Positions 1-64,000 of a stretch of DNA of 64,000 bases are shown here, piece by piece. The notes under the pieces are model-generated. The model made no database searches and was not told the DNA's origin. It saw nothing but the letters and a program-made list of their open reading frames with translations. Source of the DNA: Lachnospiraceae bacterium AB2028. GTDB taxonomy: Bacteria > Bacillota > Clostridia > Lachnospirales > Lachnospiraceae. The position numbers were made by a program, and so were the translations under genes. The stretch covers positions 62,001 through 126,000 of the forward strand of contig JHYJ01000007.1 of the NCBI GenBank assembly GCA_000621425.1, written 5' to 3'. Position 1 is the stretch's first letter. The number at the start of each line of letters is the position of its first letter.

Positions 1-63
1 CTATTATGTCACAACCGGCTGCAGACCTTACATCGTTTTCAGATAAATCCTCGTGTCGCTGCA

Positions 64-1659
64 TCAGGGATCCACAGAAGCATTCTGGTCCATCGCAGCC
101 TGCGCCGCGGCCGCGGCCGCCATTTCATTAAGCTGTGCCGCCATGGCCTTGCAGTTATCAATGCTGCCTGTTGCTATAGCAGCCTGCATAGCAGCGGTAT
201 ATTCAGGATTAGCAGACGCAATACCCACAACCGCAGTCCTGGGTGTTGCCTTATAAGTACTGTTGTTTACAACCTCACGGCTTACTTCCACGCCGTTCTC
301 ATAAACGATTTTCCAAAGCTTTGCAGTGTAGCCTATATGTGCAGATGTAGCACTTACATAACCTATAGGCTGTGAAGCATCAGCAACTATGTCTTCATGA
401 TCAGGAACAGTCTCAGTAAGGATCTCGCTTTCAAACTCAACCTTCCTGCCGGGATCCCTGGTCTCTACGCCATAGATGTTGAATGTGATTTTTTTATTTT
501 CAGTATATCCCTCTATATAAATAGGATAATCAGTATTGTTTACGAACCTGAAATCCTTTCCTGATGACTCCGCTATAGCAGCATCAGCAGATTTATCAAC
601 ATAGTTAACTACCATTGAGTGGCTGTTTCTTTCAACCACCTGAAGCTCTGCCCTAAGTACAGCGTTGTAAAGCGTGGATGATACCTGGCAGATACCGCCG
701 CCAAGACTCTCTACCACCTGACCGTTTAAGTATGAACCTGCAAGGTAATAACCATTCTCCTCAGTGAAGGGCTTGATAGTATTGTATGCCGAGAACTCCT
801 CACCCGGATAAAGAACGGTGCCGTTTATAAGCCTGCAGCCGTTAGCCACATTTCCGCTTCTGTTGCTGCCGGATGATGAATAGCTGGTAGTAAATGATCC
901 GAGAAGATCATGAACCTTTGCAAGATCCTCCACAGATGTATCAGGCTCCGTTGCTACTACCGGAAGATTTATTGTAGTCTGTCCTGCTCTGTAATCCGCA
1001 TAGAATTCATTCTCAAGCTGAGCTACAGCAGCTGCAACATCAAGTCCCTGACCGCCTTCGCCGTTAATGATCGTAAAATCACCACCCTCTCTTACAAGAG
1101 TAGGGTTTTCAACAGGTATATCGTAGACAGAGCAGTTTTCCTCAAGATAAGCGGAAAGAGCTGCCTCATCAAATGAAATCTCCAAAGGGAAATTCAGGCC
1201 ATTGTGTTCAATGTCCTTTTTCATTTTATATCTTGCAATAACATTTCCGTCAGTAGTATTTTCAGCAGCCTGAGCTACTACTTCAGGATTACTCCAAACC
1301 GGTGACAGATCAGCAACAGTTACAGACACTTCCGTATCCTGTGCAACCACCAGCGTAACCTGGCTTGCGGAAAGCTGTGCGATATAATCCTCAACAGCAG
1401 TTCTAGCCTCATCCTCAGTCATGCCTGATACGTCTATGTCATCAATGTGCACACCGGGGAAAATCTTGCTGTCGCTGCTATCTTCCTCGTCATCTCCTTC
1501 GTCGTCAGGTGGTAAAAAAGTAAGCGTTCCCTTGACAAGTTCACCTGCATTCGCCTTTATTCCCTGCAGATCATCAAACATGCCAAAACTCCCGGCAAAT
1601 GCCAGGAATGCAGTAGTCATCATAATAAAAATAATTGTCTTCTTAAGATTAGTCTTCAT
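64..1659 (-). CDS. VanW family protein, membrane anchored
   Basis: Predicted 531-residue envelope protein. The N-terminus has a basic stretch followed by one hydrophobic segment (about residues 6-25) that reads as a signal peptide or anchor, then an acidic Asp/Glu/Ser linker. Residues 60-230 fit the peptidoglycan-binding-4 repeats usual before VanW domains. The VanW domain follows (about 245-400), with the hallmark motifs YPGEEFSAYN and GGGICQVSSTLYNAVL. The C-terminus is Ala-rich. VanW proteins are widespread in Clostridia, and their biochemical role is not settled. I place the start at the ATG at 1659, five bases after a GAGGTG ribosome site; a GTG two codons upstream is in frame but overlaps that site. 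A sigma-A-like promoter lies just upstream. Confidence 0.85.
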   Translation of the reverse strand: MKTNLKKTIIFIMMTTAFLAFAGSFGMFDDLQGIKANAGELVKGTLTFLPPDDEGDDEEDSSDSKIFPGVHIDDIDVSGMTEDEARTAVEDYIAQLSASQVTLVVAQDTEVSVTVADLSPVWSNPEVVAQAAENTTDGNVIARYKMKKDIEHNGLNFPLEISFDEAALSAYLEENCSVYDIPVENPTLVREGGDFTIINGEGGQGLDVAAAVAQLENEFYADYRAGQTTINLPVVATEPDTSVEDLAKVHDLLGSFTTSYSSSGSNRSGNVANGCRLINGTVLYPGEEFSAYNTIKPFTEENGYYLAGSYLNGQVVESLGGGICQVSSTLYNAVLRAELQVVERNSHSMVVNYVDKSADAAIAESSGKDFRFVNNTDYPIYIEGYTENKKITFNIYGVETRDPGRKVEFESEILTETVPDHEDIVADASQPIGYVSATSAHIGYTAKLWKIVYENGVEVSREVVNNSTYKATPRTAVVGIASANPEYTAAMQAAIATGSIDNCKAMAAQLNEMAAAAAAQAAMDQNASVDP

Positions 1660-1703
1660 AATCACACCTCACTTTGAAACTGCAGCCCGATCTCACTGAC
1701 CAG

Positions 1704-1732
1704 GTTATATTCTGCTGTCCCCCGAACTGCAA
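1704..1732 (-). promoter_or_regulatory. sigma-A-type promoter for the VanW gene
   Basis: On the minus strand TTGCAG and TATAAC are separated by 17 bases, 45 bases upstream of the VanW start. Spacing and hexamers fit a vegetative promoter; expression is inferred. Confidence 0.5.
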
Positions 1733-1806
1733 CAATCGCTAACCCCCATACGTGTGCATCCTTGCACTATGACCCAAAAAAGTCTAAAATATAATAGTTG
1801 CCGTTA

Positions 1807-1917
1807 TTACATAGAAAGGTATGCCGCTATAGACGGTACTATCATCGCAAGAGCGAGAATAACTATCAAAATAGTCCTCAATACCTTGCGTCCCTTATTG
1901 CTGTGCATATTAAACAT
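1807..1917 (-). CDS. small single-pass membrane protein, 36 residues
   Basis: A short open frame below usual length cut-offs. It begins MFNMHSNKGRK and continues with a hydrophobic helix of about 20 residues (VLRTILIVILALAMIVP) ending in SAAYLSM-like residues. The positive-inside N-terminus followed by one helix suggests a small inner-membrane protein. Support for reality is good: a GGAG ribosome site eight bases before the ATG, and upstream a near-consensus promoter (1971-1999) pointing at it. It lies between the VanW gene and a divergent membrane-anchored gene. No family assigned; it resembles in outline other tiny one-helix Firmicutes proteins, but that is only a size and topology likeness. 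Confidence 0.6.
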   Translation of the reverse strand: MFNMHSNKGRKVLRTILIVILALAMIVPSIAAYLSM

Positions 1918-1970
1918 TACAATTTCTCCAAAAAATATGTTTAAAAATCGTCATTTTTTCTAATTTGGTA

Positions 1971-1999
1971 ATTATAAATGAAAATGCCTGTTTTGACAA
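1971..1999 (-). promoter_or_regulatory. strong sigma-A promoter for the 36-residue protein
   Basis: Minus strand TTGTCA, 17 bases, TATAAT (5/6 and 6/6 to consensus). It overlaps the first codons of the divergent gene starting at 1978. Predicted transcription start near 1964 gives a leader of about 47 bases. Confidence 0.6.
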
Positions 2000-2592
2000 G
2001 TGTAGTAATCTTCATAATTTTGCTGTTCTGGTTCATAAAACGCTCTGCCAAGAAAAGCCGTGATGAGATAGAAGCTTTTGTGAACAGGGAGAATGAAGCC
2101 AACACTACCAGGAAACAGCCTATTGATGACCTGCCCTACATAAAAATACCGGAAGAATTATTTCTTATAGAATACACAGACTGCGCAAAAATGCAGGAAG
2201 TCATGAGAAACTTAGACTTTCTGAAAGACAAGCGGATACTTAATCTTACCGGAATCAGTAACACAGATTTGAAATTACAATACGGTGCCGCAAACCTGCC
2301 GGAACTTTCAGAATGCGATGAAAGATACACATTGCTGGTACGGAACCTGCAAAACTTTGCGGAATGTCTTTCAGATGATGGTGATGAACAAAGCGCCATA
2401 AAAATTTTAGAATTTTCCATTTCTACAGGAAGTGATGCCTTGGGGAGCTATTCCCTGCTCACAAAACTTTACGAAAAGGCTGGCACTCCCGAAAAAATAA
2501 ACGCGCTCAAAGAAAAAGCTGCCGGGCTTAACAGCCTGACAGCTCCATCCATAATGCGTATGCTTGAAAAAGCGACAGATACGCCTATTTAA
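1978..2592 (+). CDS. membrane-anchored protein of unknown function
   Basis: 204 residues. Residues 4-20 form one hydrophobic helix followed by KRSAKK, so the rest (a soluble, mainly helical domain) should be cytoplasmic. Residues 120-190 have helix-turn-helix spacing reminiscent of a TPR-like repeat (SIKILEFSISTGSDALGSY region and the following pair), but no firm family. There is no clear ribosome site. A second ATG at 1984 lies five bases after a TATAAA, so a leaderless message is possible. The 3' end overlaps the convergent PfkB gene by eight bases, an arrangement that leaves no room for a terminator between them. Confidence 0.6.
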   Translation: MKMPVLTSVVIFIILLFWFIKRSAKKSRDEIEAFVNRENEANTTRKQPIDDLPYIKIPEELFLIEYTDCAKMQEVMRNLDFLKDKRILNLTGISNTDLKLQYGAANLPELSECDERYTLLVRNLQNFAECLSDDGDEQSAIKILEFSISTGSDALGSYSLLTKLYEKAGTPEKINALKEKAAGLNSLTAPSIMRMLEKATDTPI

Positions 2593-3529
2593 TATTCGCA
2601 ATCTTTTCGGGAGTCTTGTCCATTCCCCATATCAGCCGTCTCCACTGGGCAACTTCATCCACTGTCATGAATCCGTTTGATGTGCCCATGAATCCTACTT
2701 TGTATGATGCAAAAAGCAGCGCGTTCTTTATAGCATTTACAGAATCCTTAGTCTCCACATAGTAATGAAGGAAACATGCAAACAGCGCATTACCGGCACC
2801 AACGGAATTCACCACTTCATTAGTCTTTACACAGTCATAGTGAACATGTATGTTCTGATCTCTGTCATAAAGTATGAGACCTTTATTTCCCTGACCCATT
2901 ACCATAACGGATATGTCATACTTTTCAGCTAAGTCCTTCATAAAACCGAAGGGATCATTATCCACGCAGTCATCATCAACATAGAGAATTGATGCCTCCC
3001 TAAGGAAGTCTTCATTATACTGTTCCTTTTCCCTCTCAAAAGTATGCATATTAACTGCTACTGGAACTTTGTACTTTGCGGCTATCTCTAAAAATGGTCT
3101 GCAGAAGTTTGCATTTGCAACTACTAACAGTTCCGATGATGCAATAAGAGGTGTTACCATGGACATATCATATGTAACATTACGAAGATCCTTGATATCC
3201 TCAAATACTTGTTTCTTTCTGTCCTTCCCGCAAAGTATTACCTGGGTTGCAGTAGCTTCAGCTATAGGAAGTATATGTTCGGTAGAAATGGTGACCTTTC
3301 TATCATTGGGATTGAGTACTTCCATATCTAAGTTACGTCCGACTATGGAAAGAAAATGCACTTCATCACCAAGCCAGGTAAAAGCAAGGCTTTCGTTAAA
3401 AGCATCGCCTCCGGCTTCCGTGAATATGGTGTTCGGCATGCTTCTTGATGAAACATAAGGTACCGGAACTTCATCCACATTGACAATGGTTTCAATCTGT
3501 GTAATTCCCGCAACTGTAATTCTGCTCAC
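2585..3529 (-). CDS. PfkB-family sugar kinase-like protein with altered GAGD motif
   Basis: 314 residues with a complete PfkB (ribokinase-type) layout: the N-terminal di-glycine signature AGGDAFNESLAFTWLG at residues 39-54, a central Rossmann-like core, and the C-terminal nucleotide site near 241-252. In active family members the second signature is DTxGAGD, whose last Asp is the catalytic base. Here it reads NSVGAGNAL, with Asn247 in place of that Asp. Substrate is therefore unknown and activity may be low or absent. Translation starts at GTG 3529, seven bases after an AAGGAGGGG site. It is a single gene with its own promoter region upstream and converges on the membrane-anchored gene at 1978. 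Confidence 0.8.
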   Translation of the reverse strand: MSRITVAGITQIETIVNVDEVPVPYVSSRSMPNTIFTEAGGDAFNESLAFTWLGDEVHFLSIVGRNLDMEVLNPNDRKVTISTEHILPIAEATATQVILCGKDRKKQVFEDIKDLRNVTYDMSMVTPLIASSELLVVANANFCRPFLEIAAKYKVPVAVNMHTFEREKEQYNEDFLREASILYVDDDCVDNDPFGFMKDLAEKYDISVMVMGQGNKGLILYDRDQNIHVHYDCVKTNEVVNSVGAGNALFACFLHYYVETKDSVNAIKNALLFASYKVGFMGTSNGFMTVDEVAQWRRLIWGMDKTPEKIANIK

Positions 3530-3607
3530 TTCAACCCCTCCTTAATTCTACCGCATAAAATTACTCTTTTATCATTAACAAAAAATAATTCCGTAAACTT
3601 AGTCTGA

Positions 3608-3636
3608 ATTATATCATAATCATACTGTGTTAACCA
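3608..3636 (-). promoter_or_regulatory. candidate promoter for the PfkB-like gene
   Basis: Minus strand TGGTTA, 17 bases, TATAAT. The -10 is perfect and the -35 weak. Leader of about 70 bases. The rest of 3530-3709 shows no coding potential that I can see. Confidence 0.4.
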
Positions 3637-3709
3637 TCCCATGTTGTCTGCCGGAAAGACTTAACCATCGTTCTGTACAAAGCAAAAGCCTTACATGGCC
3701 TGCACGATA

Positions 3710-3742
3710 AAAAAGGTCACCGTGCAATCAGCACGATGACCC
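3710..3742 (-). terminator. rho-independent terminator after the SCP2 gene
   Basis: On the minus strand an 11-base stem (GGTCATCGTGC with GCACGGTGACC, one G-T pair) with a five-base loop is followed by six T. It lies about 48 bases beyond the SCP2 stop codon. Confidence 0.75.
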
Positions 3743-3789
3743 TTGTATACTCACTATAAACCTACGAAAGATTTATTATTCCGTAATTC

Positions 3790-4299
3790 TTATTTCTTTG
3801 TTGTTGCCTTCTTAGCAGGCTTAGCAGCAGGTTTCTTAGCCTCAGCCTTAACTTCTGCCTTTACCTCTTCCTTCTTAGCAGGCTCAGCTTTCTTAGCAGG
3901 CTCAGCTTTCTTAGCAGGTGCTGCCTTCTTAGCAGGTGCCTTCTTTGCGGGAGCTGCCTTCTTAGCAGGTGCTGCCTTCTTTACTCCGAATACGCTCTTA
4001 AGCTCAGCAACCTTCTCAACATTACCTTCAACACGGATCTTGCCCTCGTTGAATGCTGCAACAGCATCAAGCTTGCCATCTACGATAGCGATTATATCGC
4101 TGCCGTCAGCAATGATCTTTGCATCATGATCATAATACTCATAAGGCTCAACTGCACCCTTGCCTTCCTTAACAGCAACATAGAATGCGCCTTCGCCTTC
4201 TCCAGTCACATCGATCTGCACAGCCACATCACCAGTCTTGCTGACGTCAAGCTTTGCAAATTTCTTCTGCACATAATCAACAATCTTCTCGTATGTCAT
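3790..4299 (-). CDS. SCP2 sterol-carrier domain protein with histone-like Lys/Ala/Pro tail
   Basis: 169 residues from the ATG at 4299, which sits behind an AGGAGA site; longer versions lack one. Residues 1-105 match a small SCP2-type lipid-binding domain (hydrophobic pocket fold; motifs VAVQIDVTGEGEGAFYVAV and ALKIIADG-like IIADGSDIIAIVDGKLD, ending FNEGKIRVEGNVEKV). From residue 107 to the end the chain is almost only Lys, Ala, Pro and Glu in repeats of KKAAPA and KKAEPA, ending KKATTKK. Such tails are known from histone H1-like bacterial proteins and bind nucleic acid or acidic polymers; SCP2 domains do not normally carry one. A near-consensus promoter drives it. The tail closely resembles that of the repeat protein at 24481. 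Confidence 0.75.
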   Translation of the reverse strand: MTYEKIVDYVQKKFAKLDVSKTGDVAVQIDVTGEGEGAFYVAVKEGKGAVEPYEYYDHDAKIIADGSDIIAIVDGKLDAVAAFNEGKIRVEGNVEKVAELKSVFGVKKAAPAKKAAPAKKAPAKKAAPAKKAEPAKKAEPAKKEEVKAEVKAEAKKPAAKPAKKATTKK

Positions 4300-4401
4300 A
4301 GTTCTCTCCTTTTCTCTAAAGCCGTTCGCGTCTCCCCAACACCGGCTATTTACATGTGTAAGCTTGCATAAACCAACATGCTTTCTTATAATTACGCTAA
4401 C

Positions 4402-4430
4402 ACTATATCCCAAAAAAAAATTTGAGTCAA
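4402..4430 (-). promoter_or_regulatory. sigma-A promoter for the SCP2 gene
   Basis: Minus strand TTGACT, 17 bases containing nine T, TATAGT. Close to consensus. It overlaps the divergent nth promoter, so the two should compete for polymerase. Confidence 0.65.
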
Positions 4431-4451
4431 CACTTTTTTAATATTTATAAC
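4422..4451 (+). promoter_or_regulatory. candidate nth promoter, possibly leaderless
   Basis: Plus strand TTGAGT, 18 bases, TATAAC, ending only four bases before the nth ATG. No ribosome site is present, so the message may start at or very near the AUG. Confidence 0.4.
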
Positions 4452-4455
4452 AAAA

Positions 4456-5091
4456 ATGAACCAAAAAAATCTGCAAAAAATACTAAATAGACTGGATGAC
4501 CACTACGGCACCGATGCCAAATGTTACCTTGATCATTCCACTGCATGGCAGCTGCTTATTGCTACAATTTTAAGTGCGCAGTGTACGGATGCAAGGGTAA
4601 ACATTGTTACCGCAACGCTGTTCCAAAAGTATCCTACGGTTAAAGCCTTTGCCGAAGCAGACCTTAAAGAACTTGAGCAGGACATACACTCCACCGGTTT
4701 CTACCATAATAAAGCTAAAAACATAATTGCATGCTGCCGCGTACTCTTGGAAAAATATGACGGCGAAGTTCCTTCTTCAATAGAAGAACTGACTGCCCTT
4801 CCCGGAGTAGGCAGAAAAACCGCAAATGTGATAAGGGGAAATATATACAACGAGCCCAGTATTGTAGTAGATACACATGTCAAAAGAGTTTCAAAAAAAC
4901 TGGGGCTCACTGAAGAGACGGATCCTGTAAAAGTTGAATTCGACCTTATGAAAAAACTCCCGAAGGATCACTGGATACTTTGGAATCTACAGATAATCGC
5001 CCACGGCCGCAGCATCTGCAAAGCCCCTAAGCCAAATTGTGAGAACTGCTTTCTTAAAGATTTGTGCGACACCGGAAAAAAAATCAAATAA
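4456..5091 (+). CDS. nth: endonuclease III
   Basis: 211-residue DNA N-glycosylase/AP lyase of base excision repair, removing oxidised pyrimidines. The helix-hairpin-helix LPGVGRKTANV (residues 115-125) carries the catalytic Lys121, and the catalytic Asp is Asp139 in VVDTHVKRVSKKLG. The C-terminus holds the [4Fe-4S] ligands Cys188, Cys195, Cys198 and Cys204 with the classic C-x6-C-x2-C-x5-C spacing. Length is normal for the family. It is a single gene between two convergent or divergent neighbours, with a bidirectional terminator after it. No ribosome site precedes the ATG. Confidence 0.95.
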   Translation: MNQKNLQKILNRLDDHYGTDAKCYLDHSTAWQLLIATILSAQCTDARVNIVTATLFQKYPTVKAFAEADLKELEQDIHSTGFYHNKAKNIIACCRVLLEKYDGEVPSSIEELTALPGVGRKTANVIRGNIYNEPSIVVDTHVKRVSKKLGLTEETDPVKVEFDLMKKLPKDHWILWNLQIIAHGRSICKAPKPNCENCFLKDLCDTGKKIK

Positions 5092-5104
5092 CGCAACAAA
5101 TAAA

Positions 5105-5138
5105 ATGCCGCACCCTTTCGGATGCGGCACTTCTTTTT
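5105..5138. terminator. bidirectional terminator between nth and ferredoxin
   Basis: TGCCGCA and TGCGGCA arms (5106-5112, 5123-5129) flanked by T-runs on the plus strand and A-rich sequence upstream, so it can serve both convergent genes. Confidence 0.75.
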
Positions 5139-5156
5139 TCATTTTGTCTTTGGAAA

Positions 5157-5327
5157 TTATTCCTCAGAAATAGCACCAACAGGGCAGTTACCTGCGCATG
5201 TTCCGCAGCTGATGCAAGTATCAGCATCGATAGTGTACTGAGAATCTCCCTGAGAGATAGCGCCAACAGGGCAGTTACCCTCGCAAGTTCCACAGCTGAT
5301 GCATGAATCATTGATTACATATGCCAT
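5157..5327 (-). CDS. 2[4Fe-4S] ferredoxin
   Basis: 56-residue clostridial-type ferredoxin, low-potential electron carrier for PFOR, hydrogenase and similar enzymes. It has two copies of [17 protein letters not shown], each giving the C-x2-C-x2-C-x3-C ligand pattern for one cluster. The ATG at 5327 is preceded by a strong AGGAGGAA site; the longer in-frame extension upstream has none. It is monocistronic. The likely redox partner in this window is the PFOR at 9070-12627. Confidence 0.95.
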
Positions 5328-5372
5328 AATAGATTTCCTCCTCTTTTGTGTTTTTTTACTCTGTGGAAAGCT

Positions 5373-5398
5373 TAACACAGTATAATTAGTTAGTGTTA
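5373..5398 (-). promoter_or_regulatory. inverted repeat around a -10-like box upstream of ferredoxin
   Basis: TAACAC and GTGTTA arms flank TATACT (minus strand, 5379-5384), 46 bases before the ferredoxin start. This could be an operator, though six-base arms occur by chance. Confidence 0.25.
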
Positions 5399-5493
5399 GC
5401 AAACCTTTGTTTACTTATAAAAACCTATGCTGTTTACTGCGATCTATGATAGAATTAAGTGTATTGTTCATAACCGGTTACGAATAAAAAACT

Positions 5494-6054
5494 ATGACAG
5501 ATGAAGAAAAAAAAGAATTAAAAGAACTACGCATAGAGATGCAGTCTCTCAAAGAGCAGAAATACCAGCTTGAAACTGTAATCCTTGATGTGCGTAATCG
5601 CCGCGCGTTTTTATCTCAATGGAAACGACGTTCACTTATCGGCTTCCTCCTTTCTTTAGGCGCTTACATTTTCGTGCTTGCAAATATTTATTTCTTTACA
5701 ATAAACACCGTTGCCGCTTCATCAAATGCCACTATCCTTGATTCTGCCGCAGTTTTTGTTACAGCAATGGGCTCCACGGTACTTGGGCTCCTATTCGTGA
5801 TCCATATGGTACTTCTGGTGTTTGTTATAGTAAGTGGTACAACTGCAATCGCCGAAATGGGCAACAGCAATTTCGCCGTTGCTCTTGCTGAACTCCTGCA
5901 TAAACGTAATTATCCCCGTGAGTTCAAAAAAAACGAGGAACAGGAATACCTGCTCCTCAGAGAAAAAGAAAGATTGCAATTAAATATAAACGAAATCACA
6001 CCAAGGCTGCACGAATTAGAGTCAATGGACAATCCATGGTGGGAGGCAAGATAA
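5494..6054 (+). CDS. coiled-coil membrane protein of unknown function
   Basis: 186 residues. An N-terminal charged helix (residues 1-40, heptad-like, EEKKELKELRIEMQSL) leads into two predicted membrane helices (about 48-70 and 85-118) and a second charged helix at the C-terminus (140-186). Both ends should be cytoplasmic. No recognised domain. No good ribosome site is seen before the ATG at 5494. It converges on the YfbR gene with only nine bases between stops and no evident terminator. Confidence 0.6.
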   Translation: MTDEEKKELKELRIEMQSLKEQKYQLETVILDVRNRRAFLSQWKRRSLIGFLLSLGAYIFVLANIYFFTINTVAASSNATILDSAAVFVTAMGSTVLGLLFVIHMVLLVFVIVSGTTAIAEMGNSNFAVALAELLHKRNYPREFKKNEEQEYLLLREKERLQLNINEITPRLHELESMDNPWWEAR

Positions 6055-6063
6055 CTTTTTTGA

Positions 6064-6663
6064 TCATATCTCCGGCCTGATGGCATCAAGAGTCTTCTTG
6101 TATGCCGGAAGGAACTCTTCAAGGAAAACATCAATCTCCTCAAGGTCCATAGCTTTTATAGATTCAAGGGTTGACTGCTCTGCATCAGCAAATTCGTCAT
6201 TACCTGCCTTTTTTTCTTCAAGACACTTAATATAAGCCGATATCTTATCAGCTGCTTTTACAAGCTTTACTTCGTACGCATATTCATCCTCCGGAAAAAG
6301 AACCTTTCGATACTCCTCGCGTATATCTTCCGGAAGAAGGGTGAGCAGACTTTCATTTGCATCATCCTCGATCTGCTTGTATGCACCTTTTATAGTTTTG
6401 TTCCTGTATTTTACGGGAGTAGGCATATCCCCGGTAAGGATTTCCGAAACATCATGATACATACCGAACATCGCAGCATGCTCCGCGTCAAGCTTTTTGC
6501 CAAAGCGCTTATTTCCTATCACGCAAAGAACATGTGACAACATGGCAACCTGGAGAGAATGTTCCGAAAGATTCTCCTCCTCGGAATTTCTCATAAGAGC
6601 CCATCTGTCTATCCATTTAAGCCTTGCCATCATGGCAAAAAAAGCATAATCACTATCACCCAT
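6064..6663 (-). CDS. yfbR: HD-domain 5'-deoxynucleotidase, YfbR-like
   Basis: 199 residues, the usual YfbR length. YfbR enzymes dephosphorylate deoxyribonucleoside 5'-monophosphates using a divalent metal. The HD ligands are visible: His35 in SEHSLQVA, His70-Asp71 in MYHDVSEILTGDMPTPVKY, and Asp139 in KAADKISAY. The SEILTGDMPTPVKY run is especially characteristic of this subfamily. It lies 18 bases downstream of the glycosyltransferase gene on the same strand, so the two are probably co-transcribed, with no functional link apparent. Confidence 0.88.
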   Translation of the reverse strand: MGDSDYAFFAMMARLKWIDRWALMRNSEEENLSEHSLQVAMLSHVLCVIGNKRFGKKLDAEHAAMFGMYHDVSEILTGDMPTPVKYRNKTIKGAYKQIEDDANESLLTLLPEDIREEYRKVLFPEDEYAYEVKLVKAADKISAYIKCLEEKKAGNDEFADAEQSTLESIKAMDLEEIDVFLEEFLPAYKKTLDAIRPEI

Positions 6664-6681
6664 TATCTTTCTCCACTTTCG

Positions 6682-7788
6682 TTAATCTTTTTTCTTGAAA
6701 ACCCAAACCTGCTGTACTTTATAACTTATAAAGAACAGTATCGGATCAACCACGATCTTTGTAATCATTGCAGGAATACCAAGCCACAGCGTCAGGTACT
6801 TAACAGCATTTGCTGATATAAGCATCTGGATGAACCAGAGAATAAAATATCTGGGACCAGATCCTGCAGCATCCTTTTTCCTGGTTTTAAATATCATGCG
6901 GTTTATGCAGTAATTGAATATGCCTGAGCATATACGCGCTATAACTGTCGAAACCACTATGTAGTTTATGCTCAGATTAAACAGGCCGACATTGAACTCC
7001 GGCATCCTGTTCGCAAGAAGACATACAAGAGCCGAAAACAATGCATAATCCACCACAAATGACCCTAAGGATGATGCAATGAATTTAAAGAAAACTTTAT
7101 ATATCCTTATGGAATCTTTTATCGGATTGAAGTGTGAGCTCTCATTCTCGTTAAGATATATGACTTCTATGGGAACCTCCATAAAAGGTATGCCCATGTC
7201 ATGAAGCTCAAATATCATATTCATTTCAAACTCATACCGTTCACCGGGAACAGCGCAGAGATCTGCAAGTATGTCCCTGCTAAAAACCCTGAGGCCGGTC
7301 TGGGTGTCAGATAGTGTAATATTTCCGAAAAGCTTAAGCAGCCTGCTGGTAAGCCTGTTTCCAAATCTTGAACGTGCAGGTATCTTTGTATCGGATTTAA
7401 AATCACGGCAGCCGAAAACTACCGGTTTATTTTTTCCTTCAAAATCATAAAAACCTTTGCAACACTTTAATGTATCCGAAACGGTATGCTGTCCGTCAGC
7501 ATCAAGAGTGACTACAGCAGAAACACCCGGCAGTGATTCTAAAACATATGAAAAACCCGTCTTAAGCGCTGCCCCTTTTCCTTTATTCACTTCGTGATGC
7601 AGCACCGTGATGTTTGCCTTTTCTCCGAGTCTCTCCACTTCTGCAAAGATTTCATTGTAGCTTTCATCACAGCCGTCATCAACGATCACAATATTCGAGA
7701 ATTCAGAAACCAGCCCTTCTACCACCTTTGTCATTTCCCTATCGGGATTATAGGCAGGTATAAGAGCGGCTATATCTTCGATCATCAT
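6682..7788 (-). CDS. GT2 glycosyltransferase fused to GtrA-like membrane domain
   Basis: About 368 residues. The first 230 are a family-2 glycosyltransferase of the dolichyl-phosphate mannose synthase type (AALIPAYNPD, IVIVDDG, VNKGKGAALKTGF, VVTLDADGQH with the metal-binding DxD). The C-terminal 130 residues contain four hydrophobic segments matching GtrA, a flippase-like module for polyprenyl-linked sugars. Together they suggest synthesis and handling of a lipid-linked sugar for envelope glycosylation. The reading frame is open to an ATG at 7854, but that ATG sits on a perfect hairpin and lacks a ribosome site. Two adjacent ATGs at 7788 and 7785 follow GAAAGAGGA, so I choose 7788, with moderate confidence in the start. 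Confidence 0.85.
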   Translation of the reverse strand: MMIEDIAALIPAYNPDREMTKVVEGLVSEFSNIVIVDDGCDESYNEIFAEVERLGEKANITVLHHEVNKGKGAALKTGFSYVLESLPGVSAVVTLDADGQHTVSDTLKCCKGFYDFEGKNKPVVFGCRDFKSDTKIPARSRFGNRLTSRLLKLFGNITLSDTQTGLRVFSRDILADLCAVPGERYEFEMNMIFELHDMGIPFMEVPIEVIYLNENESSHFNPIKDSIRIYKVFFKFIASSLGSFVVDYALFSALVCLLANRMPEFNVGLFNLSINYIVVSTVIARICSGIFNYCINRMIFKTRKKDAAGSGPRYFILWFIQMLISANAVKYLTLWLGIPAMITKIVVDPILFFISYKVQQVWVFKKKD

Positions 7789-7853
7789 TCCTCTTTCCGC
7801 CGCTTCTTTCGCGGCTGCGACAGCCTCTGTCTGCCGCATGTATAAAACATACA

Positions 7854-7888
7854 TAACGGTTCAGATCAATACAGATTCTGAACCGTTA
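7854..7888 (-). terminator. perfect 12-base inverted repeat, hairpin or weak terminator
   Basis: TAACGGTTCAGA (7854-7865) pairs exactly with TCTGAACCGTTA (7877-7888) across an 11-base loop. On the minus strand it lies after the DUF2752 gene and before the glycosyltransferase start. Only a broken T-run follows (TGTATGTTTTATAC), so it may be a weak terminator, an attenuator or a protein site. Confidence 0.4.
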
Positions 7889-7931
7889 CAAGTATACCAA
7901 AAGACAAGTATTTATAACAGTATAATACATT

Positions 7932-8396
7932 CTACAAAAATGTAATTCCCCAAAAAAGGATTAATATATTCCTTATTACCCACTGTCCCAGTATCACCAC
8001 TACTCCGATAATAATGGTAGAGGTTACCGGATAGCCTTCAAAACCAAATCTTCTTGTAAACTTTACCAGCAGCGTGTTTATCATAAAAACGAAATAAGCT
8101 GCAAGCGCATACATAACTATTGGATGACAGAGAATACTCTTAAAAAAATGTAAGTGGACGGCATAATAAAAAGCCCTGGTTCCACCACAGCCCGGACAGT
8201 ATAATCCGGTAACTCTGTTAAACATACATCCCGGTCCGCCTGATATTATACGGTCACCGTAAATTATAAAAATTACAATGGCAGCAAGCCCGGCAATCCC
8301 CGAAACGATTCCCCATATAAACCAGGTATCCGTCAGCGGATCTTTAAACTTCCTGCGCCCTATTACTGTCTCATTCTCAGATCTAACTTCTTCCAA
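7932..8396 (-). CDS. DUF2752 membrane protein
   Basis: 154 residues with three to four membrane helices. The diagnostic DUF2752 signature is present: GPGCMFNRVTGLYCPGCGGTR (split here across residues 54-74), a conserved Cys-rich loop of unknown function directly before a helix. The family is common in Firmicutes and Bacteroidota and has no assigned role; the CPGCG motif suggests metal or thiol chemistry but that is speculation. It is flanked by stem-loops on both sides. Confidence 0.8.
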   Translation of the reverse strand: MEEVRSENETVIGRRKFKDPLTDTWFIWGIVSGIAGLAAIVIFIIYGDRIISGGPGCMFNRVTGLYCPGCGGTRAFYYAVHLHFFKSILCHPIVMYALAAYFVFMINTLLVKFTRRFGFEGYPVTSTIIIGVVVILGQWVIRNILILFWGITFL

Positions 8397-8445
8397 AAGA
8401 TATCACCATTTCCGTTTTTTTCCTAAACTCTGTGACAAATACAAA

Positions 8446-8472
8446 CCCGAAGGCTTATGAATTGCCTTCGGG
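8446..8472 (-). terminator. terminator after the DUF4190 gene
   Basis: CCCGAAGGC and GCCTTCGGG arms with a nine-base loop. On the minus strand the stem is followed by TTTGTATTTG, about 31 bases after the stop of the DUF4190 gene. Confidence 0.6.
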
Positions 8473-8502
8473 TCTTAAAATCATCCTAATTTGTTCTACA
8501 GC

Positions 8503-8880
8503 TTAATAATAGCTGGAATAACTGTTTAACATATCCATATACTCAAGGCCGGATATACCGACAACGAATATTACATAGATGAGCATGGAAGCTGACAGCA
8601 GAAGGCCTATGATACCGCAAACGAGACCGGCTATGCTAAGTCCCTTTGACTGACCCTTCTTCAGTGCAATAGCACCGCAGATGATAGCAACTATTGCAGG
8701 TATGATCGTTAGACCCACTGTACAATAGCAGCATACGATTGATAATATACCGCATACAAGAGCTACTATAGCTAATGCGTTGCTCTGCTTCGGCTCCTGG
8801 GGCATGCCGCCGTTATAGCCATAATTTCCGTTAGGCATTCCGCCCTGGTTTCCATAGTTGTTGTAGCCGTTATTGTCCAT
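8503..8880 (-). CDS. DUF4190 domain membrane protein
   Basis: 125 residues from the ATG at 8880, behind an AAGGAGG site. The first 40 residues are Asn/Gly/Tyr/Pro-rich and low complexity (repeated NYGN and NGGMP), followed by two membrane helices (about 47-80 and 90-118) with a GxxxLKKGQSKGLSIAG connector typical of DUF4190. Function of the family is unknown. It has its own near-consensus promoter that abuts the PFOR terminator. Confidence 0.75.
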   Translation of the reverse strand: MDNNGYNNYGNQGGMPNGNYGYNGGMPQEPKQSNALAIVALVCGILSIVCCYCTVGLTIIPAIVAIICGAIALKKGQSKGLSIAGLVCGIIGLLLSASMLIYVIFVVGISGLEYMDMLNSYSSYY

Positions 8881-8974
8881 TGTTTTCCTCCTTAATGATA
8901 AGTGACTATTAGCCTGTTCCCGCATAATCGCGTCAGACTCATTACACTTGGACTCCGCGCAACCACGCTAGGAC

Positions 8975-9003
8975 ATTTTATCACATCTGTTTCTAAACGT
9001 CAA
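8975..9003 (-). promoter_or_regulatory. sigma-A promoter for the DUF4190 gene
   Basis: Minus strand TTGACG, 17 bases, TAAAAT. The first T residues of the -35 are also the T-run of the PFOR terminator, so the two signals share bases. Confidence 0.6.
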
Positions 9004-9004
9004 A

Positions 9005-9032
9005 ATCCGGCGGACATTTTTGCCCGCCGGAT
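9005..9032 (-). terminator. PFOR terminator
   Basis: ATCCGGCGG and CCGCCGGAT arms (nine bases) followed on the minus strand by TTTTG, 38 bases after the PFOR stop. Confidence 0.7.
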
Positions 9033-9069
9033 CTTTTAATTAAGTATTAACTATGAAACTGCTTTCAGT

Positions 9070-12000
9070 TTAGTTCTTTGAATACAGTTCAACGAGATTT
9101 GAAAGGTGAGTAAACTTCTCCTTTGCAGCCTCTTCTGCTTCCTTGAAGAGCTCTCCTGCCTTCTCCTTGTTGACCTTGGAAAGAGCGGTGTAACGAGCTT
9201 CTCCGCCGATGAAGTCAGCGTAAGGAACTGTTGCAGCCTTGGAATCAAGAGTGAACTTCTTCTCAGCAGTAGGATTGAATCTGAACAGATGCCAGTAACC
9301 AGCATCAACAGCCTTCTTCTCTTCTGCCATAGCAGCACCCATACCGGCCTTAATTCTGTGGTTGATACAAGGAGCATAACCGATGATGAGTGAAGGTCCA
9401 TGATAGCTCTCAGCTTCCTTGATAGCCTTAACGAGCTGGTTAGGATTAGCACCCATTGCAACCTGTGCAACGTATACATAACCATAGCTCATTGCTATGC
9501 CTGCAAGATCCTTCTGCTTGATAGCCTTACCGCCTGCAGCGAACTGAGCAACAGCACCGATAGGAGTAGCCTTTGAAGACTGTCCACCGGTATTTGAGTA
9601 AACCTCAGTGTTGAATACGAATACGTTTACATCCTCACCGGAAGCAAGTACGTGGTCGAGACCACCGAATCCGATATCGAATGACCATCCGTCACCACCG
9701 AAGATCCACTGTGACTTCTTAGCAGCGTAATCCTTGTTCTTGATGATCTCCTTAGCGTGTGCGCTGGAGTCATTTGCGATAGCAGCAAGGAGCTTGTCTG
9801 TAGCTTCGGTATTCTTTAAGGTCTCATCGAATGTAGCAAGGTACTCATCGATAGCAGCCTTGATGTTAGCATCAGATGTCTCAGCAGCAAGTGCCTCAAC
9901 CTCATCCTTTACATTGCCGCGGAGTGTCTTCTGTGCAAGATACATACCGAAACCGAACTCTGCGTTATCCTCGAAGAGTGAGTTAGCCCATGCAGGACCC
10001 TGGCCCTTCTTGTTGGTTGTGTAAGGTGTTGAAGGTGAAGAGTTACCCCAGATGGATGAGCATCCGGTTGCATTTGCAATGTACATTCTGTCACCATACA
10101 GCTGTGTAACGAGCTTAGCATAAGGTGTCTCACCGCAGCCTGCGCATGCGCCTGAGAACTCAAGATAAGGCTGTCTGAACTGTGATCCCTTAACGGTATC
10201 CATACCAAACTTGCTTATTACTTCTTCCTTCTCGTCAAGCTCTACTGCGAAGTCGAAGTACTTCTGCTGTGCCTTGAGTTCATCATCAAGTGTCTGCATA
10301 GCAAGAGTCTTAACGCCGGCTTCAACATTCTTAGGAGCCTTATTAGCAGGACAAACATTTGCACAAGATCCGCATCCAAGGCAGTCCATCTGAGATACAA
10401 CGATGGAGAACTTGTATCCGGGCATACCTGTAAGATCCTTAAGCTGCATTCCTGCAGGAGCCTTAGCTGCTTCTTCATCAGTAAGAGCAACTGAACGGAT
10501 AGCTGCGTGAGGACATACATATGAACACTGCTGACACTCGATACAGGTATCAGGATTCCATACGGGAACAGCTACGGAAACTCCGCGCTTCTCGAATGCT
10601 GCTGTACCTGAAGGTGTAGAACCGTCAGTGTAAGTCATTGTTACGGATACAGGGATGCTGTTACCTTCCTGTGAAGATACAGGGATCTGGATGTTGTTTA
10701 CGAAATCCTGAACTTCCTTGCTTCCCTTTGTAGCCTTAGGATAATCAAGACCTTCGTCAGCACCGTTAGCCCAGGAATCAGGAACATTAACTTCTACAAC
10801 ACCGGTAGCACCGAGGTCGATAGCGTTCCAGTTCTTCTGAACTACGTCATCACCCTTAAGACCATAGGTCTTCTTAGCAGCAGCCTTCATAAGCTCGATA
10901 GCCTTCTCCTCAGGGATGATGCCTGTAAGCTTGAAGAATGCAGACTGAAGGATGGTGTTGATTCTTGTGGGTCCCATGCCGGACTCGATACCAAGCTTTG
11001 TACCGTTGATAGTGTAAAGCTTGATCTTGTGGTCATAGATGTACTTCTTAACCTGGCCGGGAAGATGGCTGTCAAGCTCTTCGCCTTCCCAAGGGCAGTT
11101 GAGGAGGAATGTACCGCCGTCAACAAGCTCCTGAACCATGTTGTACTTTCTTACGTATGCAGCGTTGTGGCATGCTACGAAATTAGCCTTGTGGATAAGG
11201 TAAGTAGACTTGATGGGTTTCTTACCGAATCTTAAGTGAGACATTGTGATACCGCCGGACTTCTTTGAATCATAATCAAAGTATGCCTGTGCGAACATGT
11301 CTGTGTTATCACCGATGATCTTGATGGAGTTCTTGTTTGCGCCGACTGTACCGTCTGCACCGAGACCCCAGAACTTACAGCAAACTGTTCCCTCAGGAGT
11401 TGTAACAAGAGGCTCACCTGCATCAAGTGAAAGATGTGTAACATCATCGTTGATACCAAGTGTGAATTTCTTCTTATCTGTGTTGTGATATACAGCAACG
11501 ATCTGCTCAGGTGTAGTATCCTTTGAACCAAGACCATAACGACCTGTGAATACCTTAACGCCTGCGAACTTGTCATCGCTCATAAGTGCGCTCTTAACAT
11601 CGAGTGCCAGAGGCTCGTCGATACATCCGGGCTCCTTTGTACGGTCAAGTACAGAGATAGTCTTTACGCTTGCAGGGATAGCACCTAAGAATGCTTCTAC
11701 AGAGAAAGGTCTGTAAAGTCTTACCTTGATAAGACCAACCTTCTCGCCCTTTGCAGCAAGATAATCGATAGTCTCTTCAATAGTATCGTTAACAGATCCC
11801 ATTGCAACTATTACATGCTCTGCATCAGCAGCACCATAGTAGTTGAAAAGCTTGTAATCTGTACCGATCTTTGCATTGATCTTGTCCATGTATTCCTGAA
11901 CGATTGCAGGAAGCTCGTCATATGCAGTGTTGCAAGACTCTCTGGACTGGAAGAAGATGTCAGGGTTCTGAGCAGATCCCATTTCACGGGGATGATTGGG

Positions 12001-12627
12001 ATTAAGAGCACCTGCTCTGAAATCATCTATAGCCTTCTGATCGATGATGTCATCGAAATCCTCATTTGACCAGATATCAATCTTCTGGATCTCGTGAGAA
12101 GTACGGAAACCATCAAAGAAATTGATGAAAGGAAGACGGCCCTTGATAGCTGCAAGATATGCAACAGGGGTAAGGTCCATAACTTCCTGAACTGAAGATT
12201 CGCAAAGCATTGCACAACCTGTCTGTCTGCAGGCATATACATCGGAGTGATCACCGAAGATATTAAGTGCGTGTGATGCGATACAACGTGCAGCCACATT
12301 TACAACGCCCGGAAGTCTTTCGCCGGCTATCTTATACAGGTTCGGGATCATAAGAAGAAGACCCTGAGATGCTGTGTAAGTTGATGTGAGTGCACCGGCT
12401 ACCAGTGAACCGTGTACAGTACCGGAAGCACCTGCTTCGGATTCCATCTCGACGATCTTAACCGTCTTGCCGAAATAGTTCTTCCTGCCCTGAGTTGCCC
12501 ACTCGTCGGTGTGTTCCGCCATAGGTGATGACGGGGTGATGGGATAGATGGCAGCTGTATCTGTAAAGATATAACCAGCATGTGCGGCAGCTTCGTTACC
12601 ATCCATCGTCTTCTTGCTTCTTGCCAT
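9070..12627 (-). CDS. nifJ: pyruvate:ferredoxin (flavodoxin) oxidoreductase
   Basis: 1185 residues, the standard length for single-chain PFOR. It oxidatively decarboxylates pyruvate to acetyl-CoA and CO2 and reduces ferredoxin, the central step in anaerobic pyruvate use. The N-terminal pyrimidine-binding domain starts YPITPSSPMAEHTDEW; a ferredoxin-like insert carries two [4Fe-4S] motifs near residues 694 and 746 (CIECQQCSYVCP and CLGCGSCANVCP); the C-terminal TPP domain has GDGWSFDIGFGGLDH and NTEVYSNTGGQSSKATP. A further cluster cysteine is in FSGACAGCGETPY. It is monocistronic with its own promoter, a long leader and a terminator. The ferredoxin at 5157 is a plausible acceptor. Confidence 0.97.
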   Translation of the reverse strand: MARSKKTMDGNEAAAHAGYIFTDTAAIYPITPSSPMAEHTDEWATQGRKNYFGKTVKIVEMESEAGASGTVHGSLVAGALTSTYTASQGLLLMIPNLYKIAGERLPGVVNVAARCIASHALNIFGDHSDVYACRQTGCAMLCESSVQEVMDLTPVAYLAAIKGRLPFINFFDGFRTSHEIQKIDIWSNEDFDDIIDQKAIDDFRAGALNPNHPREMGSAQNPDIFFQSRESCNTAYDELPAIVQEYMDKINAKIGTDYKLFNYYGAADAEHVIVAMGSVNDTIEETIDYLAAKGEKVGLIKVRLYRPFSVEAFLGAIPASVKTISVLDRTKEPGCIDEPLALDVKSALMSDDKFAGVKVFTGRYGLGSKDTTPEQIVAVYHNTDKKKFTLGINDDVTHLSLDAGEPLVTTPEGTVCCKFWGLGADGTVGANKNSIKIIGDNTDMFAQAYFDYDSKKSGGITMSHLRFGKKPIKSTYLIHKANFVACHNAAYVRKYNMVQELVDGGTFLLNCPWEGEELDSHLPGQVKKYIYDHKIKLYTINGTKLGIESGMGPTRINTILQSAFFKLTGIIPEEKAIELMKAAAKKTYGLKGDDVVQKNWNAIDLGATGVVEVNVPDSWANGADEGLDYPKATKGSKEVQDFVNNIQIPVSSQEGNSIPVSVTMTYTDGSTPSGTAAFEKRGVSVAVPVWNPDTCIECQQCSYVCPHAAIRSVALTDEEAAKAPAGMQLKDLTGMPGYKFSIVVSQMDCLGCGSCANVCPANKAPKNVEAGVKTLAMQTLDDELKAQQKYFDFAVELDEKEEVISKFGMDTVKGSQFRQPYLEFSGACAGCGETPYAKLVTQLYGDRMYIANATGCSSIWGNSSPSTPYTTNKKGQGPAWANSLFEDNAEFGFGMYLAQKTLRGNVKDEVEALAAETSDANIKAAIDEYLATFDETLKNTEATDKLLAAIANDSSAHAKEIIKNKDYAAKKSQWIFGGDGWSFDIGFGGLDHVLASGEDVNVFVFNTEVYSNTGGQSSKATPIGAVAQFAAGGKAIKQKDLAGIAMSYGYVYVAQVAMGANPNQLVKAIKEAESYHGPSLIIGYAPCINHRIKAGMGAAMAEEKKAVDAGYWHLFRFNPTAEKKFTLDSKAATVPYADFIGGEARYTALSKVNKEKAGELFKEAEEAAKEKFTHLSNLVELYSKN

Positions 12628-12716
12628 ATTTATTTCCTCCTTATTAAATTTTATGATGCCAAGACAGAAAAAAAGAGCCTGACACCATTATGCAAGTACA
12701 AAATATGTCGCTTGCT

Positions 12717-12745
12717 ATCTTACCATTAAACGTCGAAAAAGTAAA
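12717..12745 (-). promoter_or_regulatory. candidate PFOR promoter
   Basis: Minus strand TTTACT, 17 bases, TAAGAT, about 90 bases before the PFOR ATG. The ATG is preceded by AAGGAGG. Hexamers are only 4/6 each. Confidence 0.4.
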
Positions 12746-12752
12746 CAAAAGC

Positions 12753-12767
12753 CGTGCATAATGCACG
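12753..12767 (-). terminator. short hairpin, probable mtnN terminator
   Basis: CGTGCAT and ATGCACG with a one-base apex, followed on the minus strand by GGCTTTTGTTT. It lies 98 bases beyond the mtnN stop and directly upstream of the PFOR promoter. Confidence 0.45.
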
Positions 12768-12784
12768 ACTATTTTTGGTTATTT

Positions 12785-12812
12785 TGTCTAACAATTATTA
12801 GGTGTGTCTAAC
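12785..12812. repeat. 8-base direct repeat upstream of PFOR
   Basis: TGTCTAAC occurs at 12785-12792 and 12805-12812, a 20-base period (about two helical turns), 40-95 bases upstream of the candidate PFOR promoter. Such phasing suits a dimeric activator, but no regulator is known for it here. Confidence 0.35.
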
Positions 12813-12823
12813 CGATATATTTC

Positions 12824-12855
12824 CCCACGCCGTACGGTCTCCCCGGCGGCGCGGG
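12824..12855 (-). other. GC-rich hairpin just after mtnN
   Basis: CCCACGCCG and CGGCGCGGG arms, one G-T pair, nine bases after the mtnN stop codon. No T-run follows, so it is more likely a 3' stabilising stem than a terminator by itself. Confidence 0.35.
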
Positions 12856-12864
12856 AAGTTTAAA

Positions 12865-13587
12865 TTATTTACCGTACCTTCCAATAAACATATCAATAAG
12901 CTCAGCAGAATTGTCTGCAGCCATCCTGCTGAATTCGCCGTAATCCATTGTAGAATCCTCGTTTGCCGAATCCGATATGGCCCTTATCACGCCGAATCTG
13001 ATCTCATTCACGCAGCACACCTGTGCTATGGCTGCGCCTTCCATCTCGCAGGCAACAGCCTGGAATTCGTCTACTATAGACTTTTTAAGCCCACTGTCAG
13101 CCACGAAGATATCACCGGAAGCAACCGTTCCCTTTATGGCATGAAGAGCCTTTTTCCCTTCCTTTTCACGCTCAAGGTTTACCAGTTCCAGGCATTCCTT
13201 TATAAGGTCTATGACTTTAGAATTTGCCGGGAAGAACCTGTAATCACTTCCGTAAAGCTGACCCTTCTTTAAGCCGAGAGCCGTTACATCCATATCGTGC
13301 TGTACCAGCTGTTCAGCCATCACAATGTCACCTATGGAAAGATCTGTGCTAAGGCTTCCTGCCACACCCACATTCAGTATCACCTCAGGGTGAAAATTGT
13401 CGATCATAGCCTGGGTACAGATTGCCGCAAAAACCTTTCCGGCTCCGCTCACAGCCATTACCACATCAGCTCCCTTTTTCTTTCCCAGGGTATAAACAAC
13501 ACCGGCATGCTTTTCCTCCTTTATGTCGGTCATACCCTCCCTTATCTTCTCAATCTCAAGTTCCATTGCACATATTATGCCTATCAT
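12865..13587 (-). CDS. mtnN: 5'-methylthioadenosine/S-adenosylhomocysteine nucleosidase
   Basis: 240 residues from the ATG at 13587, which has an AGGAGG site eight bases upstream; the 40-residue extension lacks one. It cleaves the glycosidic bond of MTA and SAH, recycling methionine-cycle by-products. Catalytic residues are visible: Glu11 in GIICAMELEIE, Glu183 in ACEMEGAAIAQV and Asp206 in RAISDSANED. The GVAGSLS and GDIV motifs are also typical. It is the last gene of a long minus-strand run that starts with the CYTH gene, separated by 76 bases from the AlgJ-like gene. Confidence 0.95.
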   Translation of the reverse strand: MIGIICAMELEIEKIREGMTDIKEEKHAGVVYTLGKKKGADVVMAVSGAGKVFAAICTQAMIDNFHPEVILNVGVAGSLSTDLSIGDIVMAEQLVQHDMDVTALGLKKGQLYGSDYRFFPANSKVIDLIKECLELVNLEREKEGKKALHAIKGTVASGDIFVADSGLKKSIVDEFQAVACEMEGAAIAQVCCVNEIRFGVIRAISDSANEDSTMDYGEFSRMAADNSAELIDMFIGRYGK

Positions 13588-13663
13588 ATTCTTTTCCTCC
13601 TTCAATAAGGTATTAACCCATAAATTCTTTTCACAGCCCAAAACAATACGATATGTTTTAGCA

Positions 13664-14818
13664 CTACTTTCCTTCCTCTGCAAGTGGCGATGTTTCATCC
13701 CAGGCAAGCAGACGCTCCGGAAGGTACCTTTCTGCAGACTCCCATATTAAATACTTTGGTTTCGTAGTCTGTATCAATGGAAGGTCATAATTATCATGAG
13801 TCGCCACGTAAGTATATTTAAACGCACCTGCCATATAATAATAAAAACCGGAAAACGAATCACATTTTATTACAAGTGTGTCACCTTCTTCACGATCTGT
13901 CATAAGACGCAGTATCTTGGAATCAGGTTCCGAGAAAATGTGGTATGGCATTATTTCAGGCGTCTGTTCAACATAACCATTTAATTGATATTCCGTATCT
14001 TCTCCCAGAACATCCGTCATCTTTATCAACCGTTCCAGATCAGCGGCATAGCTCACCGGGGTCTGCTCTAAATCATCAAGATCCGCAATCTCCGCCCCAT
14101 ACAATTCATTTAGCAAAACTCCTGATGTCACATAAGCTCCCCTATGGTTCCAGTGAGTATCATATCGGAAATAAATATCCTTTCCTGTACCATTATCCTC
14201 ATCTTCTGCTTTCTGCGCAAGCATTGCTTCCGTCGGATCGATTATCACAAGATCCGAATTTGCCCTGAGGTAATCCTCTATCTGCTGCATGCAACCGGGA
14301 TCTGCGTGTTCTCCATACCTATCCGGCATATATTCGGGATATATTGTAGACTTATTTGGAATAAACAAAAATACAAGGGTAGTTCCCCGTGCTTCCAGCT
14401 CATCACTTGTTGCAGTCAGGTCCGCACAGATTTTTGCCAGCTGCTCTTCCGTCAGGAGATTTTCCCCGGTATAGTCTGACAAGGGATCACCTTCAGTCTC
14501 GCTGTTAAAATACAGGAAATTATTTTTCCCAACTATTACTTTTCCTATTTCACCTTCACGGAAGGCATACATGTCTATTGAATTATTTGCCGTGATCAAC
14601 TGACTTCTAAAGGGCAGATGATCTTCAATATATGATGTCACAGCTCCCGGATATTCAGACAGGGCAGTTTCTTCCCCGGGCCACACTGCCAGCGGCCTTC
14701 CCTCCCCTGTAGGATCTGCATCCGCAAGGGCAGGTGAAAGTACCAGCCATAAGGGATACGGCAGGAAAAGGAATACCACCATCATACATATCCAGCATAT
14801 TTTTACACTTTTTTTCAT
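13664..14818 (-). CDS. AlgJ/AlgX-like SGNH-type protein (DHHW family)
   Basis: 384 residues. The N-terminus has KKSVK followed by a membrane helix (about 8-30), so the domain is outside the membrane. The body matches the AlgX/AlgJ SGNH-hydrolase-like fold: FREGEIGKVIVGKNNFLYF, VFLFIPNKSTIYPEYMP, and the catalytic-type motif RYDTHWNHRGAY (Asp-His), with a Ser in KCDSFSGFYY. Such proteins partner MBOAT acyltransferases to acetylate polysaccharides. The MBOAT gene is directly upstream, so the pair probably O-acetylates a cell-surface polymer; which polymer is unknown. Confidence 0.85.
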   Translation of the reverse strand: MKKSVKICWICMMVVFLFLPYPLWLVLSPALADADPTGEGRPLAVWPGEETALSEYPGAVTSYIEDHLPFRSQLITANNSIDMYAFREGEIGKVIVGKNNFLYFNSETEGDPLSDYTGENLLTEEQLAKICADLTATSDELEARGTTLVFLFIPNKSTIYPEYMPDRYGEHADPGCMQQIEDYLRANSDLVIIDPTEAMLAQKAEDEDNGTGKDIYFRYDTHWNHRGAYVTSGVLLNELYGAEIADLDDLEQTPVSYAADLERLIKMTDVLGEDTEYQLNGYVEQTPEIMPYHIFSEPDSKILRLMTDREEGDTLVIKCDSFSGFYYYMAGAFKYTYVATHDNYDLPLIQTTKPKYLIWESAERYLPERLLAWDETSPLAEEGK

Positions 14819-14882
14819 TCTTTAATATAACCTTTAATTTTCATATTACAGCTCAATATTTATCATTTCCACCGGACTTCAC

Positions 14883-16304
14883 TCAGAACCTAAAATATAT
14901 AAACGGGTTGTAAGTTCCGGCAGCAAGGGTTATCACACAATAAACAAATATCAGTCCGCATAATATCAGTTCCGGTATGCTGCCCTTCCATTTCTCGGTA
15001 AGATGCAGTTTCTGTCCTGCAAGCTGCAGAGGTCCGCAGCCAATAATAGCAAGAATCCCTATTATGACTTTCTTTGCAGAAAGGAATCTGTAGGTCACAT
15101 ACGGAACAAGCTCCGGCGCATCATAAATAAGGAACATCTTCTTTCCCAAAACATATACCCCATTCTGAGCGGTGGTGGCAGAAAACATTACCCATCCGAT
15201 GACAACAACAAACAATGTATATACGTGTCCAACTATCCGGTGCTTATCCAGCCACTTTTTCAGGAACGCCCTTTCTATCACCATAAAGAAAGCGTAGTAG
15301 ATTCCCCATAATACAAACTGATACGCCGCGCCGTGCCAGAGTCCAGTCAAAAAGAAAACGATTGCTAAATTTATACAGGTCCTGACTTTGCCCCGCCTGC
15401 TGCCTCCCAAAGGAATATACACATACTCCCTGAACCACGCGCCTAATGTCATGTGCCACCTGCGCCAAAACTCACTGACCGATGCTGACATGTATGGATA
15501 GTTAAAATTCTCCGGAATGGTAAAACCAAACATTTTGCCCAGACCGATAGCCATATCCGAATAGCCAGAAAAATCATAGTATATCTGCAATGTATAGAAT
15601 ATTGCACTGGTCCATGCATAGAGCGGCGCCATCTGAGTACCTTCCATATTCCAGAAATATGCAGTAGTCAAGGCAAGGGTATTTGAGATTATAACCTTCT
15701 TTGCAAGGCCGTAAATAAAACGCCTGAATCCTTCTATTGTAAGTTCAGTATTAACATCACGCTTTGATAACTGTGCTTCCATGTCCTCATAGCGCACAAT
15801 AGGTCCGGCTATCAGCTGGGGAAAGAATGAAATATACAATGCAAGGCTGAAGAGATTTTTCTGTGCCGGATATTTTCCCCTATACAGATCTATGATATAG
15901 CTCATTGCCTGGAAGGTGAAAAATGATATGCCTATGGGAAGGGAAATATATTTCAGATCAAGTGGTGCATTCCTGAAGAATGTATCATTCAGAATACCAA
16001 TGAAAAAATCACAATATTTATAATACCCCAGCAAGAGAATATTTCCCACTATTCCCATTATCAGCCAGGTCTTCTTTAATGCTGCCTTGGATGAATCTTC
16101 TGCCCTGCCTATAAGCAGTCCCACTACATAATTAAAGAGTATTGAAAAAATCATAAGGAAAACATATACCGGTTCTCCCCATGCATAGAAAACAAGACTT
16201 GCCGCAAGCAGCAGCAGGTTACAGGCTTTACCCCTGAAAACTCTTGACAGAACAAGAGTCAGCGGCAAAAACACCCATAAAAATATCATCGAACTAAAAA
16301 CCAT
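14883..16304 (-). CDS. MBOAT O-acyltransferase, AlgI/DltB-like
   Basis: 473 residues with about ten membrane helices and the MBOAT family length. The typical N-terminus MVFSSMIFLWVFLPLTL, the FFPQLIAGPIVRYEDM segment, FSGYSDMAIGLGKMFG, NFNYPY, EFWRRWHMTLGAWFREYVYIP and the catalytic His in FLTGLWHGAAYQFVLWG are all present. It should move acyl groups across the membrane onto an exported polysaccharide together with the AlgJ-like protein encoded next. It starts ten bases after the RmuC stop. Confidence 0.93.
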   Translation of the reverse strand: MVFSSMIFLWVFLPLTLVLSRVFRGKACNLLLLAASLVFYAWGEPVYVFLMIFSILFNYVVGLLIGRAEDSSKAALKKTWLIMGIVGNILLLGYYKYCDFFIGILNDTFFRNAPLDLKYISLPIGISFFTFQAMSYIIDLYRGKYPAQKNLFSLALYISFFPQLIAGPIVRYEDMEAQLSKRDVNTELTIEGFRRFIYGLAKKVIISNTLALTTAYFWNMEGTQMAPLYAWTSAIFYTLQIYYDFSGYSDMAIGLGKMFGFTIPENFNYPYMSASVSEFWRRWHMTLGAWFREYVYIPLGGSRRGKVRTCINLAIVFFLTGLWHGAAYQFVLWGIYYAFFMVIERAFLKKWLDKHRIVGHVYTLFVVVIGWVMFSATTAQNGVYVLGKKMFLIYDAPELVPYVTYRFLSAKKVIIGILAIIGCGPLQLAGQKLHLTEKWKGSIPELILCGLIFVYCVITLAAGTYNPFIYFRF

Positions 16305-16314
16305 ATATCAATCC

Positions 16315-18027
16315 TTATTCTGTATCAGTATCATCAAGGGGATCTATCCCTATTTCATCTGATACAACGTCATCATCAATATCCGTCATTATGCCGGGCA
16401 GCATATTTACATCCTGCTGCTCCAGGGTCTGGACAGAAGAAAGTTTTCTCGTTAATGCCTTTGTCCTGGTGGTCATCAATGCATCCAGGTCCTTGCTGGT
16501 AAGATCAAGGTGTTTCTGCATCTTAACCAACTGGTCGGAAAACTTTCCGAATTCGGTCTTAACATCGGCAAGCACCTTCCACACCTCATCGCTGCGTTTC
16601 TGTATTGCCAGGGTTCTAAAGCCCATCTGGAGGCTGCTCAGCATTGCCCCCATGGTGCTGGGACCTACGATATTGACCTGATAGTCCTTCTGAAGGATCT
16701 CCACCATTCCCAAATTTACTGCCTCGGAATACAATCCTTCAAACGGAAGAAACATTATACCAAAATTCGTGGTATAAGGTACAGCAACATATTTTTCCCT
16801 TATATCCCTTGCCTCCTGTTTCATCACTGTTATTAATGCTTTTTTAGCCGATTCTATTGCATTTCTGTCTGCGCTGTCATACGCATCCTGCAATTGCCTG
16901 TAAGAATCACCGGGGAACTTTGAATCTATGGGCAGGTATACACAACCTCCGTCATTTCCGGGAAGTTTTATTGCAAACTCCACCCTATTGCTGCTTCCGG
17001 GTATAGTTGCCACATCTGTTTCATACTGTTCGGGACTTAAGATTTCGGAAAGAATTGCCCCCAGCTGATACTCACCAAGTATTCCCCTGGTTTTCACGCC
17101 GGAAAGCACCTGCTTGAGTCCGCCCACATCTCCGGCAAGACTCTTCATTTCACCTAAACCCTTATAAACCTGCTCCAACTGGTCGCTTACATTTTTAAAC
17201 GACTCATTGATACGTTTATTTAATGTATCGGTAAGCTTTTCTTCTACTACTCCCTTTATTTCCTCAAGCCTCTTATCGGTCCTTTCACCAAGTTCCCGCA
17301 GACGCTTTTCATTATTCTCATTAAGCTCGGTTATTTTCCTGTCATTATTATTCCTTATCTCTGTAAGATTTCTTTCCGTGCTCTCACGAAGAGTTTTTAT
17401 GGACTCATTCGTCTCATCTTTGAGGCTCTTCACTTCCTTTGCGGTACCTTCTTTTATCTCAGAAAGACTGCGCTCCATATCTTCTGTCTGTTTCTTCATC
17501 ACAGAATCCAGGTTATCGAGTTTAAATTTTATCAGCTCGTTCACGGCATCCTGACTGGACTTCTGTGACTCAGCAAGCTTTACACCAAGTCTGTCCTGAG
17601 CAGTTACCAGTTCTTCCTTTAAATTAGCCGAAGATGCCGTAAGATCATCCTTAAGAACTGTTGACGACGCAGTAAGTTCCTGCTTAAGAGTCCCCTGGGA
17701 ATTTATGACATCCTGCTTAAGCGCAGATTGGGAAGACATTATATCCTGCTTGAAGGCTGCCTGGGACGTCATTATGTCCTGCTTGAAAGACGCCTGGGAT
17801 GCCAGCAGTTCCTGCTTCAGTTCAGAATTCTTCTGTCCCTGCTCACTTCTTAATGCAGACATCTCACGGCTTACATGATCCTCAATATCCCGCCTGATGC
17901 CATCACATTCATCCTGAACATCCTGAAGTTTCAGAACTTCCGTCTTTTTATCCGCAAAACTACGTATGATAATAACGATATTTAATATTACGATGAGAAT
18001 GAGAAGTATTGCGATAATATAATCCAT
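16315..18027 (-). CDS. rmuC: RmuC-family DNA recombination protein with hendecad coiled coil
   Basis: 570 residues. One N-terminal membrane helix (about 3-24) is followed by a long coiled coil (30-290) and the conserved RmuC nuclease-like core (about 290-500; LKQVLSGVKTRGILGEYQLGAIL, VEFAIKLPG, PIDSKFPGDSY, LPFEGLYSEAV, GPSTMGAMLSSLQMGFRTLAI). RmuC limits inversions and DNA rearrangement in E. coli; its exact activity is not settled. The first part of the coil has nine nearly identical 11-residue units (residues 66-164), described separately. The C-terminus is acidic. It is in the middle of the CYTH-to-mtnN run with 10-15 base gaps. Confidence 0.93.
   Translation of the reverse strand: MDYIIAILLILIVILNIVIIIRSFADKKTEVLKLQDVQDECDGIRRDIEDHVSREMSALRSEQGQKNSELKQELLASQASFKQDIMTSQAAFKQDIMSSQSALKQDVINSQGTLKQELTASSTVLKDDLTASSANLKEELVTAQDRLGVKLAESQKSSQDAVNELIKFKLDNLDSVMKKQTEDMERSLSEIKEGTAKEVKSLKDETNESIKTLRESTERNLTEIRNNNDRKITELNENNEKRLRELGERTDKRLEEIKGVVEEKLTDTLNKRINESFKNVSDQLEQVYKGLGEMKSLAGDVGGLKQVLSGVKTRGILGEYQLGAILSEILSPEQYETDVATIPGSSNRVEFAIKLPGNDGGCVYLPIDSKFPGDSYRQLQDAYDSADRNAIESAKKALITVMKQEARDIREKYVAVPYTTNFGIMFLPFEGLYSEAVNLGMVEILQKDYQVNIVGPSTMGAMLSSLQMGFRTLAIQKRSDEVWKVLADVKTEFGKFSDQLVKMQKHLDLTSKDLDALMTTRTKALTRKLSSVQTLEQQDVNMLPGIMTDIDDDVVSDEIGIDPLDDTDTE
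17536..17832 (-). repeat. nine 33-base (11-residue) tandem repeats inside rmuC
   Basis: Units such as SQASFKQDIMT, SQAAFKQDIMS, SQSALKQDVIN, SQGTLKQELTA, SSTVLKDDLTA and SSANLKEELVT follow each other without gaps (residues 66-164, starting KNSELKQELLA). The 11-residue period is that of a hendecad coiled coil. A second, more diverged run with the same period lies near residues 205-270. Confidence 0.8.
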
Positions 18028-18042
18028 CGTTTCCCTTTCAAT

Positions 18043-18444
18043 TTAAGCTCTTGCCATAGAATCAGCTTCCGTACGCAATTCCTGATATAGCGCTCTAAAA
18101 GACCATCTCAGGTTATGTGCTGTCGCCATCGCCGTCAGTCTTATCCTGGGTATGCCGTATCTTTTCATGCCATCAAAAAATTCTTCCATTTCCTCGTTTG
18201 AAAAACCATATAGCAATAATAAGGGCTCCACCATGTCCCTTCTGTGAATCCAGACATCAGGAGCCGGAGAAAACACTGCATCTGCATCTGTACCTGCGAC
18301 AGGAATACGGAGCAGCTCCCTTAATTCATTTCTAAGTTCCGTCTTATCGACTTGAATATAAAGAACGTTCTGTTCCTCCGCCAACTTCCGCAACAGGGAT
18401 TCAAACGGCGTATCTTCCAATTTATATACAAGGATCTTTTTCAC
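18043..18444 (-). CDS. DUF3783 domain protein
   Basis: 133 residues. The C-terminal half fits DUF3783: LLLYGFSNEEMEEFFDGMKRYGIPRIRLTAMATAHNLRWSFRALYQEL, with the conserved helix, TAxxTxHNxxW segment and trailing acidic residues. The family is found in Clostridia and has no known function. The start overlaps the end of the nrnA-like gene by four bases (ATGA-type), implying translational coupling. Confidence 0.75.
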   Translation of the reverse strand: MKKILVYKLEDTPFESLLRKLAEEQNVLYIQVDKTELRNELRELLRIPVAGTDADAVFSPAPDVWIHRRDMVEPLLLLYGFSNEEMEEFFDGMKRYGIPRIRLTAMATAHNLRWSFRALYQELRTEADSMARA

Positions 18445-19493
18445 AGATTCTCCTCAACTTCCTGTCTGCATAACCTCATTACTTCCTCAAGAATATCCTT
18501 TGGATCACCGTCCATCTCTGTCCCGGCTGCATTGTCATGTCCACCGCCGCCAATCTTTCCGCATATCCTTGCAGCATTAACCGGCAGCCTCGATGTAACT
18601 GACACCCGGCAAACTCCGGGCCTAAGCTCACGCACCAGCACATGAGCATGGGCAATTCCCTTGTCAGGCTTACATATCTGGTCCACAGTATTCATAAAGT
18701 CACTCAGCTCGGGATCAGTAATGGAATGATGCGCATAATCTAAGGCTGTCACATAACTTCCTATTACTTCATTATCATCAGAAAAAACCAGTCTGTCATA
18801 GACTTCCTTTTCCATGCCGATCTGTCCCGGCGTCTTTCTCATATAATGATGCCTGCCTATATCAACTATGTCAGCGCCACATCCGGCCAACTCCGCAGCT
18901 GCTTCAAGAGAAGCGGCGTTTGTAGACATTGCACGGAAACATGACACATCCGTCACAAGTCCCATATATAAAAGATCAGCTATCTGCTTTGTTATAGGAA
19001 CCCGCATAAGTTTCAGCAGTTTCAAAATCACTTCGGCACAGGAGGCAGCCTCCGGTTCCACATATCTATACGGCGCCGGCATATGACCTTCTTCCGAAAT
19101 CATGTTTGTCACATGATGATCCAGCACAAAGTCCATTCCCACGTCCGAATTCTTTCCAAGCCGGTGCGCCGTAGCGGTATCCACTGCTATCCTTAAAGTC
19201 CGTCTGGCATTCCCGGCATACAGTATCCGTTCAGCCGCCTCGGTCTGATACCTGTACATTTCCGGAACAGGCTCATTACCTATGACTTTCACACATGCCC
19301 CCAGGGAAGCAAGTCCCAAGGCAAGAGCATAGGCAGAACCTATGGCATCACCATCAGGTCTTTTATGATAATAAACTTCAAATCCCCAGACACTGTCACC
19401 TGCATGATCCAGCAGTTTCTCAGCTATTACTTCTAATGGGATTTCCTTTTCCATCAGATTATCTTTCCATGGATTAGCACTCTTTTCTGTCAT
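18441..19493 (-). CDS. nrnA: DHH-DHHA1 phosphoesterase, NrnA-like
   Basis: 350 residues. NrnA enzymes degrade nanoRNAs and often 3'-phosphoadenosine 5'-phosphate or cyclic dinucleotide products. Metal-binding motifs are His43, Asp47 and Asp49 in YYHKRPDGDAIGS, Asp105 in AVDTAT, and Asp125-His126-His127 in VLDHHVTN. The DHHA1 domain ends with IGGGGHDNAAGTEM (His319). Length fits the family. Given several predicted diguanylate cyclases in this window, a role in pGpG turnover is possible but only inferred. The ATG at 19493 follows an AAGGGGG site. Confidence 0.9.
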   Translation of the reverse strand: MTEKSANPWKDNLMEKEIPLEVIAEKLLDHAGDSVWGFEVYYHKRPDGDAIGSAYALALGLASLGACVKVIGNEPVPEMYRYQTEAAERILYAGNARRTLRIAVDTATAHRLGKNSDVGMDFVLDHHVTNMISEEGHMPAPYRYVEPEAASCAEVILKLLKLMRVPITKQIADLLYMGLVTDVSCFRAMSTNAASLEAAAELAGCGADIVDIGRHHYMRKTPGQIGMEKEVYDRLVFSDDNEVIGSYVTALDYAHHSITDPELSDFMNTVDQICKPDKGIAHAHVLVRELRPGVCRVSVTSRLPVNAARICGKIGGGGHDNAAGTEMDGDPKDILEEVMRLCRQEVEENL

Positions 19494-19514
19494 CTGTCCC
19501 CCTTTTCTATCCCC

Positions 19515-20750
19515 TTAAAACAATGGGAAATGTCCCACCATTACATGGAGAAAATACAATCCGCCTACAGCTGTAAGATAAATAAAAAATACTGCAGCTG
19601 CATTTACAAATACCACGTCTTTTCTGTCCGCCACTTTACCGGACTTTTTATTTTCAATAACACCTTTTAAAATCTCTTTTACCATATAGAAACTTGCCAT
19701 GTAGAGAATGTAGTTTCCGAACTGTGCTCCCCAGGAAAAATTCTCATCATGCCATCTGTCTCCGCCTTCGGCAAGGAACATGTAGTAAAACATCTCCACT
19801 GCCCAGAAAACCCACACCAGTATGTACCAGTAATATTTTCCTGCATCCTTACGCACTCTCGCAAAAGAATGCCCCAAAACAATCAGCGGAAATACCAATA
19901 ATATCCCCAATTTCACAGCGGGATTACCATTTATGGATGCCACCGTAAAAGGATCAAATACTATGCTGGCTTCCTGTGCCGCATCATCACCATACAGAAG
20001 TTTATTCTGATAAAAAATAATAGCCGCTGCGGGAAGAAATGAAGTCCCAAACAATATTATGCGTTTTATCACGCTAAAATTCTTTATATTACAGATAAAA
20101 TCTATAATGAATATAACAAGAGCTACCGGCGCAATTGCTAAAAAGAAACTGGGTTTTGAAGCAGTTGACAGAATTAACAACAGCGTATGTGCTCCCCAGT
20201 CCTTAAGCTTAATTCCTTCCTTATATGAACGACACATCTTAATATAAAGCGCAAAAGCAGGAACCGAGAACAGGCGCATTGTAATATAAGTATCATTATG
20301 CCAGCTGTTCATTGCCATATTTCCATAATAGAAATGCGGAAATACAAATGGTAGTACCACCGATATTATAAACATAAACCCAATCGTATACCACCTGAAC
20401 AGCATCTTTGCATCGTCGTCCGTCTTGCAGCCATTTGCCTCATCCAACGAAAGGAAAAATCTGTATACCACAAACACTGTGGCACTTTCTGCTAACCCCA
20501 TAAAAACAGCAATGCCAACTGTATTTCCGAATCCCCAGTAAAGCAGGTAGAAAACCAGCGAATTAAGCGAATAAATCACGCCTTCCTCATTTACAACCCA
20601 TACTATATGGGTAATAAGATCCGCCGCGTATTCGCCGGTCACGCCCGTCGGTACACTCTGTCTATAAAATAGGTAAACAGACGCAGCTGTCAGAGCCGCC
20701 CACGCCATAATAAACAATACTTTTTCTGTTTTTCTTATAAAATCCGGCAC
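19515..20750 (-). CDS. polytopic membrane protein, GT-C-like
   Basis: 411 residues with roughly ten hydrophobic helices. Asp-Leu-Ile-Thr-His in an early extracytoplasmic loop and a HNDTYITMRLFSVPAFALYI segment recall GT-C type polyprenyl-phosphate-sugar transferases and related Lachnospiraceae membrane proteins, but I cannot assign a family. Start is GTG 20750, six bases after GGAGAG, and only three bases after the CYTH stop. It lies among genes for polymer acetylation, so an envelope role is plausible but unproven. Confidence 0.7.
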   Translation of the reverse strand: MPDFIRKTEKVLFIMAWAALTAASVYLFYRQSVPTGVTGEYAADLITHIVWVVNEEGVIYSLNSLVFYLLYWGFGNTVGIAVFMGLAESATVFVVYRFFLSLDEANGCKTDDDAKMLFRWYTIGFMFIISVVLPFVFPHFYYGNMAMNSWHNDTYITMRLFSVPAFALYIKMCRSYKEGIKLKDWGAHTLLLILSTASKPSFFLAIAPVALVIFIIDFICNIKNFSVIKRIILFGTSFLPAAAIIFYQNKLLYGDDAAQEASIVFDPFTVASINGNPAVKLGILLVFPLIVLGHSFARVRKDAGKYYWYILVWVFWAVEMFYYMFLAEGGDRWHDENFSWGAQFGNYILYMASFYMVKEILKGVIENKKSGKVADRKDVVFVNAAAVFFIYLTAVGGLYFLHVMVGHFPLF

Positions 20751-20753
20751 GTG

Positions 20754-21218
20754 TTACTCTCCACTACCAAATATTTTACGGGACATAGTAGAATTGTGAT
20801 ATTCGGTTTCATTAGTTACATCTTCCCCGAACCACTCCAGCGGAACAAAGGCCATAGCCTCTTCCTCTGTCTCAAATTCAACCTCAGCCACTACCAAAGG
20901 GGCAAAGGGCTTATCAAAGACATCCAGCTCTATGGTAAGTGAAGTGCCCACTATAGGAATAAGGTATCTCTTCTTACTTATTACATTTCCATCAGCCTTG
21001 GCTACCAGATGCTCATAGGATTCCTTTGTAAGCGGAAGATTGTATTCTTCCCTTGAAAGAAACCCCTTTCCCTTATAAGTCAGGTAGTATTCATTATCCG
21101 ATCTTCTGACCCTCACTACCGGATCAGTGCTCAGATACCCCTGCTCTATCATATGAAAAGGATATTCTTCTATATTATCAGGCAGCTTATCTATCAAAAA
21201 TTTTCTCTCTATTTCCAT
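20754..21218 (-). CDS. CYTH-domain (triphosphate tunnel) protein
   Basis: 154 residues from the ATG at 21218 behind a GGGAG site. The N-terminal signature EIERKFLI (ExExK) defines the CYTH/triphosphate tunnel metalloenzyme superfamily. Further tunnel residues are seen in RVRRSDNEYYLTYKGKG, KKRYLIP, and ELDVFDKPFAPLVVAEVEFE. Members hydrolyse inorganic triphosphate or other triphosphates, and a few are adenylate cyclases; without a search the substrate is open. First gene of the minus-strand run to mtnN. Confidence 0.9.
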   Translation of the reverse strand: MEIERKFLIDKLPDNIEEYPFHMIEQGYLSTDPVVRVRRSDNEYYLTYKGKGFLSREEYNLPLTKESYEHLVAKADGNVISKKRYLIPIVGTSLTIELDVFDKPFAPLVVAEVEFETEEEAMAFVPLEWFGEDVTNETEYHNSTMSRKIFGSGE

Positions 21219-21302
21219 AATACTCCCTGTGTAACGTAACAGTTTTTTATACACAAATAATATAATCTTTGACACTCACAGTAGATAATTGTATCATAAT
21301 AG

Positions 21303-21331
21303 TTGAATTTTTTAAAAATTAGCCATAAAAA
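21303..21331 (+). promoter_or_regulatory. candidate promoter for the sigma/anti-sigma genes
   Basis: TTGAAT, 17 bases, TAAAAA on the plus strand, giving a start near 21338. It does not look like an ECF (AAC-type) autopromoter. Confidence 0.4.
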
Positions 21332-21338
21332 TGATGTA

Positions 21339-21372
21339 CCCGTCCGTATCTATATCAGATAGCAGAGACGGG
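21339..21372 (+). other. stem-loop in the sigma-factor leader
   Basis: Outer arms CCCGTC and GACGGG enclose inner arms TATCT and AGATA, ending nine bases before the GGAG ribosome site. It may modulate translation of the TTG-initiated sigma gene. Confidence 0.4.
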
Positions 21373-21389
21373 GCCTAAATGGAGCACCA

Positions 21390-21929
21390 TTGACAGAAAT
21401 CGAATTTCAGGAAAAAATCTCTGCTGTTGCAGCCGGTGACAGAAATGCTCTCCGGGAAATATACGATGAATATCTGCCCTATATCTATACGGTAGTTTAT
21501 GGCGTTGTGGGAAATAAGGAAGATGCAGAGGACCTGTCGGCTGACTGCTTTGTTCGGATATGGGAAACTGCAGGTAGATTTAAGCCCGGAAATGGCCACA
21601 AGGGTTATTTAGCCACCATTGCCAGAAATATGGCCATAGATTTCATCAGGAAAAAGAACCGTGAAATGCCTATGGACGAGCTCCCCGAGGATGATTCAGG
21701 CGGCAGTCCACCGACAGCCGGTGAGGACAGCAACGTAAATGTAATAAGTGTACGGGATGCCATCTCCACACTTAGTCCACCGGAACAAACGATAGTAAAT
21801 ATGAAGATCCTGTCCGATATGACCTTTAAAGAAATAGCAGAATCATTAGGACAGCCTATTGGAACAATAACCTGGCGGTACAACGAAGCAATAAAGAAAC
21901 TCAGAACAATACTTGGAAGTACAGCCTGA
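21390..21929 (+). CDS. ECF-type RNA polymerase sigma factor
   Basis: 179 residues. Region 2 is seen at residues 15-85 (ALREIYDEYLPYIYTVVYG, NKEDAEDLSADCFVRIWE, YLATIARNMAIDFIRKK) and region 4 at 125-175 (LSPPEQTIVNMKILSDMTFKEIAESLGQPIGTITWR, split here). A Pro/Ser/Gly linker joins them. It should direct polymerase to a small regulon, probably including its own operon. Start is TTG 21390, six bases after GGAG. The next gene encodes a membrane protein with anti-sigma layout. Confidence 0.92.
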   Translation: MTEIEFQEKISAVAAGDRNALREIYDEYLPYIYTVVYGVVGNKEDAEDLSADCFVRIWETAGRFKPGNGHKGYLATIARNMAIDFIRKKNREMPMDELPEDDSGGSPPTAGEDSNVNVISVRDAISTLSPPEQTIVNMKILSDMTFKEIAESLGQPIGTITWRYNEAIKKLRTILGSTA

Positions 21930-21959
21930 TCGCAAAGGTCGAATTTGGAGCAACTGTTT

Positions 21960-22790
21960 ATGGATGAGAAAATTCAGGACAATAGCATATTTGAAGCTGA
22001 ACTCTCAGATCGCTACAGAGAAGAACTGCTGACAGATATCCCTGATATCTGGGACAAGATTAACGCGCGCCTGGATAGTGTTTCTGCAGTTTCATCCACA
22101 AATGATCCGGTTGCAGACAGCACTACCAATACCAACAGTAATATTTCATCTGATTATTTACCTAACGAAAATGCTGCTCCTGTTATACGCTACAATAAAG
22201 CAGCAGCCAAAAGCAGCCGAGGCCGCAATATCAGTTCTGCACTTGCTTACTTTATTCCTATCGCAGCAGCAGTTATGCTTTTGTGCATCTGTGTTCCGGT
22301 ATTTATAAAACTTCAGTACAGCAACAGTTCAGAAAGCGCAACTGCCACAGCAGACTTTACACCGGCATACGAAAACGGTTCGGACAGTGTCACTCTGGAT
22401 GGCGGCAGTGTAACAGATGGCTATTCTGAAGAAAACAAACAAGCAGAAAATTCATTTTATTCCGCGGACACGACACGCGAGAATGCATATGCCGGAGAGT
22501 CCGAGGAATGCTATGATAACGCTGAAACGGAATCAGCAGTGGAATCTATCGCTACAGATGACGATACGGCAAACAGCGCATATATAAAGGTTTACGTTTC
22601 ACCTGACGCAGACATTTCCAAACTTACAGAAATAGCATCCGACTATGATATGGATATCAAGCCCGACAGTTCAACACCTGATGTTTACAATCTTTTCCCG
22701 AATCATGCTATAGATGAAAAAGAGCTGTCCAAACTCTGCGACGAGATTAAAAAGAATGATTTCATAGTACAGGCAACATTAGCAAAATAA
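21960..22790 (+). CDS. putative anti-sigma factor, single-pass membrane protein
   Basis: 276 residues from ATG 21960 (GGAG nine bases upstream); a TTG at 21945 is also possible. The cytoplasmic part (about 90 residues) contains LLTDIPDIWDKINARLD, a helix seen in Firmicutes anti-sigma partners of ECF factors. One membrane helix (near 90-112) is followed by a Ser/Thr/Asn/Glu-rich extracytoplasmic region and a compact C-terminal domain starting AYIKVYVSPDADISKL, which may sense the signal. No zinc motif. Position directly after the sigma gene supports the call. A bidirectional terminator follows. Confidence 0.7.
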   Translation: MDEKIQDNSIFEAELSDRYREELLTDIPDIWDKINARLDSVSAVSSTNDPVADSTTNTNSNISSDYLPNENAAPVIRYNKAAAKSSRGRNISSALAYFIPIAAAVMLLCICVPVFIKLQYSNSSESATATADFTPAYENGSDSVTLDGGSVTDGYSEENKQAENSFYSADTTRENAYAGESEECYDNAETESAVESIATDDDTANSAYIKVYVSPDADISKLTEIASDYDMDIKPDSSTPDVYNLFPNHAIDEKELSKLCDEIKKNDFIVQATLAK

Positions 22791-22796
22791 TAAAAA

Positions 22797-22824
22797 AGCG
22801 GTGCATCTCGCACCGCTTTTTTTT
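22797..22824. terminator. bidirectional terminator between anti-sigma gene and malQ
   Basis: AGCGGTGC and GCACCGCT (eight bases) with a T-run downstream and an A-run upstream, placed between two convergent genes. Confidence 0.85.
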
Positions 22825-22829
22825 ATGCT

Positions 22830-24308
22830 CTATCTTCCATATAACACCGTCATTTCCTTTATGGTTTCAGCCAGATTCTTAGTATAAGCATCTGCTTTCA
22901 TCCGCCAACACCAGTTTCCACCAAGGGTTGAAGGAGTGTTTATTCTTGCATTAGCTCCAAGTCCAAGATAATCCTGCATAGGAATGATCGCAGTATCCGC
23001 AACGCTCATCATGGCATGCCTTATCAGTGTAAAATTAAAATTCTTTGCGCTCTTCATTCCCATGTAGTCTCTGGCAAATTTTTTATCCTTAGCCCCGGCA
23101 CTCTCATACCAGCCGATAGACGTATCGTTATCATGTGTACCCGTATAGACCACGCAGTTCTTATTATAATTGTGGGGAAGGTAATTATTCTCCTCATTGC
23201 AGTCAAAAGCGAACTGAAGAACTTTCATTCCCGGGAATCCGGTCTTATCCACAAGCTTAAATACCGCAGGAGTCAGATAGCCAAGGTCTTCTGCAATTAT
23301 TTCCTTTTTCCCTAAGGCTTTCTTTACGGCAGCAAAGAAAGCATAACCCGGACCCTTTTCCCAGTGTCCGAATTCCGCTGTAGGATCACCATAAGGAATA
23401 TTATAGTAGGATTCGAATCCTCTGAAGTGATCTATCCTTACAACATCATATAAGGAGAAACACATTTTAAGTCTGGATATCCACCATGCATATCCTGACT
23501 TCTTGTGGTAATCCCAATCATAAAGCGGATTGCCCCACAGCTGTCCTGTAGCAGAAAAATAATCAGGCGGACATCCTGCCACACCGGTAGGATCATTATT
23601 ATCATCCAGCTGGAACAGCTCAGGATTTGACCATGTGTCCGCACTGTCGTATGCAACATAAAGCGGAATGTCACCGATAATCTTTATTCCTTTTTCATTT
23701 GCATAATTCTTCAGCCCGAACCACTGCTTATAGAAATAGTACTGTATGAACTTGTAGCATAAGAGCTCATCAGAATACTTCGGATCTTCTGCATATTTTT
23801 TTATTGCAGACTTCGAATGCTTTCTTATTTCATCCGGCCAGTAAATAAAACTCTTGCCTTTAAAATTTTCTTTCAATGCCATAAACAGAGCATAATCATC
23901 CAGCCAGAATTTATTTTCTTTTGTGAATTTTATAAAATCTTTATCTTCAGAAATCTTACTTTTAAGAAATGCCTTCTTTAATATTTTAAATCTGTTCTTA
24001 TAAACCTTTTCATAATCAACTTTTTCCGGATCATCACCCCAGTCCTTGCCTTCGCAGTCTTTTCTGCTTATCCATTTTTTTTCTATGAATTCTTCAAGAT
24101 CCACAAAATAAGGATTGCCTGCAAAAGTTGAAAAAGACTGATAAGGAGAATCACCATATCCTGTCGGTCCCATAGGAAGAACTTGCCAGTACTTCTGTCC
24201 TGCACTTGCTAAGAAATCAACAAATTCATATGCTTCTTTTGAAAAACATCCTATGCCGTATTTTGATGGTATTGACGTGATAGGTAAGAGAATTCCGCTT
24301 CCCCTCAT
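22830..24308 (-). CDS. malQ: 4-alpha-glucanotransferase (amylomaltase)
   Basis: 492-residue GH77 enzyme that transfers alpha-1,4-glucan segments between maltodextrins, feeding glycogen phosphorylase. Catalytic residues: nucleophile Asp293 in VVRIDHFRGF, acid/base Glu340 in IIAEDLG, and Asp393 in YTGTHDNDTSIGWY. N-terminal RGSGILLPITSIPSKYGIG and GDSPYQSFSTFAGNPYF are also diagnostic. It has its own strong promoter with a palindromic LacI-type operator over the start site. The related operator at the regulator/glgP operon suggests joint control. Confidence 0.95.
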   Translation of the reverse strand: MRGSGILLPITSIPSKYGIGCFSKEAYEFVDFLASAGQKYWQVLPMGPTGYGDSPYQSFSTFAGNPYFVDLEEFIEKKWISRKDCEGKDWGDDPEKVDYEKVYKNRFKILKKAFLKSKISEDKDFIKFTKENKFWLDDYALFMALKENFKGKSFIYWPDEIRKHSKSAIKKYAEDPKYSDELLCYKFIQYYFYKQWFGLKNYANEKGIKIIGDIPLYVAYDSADTWSNPELFQLDDNNDPTGVAGCPPDYFSATGQLWGNPLYDWDYHKKSGYAWWISRLKMCFSLYDVVRIDHFRGFESYYNIPYGDPTAEFGHWEKGPGYAFFAAVKKALGKKEIIAEDLGYLTPAVFKLVDKTGFPGMKVLQFAFDCNEENNYLPHNYNKNCVVYTGTHDNDTSIGWYESAGAKDKKFARDYMGMKSAKNFNFTLIRHAMMSVADTAIIPMQDYLGLGANARINTPSTLGGNWCWRMKADAYTKNLAETIKEMTVLYGR

Positions 24309-24318
24309 AGCATCCTCC

Positions 24319-24330
24319 GAAAACGTTTTC
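24319..24330. promoter_or_regulatory. LacI-type operator at malQ
   Basis: Perfect 12-base palindrome GAAAACGTTTTC with the central CG typical of LacI/MalR sites. It lies between the -10 and the ribosome site of malQ, a position suited to repression. One mismatch separates it from the site at 32727. Confidence 0.6.
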
Positions 24331-24335
24331 TATTG

Positions 24336-24363
24336 ATTATAACATACGAACATTTTTCGTCAA
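24336..24363 (-). promoter_or_regulatory. malQ promoter
   Basis: Minus strand TTGACG, 16 bases, TATAAT, immediately upstream of the palindromic operator. Confidence 0.7.
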
Positions 24364-24425
24364 GAAAAATCAGGCGAATTCGGCATAAGCCAAAAATTTT
24401 CCTTACGTAACCCGTGAGGTAAATA

Positions 24426-24456
24426 AAAACAGCACATACATGATGTGCTGTTTTTT
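24426..24456. terminator. terminator after the Lys/Ala repeat gene
   Basis: AAAACAGCACAT and ATGTGCTGTTTT arms with T-runs on both strands, 25 bases after the repeat gene's stop and upstream of the malQ promoter. Confidence 0.8.
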
Positions 24457-24480
24457 ATATAAATATTTAAATTTACCGGA

Positions 24481-24873
24481 TTACTTCTTAGCAGTAGTCT
24501 TCTTAGCAGCCGGCTTCTTCGCTACAGGTTTCTTAGCTGTTGTTGCTTTCTTAGCTGTTGTAGCCTTCTTAGCTGTTGTTGCTTTCTTAGCTGTTGTAGC
24601 CTTCTTAGCTGTTGTAGCCTTCTTAGCTGTTGTTGCCTTCTTAGCTGTTGTAGCTTTCTTAGCTGTTGTTGCCTTCTTAGCTGTTGTTGCCTTCTTAGCT
24701 GTTGTTGCCTTCTTAGCTGTTGTTGCTTTCTTAGCTGTTGTTGCCTTCTTAGCTGTTGTTGCCTTCTTAGCAGGTGCTGCTTTCTTAGCTGTTGTTGCCT
24801 TCTTAGCAGGTGCTGCCTTCTTAGCTGTTGTTGCCTTCTTGGCTGCTGTTGCAGTCTTCTTTTCTGCTGCCAT
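24481..24873 (-). CDS. histone H1-like Lys/Ala/Thr repeat protein
   Basis: 130 residues, almost entirely Lys, Ala, Thr and Pro. After MAAEKKTATAAKK it has 17 hexapeptides (15 ATTAKK and 2 AAPAKK), then PVAKKPAAKKTTAKK. Strong net positive charge and the xxxAKK period resemble histone H1 tails and bacterial H1-like proteins that bind DNA or RNA. There is no folded domain. It is clearly a gene and not junk: near-consensus promoter, GGAGGA ribosome site, and a terminator. Unit number probably varies by slippage. The C-terminal tail of the SCP2 protein at 3790 has the same composition. Nucleoid function is inferred. Confidence 0.8.
   Translation of the reverse strand: MAAEKKTATAAKKATTAKKAAPAKKATTAKKAAPAKKATTAKKATTAKKATTAKKATTAKKATTAKKATTAKKATTAKKATTAKKATTAKKATTAKKATTAKKATTAKKATTAKKPVAKKPAAKKTTAKK
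24529..24834 (-). repeat. 17 tandem 18-base repeats coding ATTAKK/AAPAKK
   Basis: 306 bases made of 18-base units, differing mainly at synonymous Thr/Ala third positions. This keeps the protein repeat exact while the DNA drifts, which suggests selection on the peptide. Confidence 0.9.
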
Positions 24874-24925
24874 AATTTTCCTCCGTTAAAATAAGTGAAA
24901 AAAAATAAATTCCTTTACAATCACG

Positions 24926-24954
24926 ATTTTATCTTATTATGTAAATCATTTCAA
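24926..24954 (-). promoter_or_regulatory. promoter of the Lys/Ala repeat gene
   Basis: Minus strand TTGAAA, 17 bases, TAAAAT, start about 45 bases before the ATG. Confidence 0.6.
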
Positions 24955-24982
24955 CTATTTTTGTTGATTTTTCAAGGTTTTT

Positions 24983-25849
24983 TCAGCATTTTATAATGTT
25001 TTTTAATTCTTCTATAGTGAATTCATAATCTTTTTCACAGAAATCGCAATGTAATTTAATGTTTTCACCATCATCAATCATTGACTGCAGCTCTGTTTTA
25101 CCAAGACTAATAAGTGCCTTTGTTACACGTTCAATAGAACAGTTGCAATAATATCTTACAGGCATCCTGTCTTCAATCTTAACGTCATCAAGAAGATCAT
25201 TCATTATGTCTTCCATGGCCTTACCCTGTTCTACTTCCTGTGTAACAGAAGAAAAGGATCCTAATCTTTTTTCTATAATGCTAAGTGTTTCATCTGATGC
25301 AAAGGGCATGACCTGGATAATAAACCCGCCGGAATGCTTTACACTTCTGTCCCTGTCTATCAATACACCAAGTGCAACTGACGTAGGGATCTGTTCACTC
25401 TCCGCAAAATAGTATGTAAGATCTTCTGCTATCTCACCGGAATGCAAAAGTGTCTGTCCAACGTAAGGTTCCTTCATCCCCATATCTCTTATTACGGAAA
25501 GCATTCCGTTGCCAATTCCTCTTCCAACATCAAGATGTCCATCTTCGCGCAGCGGAAGATCCACATGATTGTTATAACTTAATCCTTTAACATTACCATT
25601 TGGATCCGCAGTAACAGTAAGACTCTTTATGGGCCCATCGCCATCGATCTTTAATGTGATAATATCCGACTCATCTTTTCCCATTGCTCCCATCATAAGA
25701 CCTGCAGTAAGAAGTCGTCCTAAAGCCGCAGTACAAAGAGGAGACAGATCATGGACCTGTCTCGCTTTATCAACCGTATCTTTTGTGTATGCTGCAAAGA
25801 ACCTTATCTGGTCGCCAAATGCGGTTCCTCTTATCATCTCGTCTTTCAT
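24983..25849 (-). CDS. hslO: Hsp33 redox-regulated chaperone
   Basis: 288 residues. Hsp33 is a holdase activated by oxidation of a zinc-bound Cys cluster. The cluster is intact: Cys235-x-Cys237 in RYYCNCSIERV and Cys268-x2-Cys271 in HCDFCEKDY. N-terminal IRFFAAYTKDTVDKARQVHDLSPLCTAALGRLL (split) and GDGPIKSLTVTADPNGNVKG-type motifs fit the family. An extra Cys is the final residue. It is 14 bases downstream of the LacI/GGDEF gene and likely co-transcribed with it and metY. No obvious terminator follows. Confidence 0.95.
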   Translation of the reverse strand: MKDEMIRGTAFGDQIRFFAAYTKDTVDKARQVHDLSPLCTAALGRLLTAGLMMGAMGKDESDIITLKIDGDGPIKSLTVTADPNGNVKGLSYNNHVDLPLREDGHLDVGRGIGNGMLSVIRDMGMKEPYVGQTLLHSGEIAEDLTYYFAESEQIPTSVALGVLIDRDRSVKHSGGFIIQVMPFASDETLSIIEKRLGSFSSVTQEVEQGKAMEDIMNDLLDDVKIEDRMPVRYYCNCSIERVTKALISLGKTELQSMIDDGENIKLHCDFCEKDYEFTIEELKNIIKC

Positions 25850-25863
25850 ATAACCATACCCTA

Positions 25864-27813
25864 TTACTTCTTTTTCTTTTTTATCATGCTTTCCGCATCC
25901 ATGCTGTACTGTGCGTGATGCTTCTTCTTTATCTCATACATCTTCGTGTCTGCAATTGCCAGAGCTTCCTTTATTGCAAAGTCTTCATTGAATGCTGTAG
26001 TATAGATACCGTAGCTCGCCAATACTCTGTAATCCTTTCCGGACTTTTCATTATACTCATCAAGGGAAACATCAATCTTCTTTACTATACTATCCTTATC
26101 GCACTCACCCATGATAACGGAAAAGATCTCATCACCGCCAAACCTGACATTGAACGCATCTTCCGGGCAAGATTTCTTTACAGAATCAGCAAGAGCCGCG
26201 ATAGCCTGGTCACCTTCTTCGTGTCCGAAATTGTCATTGATAGCTTTAAGGCCATCCAGATCATACATAATAATTGTAACAGGAATTCCTGAATTCTTCT
26301 TCTCCTCCTGGATGTGATCAAAGAAACTGTTGAATCCATTCCTGTTGTAAAGCCCGGTCAGAAGGTCATGTTCGTAATAGTCATTTACCTGCTTTACAAG
26401 ATTCTTCTGATAGCTCATATTGATATAACTGCCTATGCCCATACAGAGTGTTCCTGTGGTACTTGCAGTTCTTGTGTATCTGGTATTATCACAGTCAGCA
26501 TAGTTGTAGCAGACATATCCCAGAGGAATATTCATATAATCAAGCGAATTGAATATGAGCGGATTTCCTGTTTCCACCATACTTGAAAAAAGTTCATTCT
26601 CAGGACTCATTATGGTCTGACCTTCCTCAAGCTGACAGATGGTACGGCGCTCATCCATATTCACATACATGGTAAGATCCCCGGGATCCAGCTTCTTTTC
26701 CATAGATTCAAAATAATACTCGTCAGTGCTGAAACAGTTCTTATTAAGAACCAGCAGCATATTACCCATTATATCCTGATCATAAAGCTTCCTGTCATTG
26801 AGCCTGTCAATCATTTCTTCCGGAGTCTGGCTTGCCTGCATATCCATTATAATCTTATACATCATCTGGATATCATCCTGATGCCTGTAGAATCCAAAGT
26901 TGAAATTATTAAGGAGAACATCATTATCTATCGCAGTGGTAGGATCACCGGTTGACTCATTCGTAACCAGAGTCGGCATGACTTTTGTACATCTTATATC
27001 ATCCGGTAAGATCTGGCCATCAAAAATGCCCTCGATATAATCTACAGTAGCTTCCGCAAACGCCGGAGTCAGACAGGTTGCAGTTGTTATTTTAGGCGAA
27101 ACCATAAAGACCTCTTCTAAGCCATCAAAGCCTGTTATGATCAGATCCTCGGGAATGGAATATCCACTCTGTTGAAATACCTTGCTGACGTTTATTGCCA
27201 TGATATCGTTGGCACAGAACAGCGCATCCGGAATATCACCGGATGCAATTATACGCTTTGCTTCACCTATAGCAGGTACAGCCCAAAAGAGACCGTAGCT
27301 TACCATACTTTCATCAAAAGTAAAACCATACTCAGTTATAACTTTCCTGAATGCCTCGATCCTCTCATCAGAAAACCTGTTGTTGGGAATGCCTGCCATA
27401 ATATGCGGTTTCTTGATATCCTTATTTTCCAAGACATACCGCACTACATTTTCAAAACCGGCCTGATAATCAAACACAATACTTGACGCACCCTCGTAGT
27501 CGCCGTCAACAACAAGAACCGGAAGGTTATGCTTTCTTGCATTTGCGATAACCTTCTCGGTAACAGTGCGGCACTTTATCTTTTCGTCCATTATTACGAC
27601 GACATCCGCAAGCTCATAGGGTATGCTTTCAAAAACTGCAGCTTCGGCCGGTATGGTAGTTTCATTCCAATAGATATCCGCATTGACCGCAAAAATCAAA
27701 AGTACAGCATCCATCTTGGTAATGTACTCATTGACCTGCTCAATATAATCGTGCACCTGAGAATCAAATATCCTCGAAGTACACAGGACAACTATTTTCT
27801 TGCTCCCAACCAC
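25864..27813 (-). CDS. soluble LacI-type sensor fused to GGDEF domain
   Basis: 649 residues without signal peptide or membrane helix. Residues 1-300 fold like a LacI-family periplasmic-binding sensor without the helix-turn-helix (VVLCTSRIFDS, GIPNNRFSDERIEAFRKV, PDALFCANDIMAINVSKVFQQSGYSIPEDL split, ITGFDGLEEV). Residues 320-480 form a linker sensor of unknown family. The C-terminal 160 residues are a GGDEF diguanylate cyclase (HDLLTGLYNRNGFNSFF, DLDGLKAINDNFGHEEGDQAI) with signature RFGGDEIF, so GGDEI instead of GGDEF. No RxxD inhibitory site at the usual place. It may make c-di-GMP in response to a cytoplasmic sugar or nucleoside. Confidence 0.88.
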   Translation of the reverse strand: MVGSKKIVVLCTSRIFDSQVHDYIEQVNEYITKMDAVLLIFAVNADIYWNETTIPAEAAVFESIPYELADVVVIMDEKIKCRTVTEKVIANARKHNLPVLVVDGDYEGASSIVFDYQAGFENVVRYVLENKDIKKPHIMAGIPNNRFSDERIEAFRKVITEYGFTFDESMVSYGLFWAVPAIGEAKRIIASGDIPDALFCANDIMAINVSKVFQQSGYSIPEDLIITGFDGLEEVFMVSPKITTATCLTPAFAEATVDYIEGIFDGQILPDDIRCTKVMPTLVTNESTGDPTTAIDNDVLLNNFNFGFYRHQDDIQMMYKIIMDMQASQTPEEMIDRLNDRKLYDQDIMGNMLLVLNKNCFSTDEYYFESMEKKLDPGDLTMYVNMDERRTICQLEEGQTIMSPENELFSSMVETGNPLIFNSLDYMNIPLGYVCYNYADCDNTRYTRTASTTGTLCMGIGSYINMSYQKNLVKQVNDYYEHDLLTGLYNRNGFNSFFDHIQEEKKNSGIPVTIIMYDLDGLKAINDNFGHEEGDQAIAALADSVKKSCPEDAFNVRFGGDEIFSVIMGECDKDSIVKKIDVSLDEYNEKSGKDYRVLASYGIYTTAFNEDFAIKEALAIADTKMYEIKKKHHAQYSMDAESMIKKKKK

Positions 27814-27855
27814 CTTTTAAAGCCTCACCTAAATATAATACAGAACTTTAGAATA

Positions 27856-29136
27856 TCAGAATTCCAATGCCTGCTTCAGATCATCAATAAGATCTGCCTT
27901 GTCCTCCAAGCCGCAGCTCATTCTTACCATGCCTGCAGGAATACCTGCCGCATTAAGCTGCTCCTCCGTCATCTGACGATGTGTTGATGTTGCAGGATTC
28001 AGACAGCATGTTCTGGCATCAGCAACATGTGTCTCTATGGCAGCCAGCTTTAATCTCTTCATAAAGCTTTCAGCTGCGGGCCTTCCGCCTTTCAGTACAA
28101 ACGATACTACGCCGCATCCGCCACCGCCAAGGTATTTCTGTGCAACACTATAATATTTATTGCTCTTAAGACCGGGATAATTAACAGACTCAACCTTATC
28201 ATGGCCCTCAAGGAACTCTGCAACAGCCTGACCGTTCTCCACATGCCTTGGCATCCTTACATGGAGAGACTCAAGACCGAGATTGAGAAGGAATGCATTC
28301 TGGGGTGACTGTATGGAACCAAGGTCACGCATGATCTGGGCAGTAGCCTTTGTAATGAATGCACCTTCCTTTCCGAACTTCTCAGCATATGTAATTCCAT
28401 GGTAGGAATCATCCGGTGTGGTAAGTCCCGGGAAAAGATCGGCATGGGCCATCCAGTCAAACTTTCCTGAATCAACTATAGCACCGCCTACAGCTGCGCC
28501 ATGTCCGTCCATATATTTAGTAGTAGAATGAGTAACGATATCTGCCCCCCACTCAATAGGCCTGCAGTTTACAGGCGTAGGGAAGGTGTTGTCTATAATA
28601 AGGGGCACACCATGTGCATGTGCAGCCTTTGCATAAGTCTCTATATCAAGGACAGTAAGTGCAGGATTTGCGATGGTCTCGCCGAATACCGCACGGGTAT
28701 TTTCCCTGAATGCAGCATTGAGTTCTTCCTCGCTTGCATCAGGTGCAACAAAAGTCACATCTATTCCCATTTTCTTCATGGTAACGCTTATGAGATTGAA
28801 GGTTCCGCCGTATATTGATGAAGAAGAAACTATATGGCTTCCGCATTCACAAATATTGAAAAGTGAATAAAAGTTTGCAGCCTGTCCTGATGATGTCAGC
28901 ATGCCTGCGGTACCGCCTTCAAGTGCTGCGATCTTAGCTGCTACATAGTCGTTTGTGGGATTCTGAAGTCTTGTATAAAAATAACCGCTTGCCTCCAGGT
29001 CAAAAAGCTTTCCCATATCTTCACTGGTGTCATACTTAAAAGTAGTAGACTGTATGATAGGTATCTGCCTCGGCTCCCCGTTTGACGGTGTATATCCTGC
29101 TTGTACACATTTGGTATTTAATCTGTAATCGCTCAT
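27856..29136 (-). CDS. metY: O-acetylhomoserine sulfhydrylase (PLP enzyme)
   Basis: 426 residues of the Cys/Met-metabolism PLP family. It should make homocysteine (or methionine analogues) from O-acetylhomoserine and sulfide. Key features: RLQNPTNDYVAAKIAALEGG, the PLP phosphate site SSGQAANF, and the Schiff-base Lys207 in THSTTKYMDGHGAAVGG. Length near 426 favours MetY over cystathionine gamma-synthase (about 380-400). Own promoter overlaps the glgP terminator. I see no SAM riboswitch or T-box upstream. Confidence 0.93.
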   Translation of the reverse strand: MSDYRLNTKCVQAGYTPSNGEPRQIPIIQSTTFKYDTSEDMGKLFDLEASGYFYTRLQNPTNDYVAAKIAALEGGTAGMLTSSGQAANFYSLFNICECGSHIVSSSSIYGGTFNLISVTMKKMGIDVTFVAPDASEEELNAAFRENTRAVFGETIANPALTVLDIETYAKAAHAHGVPLIIDNTFPTPVNCRPIEWGADIVTHSTTKYMDGHGAAVGGAIVDSGKFDWMAHADLFPGLTTPDDSYHGITYAEKFGKEGAFITKATAQIMRDLGSIQSPQNAFLLNLGLESLHVRMPRHVENGQAVAEFLEGHDKVESVNYPGLKSNKYYSVAQKYLGGGGCGVVSFVLKGGRPAAESFMKRLKLAAIETHVADARTCCLNPATSTHRQMTEEQLNAAGIPAGMVRMSCGLEDKADLIDDLKQALEF

Positions 29137-29157
29137 ATTCTCCCTCCAAAGTAAAAA

Positions 29158-29188
29158 TAGCCGTTATTCCAGCGCGGAATAACAGCTA
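29158..29188 (-). terminator. glgP terminator
   Basis: 13-base stem (one G-T pair) with a five-base loop and a TATTTTTAC tail on the minus strand. The metY promoter lies directly upstream, so transcripts started there would contain only eight bases of the 5' arm. Confidence 0.7.
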
Positions 29189-29189
29189 T

Positions 29190-29219
29190 ATTTTATCACT
29201 TGTACGGTAAAAATTCCAA
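29190..29219 (-). promoter_or_regulatory. metY promoter
   Basis: Minus strand TTGGAA, 18 bases, TAAAAT; predicted start near 29183, inside the terminator's 5' arm. GGAGGG ribosome site precedes the metY ATG. Confidence 0.5.
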
Positions 29220-29263
29220 TATTAATAAGGATTGTTCCCTAAGTATTCGCAAGCCGCAGGGAT

Positions 29264-31588
29264 TTATAAGTTATCCTCATTCTTAAGCTTCCAGATATCC
29301 CTGTTGTACTCGGCTATGGTACGGTCGGATGAGAAGAAACCTGCCTTTGCGATATTCGTAAGGCTCATCTGCTGCCACTTTCTTCTGTCCTCAAAATCAG
29401 CAAACATGCGGTCCTTGGTCTCTATATAGTCCTCAAGGTCTATAAGGGTCATGAACCAGTCCTTATTAAGCAGCTCCTTGTACAGTCTCTCCAGGTTTTC
29501 TTTCTTTCCGACAGCCAGTGCCTGCTTGCCCACTATGAAATCCACTGCCTCTTTTATAACAGGGCTCTTCTTGTAATAATCCTTTGATACGTAATCAGCA
29601 TCTTCATAATGCTTTATGACAGTATCGCTATCCAAGCCGAACTCGTAAATGTTCTCAGGACCTACCAGATCCCTGATCTCCACATTTGCGCCGTCAGCCG
29701 TTCCTATGGTAACGGCACCGTTTAACATGAACTTCATATTGCCGGTTCCGGATGCCTCCTTGCTGGCAAGGGAGATCTGCTCGGAAATATCACATGCTGG
29801 AATAAGTTTCTCTGCATAGCTGACATTATAGTTTTCAACCATTACAAGTTTCATATACTTGTTCACATCAGGATCGTTATTTATGATCTCCTGAAGAACT
29901 AAGAGCAGGTGTATGATATCCTTTGCTATAACATACGCAGGTGCGGCCTTTGCTCCGAAGATAAAGCTTATAGGTCTTACAGGCTTTTTGCCGCCCTTTA
30001 TCTCCAGATACTTATGGATGATGTACAGGGCATTCATCTGCTGTCTCTTGTACTCATGAAGCCTCTTGATCTGTATGTCAAATATGGACTCGGTATCAAG
30101 CTCCACGCCTTCATGTTCCTTTATGTATGCGGCAAGCACCTTCTTGTTTTCCTTCTTGATATTTTCAAGACGGGTAAGTACCGTATCATCTTCCTTATAC
30201 TGAAGGAGCTTTTCGAGTTCATCCGCATTTTTCTTGAAATCCTCACCAATAAGCTCAGTGATCATATCAGACAGGGGATGGTTGCAGGAAAGGAGCCAAC
30301 GCCTGAAGGTGATACCGTTTGTCTTATTGTTAAATTTCTCAGGATAGATCTTGTAAAAGCTGTTAAGCTCTGTATTCTTAAGGATCTCTGTATGGATGGC
30401 GGCCACACCGTTTACACTGAAACCGAAATGGATGTCAATGTGTGCCATATGCACCTTTTTATCCTTATCAATGATCTGAACCTTTTTGTCCTTGTACTTG
30501 GCTGCAACCCTCTTGTCCAGTTCTTTTATAATAGGCACAAGTTGGGGCACAACCTTCTCAAGATACTCAAGGGGCCACTTCTCAAGAGCTTCAGCAAGAA
30601 TGGTATGATTGGTATAAGCGCAGGTCTTTGATACCACCTCGATTGCCTCATCCATTGTGAAAGCCTTGTCATTCACAAGAACTCTTATAAGCTCGGGAAT
30701 GATCATTGTAGGATGGGTATCATTTATCTGGATGACAGCATGCTCATCCAGATGATGCAGGTCATAATCATGCTCCTTCATATCCTGGAGTATCAGCTGG
30801 GCCGCATTGCTTACCATGAAATACTGCTGATATATTCTTAAGAGATTTCCTGCCTCATCGGAATCATCCGGATAAAGGAAAAGAGTAAGGTTCTTTTCGA
30901 TATCCTCTTTATCGAAATCTATGCCTTCCTTCACTATGGATTCATCAACAGACTCCACATCGAAAAGATGGAGCTTGTTTATTCCGTTGTCATATCCTAT
31001 AACATCCAGGTCATACAGCCTTGAAACAACTTCCCTGTCACCGAACTTTACCTTGAAACGGGTATCAGTCTTATGGAGCCATGAATGTTTTTCTATCCAG
31101 GGATTCTTCTCAGCCATCTGCAGATGGTCCTCGAACACCTGCTTGAAAAGACCGAAATGATAGTTAAGACCGATTCCGTCACCCGGTATACCAAGAGTCG
31201 CAATTGAATCAAGGAAACATGCCGCAAGCCTTCCCAGTCCACCATTTCCGAGAGAAGGTTCCGGCTCCATCTCCTCTATCTTTACCAGATCCTTTCCCTT
31301 AGCAGCAAGCAGCTCTTTTACCCTGTCATAAAGTCCCAGGTTGATAAGATTATTGGAAAGGAGCTTTCCGATAAGAAACTCTGCTGAAATGTAATAAAGT
31401 TTCTTTTCTCCGTTTATGACATCACTGGTGGTCATAAGGGTTTTTGTCATATGAAGCAAACAATCATAGCACTGCGCGTCATCACATTCCTCAAAGCTTT
31501 TTGAGAAATACTTCATTGCGAAATCGTCAAGTTGCTGCTCAAGCCTTCCCTCTAAGACCTGTCTCTGCATGTTAGGTAAAGTGTGCAT
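29264..31588 (-). CDS. glgP: glycogen/maltodextrin phosphorylase
   Basis: 774-residue GT35 enzyme releasing glucose 1-phosphate from alpha-1,4-glucans. Typical elements: [21 protein letters not shown] (shown across two motifs), [54 protein letters not shown] and the PLP Lys in [17 protein letters not shown]. It is shorter than animal phosphorylase (about 840), as usual for bacterial forms. It is 36 bases downstream of the LacI-type regulator and shares its promoter. With malQ it forms a glycogen/maltodextrin breakdown set. Confidence 0.95.
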
Positions 31589-31624
31589 TTTTATCTCCTC
31601 TTTCCTCTTCGTTATATAAAGTAT

Positions 31625-32644
31625 TTATAAAGTATTCTTGCCCCATTCTTCTTCCCGACGGAGCACATCCTCATACTCCGGCATGGCCAGTTCATGAGGC
31701 ATGACGATATTTCTTCCTTCTTCTCCCTGGAGAAGTCTTACCGCTTCCCTTACAGCCTCCGCCGCTATTCCGGCAAAGTCCTGTTTCACGGTATGCATCT
31801 TCTGTGCCGCATAGGACATAAGCCCTATACCGTCAAATCCGCATATGGGATGATACACATCCATCTCTTTCAATGCGAACATTGCGCCTATTGCCATAAG
31901 ATCCGATGCACAGGCTATCATGTCTGTATCAGTGCCCTCTCTAAAGGTAATCTCCCTGGCTTTTCTTTCGCTGAAGTCCGCATATTCTATCTTAAGTTTC
32001 AGCTTATGCTTATTCGCAAATTCCTTTATTCCCTGAATGCGTCCTTCCGTCACGTATGCATTCTTCTTACCGGCTATATACAGAACCCTGTTACCGGAAA
32101 CCTGAGGGAGTGTTGCTTCAGCCACATCAAACTGTGCCTGCTTTTGATCGATCCAGACAGATGATATCCCTTCTTCCGCAATGGGTGAATCCACTATCAC
32201 TGTCTTAAAACATTTTCTATATACCACTTCCTTAAGCACATTGTCGTCTTTGTTGAAACCAAAGAATATCACGGCTCCTATGCCTAAGGACTGAAACTCT
32301 CCTATGATCTCGTCGGCAGTCAGGTCATCCAGCATAGAATAAAAATATGTCCTAACTGTAAGACTCTGCTTTTTTGCCTCTTCCAGCGCCCCTAAAAGAT
32401 ATCTCATGTCCAACTCGTCTATGGACTGAGACTGCTCAACTGAATTAATGACCAGCGCTATACGTATCCTTGTTTTAGAAGAAAGAGCGGCAGCAATTGC
32501 ATTAGGCACATAGTGCAGTTCCTGTATTGCATCGTTTACCGCCTGCTTTGTTTTCTCGCTGACATTCGGATAGCCGTTCAAAACCTTTGATACGGTCGAT
32601 ATGGCAACCCCCGATCTGTCCGCAACATCTTTTATCGTAACCAT
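31625..32644 (-). CDS. LacI-family transcriptional regulator
   Basis: 339 residues from ATG 32644. The N-terminal helix-turn-helix reads VTIKDVADRSGVAISTVSKVLNG followed by the hinge YVPNAIAAALSSK. The rest is a sugar-binding sensor domain (FFGFNKDDNV, GRIQGIKEFA, ACASDLMAIGAMFAL, CGFDGIGLMSY). It leads the operon with glgP. A LacI-type palindrome lies just upstream of its own -35, and a near-identical one covers the malQ start, so it very probably controls both (MalR-like). Inducer unknown. The ten-residue in-frame extension to 32674 lacks support. Confidence 0.93.
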   Translation of the reverse strand: MVTIKDVADRSGVAISTVSKVLNGYPNVSEKTKQAVNDAIQELHYVPNAIAAALSSKTRIRIALVINSVEQSQSIDELDMRYLLGALEEAKKQSLTVRTYFYSMLDDLTADEIIGEFQSLGIGAVIFFGFNKDDNVLKEVVYRKCFKTVIVDSPIAEEGISSVWIDQKQAQFDVAEATLPQVSGNRVLYIAGKKNAYVTEGRIQGIKEFANKHKLKLKIEYADFSERKAREITFREGTDTDMIACASDLMAIGAMFALKEMDVYHPICGFDGIGLMSYAAQKMHTVKQDFAGIAAEAVREAVRLLQGEEGRNIVMPHELAMPEYEDVLRREEEWGKNTL

Positions 32645-32694
32645 TCCCAAACCCCGAAAAAAAGATAATGCCATTCAATTTTGGCGCTTAAAAC

Positions 32695-32723
32695 ATTTTA
32701 GTAGTAATCGCTCTAAAATTCAA
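32695..32723 (-). promoter_or_regulatory. promoter of the lacI-type gene and glgP
   Basis: Minus strand TTGAAT, 17 bases, TAAAAT. Confidence 0.6.
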
Positions 32724-32726
32724 GTG

Positions 32727-32738
32727 GAAATCGTTTTC
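32727..32738. promoter_or_regulatory. LacI-type operator upstream of regulator
   Basis: GAAATCGTTTTC, one mismatch from the perfect malQ palindrome, three bases upstream of the -35 and three bases after the receiver gene's stop. Confidence 0.5.
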
Positions 32739-32740
32739 TG

Positions 32741-33520
32741 TCACTTCAATTTCTTTCCTAATGTTTCCAAAATATCAGCCTTTGTAGTTGATTTCAGAAT
32801 ATATCCGTCCGGTTTTAAACTCATGACACGGGATACAGCCTCTTTTGTTCCTATTCCTGTCAGGAATATAACAGGAATATGAGCCGTAGCTTCCTCCTGC
32901 CTGAGCATCTGCAACACCTGGGGCCCGTCAACCACAGGCATCTCGTAATCTAAAAGTATTAAGTCTACCTTTTCATCTTCAGGCACCTTCAAAAGGAAGG
33001 TGATAGCCTGCATGCCTGCAGTAACAATGTCTACCCGATATTTTTCCTTGATCCACTCACGTACCATTTTTGCGTATGAAGGATCATCATCAACTATCAG
33101 TATTCTTCTCTTCACGAATGCTGTCTCAGTCTTTTCCAGTTCCTCCGTAACAGTAGTTTCCAGCACCTTCATATCTACAGGGCGGTTTAGCCAGTTGTAA
33201 TTCCTAAGGTCGGGAATCTCACTGAGCAGGTCTTCATGATACTTTGCCTCGCCTATAACGATCATCTTCTGATTCCTGCTTGCGGCTGCCTCAACCATCA
33301 GGTGAAGTTTTTTCTTTTTCAACGGATCATCCATTATGTCCGCCGGAAGATACAGTATAAACAGAGCAATCCGTCCTGCCAGACGCCTTGCCTCATCTTC
33401 GAGATGCTCCGTAACCGTCGTTACCGAAAATTCCATATCAGACAGCTTTCTTTCTATGCCCTTTACAACAATGCTGTACTGGAACAACAGTATTGCTATT
33501 TCTTTTCCTGTTTCGCCCAT
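32741..33520 (-). CDS. response regulator with two receiver-like domains
   Basis: 259 residues from ATG 33520, eight bases after GGAGG; an ATG five codons upstream overlaps that site. Residues 1-120 look like a degenerate receiver (no phospho-acceptor Asp in the expected place). Residues 138-259 are a full receiver: acidic pair in ILIVDDDPSYAKM, phospho-Asp191 in LILLDYEMPVVDG, Thr in FLTGIG and Lys243 in YILK. There is no DNA-binding or enzymatic output domain. Last gene of the signalling operon, so it probably acts by protein contact or as a phosphate sink. Confidence 0.85.
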   Translation of the reverse strand: MGETGKEIAILLFQYSIVVKGIERKLSDMEFSVTTVTEHLEDEARRLAGRIALFILYLPADIMDDPLKKKKLHLMVEAAASRNQKMIVIGEAKYHEDLLSEIPDLRNYNWLNRPVDMKVLETTVTEELEKTETAFVKRRILIVDDDPSYAKMVREWIKEKYRVDIVTAGMQAITFLLKVPEDEKVDLILLDYEMPVVDGPQVLQMLRQEEATAHIPVIFLTGIGTKEAVSRVMSLKPDGYILKSTTKADILETLGKKLK

Positions 33521-33550
33521 AGATTTATCCTCCATATTTTTTTACGTTTT

Positions 33551-35074
33551 TTAGTTGTCTTCTTTTTGAACCATCCTGGCTGCTTCTTTTTGTATATCCG
33601 GGTCATATGAGAGCATAGGCTCCACATCATTCCCCTTTATCCTTCTTTCCGTGTAATTTCGCGTAAGCTTTATTATAAGCGGTGAAAGCACCAGCAGGCC
33701 TACCAGGTTCGGTATCATCATCAGGCCGTTAAAGGTATCCGAAATATCCCAGGCAAGGTTAGATTCCATAACGGCACCGAATACTATCAGCACCACAAAT
33801 ATCTGCCGGTAGATTTTTGCCACCTTCACGCCGAACAGATACTCAGTAACTTTGGCACCATAGTACGACCATCCCATTACCGTCGTAAATGCGAATAGGG
33901 TAATGGAGAATACCACAAACCATTCACCCGGTCGACCGAAATTCATTCCAAAAGCCTGTGCCACAAGGGTTGCATCATTCACTCCTTCTGCGGCAAGTCC
34001 GGTATTAAGGTCAATGGCTCCGGAGCTAAGCACTACAATGGCTGTCATGGTACATATTACCATAGTATCCAGAAAAACTTCAGCTATGCCCCACATTCCC
34101 TGTCTTACAGGCTCTCTGTTGCAGCTTGTACTATGAACCATAACCGATGATCCAAGTCCTGCTTCATTCGAAAACACTCCACGCTTGCAGCCGTTCTTTA
34201 TCGTATTAAAGGCAAGCTGTACTGCCGTGCCTGCCGCACCGCCCTTTATGGCAGCCGGACCAAGTGCAAACTTAAATACCGAAGCCAGAATAGCCGGCAC
34301 GCTGCTTATATTCATAACGATTATTGCCAGGCAGCCTGCCATGTAAACAATAGTCATAACCGGAACGATCGTTTCCGAAACAGCGCCAAGCCTTCTGTAT
34401 CCGCCCAAAAGTATCAGCGCTACCGCAAACATAAGAACGATGCCAATAGCCCAGTTGGCATTGTCAACGCCCATAAATTTTCCGGTATACACATCTGATA
34501 AAAATGCAGAGTGTACATTGATGGTGATCTTGTTTATCTGGCCCATATTGCCTATGCCAAAGGATGCCAGCACGGTAAAGACGCAGAACAGTATGCCCAG
34601 GCCCCTGCCTATCCTTTTACAGTGCTTTATTCCTCCCAGGCCATCCTGCAGGTAATACATAGGTCCGCCTGACCATGCACCGTCTATATTCCTGCGTCTA
34701 AAATATACACCAAGCAAATTCTCCGAGTACTTTACCATCATACCGAAAAATGCCGCAACCCACATCCAGAATACAGCCCCCGGACCGCCGACACATATAG
34801 CCGTAGAAACACCGGCAATATTTCCCGTTCCGATAGTGCCGCACAGTGCAGTACAGAATGCCCTAAAAGGCGACAAAGCGCCTGCATCATTGATAATACG
34901 CCCTTTTCCGTCGATCACCCCAAAAGTATTCTTCCACCAGTGCCATATATGCCTTATCTGGAAAAAACCCGTGATCAGGCTGCAAATGATACCGGTCCCT
35001 AAAAGCAAGGAAAGACCAAAAGTCCCCCAGGCAAATCCATTTAACGCTTCATTTATCTCTACTACAATTCCCAT
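33551..35074 (-). CDS. sodium:alanine/glycine symporter (AGCS family)
   Basis: 507 residues with about eleven membrane helices. AGCS signatures are clear: GALSPFRAFCTALCGTIGTGNIAGV (seen as two motifs), GGPGAVFWMWVAAFFGM, YSENLLGVYFR, GGPMYYL, and FSNEAGLGSSVMVHS. It imports Ala, Gly or related amino acids with Na+. It lies inside the phosphorelay operon (six bases after the DegV kinase stop and 30 before the receiver gene), which suggests that the relay senses or controls amino-acid uptake. Confidence 0.95.
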   Translation of the reverse strand: MGIVVEINEALNGFAWGTFGLSLLLGTGIICSLITGFFQIRHIWHWWKNTFGVIDGKGRIINDAGALSPFRAFCTALCGTIGTGNIAGVSTAICVGGPGAVFWMWVAAFFGMMVKYSENLLGVYFRRRNIDGAWSGGPMYYLQDGLGGIKHCKRIGRGLGILFCVFTVLASFGIGNMGQINKITINVHSAFLSDVYTGKFMGVDNANWAIGIVLMFAVALILLGGYRRLGAVSETIVPVMTIVYMAGCLAIIVMNISSVPAILASVFKFALGPAAIKGGAAGTAVQLAFNTIKNGCKRGVFSNEAGLGSSVMVHSTSCNREPVRQGMWGIAEVFLDTMVICTMTAIVVLSSGAIDLNTGLAAEGVNDATLVAQAFGMNFGRPGEWFVVFSITLFAFTTVMGWSYYGAKVTEYLFGVKVAKIYRQIFVVLIVFGAVMESNLAWDISDTFNGLMMIPNLVGLLVLSPLIIKLTRNYTERRIKGNDVEPMLSYDPDIQKEAARMVQKEDN

Positions 35075-35080
35075 CAGGCC

Positions 35081-38000
35081 CTAACCTTTCCTGAGCACTT
35101 CCAAAACGCCGTCATAATCATACTGGCCTGCCTTTTCGAGAACGGCCCCATATTTTTCCTTTTCGCTTTCAGGTATCGAATAGTCCTTCAGCTCATCAAA
35201 TATCTTATCCATTGCATCACAGTCCATGGCTTCAGCGGCTTCCGCAAGACCTTCATATACTCCCTGCATTAAATATTCGTCAGCAACAGGCTTGTCGGCA
35301 TCATCTTCCTTTTTCATGAAGGGACTGAGTACCGACTTATATGTCTGGTATTCTTCCAAAAACGCAGTATTATTAGCCTTGATGTAAGCAATATCATCTT
35401 CCTTGCCGGCCATTTCAAGCAAGCGGGCATTTTCAGAAAGTTCCATTGCGCCTATCAGTTTTGCTGAGCTTTTAAGGGCATGAACCTTTATCGTGTAATT
35501 TTTCCAGTCACCATTCTCATAGAAACGGGTCAGTTCAGCAGACTTATCATCTATTGAATCATAGAATATCTGAAGCACTGTCTTGAAGGCCTCTTCGGAC
35601 CCGCTGTTCTTAATGGCGATACTTCCGTCTATTCCGTCTATATTGTCATACCATTCAGAAGATTTTGTTTCATCCGTTTTTTCAGTATCAGGATAATCAG
35701 CATCTTCGATCACGGTTTCAGCATCACCCCGGTTCTCCTCATAGTGTTCCTCCTGCTCTTGCCCGTTGTCGAAGCTTTCCTCACCATGCCCATCCTCAAG
35801 AACAGTTTCGCCTACAAAGTATGAACCCAGATTATAAGACTTATTGGATTTAACAAAATAAAGTATGCCAATTGTTCCCGGGCCGCAGTTGGAAGATATG
35901 GCCGCTGATGCCTGCTTGAATATCACCCTTTCAAAATAGGCATGCTTGCTGACTTCTTCTTTGATCCACGCAAGCATATCAATCGGAACATCCACATATG
36001 TTATAAATACAACTTCCGGATCCGGTATTACATCAACAGGAAATGCTTTTGAGATATATTTTCTGTAAGCCCGCTTCCGGTCTCCCATCCATACTCCGCC
36101 AACCTTAACCTTATCATCAGATATCCTGATACAAGGATGCAGATTAAGGGCATGAGCCATACGGTCCATCCCGCCGCTTATGATCCCTCTTTTAGCCATG
36201 TATTCAGTCTGATCTATGACAAAGCTGCACTTCAGACGGTGTTTTACTGTTTCAAGCTCATCAACAATATCATCAACAGACATACCTGTCTGTACAAGCT
36301 TCTGCGCTATAAGAACCAGAATTCCCGCTGCTGATGAGATACCGCCAGAATTAATGACCTTCACATTATCAAACGCTTTCGCCGCTTCCGAAGCCCGCTT
36401 ATAATCTTCACTCATACCGGTAGTAATCGCGATATGGATAAGGTTATGAGCATGCTTAAGCGTGGAAGCGAAGAACTCCGTATAAGCCGCTTCATCCGGC
36501 GGGGCCGACTCAGCGTTCTTTCCTGCATTAATATAGCGTATCAGCTCATCAGAGCCCATCTGTACGCCATCCTTAAATATTCCCTCCTCAGTCCTTATCA
36601 TAAAAGGAAGAATCGAAATTCCCTGTTTCCTGACGATTGAATCCGGAATATCACACATACTGGTACAGGTAACTATAACCTGCATTTTACCGGAATGACT
36701 TGACGTAGCGTGAATATCCTCATTCGTGCCAATCATACGGCTGCCGCTTATAATCAGCTTTTCTCCGGAGATAAATCTTATCATCACTTTTTCCAGTGCA
36801 TCTCCGGATACCGGTTTTACTAAATGACCGTCAAAACCTGCGCGGTTATACAGTTCATGATTTTCTCCGCCGGCATTTGCGGTAAGTACTACAACAGGAG
36901 TATTTCGGTTTAATCCTCCCGACTGCATACGCAGCCGCTCCATACACTCGATGCCATCCATTTCCGGCATAAGGTGATCCATGAGGATAACATCATAATG
37001 GTACCGCAGAGAAAAATCCAGCGCATCCCTGCCGCTTAATGCTTTATCAATGGTGACACCGGAATCTGCCAGCAGTCGGCTCTCCACTTCAAGGTTCATC
37101 TCATTATCGTCCACTATGAGTATGCGGGCCTCGGGAGCATGGAAGCTGCACTCATACTTTGTACGGTCCGCAATGTTCTGATTATGTATATTCACTTCAC
37201 CGATCTTTGTGGCACCAGAAACACCCTGCATAACAGAAAATGTAAATGTAGAACCTTCACCGTAAACACTGCTTACACTGATAGTGCCCCCCATAAGTTC
37301 TGCCAGCTGTTTTACAATAGACAATCCCAGTCCGGTACCTTCTATATGACGGTTCTTCTCCTCATCAACCCGCTTGAATACATCAAAAAGATAGGGCAGT
37401 GCCTCTTTCTTGATTCCCATTCCGGTATCACTTACAGAAATAGTCAGCTCAACAGCATCATCGCCTTTTGCCTCGCTTTCCACACGAAGCTCAATGGTTC
37501 CGGAAGCCGTATACTTTACGGCATTATTCAGAAGATTAAGTACCACCTGCTTTATACGGACCTCATCACCATACAGCACAGCCGGTACATCCGGATCCAC
37601 TATCACATTAAGTTTCAGATCTTTTTCATTAGCCCGGTACCAGATCATATTCACCAACTCAGAAAGAATATCCGCTACCTTATAATCTACGGGAACAATA
37701 TCCATGCCGCCGGCTTCCATCTTGGAAAAATCCAGAATGTCATTGATTATTGCAAGCAGCATCTTGCCGGAGCCCTGTATTCCGTTTGCATCCTTAACAA
37801 TTTCATCTGATGCATCCGGCTCCCTAAGTATCAGCTCATTCAGACCCAGAATAGAATTAATAGGAGTACGGATCTCATGGCTCATGCTAGAGAAAAAGCG
37901 GTTCTGTGCCCGGGTCAGTTCCTCTGCTTTATCAGCCGCATCACGCGCCCTCTTATTCTCACCCTTATAAAGCCTGTTCTGAAACCAGGTCATGGCAAAA

Positions 38001-38524
38001 CAGATAACACCCACCATTACAAGCGAAAGATATGAGTCAACATAGAACATTTCCTTTGAATGTTCATAGATCAGCTCCGGATAGTAGTAATTCACAAGAT
38101 AGAAAACAAGTGATTCGATTACTAACAGAACCAGCATCACATTTCGCCAGTTCCCCACAAGGACAAGGCCGACATAGATAAAACCGAAAATAAACCACAG
38201 CACGCCGCCGCCATGCAGACCGCCGCCAAAGAAAAACAGTCCCGGAAGAATCAGGAATATAAGCGTTAAAACGGTGATCTTGGTAACAAGACCGATTTTA
38301 TTTCTTTTCAATCCTATATAGTCTACGACAGGGACAAAAATAAGCGTTGCTATCAGCACTATATTTTCTATGGGGTTCTCATTCATTATAAGATCCCCGA
38401 TAAGTGCAAAAAACACCACTACCTCCGATATTATGGAAAGGCCAAGATAAACACGCTCGGAAAATTCCCATTCCGGATCCTTTATCACATTGATCAGACT
38501 TTTTACGAAACTTTTGTTATCCAT
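35081..38524 (-). CDS. hybrid sensor kinase with receiver, DegV domain and Hpt
   Basis: 1147 residues in this order: membrane region with about six helices (25-182); HisKA with phospho-His216 in SSMSHEIRTPINSILG; HATPase (N-box 330-334, GTGLGLS 397-402); receiver (465-582, phospho-Asp516 in VILMDHLMPEMDG, Lys570); a DegV-type domain (614-905); acidic linker; Hpt with His1015 in VHALKSSAKLIGA; and a 70-residue helical tail. The DegV part shows the family layout (CDIPDSIVRKQGISILPFMI, INSGGISSAAGILVLIA, AKRGIISGG, CGPGTIGILYF), but several lipid-contact positions differ: GMSEDY replaces the usual LSGTY, and Asn879 sits where a His precedes TGPG. Start overlaps the upstream kinase stop (TAATG). 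Confidence 0.88.
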   Translation of the reverse strand: MDNKSFVKSLINVIKDPEWEFSERVYLGLSIISEVVVFFALIGDLIMNENPIENIVLIATLIFVPVVDYIGLKRNKIGLVTKITVLTLIFLILPGLFFFGGGLHGGGVLWFIFGFIYVGLVLVGNWRNVMLVLLVIESLVFYLVNYYYPELIYEHSKEMFYVDSYLSLVMVGVICFAMTWFQNRLYKGENKRARDAADKAEELTRAQNRFFSSMSHEIRTPINSILGLNELILREPDASDEIVKDANGIQGSGKMLLAIINDILDFSKMEAGGMDIVPVDYKVADILSELVNMIWYRANEKDLKLNVIVDPDVPAVLYGDEVRIKQVVLNLLNNAVKYTASGTIELRVESEAKGDDAVELTISVSDTGMGIKKEALPYLFDVFKRVDEEKNRHIEGTGLGLSIVKQLAELMGGTISVSSVYGEGSTFTFSVMQGVSGATKIGEVNIHNQNIADRTKYECSFHAPEARILIVDDNEMNLEVESRLLADSGVTIDKALSGRDALDFSLRYHYDVILMDHLMPEMDGIECMERLRMQSGGLNRNTPVVVLTANAGGENHELYNRAGFDGHLVKPVSGDALEKVMIRFISGEKLIISGSRMIGTNEDIHATSSHSGKMQVIVTCTSMCDIPDSIVRKQGISILPFMIRTEEGIFKDGVQMGSDELIRYINAGKNAESAPPDEAAYTEFFASTLKHAHNLIHIAITTGMSEDYKRASEAAKAFDNVKVINSGGISSAAGILVLIAQKLVQTGMSVDDIVDELETVKHRLKCSFVIDQTEYMAKRGIISGGMDRMAHALNLHPCIRISDDKVKVGGVWMGDRKRAYRKYISKAFPVDVIPDPEVVFITYVDVPIDMLAWIKEEVSKHAYFERVIFKQASAAISSNCGPGTIGILYFVKSNKSYNLGSYFVGETVLEDGHGEESFDNGQEQEEHYEENRGDAETVIEDADYPDTEKTDETKSSEWYDNIDGIDGSIAIKNSGSEEAFKTVLQIFYDSIDDKSAELTRFYENGDWKNYTIKVHALKSSAKLIGAMELSENARLLEMAGKEDDIAYIKANNTAFLEEYQTYKSVLSPFMKKEDDADKPVADEYLMQGVYEGLAEAAEAMDCDAMDKIFDELKDYSIPESEKEKYGAVLEKAGQYDYDGVLEVLRKG

Positions 38525-40572
38525 TATGCCTGACCTCCCTTCCCTCTTACCGTTCCGGAAAGTTCATGCAGCATTACCCTTTCAAAATCCGCAATATTAA
38601 TGGGTTTTGCAATAAAGCCGTCAAAGCCTTCCTGCATAAACATTTCTCTTGCACCGGAAACAGCATTTGCAGTAAGGGCGATAACTATAACCTTTTTATT
38701 CTGTTCGCTGGCTATGGCCTTGATCCATTTCATAGTTTCCACGCCATCCATCTCCGGCATCATATGATCCATGAAGACGACATCATAATCATTATCCCTG
38801 AATTTGCTGATGGCTTCCTTTCCGCTTCCTGCAGTTTCAATTATCATTTCGTATTCGCTAAAGAGTCCTGTTGCCACCACCAGGTTCATAGGCTCATCGT
38901 CTACAACCAGCGCTTTCACATTCCTGAATACAGGCCTTTCGCTCTGTGTCGCATCTTCAAGACTTCCCACATCAGTTCCTTCATTCAAAACCTTGATCAA
39001 ATGATAGGCATAAAGCGGCTTAGGAATTATCAGAACCCTGCTGCCGGCACCGGGCTTAAATCCCGGAGCCGCTGCCACAGCAACTACAACTTTCCCCTTG
39101 CTAAGCTCATCAAAATATTCCGGATTATCTTCATATTCACTCTGCCCCATAAATATAAATGAGACATCAAGTTTTTTCCTCAGATGTTCAATTTCCTTAA
39201 TGTTCTGCGCAGAATAAAGGGGAACGTGTATTCCCGTTGCGAGATTGGTAGCCATATAACGGTAAAAATCACGCACCCTGGGAACCTGATACTTATCCAT
39301 CCTGACATGGAAAAGAATATCTCCAGAAAAAGTCCCAGAAGGCATAAGGCACGGCGTCTTATCAGTAACTTTCTGAGGCAATGTGACACGCACAGTAGTT
39401 CCTGTATTCAGTTCACTTTCAATCTTTACGAAACCGCCCATACGGTGAGCAAAACCATACACTATAAACAGTCCTAAGCCTATTCCGCCTGAACTCCTGT
39501 TTCTTTTTTTATTAACCTGATACATTCCCTGGGACAGGGAGGCGATTGCCTTTCTGTCCATGCCTATGCCGGTATCAGTCATCTCAATGCACAGATTCAC
39601 GCCGTAATCCGTTTCCTCTGCAAACATTTTCACGTAGATACCGCCACGCCTGGTGAACTTCACTGCATTCTCCAGAAGATGCCTGAATATCTTATGGATC
39701 TTTTTGATATCGCCATACATCTTGGTCGGAACCATCGGATCCATATCAACAACAAGCTCCAGATTTTTCTCATTCTCCAGTAGTCGGAAACTGGTTACCA
39801 CATCATTGATCAGTGATGTGCTCATATAATCATTTTCCTCAAGTATGACCTTGTTGCGCTTGCATTCCGTATAATCCTGAATATCCTCTATCTGATAAGC
39901 TAACCTCATGCCTGCAGTTTTGATGGAAACGGCCTCTTCCCCCACATCCTTTTTCATGAGCATTTCAGACATACCGTTTACTACATTTACAGGAGTTCGG
40001 AGTTCATGAGAAATATTTGTGAGAAAGTCTTCCATATCCGCATCTACAGTTTCTATCCGTTCATCTTTTTCCACTTCGGACTGCATCCTTTCAGCCCTGT
40101 CCTTAACTATTCTTACACAGCAGAAATAAACCAGCAGAACAACGCTGACGTGCAGAATTATCTTCGCATTATCAAGTCTATTGAAATCATAAGTAGAATG
40201 GCTTATGGCAAGAAATAACTGCGTGAAAAGAAGGATGAAAAATTCCGTCAGAAAAGTATTCAGCATATAAATACTGTTAACAAACGAAAATACCGCAAGC
40301 GCATACACTATTACAACCGCTATATCAAATAAACTGGTTTCATGAACACCGTGATAAAAAATTGCCAAAACGGCATAGATAAAATAGCAGACCTTGCGAA
40401 TCCCTGATGACGGCTGGCCCATAATCTGCATTATCCATAGGCCTACCGTTGCAATGACAATCAGTGGCGGCACCCAGAATTCCCATCCCATAAGGATGCT
40501 CACGGCCGCAAGCCCCAGTCCGCCGGGTGATATCAGCATCAACAGAAGTCTTTCATTTTTTTTCTGATCCAT
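38524..40572 (-). CDS. membrane hybrid histidine kinase
   Basis: 682 residues. Six membrane helices (10-155) with little outside, then HisKA with phospho-His189 in NISHELRTPVNVVNG, HATPase (ENAVKFT 301-307, DTGIGM 333-338, GGIGLGLF 362-369), a degenerate receiver-like domain (about 415-535, lacking the phospho-Asp), and a full receiver (552-675) with Asp602 in VVFMDHMMPEMDG. Its membrane domain could sense a small lipophilic or membrane signal. It is in the middle of the six-gene signalling operon and shares a stop/start overlap with the DegV kinase. Confidence 0.9.
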   Translation of the reverse strand: MDQKKNERLLLMLISPGGLGLAAVSILMGWEFWVPPLIVIATVGLWIMQIMGQPSSGIRKVCYFIYAVLAIFYHGVHETSLFDIAVVIVYALAVFSFVNSIYMLNTFLTEFFILLFTQLFLAISHSTYDFNRLDNAKIILHVSVVLLVYFCCVRIVKDRAERMQSEVEKDERIETVDADMEDFLTNISHELRTPVNVVNGMSEMLMKKDVGEEAVSIKTAGMRLAYQIEDIQDYTECKRNKVILEENDYMSTSLINDVVTSFRLLENEKNLELVVDMDPMVPTKMYGDIKKIHKIFRHLLENAVKFTRRGGIYVKMFAEETDYGVNLCIEMTDTGIGMDRKAIASLSQGMYQVNKKRNRSSGGIGLGLFIVYGFAHRMGGFVKIESELNTGTTVRVTLPQKVTDKTPCLMPSGTFSGDILFHVRMDKYQVPRVRDFYRYMATNLATGIHVPLYSAQNIKEIEHLRKKLDVSFIFMGQSEYEDNPEYFDELSKGKVVVAVAAAPGFKPGAGSRVLIIPKPLYAYHLIKVLNEGTDVGSLEDATQSERPVFRNVKALVVDDEPMNLVVATGLFSEYEMIIETAGSGKEAISKFRDNDYDVVFMDHMMPEMDGVETMKWIKAIASEQNKKVIVIALTANAVSGAREMFMQEGFDGFIAKPINIADFERVMLHELSGTVRGKGGQA

Positions 40573-40594
40573 TACTCCCCCTTCTTAAACCCAT

Positions 40595-41935
40595 TCAGGG
40601 CCCCTCATTAAAGTCAATAGTATCAGCATTATGCCTTATCTCAAACAATGCGGAATACTCCGTCTTTTCCCACTTAGCCATAATACGGCCCACTACTATG
40701 TCCACAGCTTCCTGGCCCATCTCCGGAAGCATCAGGAAGAACATGTTCTGCCTGCTCTGAAAAATGATATCCGTTCTGCGCAGGCTTTCCTGAAGTATTT
40801 CTCCAAAACACATGACTGCATCCGCAAGCTGGGCTTCACCGGATTTCACATCAACGGAGAAAAGCATCTTGCAGGCCCTTGACTTATATCTTTTCAGGAA
40901 ACGGACAATGAAACGGTAGTTTGCCGAAAAAGCATCCTGTCCAAGGATCATGGCCCCCTTTCCTGCTCCTCGCTCCTCTACGAGCCTCGTGACTCGAATC
41001 AGTTCCCTTCCCAGATCATTATCAGAATCCTCTACGTCCGTATGCGAACTGTACACTTCATAGCCGTGTTTCCCGTTCTGCTTCACCCTATACAGACTGC
41101 TGTCGGCGTACTGAAAAAGTATATGATAATCTGTACCGAATTCAGGCACGAAAACAACACCGGCAGATATCCCCAAAGGGATTCCGAAATCCTCTCCCAT
41201 AAGCTTTTCCGCTTCCGATGTCAGAAGGTCATTGAGCCTGTTTACAAGATCCTCAATATGGCTCACTTCTTCCATCCCATTCATGAATAGCATGAATTCG
41301 TCACCGCCTATCCTGCTGGCAACATCATTCTCCCTGATACTGCGCCGCACGATGCCGGAAAAAGCCCCTAGCACCTTATCGCCCATATCATGCCCGTAGA
41401 GATCATTTACAAGCTTAAAGCTGTCAAGATCCAGCACAATAAGGGCACCTGTACTTTTTTCGCACAGGGCTGAAATCTTTTCTGTTCCGCTGCTCTTATT
41501 TAAAATCCCGGTAAGCTTATCTATAGATGCTTCTTCGACCAGGTTTTCAATCATCCTGCCGTTTTTTACTGTGTTATTGATACGGCTGATTAAGATTTCC
41601 CTGTCAAACGGCTTTCTTATGAAATCCGATGCACCCGCAGCCAGGCCGCGTCTTTCGGTTTCTGCATCTTCATCACCTGTAAGAAAGATTACGGGCGTAG
41701 GAATCCTATCCAGATTTTTCTCCTGTTCCCTTAAAAGCCTTAAAGCCTCAAACCCATCCATTTCGGGCATCATAATATCCAGAAGTATCAGATCCGGCTC
41801 ATTCTTTTCCATGAACCTGAGCATATCCTGACCGGACCTCATACAGGATACTTTCATACCCTGCGATGTCAGCAATTTCCTTGCATTTGTAAGGCTCAGG
41901 GCCTCATCATCCACTACTGCGATCCATTCCTGCAT
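40595..41935 (-). CDS. response regulator diguanylate cyclase (REC-GGDEF plus C-terminal domain)
   Basis: 446 residues. Receiver 1-122 with phospho-Asp53 in DLILLDIMMPEMDG. GGDEF 135-300 with DLDSFKLVNDLYGHDMGD and an intact RIGGDEF at 209-214; an RxxD product-inhibition site (RENDVA) lies five residues before it. Residues 320-446 form a further domain (AMILGQDAFSANYRF, FLLMLPEMGQEAVDIVV-like) that looks like a degenerate cyclase fold without catalytic residues. It is likely the c-di-GMP output of the neighbouring kinases. Confidence 0.92.
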   Translation of the reverse strand: MQEWIAVVDDEALSLTNARKLLTSQGMKVSCMRSGQDMLRFMEKNEPDLILLDIMMPEMDGFEALRLLREQEKNLDRIPTPVIFLTGDEDAETERRGLAAGASDFIRKPFDREILISRINNTVKNGRMIENLVEEASIDKLTGILNKSSGTEKISALCEKSTGALIVLDLDSFKLVNDLYGHDMGDKVLGAFSGIVRRSIRENDVASRIGGDEFMLFMNGMEEVSHIEDLVNRLNDLLTSEAEKLMGEDFGIPLGISAGVVFVPEFGTDYHILFQYADSSLYRVKQNGKHGYEVYSSHTDVEDSDNDLGRELIRVTRLVEERGAGKGAMILGQDAFSANYRFIVRFLKRYKSRACKMLFSVDVKSGEAQLADAVMCFGEILQESLRRTDIIFQSRQNMFFLMLPEMGQEAVDIVVGRIMAKWEKTEYSALFEIRHNADTIDFNEGP

Positions 41936-41937
41936 CG

Positions 41938-44781
41938 TTAAATCCCCTCTTCTTTTGACAAAAGACTCACAATACCATCATAATCATATTGTGTGTATGC
42001 TTCCTCAAGCTTTTCGTATAATTCAGCATCCTTCTGCGGTATGCTGTAAGCATCCATCTCTTTGAAAACTCCCTCCAGCCGGTCACAGTCCATTTCCTCC
42101 GCAGCCGCCCTTATCTCTTCGAATACTTCGGTCATAATAGTTTCATCCGCCTCAGGCTTATCAGAAACGTTATCCCCATTTCCTACGATAGCATTGAGTA
42201 TGCCTGCAAAATTTCTGTATTCCGCCATAAAGTCACTATGGTGTCCGCGAATATATACTATGTCCTCACCCTTGCCGGCATCCTCAAGCTTCTGCGCCTT
42301 TTCACCGAATTCTGCCGCTCCTATGATCCTGGCAGAACTCTTCAGTGCATGCACCTTTATCGTGTAGCTCTTGTAATCCCCGGCATCATAATAATTATCC
42401 AATTCCTCCGCCTTCTCATCTATGGAATCATAGAACATTTTCAAAAGCACACGGTACGATGCCTCATCTCCGCTGTTGCTGATTCCCTTTAAAACATCTA
42501 CATTTGCATTTGCAAGTTCTGCCATATCTTCCGGAACAGACAATGTTTCTTTTTTTTCAGCATCTTCATCGTCTGCCCTGTTTACGATTATCTTTTCAGC
42601 CGGAATATAGCGGACAAGCATGTTCTCCAGTTCTTCAGAGTCTATGGGTTTGGAAAGATAATCATCAAAACCTGCCTCAAGATTTTTTTCCCTGGCTCCC
42701 GATATCGCATTAGCTGTCAGGCATACTGCCGGAACAGCCGAATTAGGATTCTCCTCATCTTCCTTTATGTCACGGAGAGTCTCTATGCCATCCTTCACAG
42801 GCATCATATGGTCTAAGAAAAGCATGTCATATCTGTTTTCCTTGGAAAGTGCAACACCCTCTACGCCATCATTTGCCGTATCAACACGCATTCCCAGCAG
42901 CTTGACCAGGCTCTTAAAGACTGTAAGGTTCATGGGATTGTCATCCACCACAAGAATGCGTGCATAAGGAGCTATGAAGCGCTCCTTATAACGATCCTTT
43001 TTTTCAAGATGCTCCCTATATGAAGCCTCGTAATCCCCGATAGGCGCCCAATCCTTTACATTCTGCTTTATCTCAAAACTAAAGCATGACCCCTCACCGT
43101 ATACGCTTTCTATCTCAAGCTCAGAGTCCATCAGATCAAGCAGATTTGCCGTGATATTCATGCCAAGACCAGTGCCTTCGATATGCCTGTTGCGGCTTTC
43201 CTCGATACGCACAAACTTGGAAAACAGCTTTTCTATATCCTCTTCCTTTATGCCTATGCCTGTATCCTTTACCGATACCTTAAGAAGAATGGAATCGTCC
43301 CCGGCTTTTTCGTATCCAACCGATAATAAGACGCTGCCCTTTTCCGTGTATTTGATGGCATTGGTCAGCAGGTTCATTATTACCTGCTTTACACGAAGCT
43401 CATCTCCCACCAGGTGCTTGGGTATGTCATTATCAATTTCAAGCTTAAATAACAACCCCTTTTTATCAGCCCGTAAGTGCACCATGTTTACTATATCGCT
43501 TATGGTGGCTGAAAGATCATATTCCGCAGGATTTATCTCCAGCTTGCCTTCCTCGATCTTTGAAAAATCAAGAATATCATTAATGAGTCCAAGCAGATTT
43601 TTACCCGCTGTCCTGATATTCTCCGAATAATAAATTACCTGCTTGTCATCGCTCTCCCTTAAGATCATCTCGTTCATGCCCAGAATTGCATTTATGGGGG
43701 TGCGTATCTCGTGGGACATGTTTGAAAGAAAGGCTGACTTTGCCTCGTTTGCGGCAATAGCTGTTGCTGACATATGAAGATACCTGCCGGACCTTCCCAT
43801 GATAACGCCGATTATGATGATCGTTACAATGACCGCCGAAATGGTAGCAATAAGGATTCCGTTTAATGAACCGAAAACACTTGTTGCATCCTTTACGGAA
43901 ATGCAGTACCATCCGTTCTGAATTTCTGCAACATATACAATGTAATACGCGCCGTTGTGTTTGAATTCAAAAGAATTACCTTCCATCGTCTCCAGACGGC
44001 TGACTATAGCTGCACCAAGAGTACCGTTTTCTTCGAAATAATTTTTTCCGTTTTCAGCTGCATCGGAATGTGCTACTACAGTACCTTTGTCATTGAGTAT
44101 CATTTCTATGTCGGAATAACCGCTTGCAACAGCGTCTTCCGTAAGTTTCTGTACCTGGTCAAGGGACACATCCACAGAAATAACACTCACTCCATCACAG
44201 AGTGTCTTTCCAAGGGCAAGCATGACATTCCCGGACTGCACATCCACATAAGGATCTAACATCGTGATCTCCCCGGGATGTTCCATGGGCTTTGTGTACC
44301 AGGGACGGATCAGGGGATCGTAGTCTTCAGGCGGAACCCAGTTGGTACCGCTGAAAAACCTGCCGTTGATATAACCATACAGGCCGGTGGAATTTTCCAT
44401 AACAGCGCTCTTTATGGCAGTAGACTGATCCACAAGGAAAACCTGTATCTCTTCATCACTTCTCTTTTCCTCTATCATCCCGTCCAGGGTATATGCGGAA
44501 AGCTTTATGGAATCAATATTGGTGGAAAGATATTTGTCCAGCTGCTCTGCCGACTCCATTGCAGCCAATTCACCTTCCCTAATGATATTCTCACGCTTTT
44601 CATTGTAGAGCATGCTGTAGTACAGTATGATAATGCCCGCGAAAAAAACGATTACCAGAATGGTGACTATAATGTTCCTTACGGTAAGATTGATTCCTTC
44701 TTTATCTTTCTGACCACCAAGTGTTTTCATGCCTATTTGCCAACACCCTTTATATAATTTATATCTATCTAAAAGAGACAT
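41938..44781 (-). CDS. Cache-domain hybrid histidine kinase with Hpt
   Basis: 947 residues: membrane helix 35-57, extracytoplasmic double-Cache sensor (63-300; YDPLIRPWYTKPMEHPGEI and LDPYVDVQSGNVML are typical), membrane helix 305-330, HisKA with His357 in LSNMSHEIRTPINAILG, HATPase (GTGLGMN 537-542), receiver with Asp657 in LFLDHMMPVKDG, Hpt with His811 in KVHALKSSARIIGA, and a 70-residue C-terminal helical tail shared with the DegV kinase. The Cache domain suggests an extracellular small-molecule signal such as an amino acid or acid. First gene of the operon; promoter upstream. No strong ribosome site before the ATG. Confidence 0.93.
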   Translation of the reverse strand: MSLLDRYKLYKGCWQIGMKTLGGQKDKEGINLTVRNIIVTILVIVFFAGIIILYYSMLYNEKRENIIREGELAAMESAEQLDKYLSTNIDSIKLSAYTLDGMIEEKRSDEEIQVFLVDQSTAIKSAVMENSTGLYGYINGRFFSGTNWVPPEDYDPLIRPWYTKPMEHPGEITMLDPYVDVQSGNVMLALGKTLCDGVSVISVDVSLDQVQKLTEDAVASGYSDIEMILNDKGTVVAHSDAAENGKNYFEENGTLGAAIVSRLETMEGNSFEFKHNGAYYIVYVAEIQNGWYCISVKDATSVFGSLNGILIATISAVIVTIIIIGVIMGRSGRYLHMSATAIAANEAKSAFLSNMSHEIRTPINAILGMNEMILRESDDKQVIYYSENIRTAGKNLLGLINDILDFSKIEEGKLEINPAEYDLSATISDIVNMVHLRADKKGLLFKLEIDNDIPKHLVGDELRVKQVIMNLLTNAIKYTEKGSVLLSVGYEKAGDDSILLKVSVKDTGIGIKEEDIEKLFSKFVRIEESRNRHIEGTGLGMNITANLLDLMDSELEIESVYGEGSCFSFEIKQNVKDWAPIGDYEASYREHLEKKDRYKERFIAPYARILVVDDNPMNLTVFKSLVKLLGMRVDTANDGVEGVALSKENRYDMLFLDHMMPVKDGIETLRDIKEDEENPNSAVPAVCLTANAISGAREKNLEAGFDDYLSKPIDSEELENMLVRYIPAEKIIVNRADDEDAEKKETLSVPEDMAELANANVDVLKGISNSGDEASYRVLLKMFYDSIDEKAEELDNYYDAGDYKSYTIKVHALKSSARIIGAAEFGEKAQKLEDAGKGEDIVYIRGHHSDFMAEYRNFAGILNAIVGNGDNVSDKPEADETIMTEVFEEIRAAAEEMDCDRLEGVFKEMDAYSIPQKDAELYEKLEEAYTQYDYDGIVSLLSKEEGI

Positions 44782-44813
44782 TTTATCTTCAGAGTATAAA
44801 CCCCCGATTAAAT

Positions 44814-44843
44814 ATTATATCACATAGGGAGTTTCATAAACAA
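44814..44843 (-). promoter_or_regulatory. promoter of the signalling operon
   Basis: Minus strand TTGTTT, 18 bases, TATAAT, about 33 bases before the Cache kinase ATG. No terminator is seen between this operon's six genes, down to the lacI-type gene's own promoter. Confidence 0.5.
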
Positions 44844-44844
44844 A

Positions 44845-44869
44845 CTGCCATATTTGATATTATCGGCAG
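44845..44869. promoter_or_regulatory. inverted repeat between divergent promoters
   Basis: CTGCC and GGCAG arms with ATAT-rich interior, centred between the signalling-operon and pilin promoters. Possible shared operator; weak evidence. Confidence 0.25.
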
Positions 44870-44870
44870 A

Positions 44871-44900
44871 TTGAGATATACTTTAAGTTAAATTTATACG
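44871..44900 (+). promoter_or_regulatory. candidate promoter of the pilin-like gene
   Basis: TTGAGA, 18 bases, TATACG; leader of about 60 bases, then GGAG before the ATG. Confidence 0.4.
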
Positions 44901-44966
44901 ATACATGCCGATATAAATTACAGGCATTGTAGCTTAATATTATCCTTAAATAACGGAGTTTAAATT

Positions 44967-45689
44967 ATGAATAAGAGATTAAATAAAAAGGGCTTTACCC
45001 TGGTGGAGCTGATAGTAGTGCTGATTATTCTGGCATTACTGGCTGCTATACTGATTCCCACACTTATAGGATATATAGATAAAGCAAGGGATGGCAGATA
45101 TCTTTCCAATGCCAAAGCCTGCAAGGATGCAGCACAGGCAAAATTTGTGGAACAGTATGGCATGAACGGAGAAGTACTGCCTGATTACCCTATTGTTTCC
45201 GGTCTTACTGTCGGAGTAGAAACAAGCGGAGCAGACAAAGGAAAATGCAAAAGCAATAACGGCGATCTGGACCTTGTATACAATGCATTTGCAAAGGATG
45301 TTCTTTCTATGGCCGGTGTAGACCCCTATTTCTTCATGGTGGCAGTCGGAAGCAATCAGGCTAAAATTAACAGAGACACAGAATCTCCCGGGCTCCCCAT
45401 GTCCACCTTTGATAAATATACTGTGTACTACGCTGTATATATTGAAACCGAGAAGGCAAGACCCTGGTATTATTATAACGGAGAATGGACCACCACAAGT
45501 CCGAGATTCGACGTCAATGGAAAGAAAACTTTCAACGGAAACAATGTTGTTATGTCCGGCCCCCTGAAAGACAAAAGATTGCAGTACTATCTGATTGCAA
45601 ATAAAAACAAGAAATTTCCTTCCTCCCCCGACAACCAGGACAAAACATTTACTCCCAATTTTTGGAACTGGCTTAATGCTATGAAATAG
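44967..45689 (+). CDS. type IV pilin-like protein
   Basis: 240 residues. Class III prepilin signal: MNKRLNKKG then FTLVELIVVLIILALLAAIL, with cleavage expected between Gly9 and Phe10 and Glu5 of the mature chain present. The mature domain (about 200 residues) has Trp/Tyr-rich C-terminal motifs and two Cys in the N-terminal half (Cys51, Cys92 approximately). No prepilin peptidase, ATPase or inner-membrane assembly genes are in this window, so machinery must be elsewhere. It is monocistronic with its own terminator and diverges from the signalling operon. Confidence 0.88.
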   Translation: MNKRLNKKGFTLVELIVVLIILALLAAILIPTLIGYIDKARDGRYLSNAKACKDAAQAKFVEQYGMNGEVLPDYPIVSGLTVGVETSGADKGKCKSNNGDLDLVYNAFAKDVLSMAGVDPYFFMVAVGSNQAKINRDTESPGLPMSTFDKYTVYYAVYIETEKARPWYYYNGEWTTTSPRFDVNGKKTFNGNNVVMSGPLKDKRLQYYLIANKNKKFPSSPDNQDKTFTPNFWNWLNAMK

Positions 45690-45723
45690 CACAGTTTCCC
45701 ATGTATTACTCCTGTTATTTTGC

Positions 45724-45729
45724 TATAAT
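45724..45729 (+). promoter_or_regulatory. extended -10 element overlapping the pilin terminator
   Basis: TGCTATAAT fits an extended -10. Transcription would begin near 45736, inside the terminator's 5' arm, and read to the serpin-thioredoxin gene. No good -35. Confidence 0.4.
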
Positions 45730-45730
45730 T

Positions 45731-45766
45731 GGATTCAGGATCAGCAATGATCCTGGATCCTTTTTT
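45731..45766 (+). terminator. pilin gene terminator
   Basis: 13-base stem GGATTCAGGATCA with TGATCCTGGATCC (one G-T pair), four-base loop, then six T. Confidence 0.85.
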
Positions 45767-45860
45767 ATTTATAAGTACAAAGTTTAAGTCCTACAAAAGC
45801 ATAAAAAAATAATAAGCTTTTAACGGACTGTGTTTTTGGCGAATAGAAGAAAGGGAAAAT

Positions 45861-47708
45861 ATGCACAACAAAAAAATACTCGCACTACTATTATCCGCCG
45901 CTTTAGGTTTATGTACCATCGGCTGTACCGATATAACAAATGAGAATACAGATCCGTCAAATGGCGCATCTTCCATGTCAGAAAAAGGCGCCGGAGCCGT
46001 CATAGAATTTGATAATGTCAGGAACACCCCCTATGATGAAGATGCAATAAAGAATGCCTACCTTAACTATTCCTTTGACCTATACGGAAAGACCGTCGCT
46101 AAAGGCGGGGAAAATGAGAATATCCTGATCTCCCCCACATCAGCCTTCATTGCACTGGAAATGACCGCTGCCGGAGGAAGAGGCACCACCCTGGATGAGA
46201 TGAGCGGACTGCTTAAGGGCCTGGATCCCGTAGAGCCGATGGAAGTCCAGCATTTTGCCATTGACTATCACGACACGCTCAACAACGCAAAGGGAGTAGA
46301 GCTCCATTCAGCAAATTCCATATGGCTCAACTCCACCATTCTTACCGGAAAGATTAACAAAGATTTCACAGACTATGTTAATGACAGCTATCAGGCAGAG
46401 ATAAATGAATCCGCTTTTGGCTCTAATACCATAGATGAAATAAACGGCTGGATTGATGATAACACGAACCATATGATTCCCACCGTCATTCAGGAACTTG
46501 ATCCGTTAGCCGCTGCGGTACTTGTAAACGCCCTGGCATTTGAAGGTAAATGGGCTGAACCTTACGAAGATTATCAGGTACACGAAAACGATTTCACAAA
46601 TGCTGCCGGCGAAAGCGAAGATGCACTCTACCTTGCAGGAACATGTGATACCTACTTTGAGTCAGGCAAGGCCATCGGATTCATGAAACCGTACTACGGC
46701 AATGATTACGCATTCCTTGCCATACTCCCCAAGGAAAAGATAGACGCCAATGACTTCATGGCAGGTTTCTCCGCTGATGATTACCGCGAGTTTTATGACA
46801 GCAAGACAATGGACCGGGATGTACGCACCATAATCCCTAAGTTCAGCTATGATTATGAGTATCTCATGAACGATACACTGAAAGAAATGGGGATTAACGC
46901 CGCACTTTCCCCTGAGGATGCGGATTTTTCAAACATCGCAGAATTAAAAGATGAAAACCTGTACATAACTAAGGTAATACATAAAACACACATTGAGCTT
47001 GACCAGTACGGCACCAAAGCCGCTGCAGCCACCGTTGTGGAGATGGATAGGGCAATGGCTGTCGCAGGGTCGGAAGAATACAAGGAAGTCTACCTGGACC
47101 GTCCCTTTGCCTATGCAATAATAGATGTGGAAACCGGTGTTCCGGTTTTTATCGGCACTGTAAACAGTGTTGATGGAATGGCTGATCAGGACACAGACGG
47201 AACCGACGATGTACTGCCTGATGATGACACAGATGAAGATGACGAAACACCTGAACCCGTAGCTGACTTCGAGCCTGCCGATCCCAGATTTGCTTTCGAA
47301 ACAAAGGACATATACGGAAATACCGTAAGCGACGATATTTTCTCACAGTATGACGTCACTGTAGTCAATGTATGGGGAACCTTCTGTTACTACTGCATAG
47401 TGGAAATGCCGGAGCTCCAGGAATGGTATGAATCCCTGCCTTCCAATGTAAACATAATAGGTGTAGTCTGCGACATACAGGACGAAAACGACTCCTACTA
47501 TATCAGCGAGGCTCAGAGCATTGTAAAAGATACCGGCGTCACTTACACAAACCTTATTCCCAAGGACGGGCTTGCAAATCTTATGTATGAGGTTACTGCA
47601 GTTCCCACTACCTACTTCATAGACAGGGAAGGCAATGTGGTCGGCAGCACGGTATATGGTGCCGATATGGACGCTTATAAGCGCGAAGTCGAGAAACTGT
47701 TGAAATAA
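45861..47708 (+). CDS. serpin fused to TlpA-like thioredoxin, lipoprotein
   Basis: 615 residues. Signal peptide with a lipobox-like end at Cys22 (CTIGC). Residues 55-435 are a serpin (NILISPTSAFIALEMTAAGGRGTT split, LVNALAFEGKWAEPY, LDRPFAYAIIDVETGVPVFIG). The reactive loop has the short-residue hinge GTKAAAATVV (384-393) typical of inhibitory serpins, with the scissile bond probably around Arg397-Met399. After an Asp-rich linker (438-470), residues 475-615 form a TlpA/ResA-like thioredoxin domain with WGTFCYYCIVEMPEL (Cys509, Cys512) and cis-Pro in AVPTTYF. This fusion is unusual. It should act outside the membrane as protease inhibitor and thiol-disulfide carrier. First of three plus-strand genes. 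Confidence 0.9.
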   Translation: MHNKKILALLLSAALGLCTIGCTDITNENTDPSNGASSMSEKGAGAVIEFDNVRNTPYDEDAIKNAYLNYSFDLYGKTVAKGGENENILISPTSAFIALEMTAAGGRGTTLDEMSGLLKGLDPVEPMEVQHFAIDYHDTLNNAKGVELHSANSIWLNSTILTGKINKDFTDYVNDSYQAEINESAFGSNTIDEINGWIDDNTNHMIPTVIQELDPLAAAVLVNALAFEGKWAEPYEDYQVHENDFTNAAGESEDALYLAGTCDTYFESGKAIGFMKPYYGNDYAFLAILPKEKIDANDFMAGFSADDYREFYDSKTMDRDVRTIIPKFSYDYEYLMNDTLKEMGINAALSPEDADFSNIAELKDENLYITKVIHKTHIELDQYGTKAAAATVVEMDRAMAVAGSEEYKEVYLDRPFAYAIIDVETGVPVFIGTVNSVDGMADQDTDGTDDVLPDDDTDEDDETPEPVADFEPADPRFAFETKDIYGNTVSDDIFSQYDVTVVNVWGTFCYYCIVEMPELQEWYESLPSNVNIIGVVCDIQDENDSYYISEAQSIVKDTGVTYTNLIPKDGLANLMYEVTAVPTTYFIDREGNVVGSTVYGADMDAYKREVEKLLK

Positions 47709-47731
47709 TTTAAATCAGGTAAGGTACAGGA

Positions 47732-48121
47732 ATGGAAAATAAGAAAGCCTATATAAACAAACCACTTGTAGCATTGATCATAATAAGACTTATCACCTTT
47801 CTCGAGTTATTACTTTCCGGTGCGCTACTGTTTATAGCTGACAAAACAGAACTTATTGAACCGAAGCGGAGCAGCCTGATATATATGGTATCAAGTTGTC
47901 TGATGCTGGTTGTAGGATTCGTTATACTGCCTTTAACGATAACTCTGCTTGATGGGTTAGCAGGCTGGATACTGATAGCAATAGGTACCATACAAGCCTT
48001 TAAACGTAAGGCATATGGGTGGGGGATTTACGGTATCATAGAGTTTGTATGCTCACTTATAACAATAGGTGTGCTGGTGGTATTTGCAATAAATGCGTTC
48101 AATTCGGCTATGTCGGTTTAA
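47732..48121 (+). CDS. small membrane protein, four helices
   Basis: 129 residues with four predicted membrane helices and the N-terminus MENKKAYINKPLVAL. No recognised domain. It begins 23 bases after the serpin-thioredoxin stop, behind a GGTAAGG-like site, and precedes the CXXC/4Fe-4S gene, so it is probably part of the same thiol-redox unit. I cannot assign a function. Confidence 0.65.
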   Translation: MENKKAYINKPLVALIIIRLITFLELLLSGALLFIADKTELIEPKRSSLIYMVSSCLMLVVGFVILPLTITLLDGLAGWILIAIGTIQAFKRKAYGWGIYGIIEFVCSLITIGVLVVFAINAFNSAMSV

Positions 48122-48145
48122 AATGGTATCCTTGTTAATCAACCA

Positions 48146-48231
48146 ATGACAGAAAAAAAAATCCTATCATATTCATATCAGCACTGCTTATTGCAGCCGC
48201 TTTCATCGCCTTCGGAATCTACCGGGGAGAG
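48146..48231 (+). other. out-of-frame 5' part of a CD1871A-type CXXC protein
   Basis: From the ATG at 48146 the frame runs into a run of nine A (48153-48161). One extra A would give MTEKKNPIIFISALLIAAAF and then FIAFGIYRGE joined directly to the downstream gene's MEIVFHKAVMVCRGC. That composite is the one-helix CD1871A-type CXXC protein found beside TlpA-like proteins in Clostridia. As given, the frame is broken at the A-run. This may be a real mutation, sequencing error or slippage. Confidence 0.55.
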
Positions 48232-48564
48232 ATGGAAATTGTATTCCATAAAGCAGTAATGGTATGCCGCGGATGTATCGTTAACAGAAGATTTTTCTGT
48301 AAAACAATGTGTCCCTTAGGTGCCATATACGGACTGCTAAATAAGATTTCGCTTTTACAACTGAAGATAGACAGAAAAAAATGTGTCAGCTGCGGTAAAT
48401 GCAACACGGTCTGCCCTATGGATGCAGATCCTCTGCACAACCTTCGCTCCGCCGAATGCATAAGATGTGGAAAATGCGCAGCCGGGTGCCCGGAAAATGC
48501 AATAAAGCTGACCTTCAGAATAAAAGAAACGGAGCGCCATTCCGCTGACACTCCGCTTTCCTAA
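48232..48564 (+). CDS. CXXC/4Fe-4S chimera, probably internally deleted and frameshifted
   Basis: 110 residues from the first in-frame ATG. Residues 1-16 (MEIVFHKAVMVCRGCI) match the end of a CD1871A-type CXXC protein. Right after comes VNRRFFCKTMCPLGAIYGLL and two ferredoxin motifs, CVSCGKCNTVCPMD and CIRCGKCAAGCPENA, which match the C-terminal part of the NapH-like 4Fe-4S protein usually encoded next. The membrane helices expected before RRFFC are missing. So two neighbouring genes seem to have fused by deletion. The likely native role is passing electrons to the TlpA-type thioredoxin. With its lost membrane helix (see 48146-48231) the product may not be functional. Confidence 0.65.
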   Translation: MEIVFHKAVMVCRGCIVNRRFFCKTMCPLGAIYGLLNKISLLQLKIDRKKCVSCGKCNTVCPMDADPLHNLRSAECIRCGKCAAGCPENAIKLTFRIKETERHSADTPLS

Positions 48565-48591
48565 CATCAAGATTTTCACACAGATAAGCTT

Positions 48592-50463
48592 TTACTCTAC
48601 CGTCACGCTCTTTGCAAGATTCCTGGGCTTATCTACATCCTCGCCCTTAGCAACTGCCAGATAGTATCCCAAAAGCTGAAGGGGAATTATTGCCAGACTG
48701 GCTGCAAAACACTCAAGGGTTCTCGGTACGTATACCGCAAAATCAACCGTATCCTCTACGCTATAGTTTCCATATGTGGTAAGTCCGAAAAGATATGCAC
48801 CGCGGCTCTTTACCTCAACCATATTGGATCTTGTCTTTTCAAAAAGATCCGGCTGCGTCATTATGCCTATTACAAGAGTGTCTTTCTCAATAAGGGAAAT
48901 AGTTCCGTGCTTAAGCTCACCTGCTGCATAAGCCTCAGAGTGAATATAACTGATCTCTTTCATCTTAAGACTGCCCTCAAGTCCTATAGCATAATCTATG
49001 CCTCTTCCAATAAAGAAAACATCCTGAGCGCTGGCATATTTTGCAGCAAACCACTGTATACGTTCCTTATCATCAAGAATCTTTTCTATGCTGTTTGGAA
49101 TCTGCTCAAGAGCTGTCATAAGCTCCTTTATCCTGTCATCATCAAGTGTCCCTGTAAGCTCTCCTATCTTAATCGCTAACAGATAAAGAGTAATAAGCTG
49201 TGCACTATAGGCCTTGGTGGTTGCAACGGCAATCTCCGGGCCAGCACAGGTATACATCACATAGTCTGCTTCCCTTGCAATTGTAGAACCGAATACATTC
49301 ACAATGGCAAGGGTCGGGATCCCTCTGTCATGTGCCAGACGCATGGCAGCCAAGGAATCCGCAGTCTCTCCTGACTGGGAGATAACCACTACAATTGAAT
49401 TCTTCATAAGCTTCGGATCACAATATCTGAATTCCGATGCCAGATCAACTTCCACCGGAACATCCGTCATACCCTCTATCACATTTTTACCCACTACACC
49501 GGCATGATATGCAGAGCCGCATGCGACGATATATATACGCTCCAGTCCCTTAAGGACGGCATTAATCTTTTCACCGCCGGCCTCCTCTATTGCACCGTTC
49601 TTTTCCAAAGTGGAAAAATCAACCTTCGAACCGTCAAAATACTGTTTCATGGTCTCGGTAATAGCCTTGGGCTGCTCATGAATTTCCTTCATCATGAAGT
49701 GTGCATAGCCGCACTTATCAGCACTTTCTGCATCCCACTCAATCTCTGTCTCTTCCTTCTTTATCTCGTCACCATCCAGGTTGTAGAAAGTGATGCCTTC
49801 AGAAGTCAGACGGCCAAGCTCCATGTTGCCGATATAATATACCCTGCGGGTATATTTAAGAATAGCCGGAACATCAGATCCGAGAAATACACCGGCGTCA
49901 CTTTTGCCCAGAATCATAGGATTATCTTTTCTTGCCACATATATCTCACCGGGATACTCCTTAAACATAACAGCAAGGGCATATGAACCACGAATACGAA
50001 CCAGAGCATGGTTTATAGCATCTACAGGAGTTCCTGCATATTTCTTATAATAATAATCTATGAGCTTTATGGCTACTTCAGTATCTGTATCAGAGTAAAA
50101 ATGATAATCATGATGAGCCAGTTTCTGACGAAGTTCCTGGAAATTCTCTATTATGCCATTGTGTACGCCCACAACGTTCATATCATCACTGCAGTGGGGG
50201 TGTGCATTCAGTTCTGAAGGCTCACCATGTGTAGCCCACCTTGTGTGGCCTATACCGCAGGTTCCCTTTACAGCCTTACCCTGGTCAGTCTTATTGGCAA
50301 GTTTCTTTAAGCGTCCCATGGCCTTGACTATTACTGTATCATCCTCACCATTGCGGACAGCTATGCCGGCAGAATCATATCCCCTATATTCAAGTTTCTC
50401 CAGGCCTTCCAGAAGTATGGGCGCCGCCTGGTTCTTACCTACATATCCTACTATTCCACACAT
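48592..50463 (-). CDS. glmS: glutamine--fructose-6-phosphate aminotransferase (isomerizing)
   Basis: 623 residues. It makes glucosamine 6-phosphate, the first step to UDP-GlcNAc for peptidoglycan. Cys2 is the N-terminal nucleophile (MCGIVGYVG), with GHTRWATHGEPSELNAHPH typical of the glutaminase half. Two SIS domains follow (VACGSAYHAGVVGKNVIE and SQSGETADSLAAMR; FIGRGIDYAIGLEGSLKMKEISYIHSEAYAAGELKHG in parts). C-terminus PRNLAKSVTVE is canonical. GGAGGG site before the ATG. I looked for and did not see the glmS ribozyme upstream. Confidence 0.97.
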   Translation of the reverse strand: MCGIVGYVGKNQAAPILLEGLEKLEYRGYDSAGIAVRNGEDDTVIVKAMGRLKKLANKTDQGKAVKGTCGIGHTRWATHGEPSELNAHPHCSDDMNVVGVHNGIIENFQELRQKLAHHDYHFYSDTDTEVAIKLIDYYYKKYAGTPVDAINHALVRIRGSYALAVMFKEYPGEIYVARKDNPMILGKSDAGVFLGSDVPAILKYTRRVYYIGNMELGRLTSEGITFYNLDGDEIKKEETEIEWDAESADKCGYAHFMMKEIHEQPKAITETMKQYFDGSKVDFSTLEKNGAIEEAGGEKINAVLKGLERIYIVACGSAYHAGVVGKNVIEGMTDVPVEVDLASEFRYCDPKLMKNSIVVVISQSGETADSLAAMRLAHDRGIPTLAIVNVFGSTIAREADYVMYTCAGPEIAVATTKAYSAQLITLYLLAIKIGELTGTLDDDRIKELMTALEQIPNSIEKILDDKERIQWFAAKYASAQDVFFIGRGIDYAIGLEGSLKMKEISYIHSEAYAAGELKHGTISLIEKDTLVIGIMTQPDLFEKTRSNMVEVKSRGAYLFGLTTYGNYSVEDTVDFAVYVPRTLECFAASLAIIPLQLLGYYLAVAKGEDVDKPRNLAKSVTVE

Positions 50464-50557
50464 AATATCCCTCCATCGCGGATCATATTTGTCCGGTTAT
50501 ACACTCATCCTATGTCTGGCCAAAGAGTCATTCTTTCTGGTCAACATAACATATAAC

Positions 50558-50586
50558 ATTCTATAACATAAGCCCTTTATTGTCTA
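50558..50586 (-). promoter_or_regulatory. candidate glmS promoter
   Basis: Minus strand TAGACA, 17 bases, TAGAAT, giving a leader of about 90 bases. Confidence 0.45.
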
Positions 50587-50602
50587 TCCTAAGCGATTTT
50601 AG

Positions 50603-50633
50603 TATAAATCTGTTGTTTCCGGACAGATTTATA
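50603..50633. promoter_or_regulatory. perfect 11-base inverted repeat upstream of glmS
   Basis: TATAAATCTGT and ACAGATTTATA with a nine-base spacer, 17 bases upstream of the glmS -35. A second, looser palindrome (ATTCACA 50634-50640, TGTGAAT 50664-50670) lies next to it. Likely protein-binding site(s) rather than a terminator, as no T-run follows. Confidence 0.4.
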
Positions 50634-50690
50634 ATTCACAAAGATGCAGATTTATTTCATTACTGTGAATGGTTATAAAAAACATAAAAT

Positions 50691-50718
50691 AAAGGATCGC
50701 GTTTTTCCGCAATCCTTT
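50691..50718 (-). terminator. terminator after tRNA-Leu
   Basis: AAAGGAT and ATCCTTT arms with a GC-containing interior and TTTATTTTATG downstream on the minus strand, six bases after the tRNA 3' end. Confidence 0.6.
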
Positions 50719-50723
50719 TAAAG

Positions 50724-50803
50724 TGCGGGTGACAGGACTTGAACCTGCACGCTTTCGCACAAGAACCTAAATCTTGCGTGTCTGCCAATTCCACCACACC
50801 CGC
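50724..50803 (-). tRNA. tRNA-Leu (anticodon UAG)
   Basis: Minus-strand cloverleaf with acceptor GCGGGTG/CACCCGC, discriminator A, anticodon stem CAAGA/TCTTG with loop TTTAGGT (anticodon TAG), a long variable arm as expected for Leu, and the T-loop GGTTCAAGTCC. CCA is not encoded. It lies 19 bases after the stop of the GGDEF gene with no clear promoter between, so it may be read through from that operon. Confidence 0.93.
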
Positions 50804-50822
50804 ATGCGTATACAATTTTACA

Positions 50823-52574
50823 CTATTTTTTCTTTTTTTTGTCTTTTTTTTGCTCTTTCCCGCTATTTTCCTGTTCTTCGGTACCTATAATACCTTCTTC
50901 AGCATTCTTCACCACCTGATCACTGAAGGATGCCATTATAGATTCTGCCTCTGACTTCTCTTCCACCTTCATGAAGGGTTTCTTTGCCTTCATATCAACC
51001 ACAGTCTTGCGTGCCCTGGATCTAGCCAGCTCTTCCATCAGCAGCTCATTGGTATCGTCGTTTCCGGCAGAATATACTTCCGGCTTTTTCATAGGGGTAC
51101 CATCCGGATTAAGGCCGAACTCTTTCATGATATCATATTCCTCTTCTTCAGGGGAATCATTCTTCTCTCCACCGCCTGCTGCATCGTGTTTATCATTATT
51201 AGGATTTTCTACGGTTTCGGTCTCCTTTTTTGCCGCTGCCGTGCCTGCATCCTTTTTCGCAGCCGCCGCAAGATCCTCATCCGTCAGTTCATCGCAGAGT
51301 ACCAGCTGATTCCTGCCGTGTTCCTTACCATAATACAGACCCGCATCCGCCCGCTTTATGAGATCGTTTACATCCAGGTCTGCATTGCCTGCAACAAGAC
51401 CCATGGTCATAGTAATATTTATATTATAGTCCCCATAGGAAACAGTACTCTTCCTGAGTTTTTCAAGCAGTGCCTCAATTTTGCCGCGTGCAGTATTCAA
51501 ATCCGAAGTCTCAAATACCAGCAGGAATTCTTCACCACCCCATCTGACCGCAAAACCACAGCCTAACATCATCTTGCGCAATTCTTCCGCAACAAACTTA
51601 AGTATCTCATCACCGGCATCATGACCGTATGTATCGTTTACCTTCTTAAAGAAATCTATATCACCGATTGCCATAGAAAACGGCTGTCCCGTGCGAAGAA
51701 AAGACGCCTGGACATTCTTCATTCGTCCGGTACCGTAACGCCTGTTATAAAGCAGAGTAAGAGGATCCTTCTCCACCATAACACGGAGCACGTCACGCAT
51801 CTTGACCACAGCTGCGCCTGTCTCACCAATCTCATCGTTACGTTTCTGGGTCCGCTCATTCATGACTGCGTCCACCTTGCCTCCTATTACAGTCTGCAGG
51901 AAGGACTTGATATCCGCTACAGCAGAAACAATACCTGTGGTATAGCGTATACTGATTATGGATGCCACAAGCATGGAAAGTATGGTAACGATAAGCATGG
52001 GGATGATTGAACCATTGATCTCAGCCAGAACCTCCGTTGCCTTCCTTCCGGTACCTATCATTCCGATAAAAGTCCCGTCACTGTTATAAAGGGGTATATA
52101 GCAAACATAATAATCTGTTCCGTTTATATCAGCCCTGAACCGAAGTGCATCATCTTCCCGCTCCATAGCTGAATACACAGCACCGTTCACGCCGGTAGCC
52201 ACACACCTGTTACCATCCTTATCTCGCAAGGTAGTCAGAATACGGGCATCCTTATAGAAAAGGGTCACCTCCATGCCGGTTTCCTCTTTCATCCTGTCGA
52301 TTATTTCGAATTCTCCAGTCAGCTCCTTTTCACCTTTATAAAGAGAAACAAATGCCGACCCTTCCCCTTGCAGCACATAGTCACCGGGATAGAGTTCATC
52401 GTAGGTCACAAGCACAGAATTAGCCGTTGCCTTCAGGGACCGGTCTACTTCATCCACGAAAACACCCTCATAGTGCCTAATTGCAAAAGTAACTATGATA
52501 CATCCCATTGCAAGCATAGGTAGTACTGTTGAGAGAAGTATAGCAATCTGTAATTTTCCTATTTTCTTATTCAT
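50823..52574 (-). CDS. membrane-bound diguanylate cyclase
   Basis: 583 residues: membrane helix (about 8-30), an extracytoplasmic single-Cache-like domain (31-185; TGMEVTLFYKDARILTTL, YYVCYIPLYNSDGTFIGMI), second membrane helix (188-210), a HAMP-like linker, and GGDEF (270-430; DPLTLLYNRRYG, GDIDFFKKVNDTYGHDAGDEIL, RWGGEEFLLVFE). The GGEEF signature is active-type; no RxxD inhibitory site is visible. The last 150 residues are Glu/Lys/Asp-rich, disordered-looking, ending KKDKKKKK. It is third in an operon after the two ClpX-like genes and right before tRNA-Leu. Confidence 0.9.
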   Translation of the reverse strand: MNKKIGKLQIAILLSTVLPMLAMGCIIVTFAIRHYEGVFVDEVDRSLKATANSVLVTYDELYPGDYVLQGEGSAFVSLYKGEKELTGEFEIIDRMKEETGMEVTLFYKDARILTTLRDKDGNRCVATGVNGAVYSAMEREDDALRFRADINGTDYYVCYIPLYNSDGTFIGMIGTGRKATEVLAEINGSIIPMLIVTILSMLVASIISIRYTTGIVSAVADIKSFLQTVIGGKVDAVMNERTQKRNDEIGETGAAVVKMRDVLRVMVEKDPLTLLYNRRYGTGRMKNVQASFLRTGQPFSMAIGDIDFFKKVNDTYGHDAGDEILKFVAEELRKMMLGCGFAVRWGGEEFLLVFETSDLNTARGKIEALLEKLRKSTVSYGDYNINITMTMGLVAGNADLDVNDLIKRADAGLYYGKEHGRNQLVLCDELTDEDLAAAAKKDAGTAAAKKETETVENPNNDKHDAAGGGEKNDSPEEEEYDIMKEFGLNPDGTPMKKPEVYSAGNDDTNELLMEELARSRARKTVVDMKAKKPFMKVEEKSEAESIMASFSDQVVKNAEEGIIGTEEQENSGKEQKKDKKKKK

Positions 52575-52598
52575 AAAGAGTTCCTCTTCCCGCTACTT

Positions 52599-54155
52599 TC
52601 AGTATGAATATTCCGGCTTGCCTTCGCCCCTGGCAGCGGCACCGGTTACCGTCACCTCTCGTATATTCCTATCCGACGGCACTTCATAAAGGGAAACTTT
52701 CAGGATATCGTGTATTACGGAGTTGAGCCCCCTGGCACCGATATCCATATTAAGTACCTTTTCAATTATCACATCCAGGGCCTCATCGGTAAATGTCAGC
52801 TTTACATCCTCTTCTTCCCTAAACTCATTTTCGTACCGTTTTATCACATTATCATCAGCTTCTGTGAGTATGCACTTTAACTCGTCTCTGGTAAGCTTGT
52901 TTAAAACACCTACCGTATGAAGTCTGCCTGCAAGCTCCGGTTTCATGCCATATTTTATAAGATGTTTCTGATCAAGATTCTCGCGCGACAGCTGAAAACC
53001 CACGGTTTTCTTTACCTCACTGCCAAAGCCTATTCCAGAATTACCTATATCTTTTTCAACAATCTTGTCCAAACCCTCGAATGCCCCTGCACATACAAAA
53101 AGTATGTTAGAAGTATCCATCCTTATTACGGAAGAACCGCCCACCGGCACATCAAGCTCAGTACCCTCAAGCATGCCTAAAAGCTGTCCCTGAAGTTCAT
53201 CATTTATATCGCCACCTCTTGAATACCGTTTGGCAGGCACGATCTTATCAAACTCATCGCAGAATACTATTCCGCTCTGAGCCATTTCAAGATTCCTTCC
53301 GGCTCTTTCATAAAGAGTGGTTAAAGCTTCTTCTTTATTCCGGCCTTTCCAGGGTGTAGCTACTATTCCGCTGAAATCTGTTACTACTACAGGCACGCTT
53401 ACCAGGTCAGATATACGGCGTATCATTTCAGTCTTGCCACTTCCTGTAGGACCTACCATAAGTATATTTGTCTTTATAAGCTTTGCCTCGGGATATGCCA
53501 GGCGCAGGTAGTGATTATATACTGCAGTGCTTAAGATCCGTTTCGTCTCATCCTGTCCTACTACATATCTATCCAAATACATTTTTATGTTTTCAGGCGT
53601 CATAAGCTCCAAAAACTTTTTAAACGGACGCCTGTAAATCATATCACTAGCCTTGCCGATATTAAGTTTTTCCTTGGACAACTTAGGCGGCTTGACACTA
53701 CGGTTGTATTTGACCTTACAAACAGAAATCATCCCAAGATGAGCATCCTGCTGCTTATCATCATCAACAAATATGATCTCATATTCAATAAAATCAAAAC
53801 ACTGATCTATGTCTTCATTGGTTATCTCTTCTTCGAGATTCACACCATCAGCAAATACAGGATCATTTTTATAGGTTGCTGACACTTCCGATATTATTGC
53901 CCAGAATGGCGTGCGCCTGCCTTCCTCAAAATAGCTGGCGCCCATAAGCTTACACATACTATCAATAGTATGGTCGGTGTGGGGCCTGATTTTTACCAGA
54001 TAATAGACTACAAGAGTAAGGTAATCCACTATAAGTGCAGGATTATCAATTAATAACCCGTCAGTATCCCCCATACATTCCAGGTATCCCCGAACCTCAG
54101 ACGCAATATAATCCGATATTTCCTTTGGATCCTTTTTTAAGAAAACCTTGTTCAT
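52599..54155 (-). CDS. ClpX-like AAA+ ATPase, second of tandem pair
   Basis: 518 residues. The AAA+ part (about 190-510) follows ClpX closely: YLDRYVVGQDETKRILS, Walker A GPTGSGKT (235-242), Walker B IVFCDEFDK (296-304), and C-terminal sensor 2 GARGLNSVIHDI. A ClpP-docking-type loop, NSGIGFGSEV (IGFG 375-378), is present. The pore-1 GYVG of ClpX is replaced by TPWKG (267-271). The N-terminal 185 residues are not the ClpX zinc-binding domain and match nothing I know. It overlaps the partner gene by four bases. Probably a specialised unfoldase subunit, perhaps working with ClpP and its paralogue. Confidence 0.82.
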   Translation of the reverse strand: MNKVFLKKDPKEISDYIASEVRGYLECMGDTDGLLIDNPALIVDYLTLVVYYLVKIRPHTDHTIDSMCKLMGASYFEEGRRTPFWAIISEVSATYKNDPVFADGVNLEEEITNEDIDQCFDFIEYEIIFVDDDKQQDAHLGMISVCKVKYNRSVKPPKLSKEKLNIGKASDMIYRRPFKKFLELMTPENIKMYLDRYVVGQDETKRILSTAVYNHYLRLAYPEAKLIKTNILMVGPTGSGKTEMIRRISDLVSVPVVVTDFSGIVATPWKGRNKEEALTTLYERAGRNLEMAQSGIVFCDEFDKIVPAKRYSRGGDINDELQGQLLGMLEGTELDVPVGGSSVIRMDTSNILFVCAGAFEGLDKIVEKDIGNSGIGFGSEVKKTVGFQLSRENLDQKHLIKYGMKPELAGRLHTVGVLNKLTRDELKCILTEADDNVIKRYENEFREEEDVKLTFTDEALDVIIEKVLNMDIGARGLNSVIHDILKVSLYEVPSDRNIREVTVTGAAARGEGKPEYSY

Positions 54156-55702
54156 CTCTCACCATACTGGCGCACAAGCTCACTCAGTGGCTTGTCTCCG
54201 TCATTTCCGCATATATATTCCGGTGCAGTACCATTTTCTACGGTATCTGCAGTTATCCTTATGATCTTCACATCCTTAAGCCCCGGAGCAACATATCTTA
54301 TCGGCAGCATTATTTCACCTAATATCACTCTGAGTGCTCTGGCACCTACCGGAAGTTCAGCTGCTTTCTTTGCGATCAGCCTTAATGCTTCTTCAGTAAA
54401 CTCCAGCTTAGCTCCGCAGGACAGCTCTATTTCCCTTGCGTACAGTTCCGGAAGGCTTTCCTCCGGATCACGCAGTATCCTGAACATATCCTCTTCTGTA
54501 AGCTTTTCAAGAACCGCTATTGCTGATATACGTCCTGCAAGCTCACGTTTCATGCCGTATTGCATCAGTATCTCATGGCTAATATTCTCCCGGATGAATG
54601 CTGTATCCACATCCTTATCAAGAGATGCATTAAATCCCATGCTTCCGCCTATCTTATCTTTTTTACGCTTATCATTCTTTATATATTCCTCAATCCCCTG
54701 AAATGCCCCTGCCAACACAAAAAGTATCCTTGAAGTATTCATTCTGAGACTTTTGTTCCCACTTTTAATCTCTACTTCGCTGCCTTCAAGCATTGTAAGA
54801 AGCTGAGACTGGACATCATCATGCATATCCACGCCCCTGTCGGAGAAAGCCGGAAGAAGAAGCTTATCAAACTCGTCCATGAAAACGATGCCCCTTTCAG
54901 CACTCTTCATGTCCTTTCCTGCATCCTCATACAGATCAAGAAGAATATCTTCCTTATGACGTCCCCGGAACTGACTGGCACCAAGATTTGAAACATCCGT
55001 AAATACCATGGGATATCCCGTGATTTCCTTTATCCGGCGCATGATCTCCGACTTGCCGCAACCTGTAGGACCTATAAGAAGTACCACGTCAGGCGTAAAA
55101 TTCACATCCGGATGTCTTACCCGCTTACCATGACCATAGGCTGCCACAGATACCGACATCTTAGCGTCATCCTGTCCTATAATGAACCGGTCCAGATAGG
55201 CTTTAATCTCAACCGGAGTTTGTTTACTCTTCTTGTTGCTTTCAGTCCCGCCAAAGTACAGCGCCCGTAACTCCCTAATGCGCCCCAGGACCCTGCATTC
55301 AAATTCATTCGAGCTCTTATTCAATGCATGTCTAAATGTATCGGCCTCTATAAAATCCAGAACAAATCCGGCTCTTTTGCCAAATATATCCTTATTGTAT
55401 TCCAGGTCACTTTCAAGCTTTTTCAGAAGTTCCAGAAGGTTACGTTTATTCGGTGCTATGGATTTATCTTCTATTACCCTGAAATATAGCATCTCAAGAT
55501 AATTAATATTATCCTCGTTTTCCCTATAGATTATATCCGCAATATTCTTAGAATCACCAAGCCTTTCAGACAATGAAAAATCAGTGGATGATACGACCCT
55601 TCTCACAATATATGCCGTTAACACAGTCATCCCCGACTCTTCTGTTTTCGTCCCGGGATCAATTCCATTTTCATAATTCAGCTGTTTAAAAATCTCTATC
55701 AT
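54152..55702 (-). CDS. ClpX-like AAA+ ATPase, first of tandem pair
   Basis: 516 residues. AAA+ part (165-500): AYLDRFIIGQDDAKMSVSVA, Walker A GPTGCGKS (211-218), Walker B IVFMDEFDK (272-280), sensor 2 GARALRVILGEI. A loop SMGFNAS (MGFN 355-358) sits where ClpX has its ClpP-binding IGF. Pore-1 is SQFRG (243-247) in place of GYVG. The N-terminal 160 residues are helical and unrelated to the ClpX zinc domain or to the partner's N-terminus as far as I can see. No ribosome site before ATG 55702; the -10 ends seven bases upstream, so a leaderless message is possible. Confidence 0.82.
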   Translation of the reverse strand: MIEIFKQLNYENGIDPGTKTEESGMTVLTAYIVRRVVSSTDFSLSERLGDSKNIADIIYRENEDNINYLEMLYFRVIEDKSIAPNKRNLLELLKKLESDLEYNKDIFGKRAGFVLDFIEADTFRHALNKSSNEFECRVLGRIRELRALYFGGTESNKKSKQTPVEIKAYLDRFIIGQDDAKMSVSVAAYGHGKRVRHPDVNFTPDVVLLIGPTGCGKSEIMRRIKEITGYPMVFTDVSNLGASQFRGRHKEDILLDLYEDAGKDMKSAERGIVFMDEFDKLLLPAFSDRGVDMHDDVQSQLLTMLEGSEVEIKSGNKSLRMNTSRILFVLAGAFQGIEEYIKNDKRKKDKIGGSMGFNASLDKDVDTAFIRENISHEILMQYGMKRELAGRISAIAVLEKLTEEDMFRILRDPEESLPELYAREIELSCGAKLEFTEEALRLIAKKAAELPVGARALRVILGEIMLPIRYVAPGLKDVKIIRITADTVENGTAPEYICGNDGDKPLSELVRQYGER

Positions 55703-55709
55703 AAGCTAT

Positions 55710-55738
55710 ATTTTACTATTTTAGAAAAACTGGTGCAA
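55710..55738 (-). promoter_or_regulatory. candidate promoter of the ClpX-like operon
   Basis: Minus strand TTGCAC, 17 bases, TAAAAT, with the ATG eight bases after the -10. Weak -35. Confidence 0.35.
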
Positions 55739-55740
55739 GA

Positions 55741-55773
55741 AAAAAGGGATCCGCAGATATCTGCGAATCCCCT
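55741..55773 (-). terminator. terminator after the C11 lipoprotein gene
   Basis: GGGAT-CGCAGA stem with TCTGCG-ATCCC, two-base apex and a TTTTTT tail on the minus strand. Confidence 0.8.
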
Positions 55774-55829
55774 TTACAAATTACAGCCTTATCAATTAAC
55801 TGACATCAAACTATCCTGCATAGTGACCA

Positions 55830-58202
55830 TCACTCATCAACATAGAATCCAACTTCACCGTTCTCATCCACATTGAAACATACGAAATCAGACAGGAAAT
55901 AGTCATTATAGATGTCATCAATGCACATTGCATACATATAATCCGAAGGATCGAGGTAAGCATATACTATCTCGAAATCAGAATCCACTGTATATTCCAC
56001 ACCCTGGTACAGCAGTTCTTCATCGCCTTCGCTCTCAATCTCATATGCGGTATACAAAGGAACAATCTTGTCACCTTCCTGGATAGGACGTATAGCCCTT
56101 GCTGCGGCACCATTCTCATCGATACCGTCCCATGTTCCCTCGATCTCGACGGAATAGTCATCTATGGACTGTTTCAGACGCAGGTTCGTTTCCTTACCGT
56201 TTACTTCAACAGAAGCCGAGTAAATTACATAATCTTCCTCAACACTTACGATGGCAGTTGAAAGATTCTGTCCATCAGGAAGAGACAGCCAGTAGCCGTC
56301 AAAACCGTCCTCAAAGTGTCCGGTCTCCCAGTCGCCGTATACATCATAGGTCTCACCGAGAAGCAGGAATACGCCATCATCCTCCATTACCTGATAAACA
56401 TATGCATATACATCAAGTGCATAGTCTACAGCCTTAGAATCAAGAGTAAAGGAAAGGATACCATCATCATTAAGACCGGGAGCTTCAGTGAAAGTAATAT
56501 ACTTACTTTCTCCGGTCTGCTCGAAATTATCCGCATAATCCCAGTGGTCATTCTGCTTTGTGTTAGCCCTGTAGCATCCGCTGGACTCATCCCAGTCATA
56601 TTCTGTTGCAGAGCTCCAGTTGTCATCTTCACCGAACCAGTAATCCTCATCATAGCCGCAGTCATCGTCTTCATCTTCATCAGCAGTTTCAAGCTCTGTC
56701 CATTCTTCCGCATCAGTATCGTAGTACCAATAATTACCCTCATCGTCAAAGCAGTAATCAACGCCATCTTCGGTATAGTAATAGCAACCGCTCTCTTCAT
56801 CAAAAACCACATCTTCCGATTCTTCATCATTTCCGCCTTCAGAATCAGGATCATAATAGATGGAGCTGGTGAAATCCTGTCTGTCCACAAATTGTGAGTA
56901 GAACGGGCTTATGCCTACATCTTCAAATACCTTCAGTTCCTCAGAACCTTCCACCTCCAGGGGATAGTAGATAGAAAGACCGGAGCAGCCTTTATGCGTG
57001 GAACCGGTTTTGTTATAAACCACTGCATCCTGCATTGCATTTAACACATCATCCGCATCTGTATACTGTCCGCAGGCTTCTATAAGCCCGCCCAGGTCTA
57101 CCATATTGGTATATCCTTCAGACCTGTTGTTTCCGCCGAAGTTATCAGCACCTTCTATCCCTCTCATCATAGATGAAAGTGTAGATGTATCCTCGCTGAC
57201 ATTGTACATTTCCAAAGCAAAGCTGTTAAAGCTCTTTACCAGGTCATCCACCTTATCAAGGTTGATTACGGAAAGGGTCGCCATATCACCCTGGCCCACA
57301 GCATCGCAGGACTCAATGAAACTGTCACATATAACAGCACCCACCTCTGCACCGTTTGCTTCAGGATTCTCTGCAAGGAAATTTCCTATTGTTTCATAGT
57401 CCCAACCATATCCGGGCTCCCATTCCTGGGATCCTACCATATAACGGGAATAAGATGCCAGTATATTTGCGGTCTCAACTGTACCCATAAGGCATGCATC
57501 AAAACCTATGAATTCAAAACGGTCAGTCATCCCCTGAAATGTGCTGTACAGAGCACTGTCTATTTCCCTAAGTGTCAGTGCATCATTATTGTAAAGATCG
57601 TCAAAACATACACCATTTATACTTCCTGAACCGTGATTCCAGAAAACAACGCCCATACGCTCTCCCGGGTACTCACTTACGCCCCACTTAAGGAAATCCG
57701 TAATGGTAGCAACATCGCCCATATCAGCACTGCCGAGCTGATCCAGTTCCACCACTTCATTATCCTGTATAAGGAAACGTCCTATGCTATCTGCATCAGC
57801 ATAGTCATTCTGCCATTGCTCAGCACCGCCGGTCTCAACAACGAAACGTACCTTGTCACTTGCAGTAGCAGAACACATCTCCATCATATCGGAAGTAGCA
57901 GAACCATCATCTGATTCCAGATTTGAACCACAGATATAAACAAAAATAGTCCAGCTGCCGTCATCCGCCATAGGAATCTCCTGTGATACAGGTCTTACGA
58001 TCTCCATAGCGCCGCTGGTCTTGTTTACAGTCATCTGCATAGGTCCGGCAACACCTTCACGGGGACTTACGGTCTTCTCCTCCTCTTCTTCCTCAACTTC
58101 CTCCTCCTCGTAGTCCCCATAATCTTCGTCCAGATCACAGGCTGCAAGGCTTCCCACCATCAGGCAGGACAACAACAGTGTCAAAATTCTTCTCTTTTTC
58201 AT
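55830..58202 (-). CDS. clostripain-related (peptidase C11) lipoprotein
   Basis: 790 residues. Signal peptide with lipobox SLAAC (lipid Cys22), then a very acidic segment (DLDEDYGDYEEEEVEEEEEE) . The C11 protease domain (about 80-440) has the catalytic His190 in VVFWNHGSGS and Cys237 in FIGFDACLMG, and SNLESDDGSATSDM near the active site. The C-terminal 340 residues include a Tyr/Asp/Glu/Trp-rich stretch (YYTEDGVDYCFDDEGNYWYY) and a beta-rich domain. C11 enzymes cut after Arg or Lys in many cases; substrate here is unknown. It begins 16 bases after the ion-channel stop, so they share an operon. Confidence 0.92.
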   Translation of the reverse strand: MKKRRILTLLLSCLMVGSLAACDLDEDYGDYEEEEVEEEEEEKTVSPREGVAGPMQMTVNKTSGAMEIVRPVSQEIPMADDGSWTIFVYICGSNLESDDGSATSDMMEMCSATASDKVRFVVETGGAEQWQNDYADADSIGRFLIQDNEVVELDQLGSADMGDVATITDFLKWGVSEYPGERMGVVFWNHGSGSINGVCFDDLYNNDALTLREIDSALYSTFQGMTDRFEFIGFDACLMGTVETANILASYSRYMVGSQEWEPGYGWDYETIGNFLAENPEANGAEVGAVICDSFIESCDAVGQGDMATLSVINLDKVDDLVKSFNSFALEMYNVSEDTSTLSSMMRGIEGADNFGGNNRSEGYTNMVDLGGLIEACGQYTDADDVLNAMQDAVVYNKTGSTHKGCSGLSIYYPLEVEGSEELKVFEDVGISPFYSQFVDRQDFTSSIYYDPDSEGGNDEESEDVVFDEESGCYYYTEDGVDYCFDDEGNYWYYDTDAEEWTELETADEDEDDDCGYDEDYWFGEDDNWSSATEYDWDESSGCYRANTKQNDHWDYADNFEQTGESKYITFTEAPGLNDDGILSFTLDSKAVDYALDVYAYVYQVMEDDGVFLLLGETYDVYGDWETGHFEDGFDGYWLSLPDGQNLSTAIVSVEEDYVIYSASVEVNGKETNLRLKQSIDDYSVEIEGTWDGIDENGAAARAIRPIQEGDKIVPLYTAYEIESEGDEELLYQGVEYTVDSDFEIVYAYLDPSDYMYAMCIDDIYNDYFLSDFVCFNVDENGEVGFYVDE

Positions 58203-58218
58203 TTCTCCCCTCCCTCAG

Positions 58219-59052
58219 TTATTTTTTATTAAGCATCTGCTCCATACGGACCAGTGTTTCACGCATTTCTTTTACTTCCACCGTCAGAGCCTTTATTCTG
58301 TCCTCATCTGTCTCTGCGTTTTCTTCTTCATCTTTTTTTGTATCCTCAGCAGTAACTTCACTGATGGAATTTACCACTATACCTACAACTACGTTCATGA
58401 CAATAAATGATGAAATCAATACAAAAGGAACAAAATACAGCCATGCTGCTGAATAAACTTCCATAACCGGCCTGCTTATACCCATTGACCAGCTTTCCAG
58501 AGTCATTACCTGGAACAACGTATACATGGCCTTTCCGATGGTACCAAACCAGTCCGGGAAAGCCTCCCCAAACAGATTAACTCCAATAAGAGCGAAGATA
58601 TAATAGATAAGTATCATAAGCAGACCAGTCCATAGTATGCTGGGAACAGACCTTACGATAGCAACAAGTATTATCTGCAGATGATGTATGGAACTTACAA
58701 GCCTCATGCTGCGCAGGGCCTTAAGCGACCTTAATACTCTGAGTACCCTGAATGCACGAAGGGCCGCCATAAACGGAAGGGCCGATACCAGGGATGTTCC
58801 GATGATGATCATATCAAACCAGTTCCAGGGATCCTTGAAATAATCCATGCCATAAGCCAGGAATTTAAGCAGCATTTCTATTATAAAGATCCAGAGACAG
58901 ATATTGTTGATCAGCCCCAATACCAGCAATACCCTTTCCGGCAGACCGGATATAGTCTCCACACCCATTACCACAGAATTGAATACTATGACGAAAAGTA
59001 TAAATCCCTGAAACGCCTTATGGTCTACTACCTTTCTCAACCCCTTTATCAT
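58219..59052 (-). CDS. voltage-gated sodium channel, NaChBac type
   Basis: 277 residues with six membrane helices. S4 has Arg/Lys every third residue at 99, 102, 105, 108, 111, 114 and 117 (RAFRVLRVLRSLKALRSMR). The selectivity filter TLESWSM (184-190) is nearly that of NaChBac (TLESWAS). S6 has the usual Asn (FIVMNVVVGIVVNSISE), and the C-terminus is a charged coiled coil (KALTVEVKEMRETLVRMEQML) for tetramerisation. It should carry Na+ across the cytoplasmic membrane on depolarisation. It precedes the C11 lipoprotein gene. Confidence 0.95.
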   Translation of the reverse strand: MIKGLRKVVDHKAFQGFILFVIVFNSVVMGVETISGLPERVLLVLGLINNICLWIFIIEMLLKFLAYGMDYFKDPWNWFDMIIIGTSLVSALPFMAALRAFRVLRVLRSLKALRSMRLVSSIHHLQIILVAIVRSVPSILWTGLLMILIYYIFALIGVNLFGEAFPDWFGTIGKAMYTLFQVMTLESWSMGISRPVMEVYSAAWLYFVPFVLISSFIVMNVVVGIVVNSISEVTAEDTKKDEEENAETDEDRIKALTVEVKEMRETLVRMEQMLNKK

Positions 59053-59090
59053 GACATGTTTCTCCTTACCCTCTTTTGGCTTTGACTCTA

Positions 59091-59129
59091 AATTCCCCCG
59101 CTGACAGTCCTCCTGTCGGCAGGGGAATT
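59091..59129 (-). other. long imperfect hairpin between tRNA-Ser and channel gene
   Basis: AATTCCCCC-GC-TGACAG with CTGTC-GGC-A-GGGGAATT. No T-run. It may end or process the tRNA transcript or form the 5' leader of the channel mRNA. The latter has an AAGGAG site. Confidence 0.5.
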
Positions 59130-59145
59130 CTCAACTATTTATTAG

Positions 59146-59233
59146 CGGAGACGGAGGGATTCGAACCCTCGTGGCAGTTGCCCGCCAAACGCATTTCGAG
59201 TGCGCCCCGTTATGACCGCTTCGATACGTCTCC
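59146..59233 (-). tRNA. tRNA-Ser (anticodon CGA)
   Basis: Minus-strand cloverleaf: acceptor GGAGACG/CGTCTCC, discriminator G, anticodon loop CTCGAAA (anticodon CGA), long variable arm, and T-loop GGTTCGAATCC. CCA not encoded. Strong promoter directly upstream. Confidence 0.93.
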
Positions 59234-59263
59234 AATACATGCGCAAAAATCACGCACTGATTT

Positions 59264-59292
59264 ATTATAGTGGAATAAAAATCCATTTTCAA
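59264..59292 (-). promoter_or_regulatory. tRNA-Ser promoter
   Basis: Minus strand TTGAAA, 17 bases, TATAAT. It lies in the loop and 3' arm of an inverted repeat (TAGTGGAA 59268-59275, TTCCACTA 59302-59309) that may end the GtrII-like transcript. Confidence 0.7.
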
Positions 59293-59310
59293 GAATCATT
59301 TTTCCACTAT

Positions 59311-60858
59311 CTAATCCGACAGTTTCACCACTATTACGTCATCCACAGGCGCAACAGAGCCGTCGGCAGGGTAACAGGGCATTGCCTTTATCCTGTCATC
59401 CTGATCATCAATCCGCGTCAGGTTCATATTTACATTAAGGATCATCTGCAGGTAAGCATACTCAGTTCCGCCATATGTCATAGATGTCTTACCATACATT
59501 CCCCACATAACTATGTCTTTCATAGACTCCACAGGCTGCGTATAAGATGTATTCTCAAACGTGCCGCAGAAAGCCACAGGTGTTACTCCGGCTTCATACC
59601 CATCAGTTTTTTCAATTTCATAAACGATACGTGTAAGTAGGGACTGGGCCTGTGCATCCTGAAGATCTCTTTTCAGATATACCTGGGATGCAAATACTAC
59701 CTTGCTCCACAGTACAATTCCCACAATGACAAACAGACCTATTCTAAGGACATTACGCCATCTGTTATTCTCCGAAACCTCTTCGTATACCAGCAGTACC
59801 AGCAGGTAACAAAGCCCAAATGCAAAGGTCATAAGCTGATGCTCCATCCCCTTAGAAATAAAGCAGACTACATTTATGCCAAAAGGGAATACTGCTGTTA
59901 TAAGCAGTATAAAGACAGTGTTTATTGCCTTGGGCTTATGCTTTAACAAAAGCATAACTAAACCCAATATGAACAATATGAATATCAGGAGATTACAGCC
60001 CCTAAGGCACATAAGCCAGAGTCTGCTCAGGTCCTGCTGCCTGAATACCATTGTTGCAAAAACCGGTGGATTTATAAAATAATCTGCAACATTTTTATAC
60101 GTCAGTATGATAAGCGATACTAATGATGTATCGCTATAGTCTCCTACTCCTGAAAGACCGTTATAAGTATCCGCCGTCCATATATTGAAAGCCTTCTGGA
60201 ATATCTTCCATATTCCATAATATATTCCGGCTGCCCCCAGAAAGCTTACTGCATATACGGCAGCATTCTTAAGAATCTTTTTTACACCCTTCTCCTTTGA
60301 AAGGAAGAATATAAAAACAATACCCGAAATACCTATAGCCACGCAGATATATGCCTGGTATGTCCCCAGGGATAGCATAAACGACAAAACAGCCAGTGCG
60401 ATCCTCCACCACTTTGCCGCCTGAAGAAACCATACCCCGAGTACTGCAGTAAAGAAAGCCAGACCATAAAAATCAGTCCATGGCAGAAAACTTGCATTCG
60501 ATGCAGTGATAGCATCATTTGCAGACAATATCAATGCCAGAAAAATCATCGTAACATTCTTTTCAATCTTAAATATATCAGCCAGCAGATACGCCCCGGC
60601 ACCAAGCCATAAGGCGGTAAGCAGGCCAATAAGCAGCGGACTTTCCAAACTCCCCCGCAGCATTATAAGGATAGGCTGGACAAAACGTCCCAGGGCTATC
60701 TGCCAGGCCGCGTCATTCTGATATACCATCAAAAGAGCATCCCCCGCAAAAGCCTTATTCATAAAGCGATAGCCATGTACCAGCAGGTAGCAGACTGTTG
60801 TTATTACCGCACACCTTATGCTTTCCTTACGGAATCTGTACTTTATTGTTCCTTCCAT
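59311..60858 (-). CDS. GtrII-like glucosyltransferase-type membrane protein
   Basis: 515 residues with about eleven membrane helices. The N-terminal region (YRFMNKAFAGDALLMVYQND, then RFVQPILIMLRG) and loop motifs resemble the GtrII family of polyprenyl-phosphate-glucose transferases in many Lachnospiraceae. The C-terminal 90 residues form an extracytoplasmic domain. Likely decorates an envelope polymer. It starts 17 bases after the glycerol-1-phosphate dehydrogenase-like gene. Confidence 0.75.
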   Translation of the reverse strand: MEGTIKYRFRKESIRCAVITTVCYLLVHGYRFMNKAFAGDALLMVYQNDAAWQIALGRFVQPILIMLRGSLESPLLIGLLTALWLGAGAYLLADIFKIEKNVTMIFLALILSANDAITASNASFLPWTDFYGLAFFTAVLGVWFLQAAKWWRIALAVLSFMLSLGTYQAYICVAIGISGIVFIFFLSKEKGVKKILKNAAVYAVSFLGAAGIYYGIWKIFQKAFNIWTADTYNGLSGVGDYSDTSLVSLIILTYKNVADYFINPPVFATMVFRQQDLSRLWLMCLRGCNLLIFILFILGLVMLLLKHKPKAINTVFILLITAVFPFGINVVCFISKGMEHQLMTFAFGLCYLLVLLVYEEVSENNRWRNVLRIGLFVIVGIVLWSKVVFASQVYLKRDLQDAQAQSLLTRIVYEIEKTDGYEAGVTPVAFCGTFENTSYTQPVESMKDIVMWGMYGKTSMTYGGTEYAYLQMILNVNMNLTRIDDQDDRIKAMPCYPADGSVAPVDDVIVVKLSD

Positions 60859-60875
60859 AAATCACCATTATCCTG

Positions 60876-61934
60876 TCAGAAAAGATTTTCCATATCTTCG
60901 TAAAGTTTTGCAAGCCTTTCCGTACTCAGATCCGTCTCATTGAGTATGCTGTACCGATCCGGTCTTGAAGCTGCAGCTTTCTGCCATGCGCCGATAAATA
61001 TCTCCTCCGTCACCTTCTGCGAAGAAGGTTTCACCGGTATTCCATAATCCCTGATCATTCGTGTAAGTAATGCAGTATCACGTCCTTGGAATACCGCAGA
61101 TCCATAGCTTCCCATGGCCACAGCTATGCCATGAGCAACATTTACCTGCTCACTATAATTTTCTTCCAGTCCATGGCAAAATAAATGTTCCGAGCCTGAA
61201 CTCGGCCTTGAGGTTCCTGCAATTTCCATCGCCAATCCCCCCATTACGAGAGCCTGTGTAAGACGGGTAATAAATTCCGTACTCTTAAGTTCTTCCTTGC
61301 GGCTGATGCGGATAGCATCGAAAGCCATTTCCGAGATCATGTACGCAAAATCATTTATTTCCTCGCCGGCTTTTTCTCCCGCAAGCTTCCAGTCATAGAG
61401 TGCCGTATATTTAGAAACAGTGTCGCCGATACCGGCAAGTATCTGCCTTTCCGGCGCACTCTTTATCACATTCACATCCACAAGAATGGCATCAGGGATT
61501 CCGCACTTGAAAGTTTTTCTGGCTTTCCCTTCTGTTCCAAGTACAGCCACAGGCGAGGCAAGAGAGTCATTTGAAAGTGTAGTCACTAATGAGATAAGCG
61601 TAGTCTTTGATACATATGCTGCAAACTTTGCCATATCCAGAACCGTACCACCACCAAATCCTATAACCGTGCCAAAGCCGTTCATCGTTATATATTTTGC
61701 AAGTGCCACTGCCCCATCATAACTTCCATCTTTTATCAAAAATATCTCGCTGTCCGGAAAGTCCTTACAGATTTCCACAATAATGCCTGAAAAGAGTTCC
61801 TTAAGATTACCTTCAGTAACAATAATAGTCTTCTTTCCGCTAAGCTTCGGCATCACATCAGCCATTGCCTCCGGGATATTTCTAAATACATCCTCTGCCA
61901 CAGTAAGGTGGTATGGTAAACGAAACTGATTCAT
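60876..61934 (-). CDS. sn-glycerol-1-phosphate dehydrogenase-like (AraM/EgsA type)
   Basis: 352 residues of the iron/zinc alcohol dehydrogenase-like superfamily. VIGFGGGTVLDMAKFAAY binds NAD(P). The G1PDH subfamily marks are LVTTLSNDSLASPVAVLG, GIGDTVSKYTALYDWKLA, RPSSGSEHLFCHGLEE and VAHGIAVAMGSYG, where Asp and two His bind metal. It should reduce dihydroxyacetone phosphate to sn-glycerol 1-phosphate, as in Bacillus AraM or archaeal lipid synthesis. Glycerol-1-phosphate could be a head group for a polymer or an unusual lipid, but related dehydroquinate-synthase-like activities cannot be excluded. AGGAG site before the ATG. Confidence 0.85.
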   Translation of the reverse strand: MNQFRLPYHLTVAEDVFRNIPEAMADVMPKLSGKKTIIVTEGNLKELFSGIIVEICKDFPDSEIFLIKDGSYDGAVALAKYITMNGFGTVIGFGGGTVLDMAKFAAYVSKTTLISLVTTLSNDSLASPVAVLGTEGKARKTFKCGIPDAILVDVNVIKSAPERQILAGIGDTVSKYTALYDWKLAGEKAGEEINDFAYMISEMAFDAIRISRKEELKSTEFITRLTQALVMGGLAMEIAGTSRPSSGSEHLFCHGLEENYSEQVNVAHGIAVAMGSYGSAVFQGRDTALLTRMIRDYGIPVKPSSQKVTEEIFIGAWQKAAASRPDRYSILNETDLSTERLAKLYEDMENLF

Positions 61935-61969
61935 AGGAATCTCCTTTTCTCTAATTATTTCTCTAACAA

Positions 61970-61996
61970 ATCGAGTAGGGAATTACCCTACTCGAT
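61970..61996 (-). terminator. hairpin after the propeller-like gene
   Basis: Perfect 11-base stem ATCGAGTAGGG and CCCTACTCGAT, five-base loop, then TTTGTT on the minus strand. Confidence 0.6.
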
Positions 61997-62037
61997 AAGT
62001 AAAACATAATTTCAAATTACTGATCCTTTTATACAGA

Positions 62038-64000
62038 TCACCACAGGTTCAGGTACAATCCGTTCATAAAGCCATTAAACCATACACGGTCTACTTTACT
62101 TGCTATCTTATTTGAATCCTTTCCGTTGTAGTGATAAAGTTTTCCGTCTGACAGGTAGGTTACGTTCTTGATAGAGATATAATTGATCGAATCTTCAATA
62201 TCACCAAGTTTCAGTTCCTTTTCACCCTTCTTGTTGTATATGGTTGCATTATCATCACTGTCAAACACAAGGGTCGCTCCATCATCAAAGATAACTCCGT
62301 ATTCATAAAGCGATACGTCCTTCATGTACTTTTCGCATTCCTTACCGTCATAGACGAAGATATCAGCCGTTTCATCCGATTCGTTTCTGTTCTTGAGGTA
62401 ATATACCTTATCAGCAGTCATCGCAGCTATACCTTCTGCTTCATCATCAAAGCCTGCATCCTGTACAAGTTTTGAACCATCAATATTGAAGAGATAGGTT
62501 TCTTCCTCTTCCTCGTCACGGTTATTCTTAGTCATTACCTGTATAGCAGCCTTTCCATCCTTGAATGATATAGCCCAGTCACACAAACGTCCTTCCACTC
62601 CAAGATCCTGACCGGCATCCGTACCTATAGCATAGTAAAGCTCACTATATCCCGAGTAAGTACCATATCCAAATCCCAATTCATCGGCAGCTTCGAATGC
62701 AAACTCAATATCATCGATACTGATCTTTTCTACAGATGACATATCAGCTTCCTGATAAAAAGCAATCGCTTCATTGCCTTCATGCCAGGGAAGAGAAACT
62801 GCCTGGCATTCAGGAACGATTACTTCCGATTCGCCATCCTTATAATAATTAAGCGATACAAAGGAAAGATCTACCTCATAGTCCTTTAATTCATCCCTTA
62901 AATTCTTTCTGTCAGAAACTACATACCACTCTTCAATTGCATCATCATAGGCATCCTTAAGTTCCTCGTAAGCTTCCGTATCATATAAATAGAAAGTATC
63001 TTCAGATGCATCATAATAATATGTATTCTTATCATCCTCGTTATAAAGAGCGTAATAATAGTTATCCCCTATCAACGTACGGGAGCAGTAATTCAGTATA
63101 AAATCAACTCTTCCTTCATAGCGACCGCTGGTGGCCATTTCCTCATAATATGCACTAAAAGCACTTGCACAATCCACCTGCCTGAAAGCATCTTCCTGTG
63201 TAGGATATACCGGTTCTTCAAATGATGCATCATCGGATGCATAAGGATCATCTATAAAATCATAAAGAGAAGCGCTGGTCCCCAGAGTCTCAGTATAATA
63301 AAAACCGTCGGTAGAATGGATTGCTTCTGAACCCAAATGATCTGTTATCTCTTCCGGGGAACCACCTTTGTAGTCACATACATACAGGCCCGTATCTGTA
63401 TCGTTTACTGCCTTTCTGTAGTAAACCACATCTTCCATGGGAGCGCAGATAGATTCTACCTCCTCATCGACTTCCTTTGTTTTAAGTGTTGAAAGGTCCA
63501 GATAATTTATCGTGAAATTACCTTCCGAATCTTCATCCGATGTGTATATAGCCGCCTTGCCGCCCTCCGCAAGCGTGACAACGGAAACATCCTTTGCTAT
63601 CTCCTCGGATTTCTTTCCGTTGTAATAATACAGCCTTCCCTTCTGGTTAATGTACAACACATCGTTATTTGAAAGCAATGTTACATTCCATGAAGCAATG
63701 CCGTCATCAATCTCTTCCACAAGCTTTTCATTCTTGTTCTCATCTTTTCCAAGTTTGCTTACCTGCACACGGCAAAGAGTACCTTCATAGTCGTTATCAA
63801 GCTCACTGAAGAAATAGAGATACTTCTCATCATCCGTCCATGTGACAAGCCCTGCGGGCAGACCATATTCACCACTTACATCACTGCCGAGATCAAGCTC
63901 GCACACCTCAAGCGAATCAGGATTTTTCTTTGTTGTGTCTTTTACAACATAGAGAGTGTCATCACTCACATAAGCGGCAACTTTTGATGTCTTGCCTTTT
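62038..64000 (-). CDS. secreted or surface WD/DUF5050-like repeat protein, 5' end missing
   Basis: At least 653 residues; the frame is open to the window end, so the start is outside (a GTG at 63969 is internal). Short repeats of the type WTDDEKYLYFFSE, NDVLYINQKGRLYYYNGKKS, and GKLYHYNGKDSNKIASKV, with Tyr-Tyr-Asn-Gly-Lys, recur every 40-50 residues and suggest a beta-propeller built from DUF5050-like units. A central Asp/Glu/Tyr-rich part breaks the repeats. No catalytic motif. Probably follows a signal peptide or membrane anchor beyond the window. Confidence 0.6.
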   Translation of the reverse strand, partial: KGKTSKVAAYVSDDTLYVVKDTTKKNPDSLEVCELDLGSDVSGEYGLPAGLVTWTDDEKYLYFFSELDNDYEGTLCRVQVSKLGKDENKNEKLVEEIDDGIASWNVTLLSNNDVLYINQKGRLYYYNGKKSEEIAKDVSVVTLAEGGKAAIYTSDEDSEGNFTINYLDLSTLKTKEVDEEVESICAPMEDVVYYRKAVNDTDTGLYVCDYKGGSPEEITDHLGSEAIHSTDGFYYTETLGTSASLYDFIDDPYASDDASFEEPVYPTQEDAFRQVDCASAFSAYYEEMATSGRYEGRVDFILNYCSRTLIGDNYYYALYNEDDKNTYYYDASEDTFYLYDTEAYEELKDAYDDAIEEWYVVSDRKNLRDELKDYEVDLSFVSLNYYKDGESEVIVPECQAVSLPWHEGNEAIAFYQEADMSSVEKISIDDIEFAFEAADELGFGYGTYSGYSELYYAIGTDAGQDLGVEGRLCDWAISFKDGKAAIQVMTKNNRDEEEEETYLFNIDGSKLVQDAGFDDEAEGIAAMTADKVYYLKNRNESDETADIFVYDGKECEKYMKDVSLYEYGVIFDDGATLVFDSDDNATIYNKKGEKELKLGDIEDSINYISIKNVTYLSDGKLYHYNGKDSNKIASKVDRVWFNGFMNGLYLNLW

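Follow-up and report, generated by a model that had tools for sequence, protein, structure and literature searches.

DegV/FakB proteins are fatty-acid carriers for phospholipid synthesis, and to our knowledge Gram-positive intracellular lipid sensors other than transcription factors are poorly known. In the rumen organism Lachnospiraceae bacterium AB2028, a domain of this family lies inside a membrane-anchored histidine kinase, which raises the question of what a carrier fold does within a phosphorelay. We analysed the locus in a 64,000-nucleotide stretch of contig JHYJ01000007.1 (positions 62,001 to 126,000; GCA_000621425.1), referred to as the window, together with related loci from other genomes. 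The original prediction, made from the sequence of the window, had read the domain as a cytoplasmic lipid or acyl-chain sensor that gates the relay, and after the analysis described here a sensor function is the most plausible interpretation of the embedded domain.

A DegV/FakB domain within a complete hybrid kinase

The gene (window:35081-38524) is a single open reading frame on the minus strand, and the plus-strand reading of the same interval has stops throughout. The residue numbers of the original prediction agree with this minus-strand protein, which is organised as follows:

35081..38524, minus strand: DegV hybrid kinase, 6TM - HisKA - HATPase_c - REC - DegV - Hpt (1147-aa ORF, Pfam)
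37913..38524, minus strand: N-terminal six-helix membrane domain and signalling helix, residues 1-204, without a Pfam family
37709..37909, minus strand: HisKA, residues 206-272 (Pfam), phospho-His H216 (37877-37879)
37232..37570, minus strand: HATPase_c, residues 319-431 (Pfam)
36788..37123, minus strand: receiver domain, Response_reg residues 468-579 (Pfam), Asp D516 (36977-36979)
35795..36685, minus strand: DegV/FakB-fold domain, residues 614-910 (Pfam, AlphaFold2, structure comparison)
35354..35644, minus strand: Hpt domain, Pfam residues 983-1043, phospho-His H1015 (35480-35482), with no second Hpt in the kinase pair

All domains of an unorthodox hybrid kinase (HisKA, HATPase_c, REC and Hpt) are present with their phospho-acceptors H216, D516 and H1015. 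Between receiver and Hpt, the Pfam DegV family (PF02645) matches residues 621-890 with an E-value of 4.2e-37 (128 bits, cut-off 27) over a near-complete profile (7-278 of 280), and the score for the NCBIfam DegV model TIGR00762 is 138.9 (cut-off 99.7). An AlphaFold2 model of residues 614-910, based on a 34-sequence alignment of relatives, reached a pLDDT of 92.4 and a pTM of 0.90 and has the two-domain EDD fold of DegV proteins. Its top PDB matches are 1pzx (Z 33.4) and FakB2 4x9x (Z 32.8, rmsd 2.1). The 29 top solved structures (VIA-align) are DegV/FakB without exception (Z 28-33), followed by DhaQ and DhaK at about 17. Profile searches, model and PDB matches thus bear out the original placement of a DegV domain inside a complete hybrid kinase.

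For the N-terminal membrane domain, which has a confident six-helix structure prediction, the Pfam search returned no family. Its top solved match, the membrane domain of the Rv1625c adenylyl cyclase (TM 0.59, E 0.011), is too weak to establish a relationship. The membrane domains of both kinases at this locus, the second of which is introduced below, may act as additional sensors.

Kinase-linked DegV domains carry a common binding-site signature

The carboxylate of the FakB2 ligand is reportedly held by Ser93, Thr61 and His266, a finding ascribed to Broussard 2016. Placing the FakB2 residues by alignment to the 4x9x sequence, we found S673 at T61, S705 at S93, I781 at R170 and N879 at H266 of the window domain. 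Stand-alone DegVs have Thr61, Ser93, Arg170 and His266 in 26/26 cases each. Among 145 DegVs that are fused or operon-linked to kinases (linked DegVs), position 266 is Asn in 136 and His in one, Thr61 has become Ser in 134 and Ser93 is retained in 131. Arg170 is kept by 36/145, its loss being a feature of class A. The KxYRG-patch lysine, K198, occurs in none (0/145); the KxYRG of the stand-alone proteins gives way to hydrophobic residues, in a loop whose alignment is uncertain by 1-2 columns, and class A loci have a strongly conserved WxG motif at this KxYRG-like site. The interior has changed little: 71 hydrophobic positions of the stand-alone proteins are still hydrophobic in the linked DegVs and 11 are not, and the conserved Asp13, Asp40, Phe157 and Gly268 are retained.

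Two ligand-site changes had been pointed out in the original prediction. The Asn replacing the His ahead of the GPG motif is real (N879). The second, GMSEDY for LSGTY, is correct in that the motif is altered, but the functional serine within it (FakB2 Ser93) is retained as S705. The altered residues belong to a clade-wide signature which, to judge from the residues, has removed the FakA chemistry and spared the binding fold. In FakB1, Arg173 (FakB2 170) is essential for phosphorylation and dispensable for fatty-acid exchange, the R173A variant still exchanges fatty acid and is inactive in the Fak assay, and Arg205 (FakB2 202) is involved in FakA and membrane binding (PMC9136124). The window domain lacks what a functional FakB has at Arg170/173 (Ile781), at His266 (Asn879) and in the Arg202/205 patch. 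A working Fak subunit is ruled out by the changes at Arg170, KxYRG and His266, and the domain probably does not supply the known acyl-phosphate pathway because the residues for FakA docking and phosphorylation are lost. We also dropped the reading as an EIIA-Man-like phospho-carrier, raised by weak DhaM/EIIA structure matches, since Asn replaces the family-diagnostic His and an Hpt is already encoded in the operon. The residue pattern is the one that a carrier turned into a binding module whose ligand is not consumed would show.

Asn in place of His266 together with the loss of Arg170 could indicate a ligand other than a fatty acid, or none. The first case, a lipid-like ligand such as an acyl-amide, a monoacylglycerol or a lipid-linked signal, is a variant of the sensor reading and compatible with it. 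It would fit the coordinated exchanges of His for Asn and Thr for Ser and the class A loss of Arg170; however, Asn is still able to hydrogen-bond a carboxylate and the arginine losses are explicable by escape from FakA alone, and we regard such a ligand as rather unlikely. The chances that the ligand is an acyl chain of some kind are about even.

Two adjacent kinases, one Hpt

The DegV kinase lies among the following genes:

41938..44781, minus strand: third operon kinase, HK-REC-Hpt with its own Hpt, N-terminus Cache-like by eye
40595..41935, minus strand: REC-GGDEF response regulator, GGDEF motif intact, likely output
38524..40572, minus strand: partner hybrid kinase, TM - HisKA - HATPase_c - further region - REC, 682 aa, without Hpt
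33551..35074, minus strand: sodium:alanine symporter (AGCS), 6 bp downstream of the DegV kinase, recurrent in class A loci
32741..33535, minus strand: REC protein, 264 aa, N-terminal half plus REC, found repeatedly in classes A and B

In the window, the stop of the partner and the start of the DegV kinase overlap by 1 nt (TAATG). This pairing is general, as the same-strand gene directly upstream of the DegV kinase encodes a hybrid kinase wherever the contig reaches far enough; in the first 35 loci, this kinase is homologous to window:38524-40572. At two loci (L173, L190) the upstream kinase ORF is absent from the automatic table, and a six-frame check of L173 found HK, REC and Hpt upstream after all. 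The gap between the two genes has a median of -4 bp and amounts to 4 bp or less in 84% of pairs. Within the AB2028 genome, the N-terminal membrane domain of the partner is present in just two places, each of them next to a DegV kinase. The mirror-tree correlation between DegV and partner kinase is 0.81, a value for which shared descent accounts as well as interaction does.

The position of the Hpt separates the loci. In the class of the window it ends the DegV kinase, and in the other large class it ends the partner. Of 128 distinct complete pairs, 79 have it on the DegV protein, 43 have it on the partner and six on neither, and no pair has it on both. This tally is not a probability, because the pairs are related by descent. 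Among the six, the Hpt reading frame is split off just after the DegV stop in L045 and L076, and in L056 the partner's Hpt copy is without the phospho-His and an intact Hpt is found in a third gene; these are further Hpt rearrangements. At a tandem duplicate (L159) and a split gene (L172), the kinase with the Hpt is encoded one gene farther upstream. The sole remaining pair without Hpt is L046, where the DegV kinase runs into, and is fused to, the N-terminal half of the 264-aa REC protein. The one-Hpt rule applies to the pair and not to the whole operon of the window, since the third kinase, which is found in some class A loci only, has its own Hpt. On the tree, loci with the Hpt on the DegV protein are found in at least two separate places. 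These patterns are most naturally read as two proteins serving one relay, and a single relay with two membrane kinases and one shared Hpt is likely.

The DegV domain can also be uncoupled from its usual surroundings. In three loci (L184, L187, L188) it is a free protein of ~290 aa adjoining an HK-REC-Hpt kinase, and two of these (L187, L188) are minimal operons of the order HK-REC-Hpt > DegV > REC-GGDEF. L179 and L186 encode a DegV-Hpt protein adjoining an HK-REC kinase, and L177 a permuted protein with DegV at the N-terminus (DegV-dCache-HK-REC-Hpt).

That DegV stays constant while the other modules move, and that it can carry the Hpt alone, would also be expected of a ligand-free scaffold which pairs the kinases or positions the common Hpt; the strong conservation of the class A WxG motif points in the same direction. 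A scaffold is nevertheless unlikely, as the pocket-mouth positions do not drift but have settled on particular new residues (Asn266, Ser61, Ser93), and the hydrophobic core is retained. We consider it fairly likely that the DegV domain is a ligand-binding input.

Likely outputs of the relay

Most operons with the Hpt on the partner have a receiver protein directly upstream of the pair: a REC-HD-GYP protein, a REC-GGDEF protein or the two together. One group has a lone REC of ~120-134 aa at this place. In class B operons, the pair is flanked by GGDEF-EAL and a GAF-GGDEF protein. Applying a 200-bp rule, we found a c-di-GMP enzyme in 73/140 operons. Some GGDEF proximity is to be expected by chance, because the AB2028 genome is GGDEF-rich (47 matches in 3.48 Mb), and the firmest cases of an output are therefore the receiver-linked enzymes within tight operons. 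The output of the relay is probably c-di-GMP in the main, and not universally so, since the family includes a clade whose output is a lone REC and whose operons lack a c-di-GMP enzyme.

The same operons bear on the idea that DegV itself is the output, with REC/Hpt phosphorylation controlling lipid binding, delivery or sequestration. The domain is indeed located C-terminal to REC, the usual output site, and the native role of FakB is that of a carrier. However, the FakA-docking and phosphorylation residues are gone, outputs in the form of REC-GGDEF, REC-HD-GYP or lone REC proteins already exist in the operons, and in L187 and L188 the DegV is separate and without a REC of its own, beside HK-REC-Hpt and REC-GGDEF proteins. 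We regard an output function of DegV as improbable and retain the reading as a sensory input.

Distribution and phylogeny of kinase-linked DegVs

In a survey of 397 sampled Lachnospiraceae-family genomes, using a profile built from the fused DegV domains, ~74 genomes by our count had copies above 249 bits, mostly in long ORFs; the stand-alone DegVs scored mostly below 232 bits in the same search. Adding a divergent fused copy with 198 bits (genome G227), kinase-linked DegVs are present in about 75/397 genomes. Two genomes from another family of the same order have high-scoring copies, and among the phylum-wide genomes sampled no fused copy was found outside this order, nor any outside the Lachnospiraceae. 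The named loci belong to Butyrivibrio and other Lachnospiraceae, mainly from the rumen, and the fusion recurs in isolate genomes, among them Butyrivibrio sp. VCD2006, NC2007 and XPD2002. Within the genus, relatives have the fusion at 46-97% identity. The AB2028 genome contains a second fused copy, three stand-alone DegVs and a single Dak2/FakA-type protein encoded elsewhere, which indicates that an ordinary Fak system probably coexists with the kinase-linked domains.

In a DegV tree computed with a quick method and without the four signature columns, the linked DegVs group together in a single clade (SH-aLRT 98), the free DegVs branching at its base. This topology suggests an evolutionary order from free DegV to fusion to Hpt transfer; the order is suggested rather than proven because it depends on the position of the root.

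Although metagenome-assembled genomes supply most copies, a chance fusion or assembly artefact without function has a negligible probability and is refuted by this distribution, by the spread of identities within the genus, by the single clade with its common signature and by the isolate genomes, which exclude an assembly artefact.

A proposed two-kinase relay with a FakB-derived sensor

We propose a dedicated two-kinase phosphorelay in the Lachnospiraceae and a sister family, of which the gene analysed here encodes the half with the DegV domain. In this relay, adjacent hybrid kinases, an HK-REC partner and an HK-REC-DegV protein, would use a common Hpt located on either one or occasionally on a third protein. 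Phosphate from both kinases would converge on this Hpt and proceed to the response regulators encoded alongside, most commonly REC-GGDEF or REC-HD-GYP, by which the relay would set c-di-GMP. The DegV domain, a descendant of FakB-type fatty-acid carriers, has kept the fold, the hydrophobic core and two head-group hydroxyls, and lost the residues for FakA docking and phosphorylation. Its cytoplasmic ligand would resemble an acyl chain and be bound without turnover, and the domain would pass its occupancy on to the kinase pair, in trans as a free DegV and in cis as a fused one. The domains, the pairing, the one-Hpt rule, the residue signature, the distribution, the clade and the neighbouring output genes are observed, and in this scheme we infer the ligand, the direction of control and the route of phosphotransfer. 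For its core, a FakB-derived, FakA-independent domain as cytoplasmic ligand sensor of a phosphorelay which both kinases share and whose usual target is c-di-GMP, we see slightly better than even chances. More tentative, with chances somewhat short of even, is the wider proposal of a new signalling class, namely a heteromeric two-kinase relay with a mobile single Hpt, in which a FakB descendant reports cytoplasmic free fatty acid or another acyl ligand to c-di-GMP and whose history led from a free DegV beside a kinase, through its fusion with a second one, to acquisition of the Hpt from the partner.

If true, a DegV clade without FakA chemistry, joined to a phosphorelay, would constitute a dedicated intracellular lipid sensor. 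Growth of rumen and gut Lachnospiraceae is affected by dietary fatty acids, and in these bacteria the system would tie lipid status to a c-di-GMP life-style switch.

Comparison with known systems

With the FakB/DegV proteins (PF02645; FakB2 4x9x, FakB1), the linked domains have in common the fold, Ser93, a hydroxyl at position 61, the hydrophobic core and the GxG loop. They differ in being fused or operon-linked to kinases, in the exchanges of His266 for Asn and Thr61 for Ser, and in the lost KxYRG patch and, in class A, the lost Arg170; in addition, the single Dak2/FakA-type protein of the AB2028 genome is not encoded at the kinase locus. Unorthodox kinases of the ArcB, BarA and TorS type have the same order of HisKA, HATPase_c, REC and Hpt and the same conserved phospho-acceptors, whereas here a DegV domain separates the REC from the Hpt, and the adjoining gene always encodes another kinase that lacks an Hpt. 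The window kinase also scores far under the equivalog cut-offs of the ArcB/BarA/TorS type (NCBIfam).

In the open-access papers searched, we found neither a published system of DegV, histidine kinase and c-di-GMP nor a FakB-derived module without FakA chemistry or a single Hpt split between operonic kinases. The separate parts (DegV, hybrid kinase, Hpt, GGDEF) are known, and the architecture may well be listed already in domain databases.

The Pseudomonas kinases LadS and GacS, an example of multi-kinase networks with one common Hpt, are encoded by unlinked genes. They resemble the present system in that multiple kinases converge on one phosphorelay system (PMC4866733). In contrast, the kinase pair described here is operonic and its Hpt has repeatedly switched protein. 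These pairs represent a natural experiment in dividing one phosphorelay between proteins, since the Hpt changed its protein several times and was never on both in the complete pairs examined.

A further parallel is DhaQ (2iu4; structure match with Z 17.6), an EDD-fold protein which is related to a kinase subunit and has likewise come to serve as a regulator. DhaQ is related to dihydroxyacetone and acts on transcription rather than on a phosphorelay.

Membrane and interdomain regions of the kinase pair

Window:37913-38524 (-), six-helix membrane domain of the DegV kinase
Window:38923-39345 (-), HATPase_c-REC intervening region of the partner kinase, the Hpt-less HK-REC protein encoded directly upstream

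Using Foldseek, the closest solved structure to the six-helix domain was the adenylyl cyclase Rv1625c (probability 1.00, TM 0.59, E 0.011), a match hinting that the DegV kinase N-terminus and class III cyclases may have a membrane-receptor fold in common. The intervening region of the partner kinase (~140 residues) gave no Pfam match and is possibly a degenerate receiver.

Variant architectures in related loci

L177:3308-8044 (-), 1578-aa protein with permuted domain order, DegV-dCache-HK-REC-Hpt
L056:7564-8541 (-), 325-aa Hpt protein, encoded by a third gene adjoining the kinase pair
L046:7952-11275 (+), DegV kinase with a REC264-type N-terminal half in place of Hpt
L190:5290-7878 (+), HK-DegV protein, 862 aa

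The permuted L177 protein again adjoins a partner kinase without Hpt, and in L056 the partner kinase tail is Hpt-like but lacks the phospho-His. The L046 fusion, which could be a genuine deletion fusion or else an assembly join, ties the REC264-type protein (named after the 264-aa REC protein of the window) to the kinase system. L190 is a possible exception to the pairing with an upstream kinase: none was found there in the automatic table, and its HK-DegV protein had no REC match.

Neighbouring genes

Window:33551-35074 (-), sodium:alanine symporter
Window:45861-47708 (+), lipoprotein-like ORF, complete serpin joined to a C-terminal thioredoxin-like (AhpC/TSA) domain
Window:44967-45689 (+), single type IV prepilin-like protein, recognised by its N-methylation motif

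Many loci of class A, the class of the window's own kinase pair, include the symporter gene in the operon, and it also lies near the L172 system. On the plus strand, the serpin part (Pfam E 1e-74) and the thioredoxin-like domain form an unusual combination in one ORF, and the prepilin-like gene is divergent from the kinase operon.
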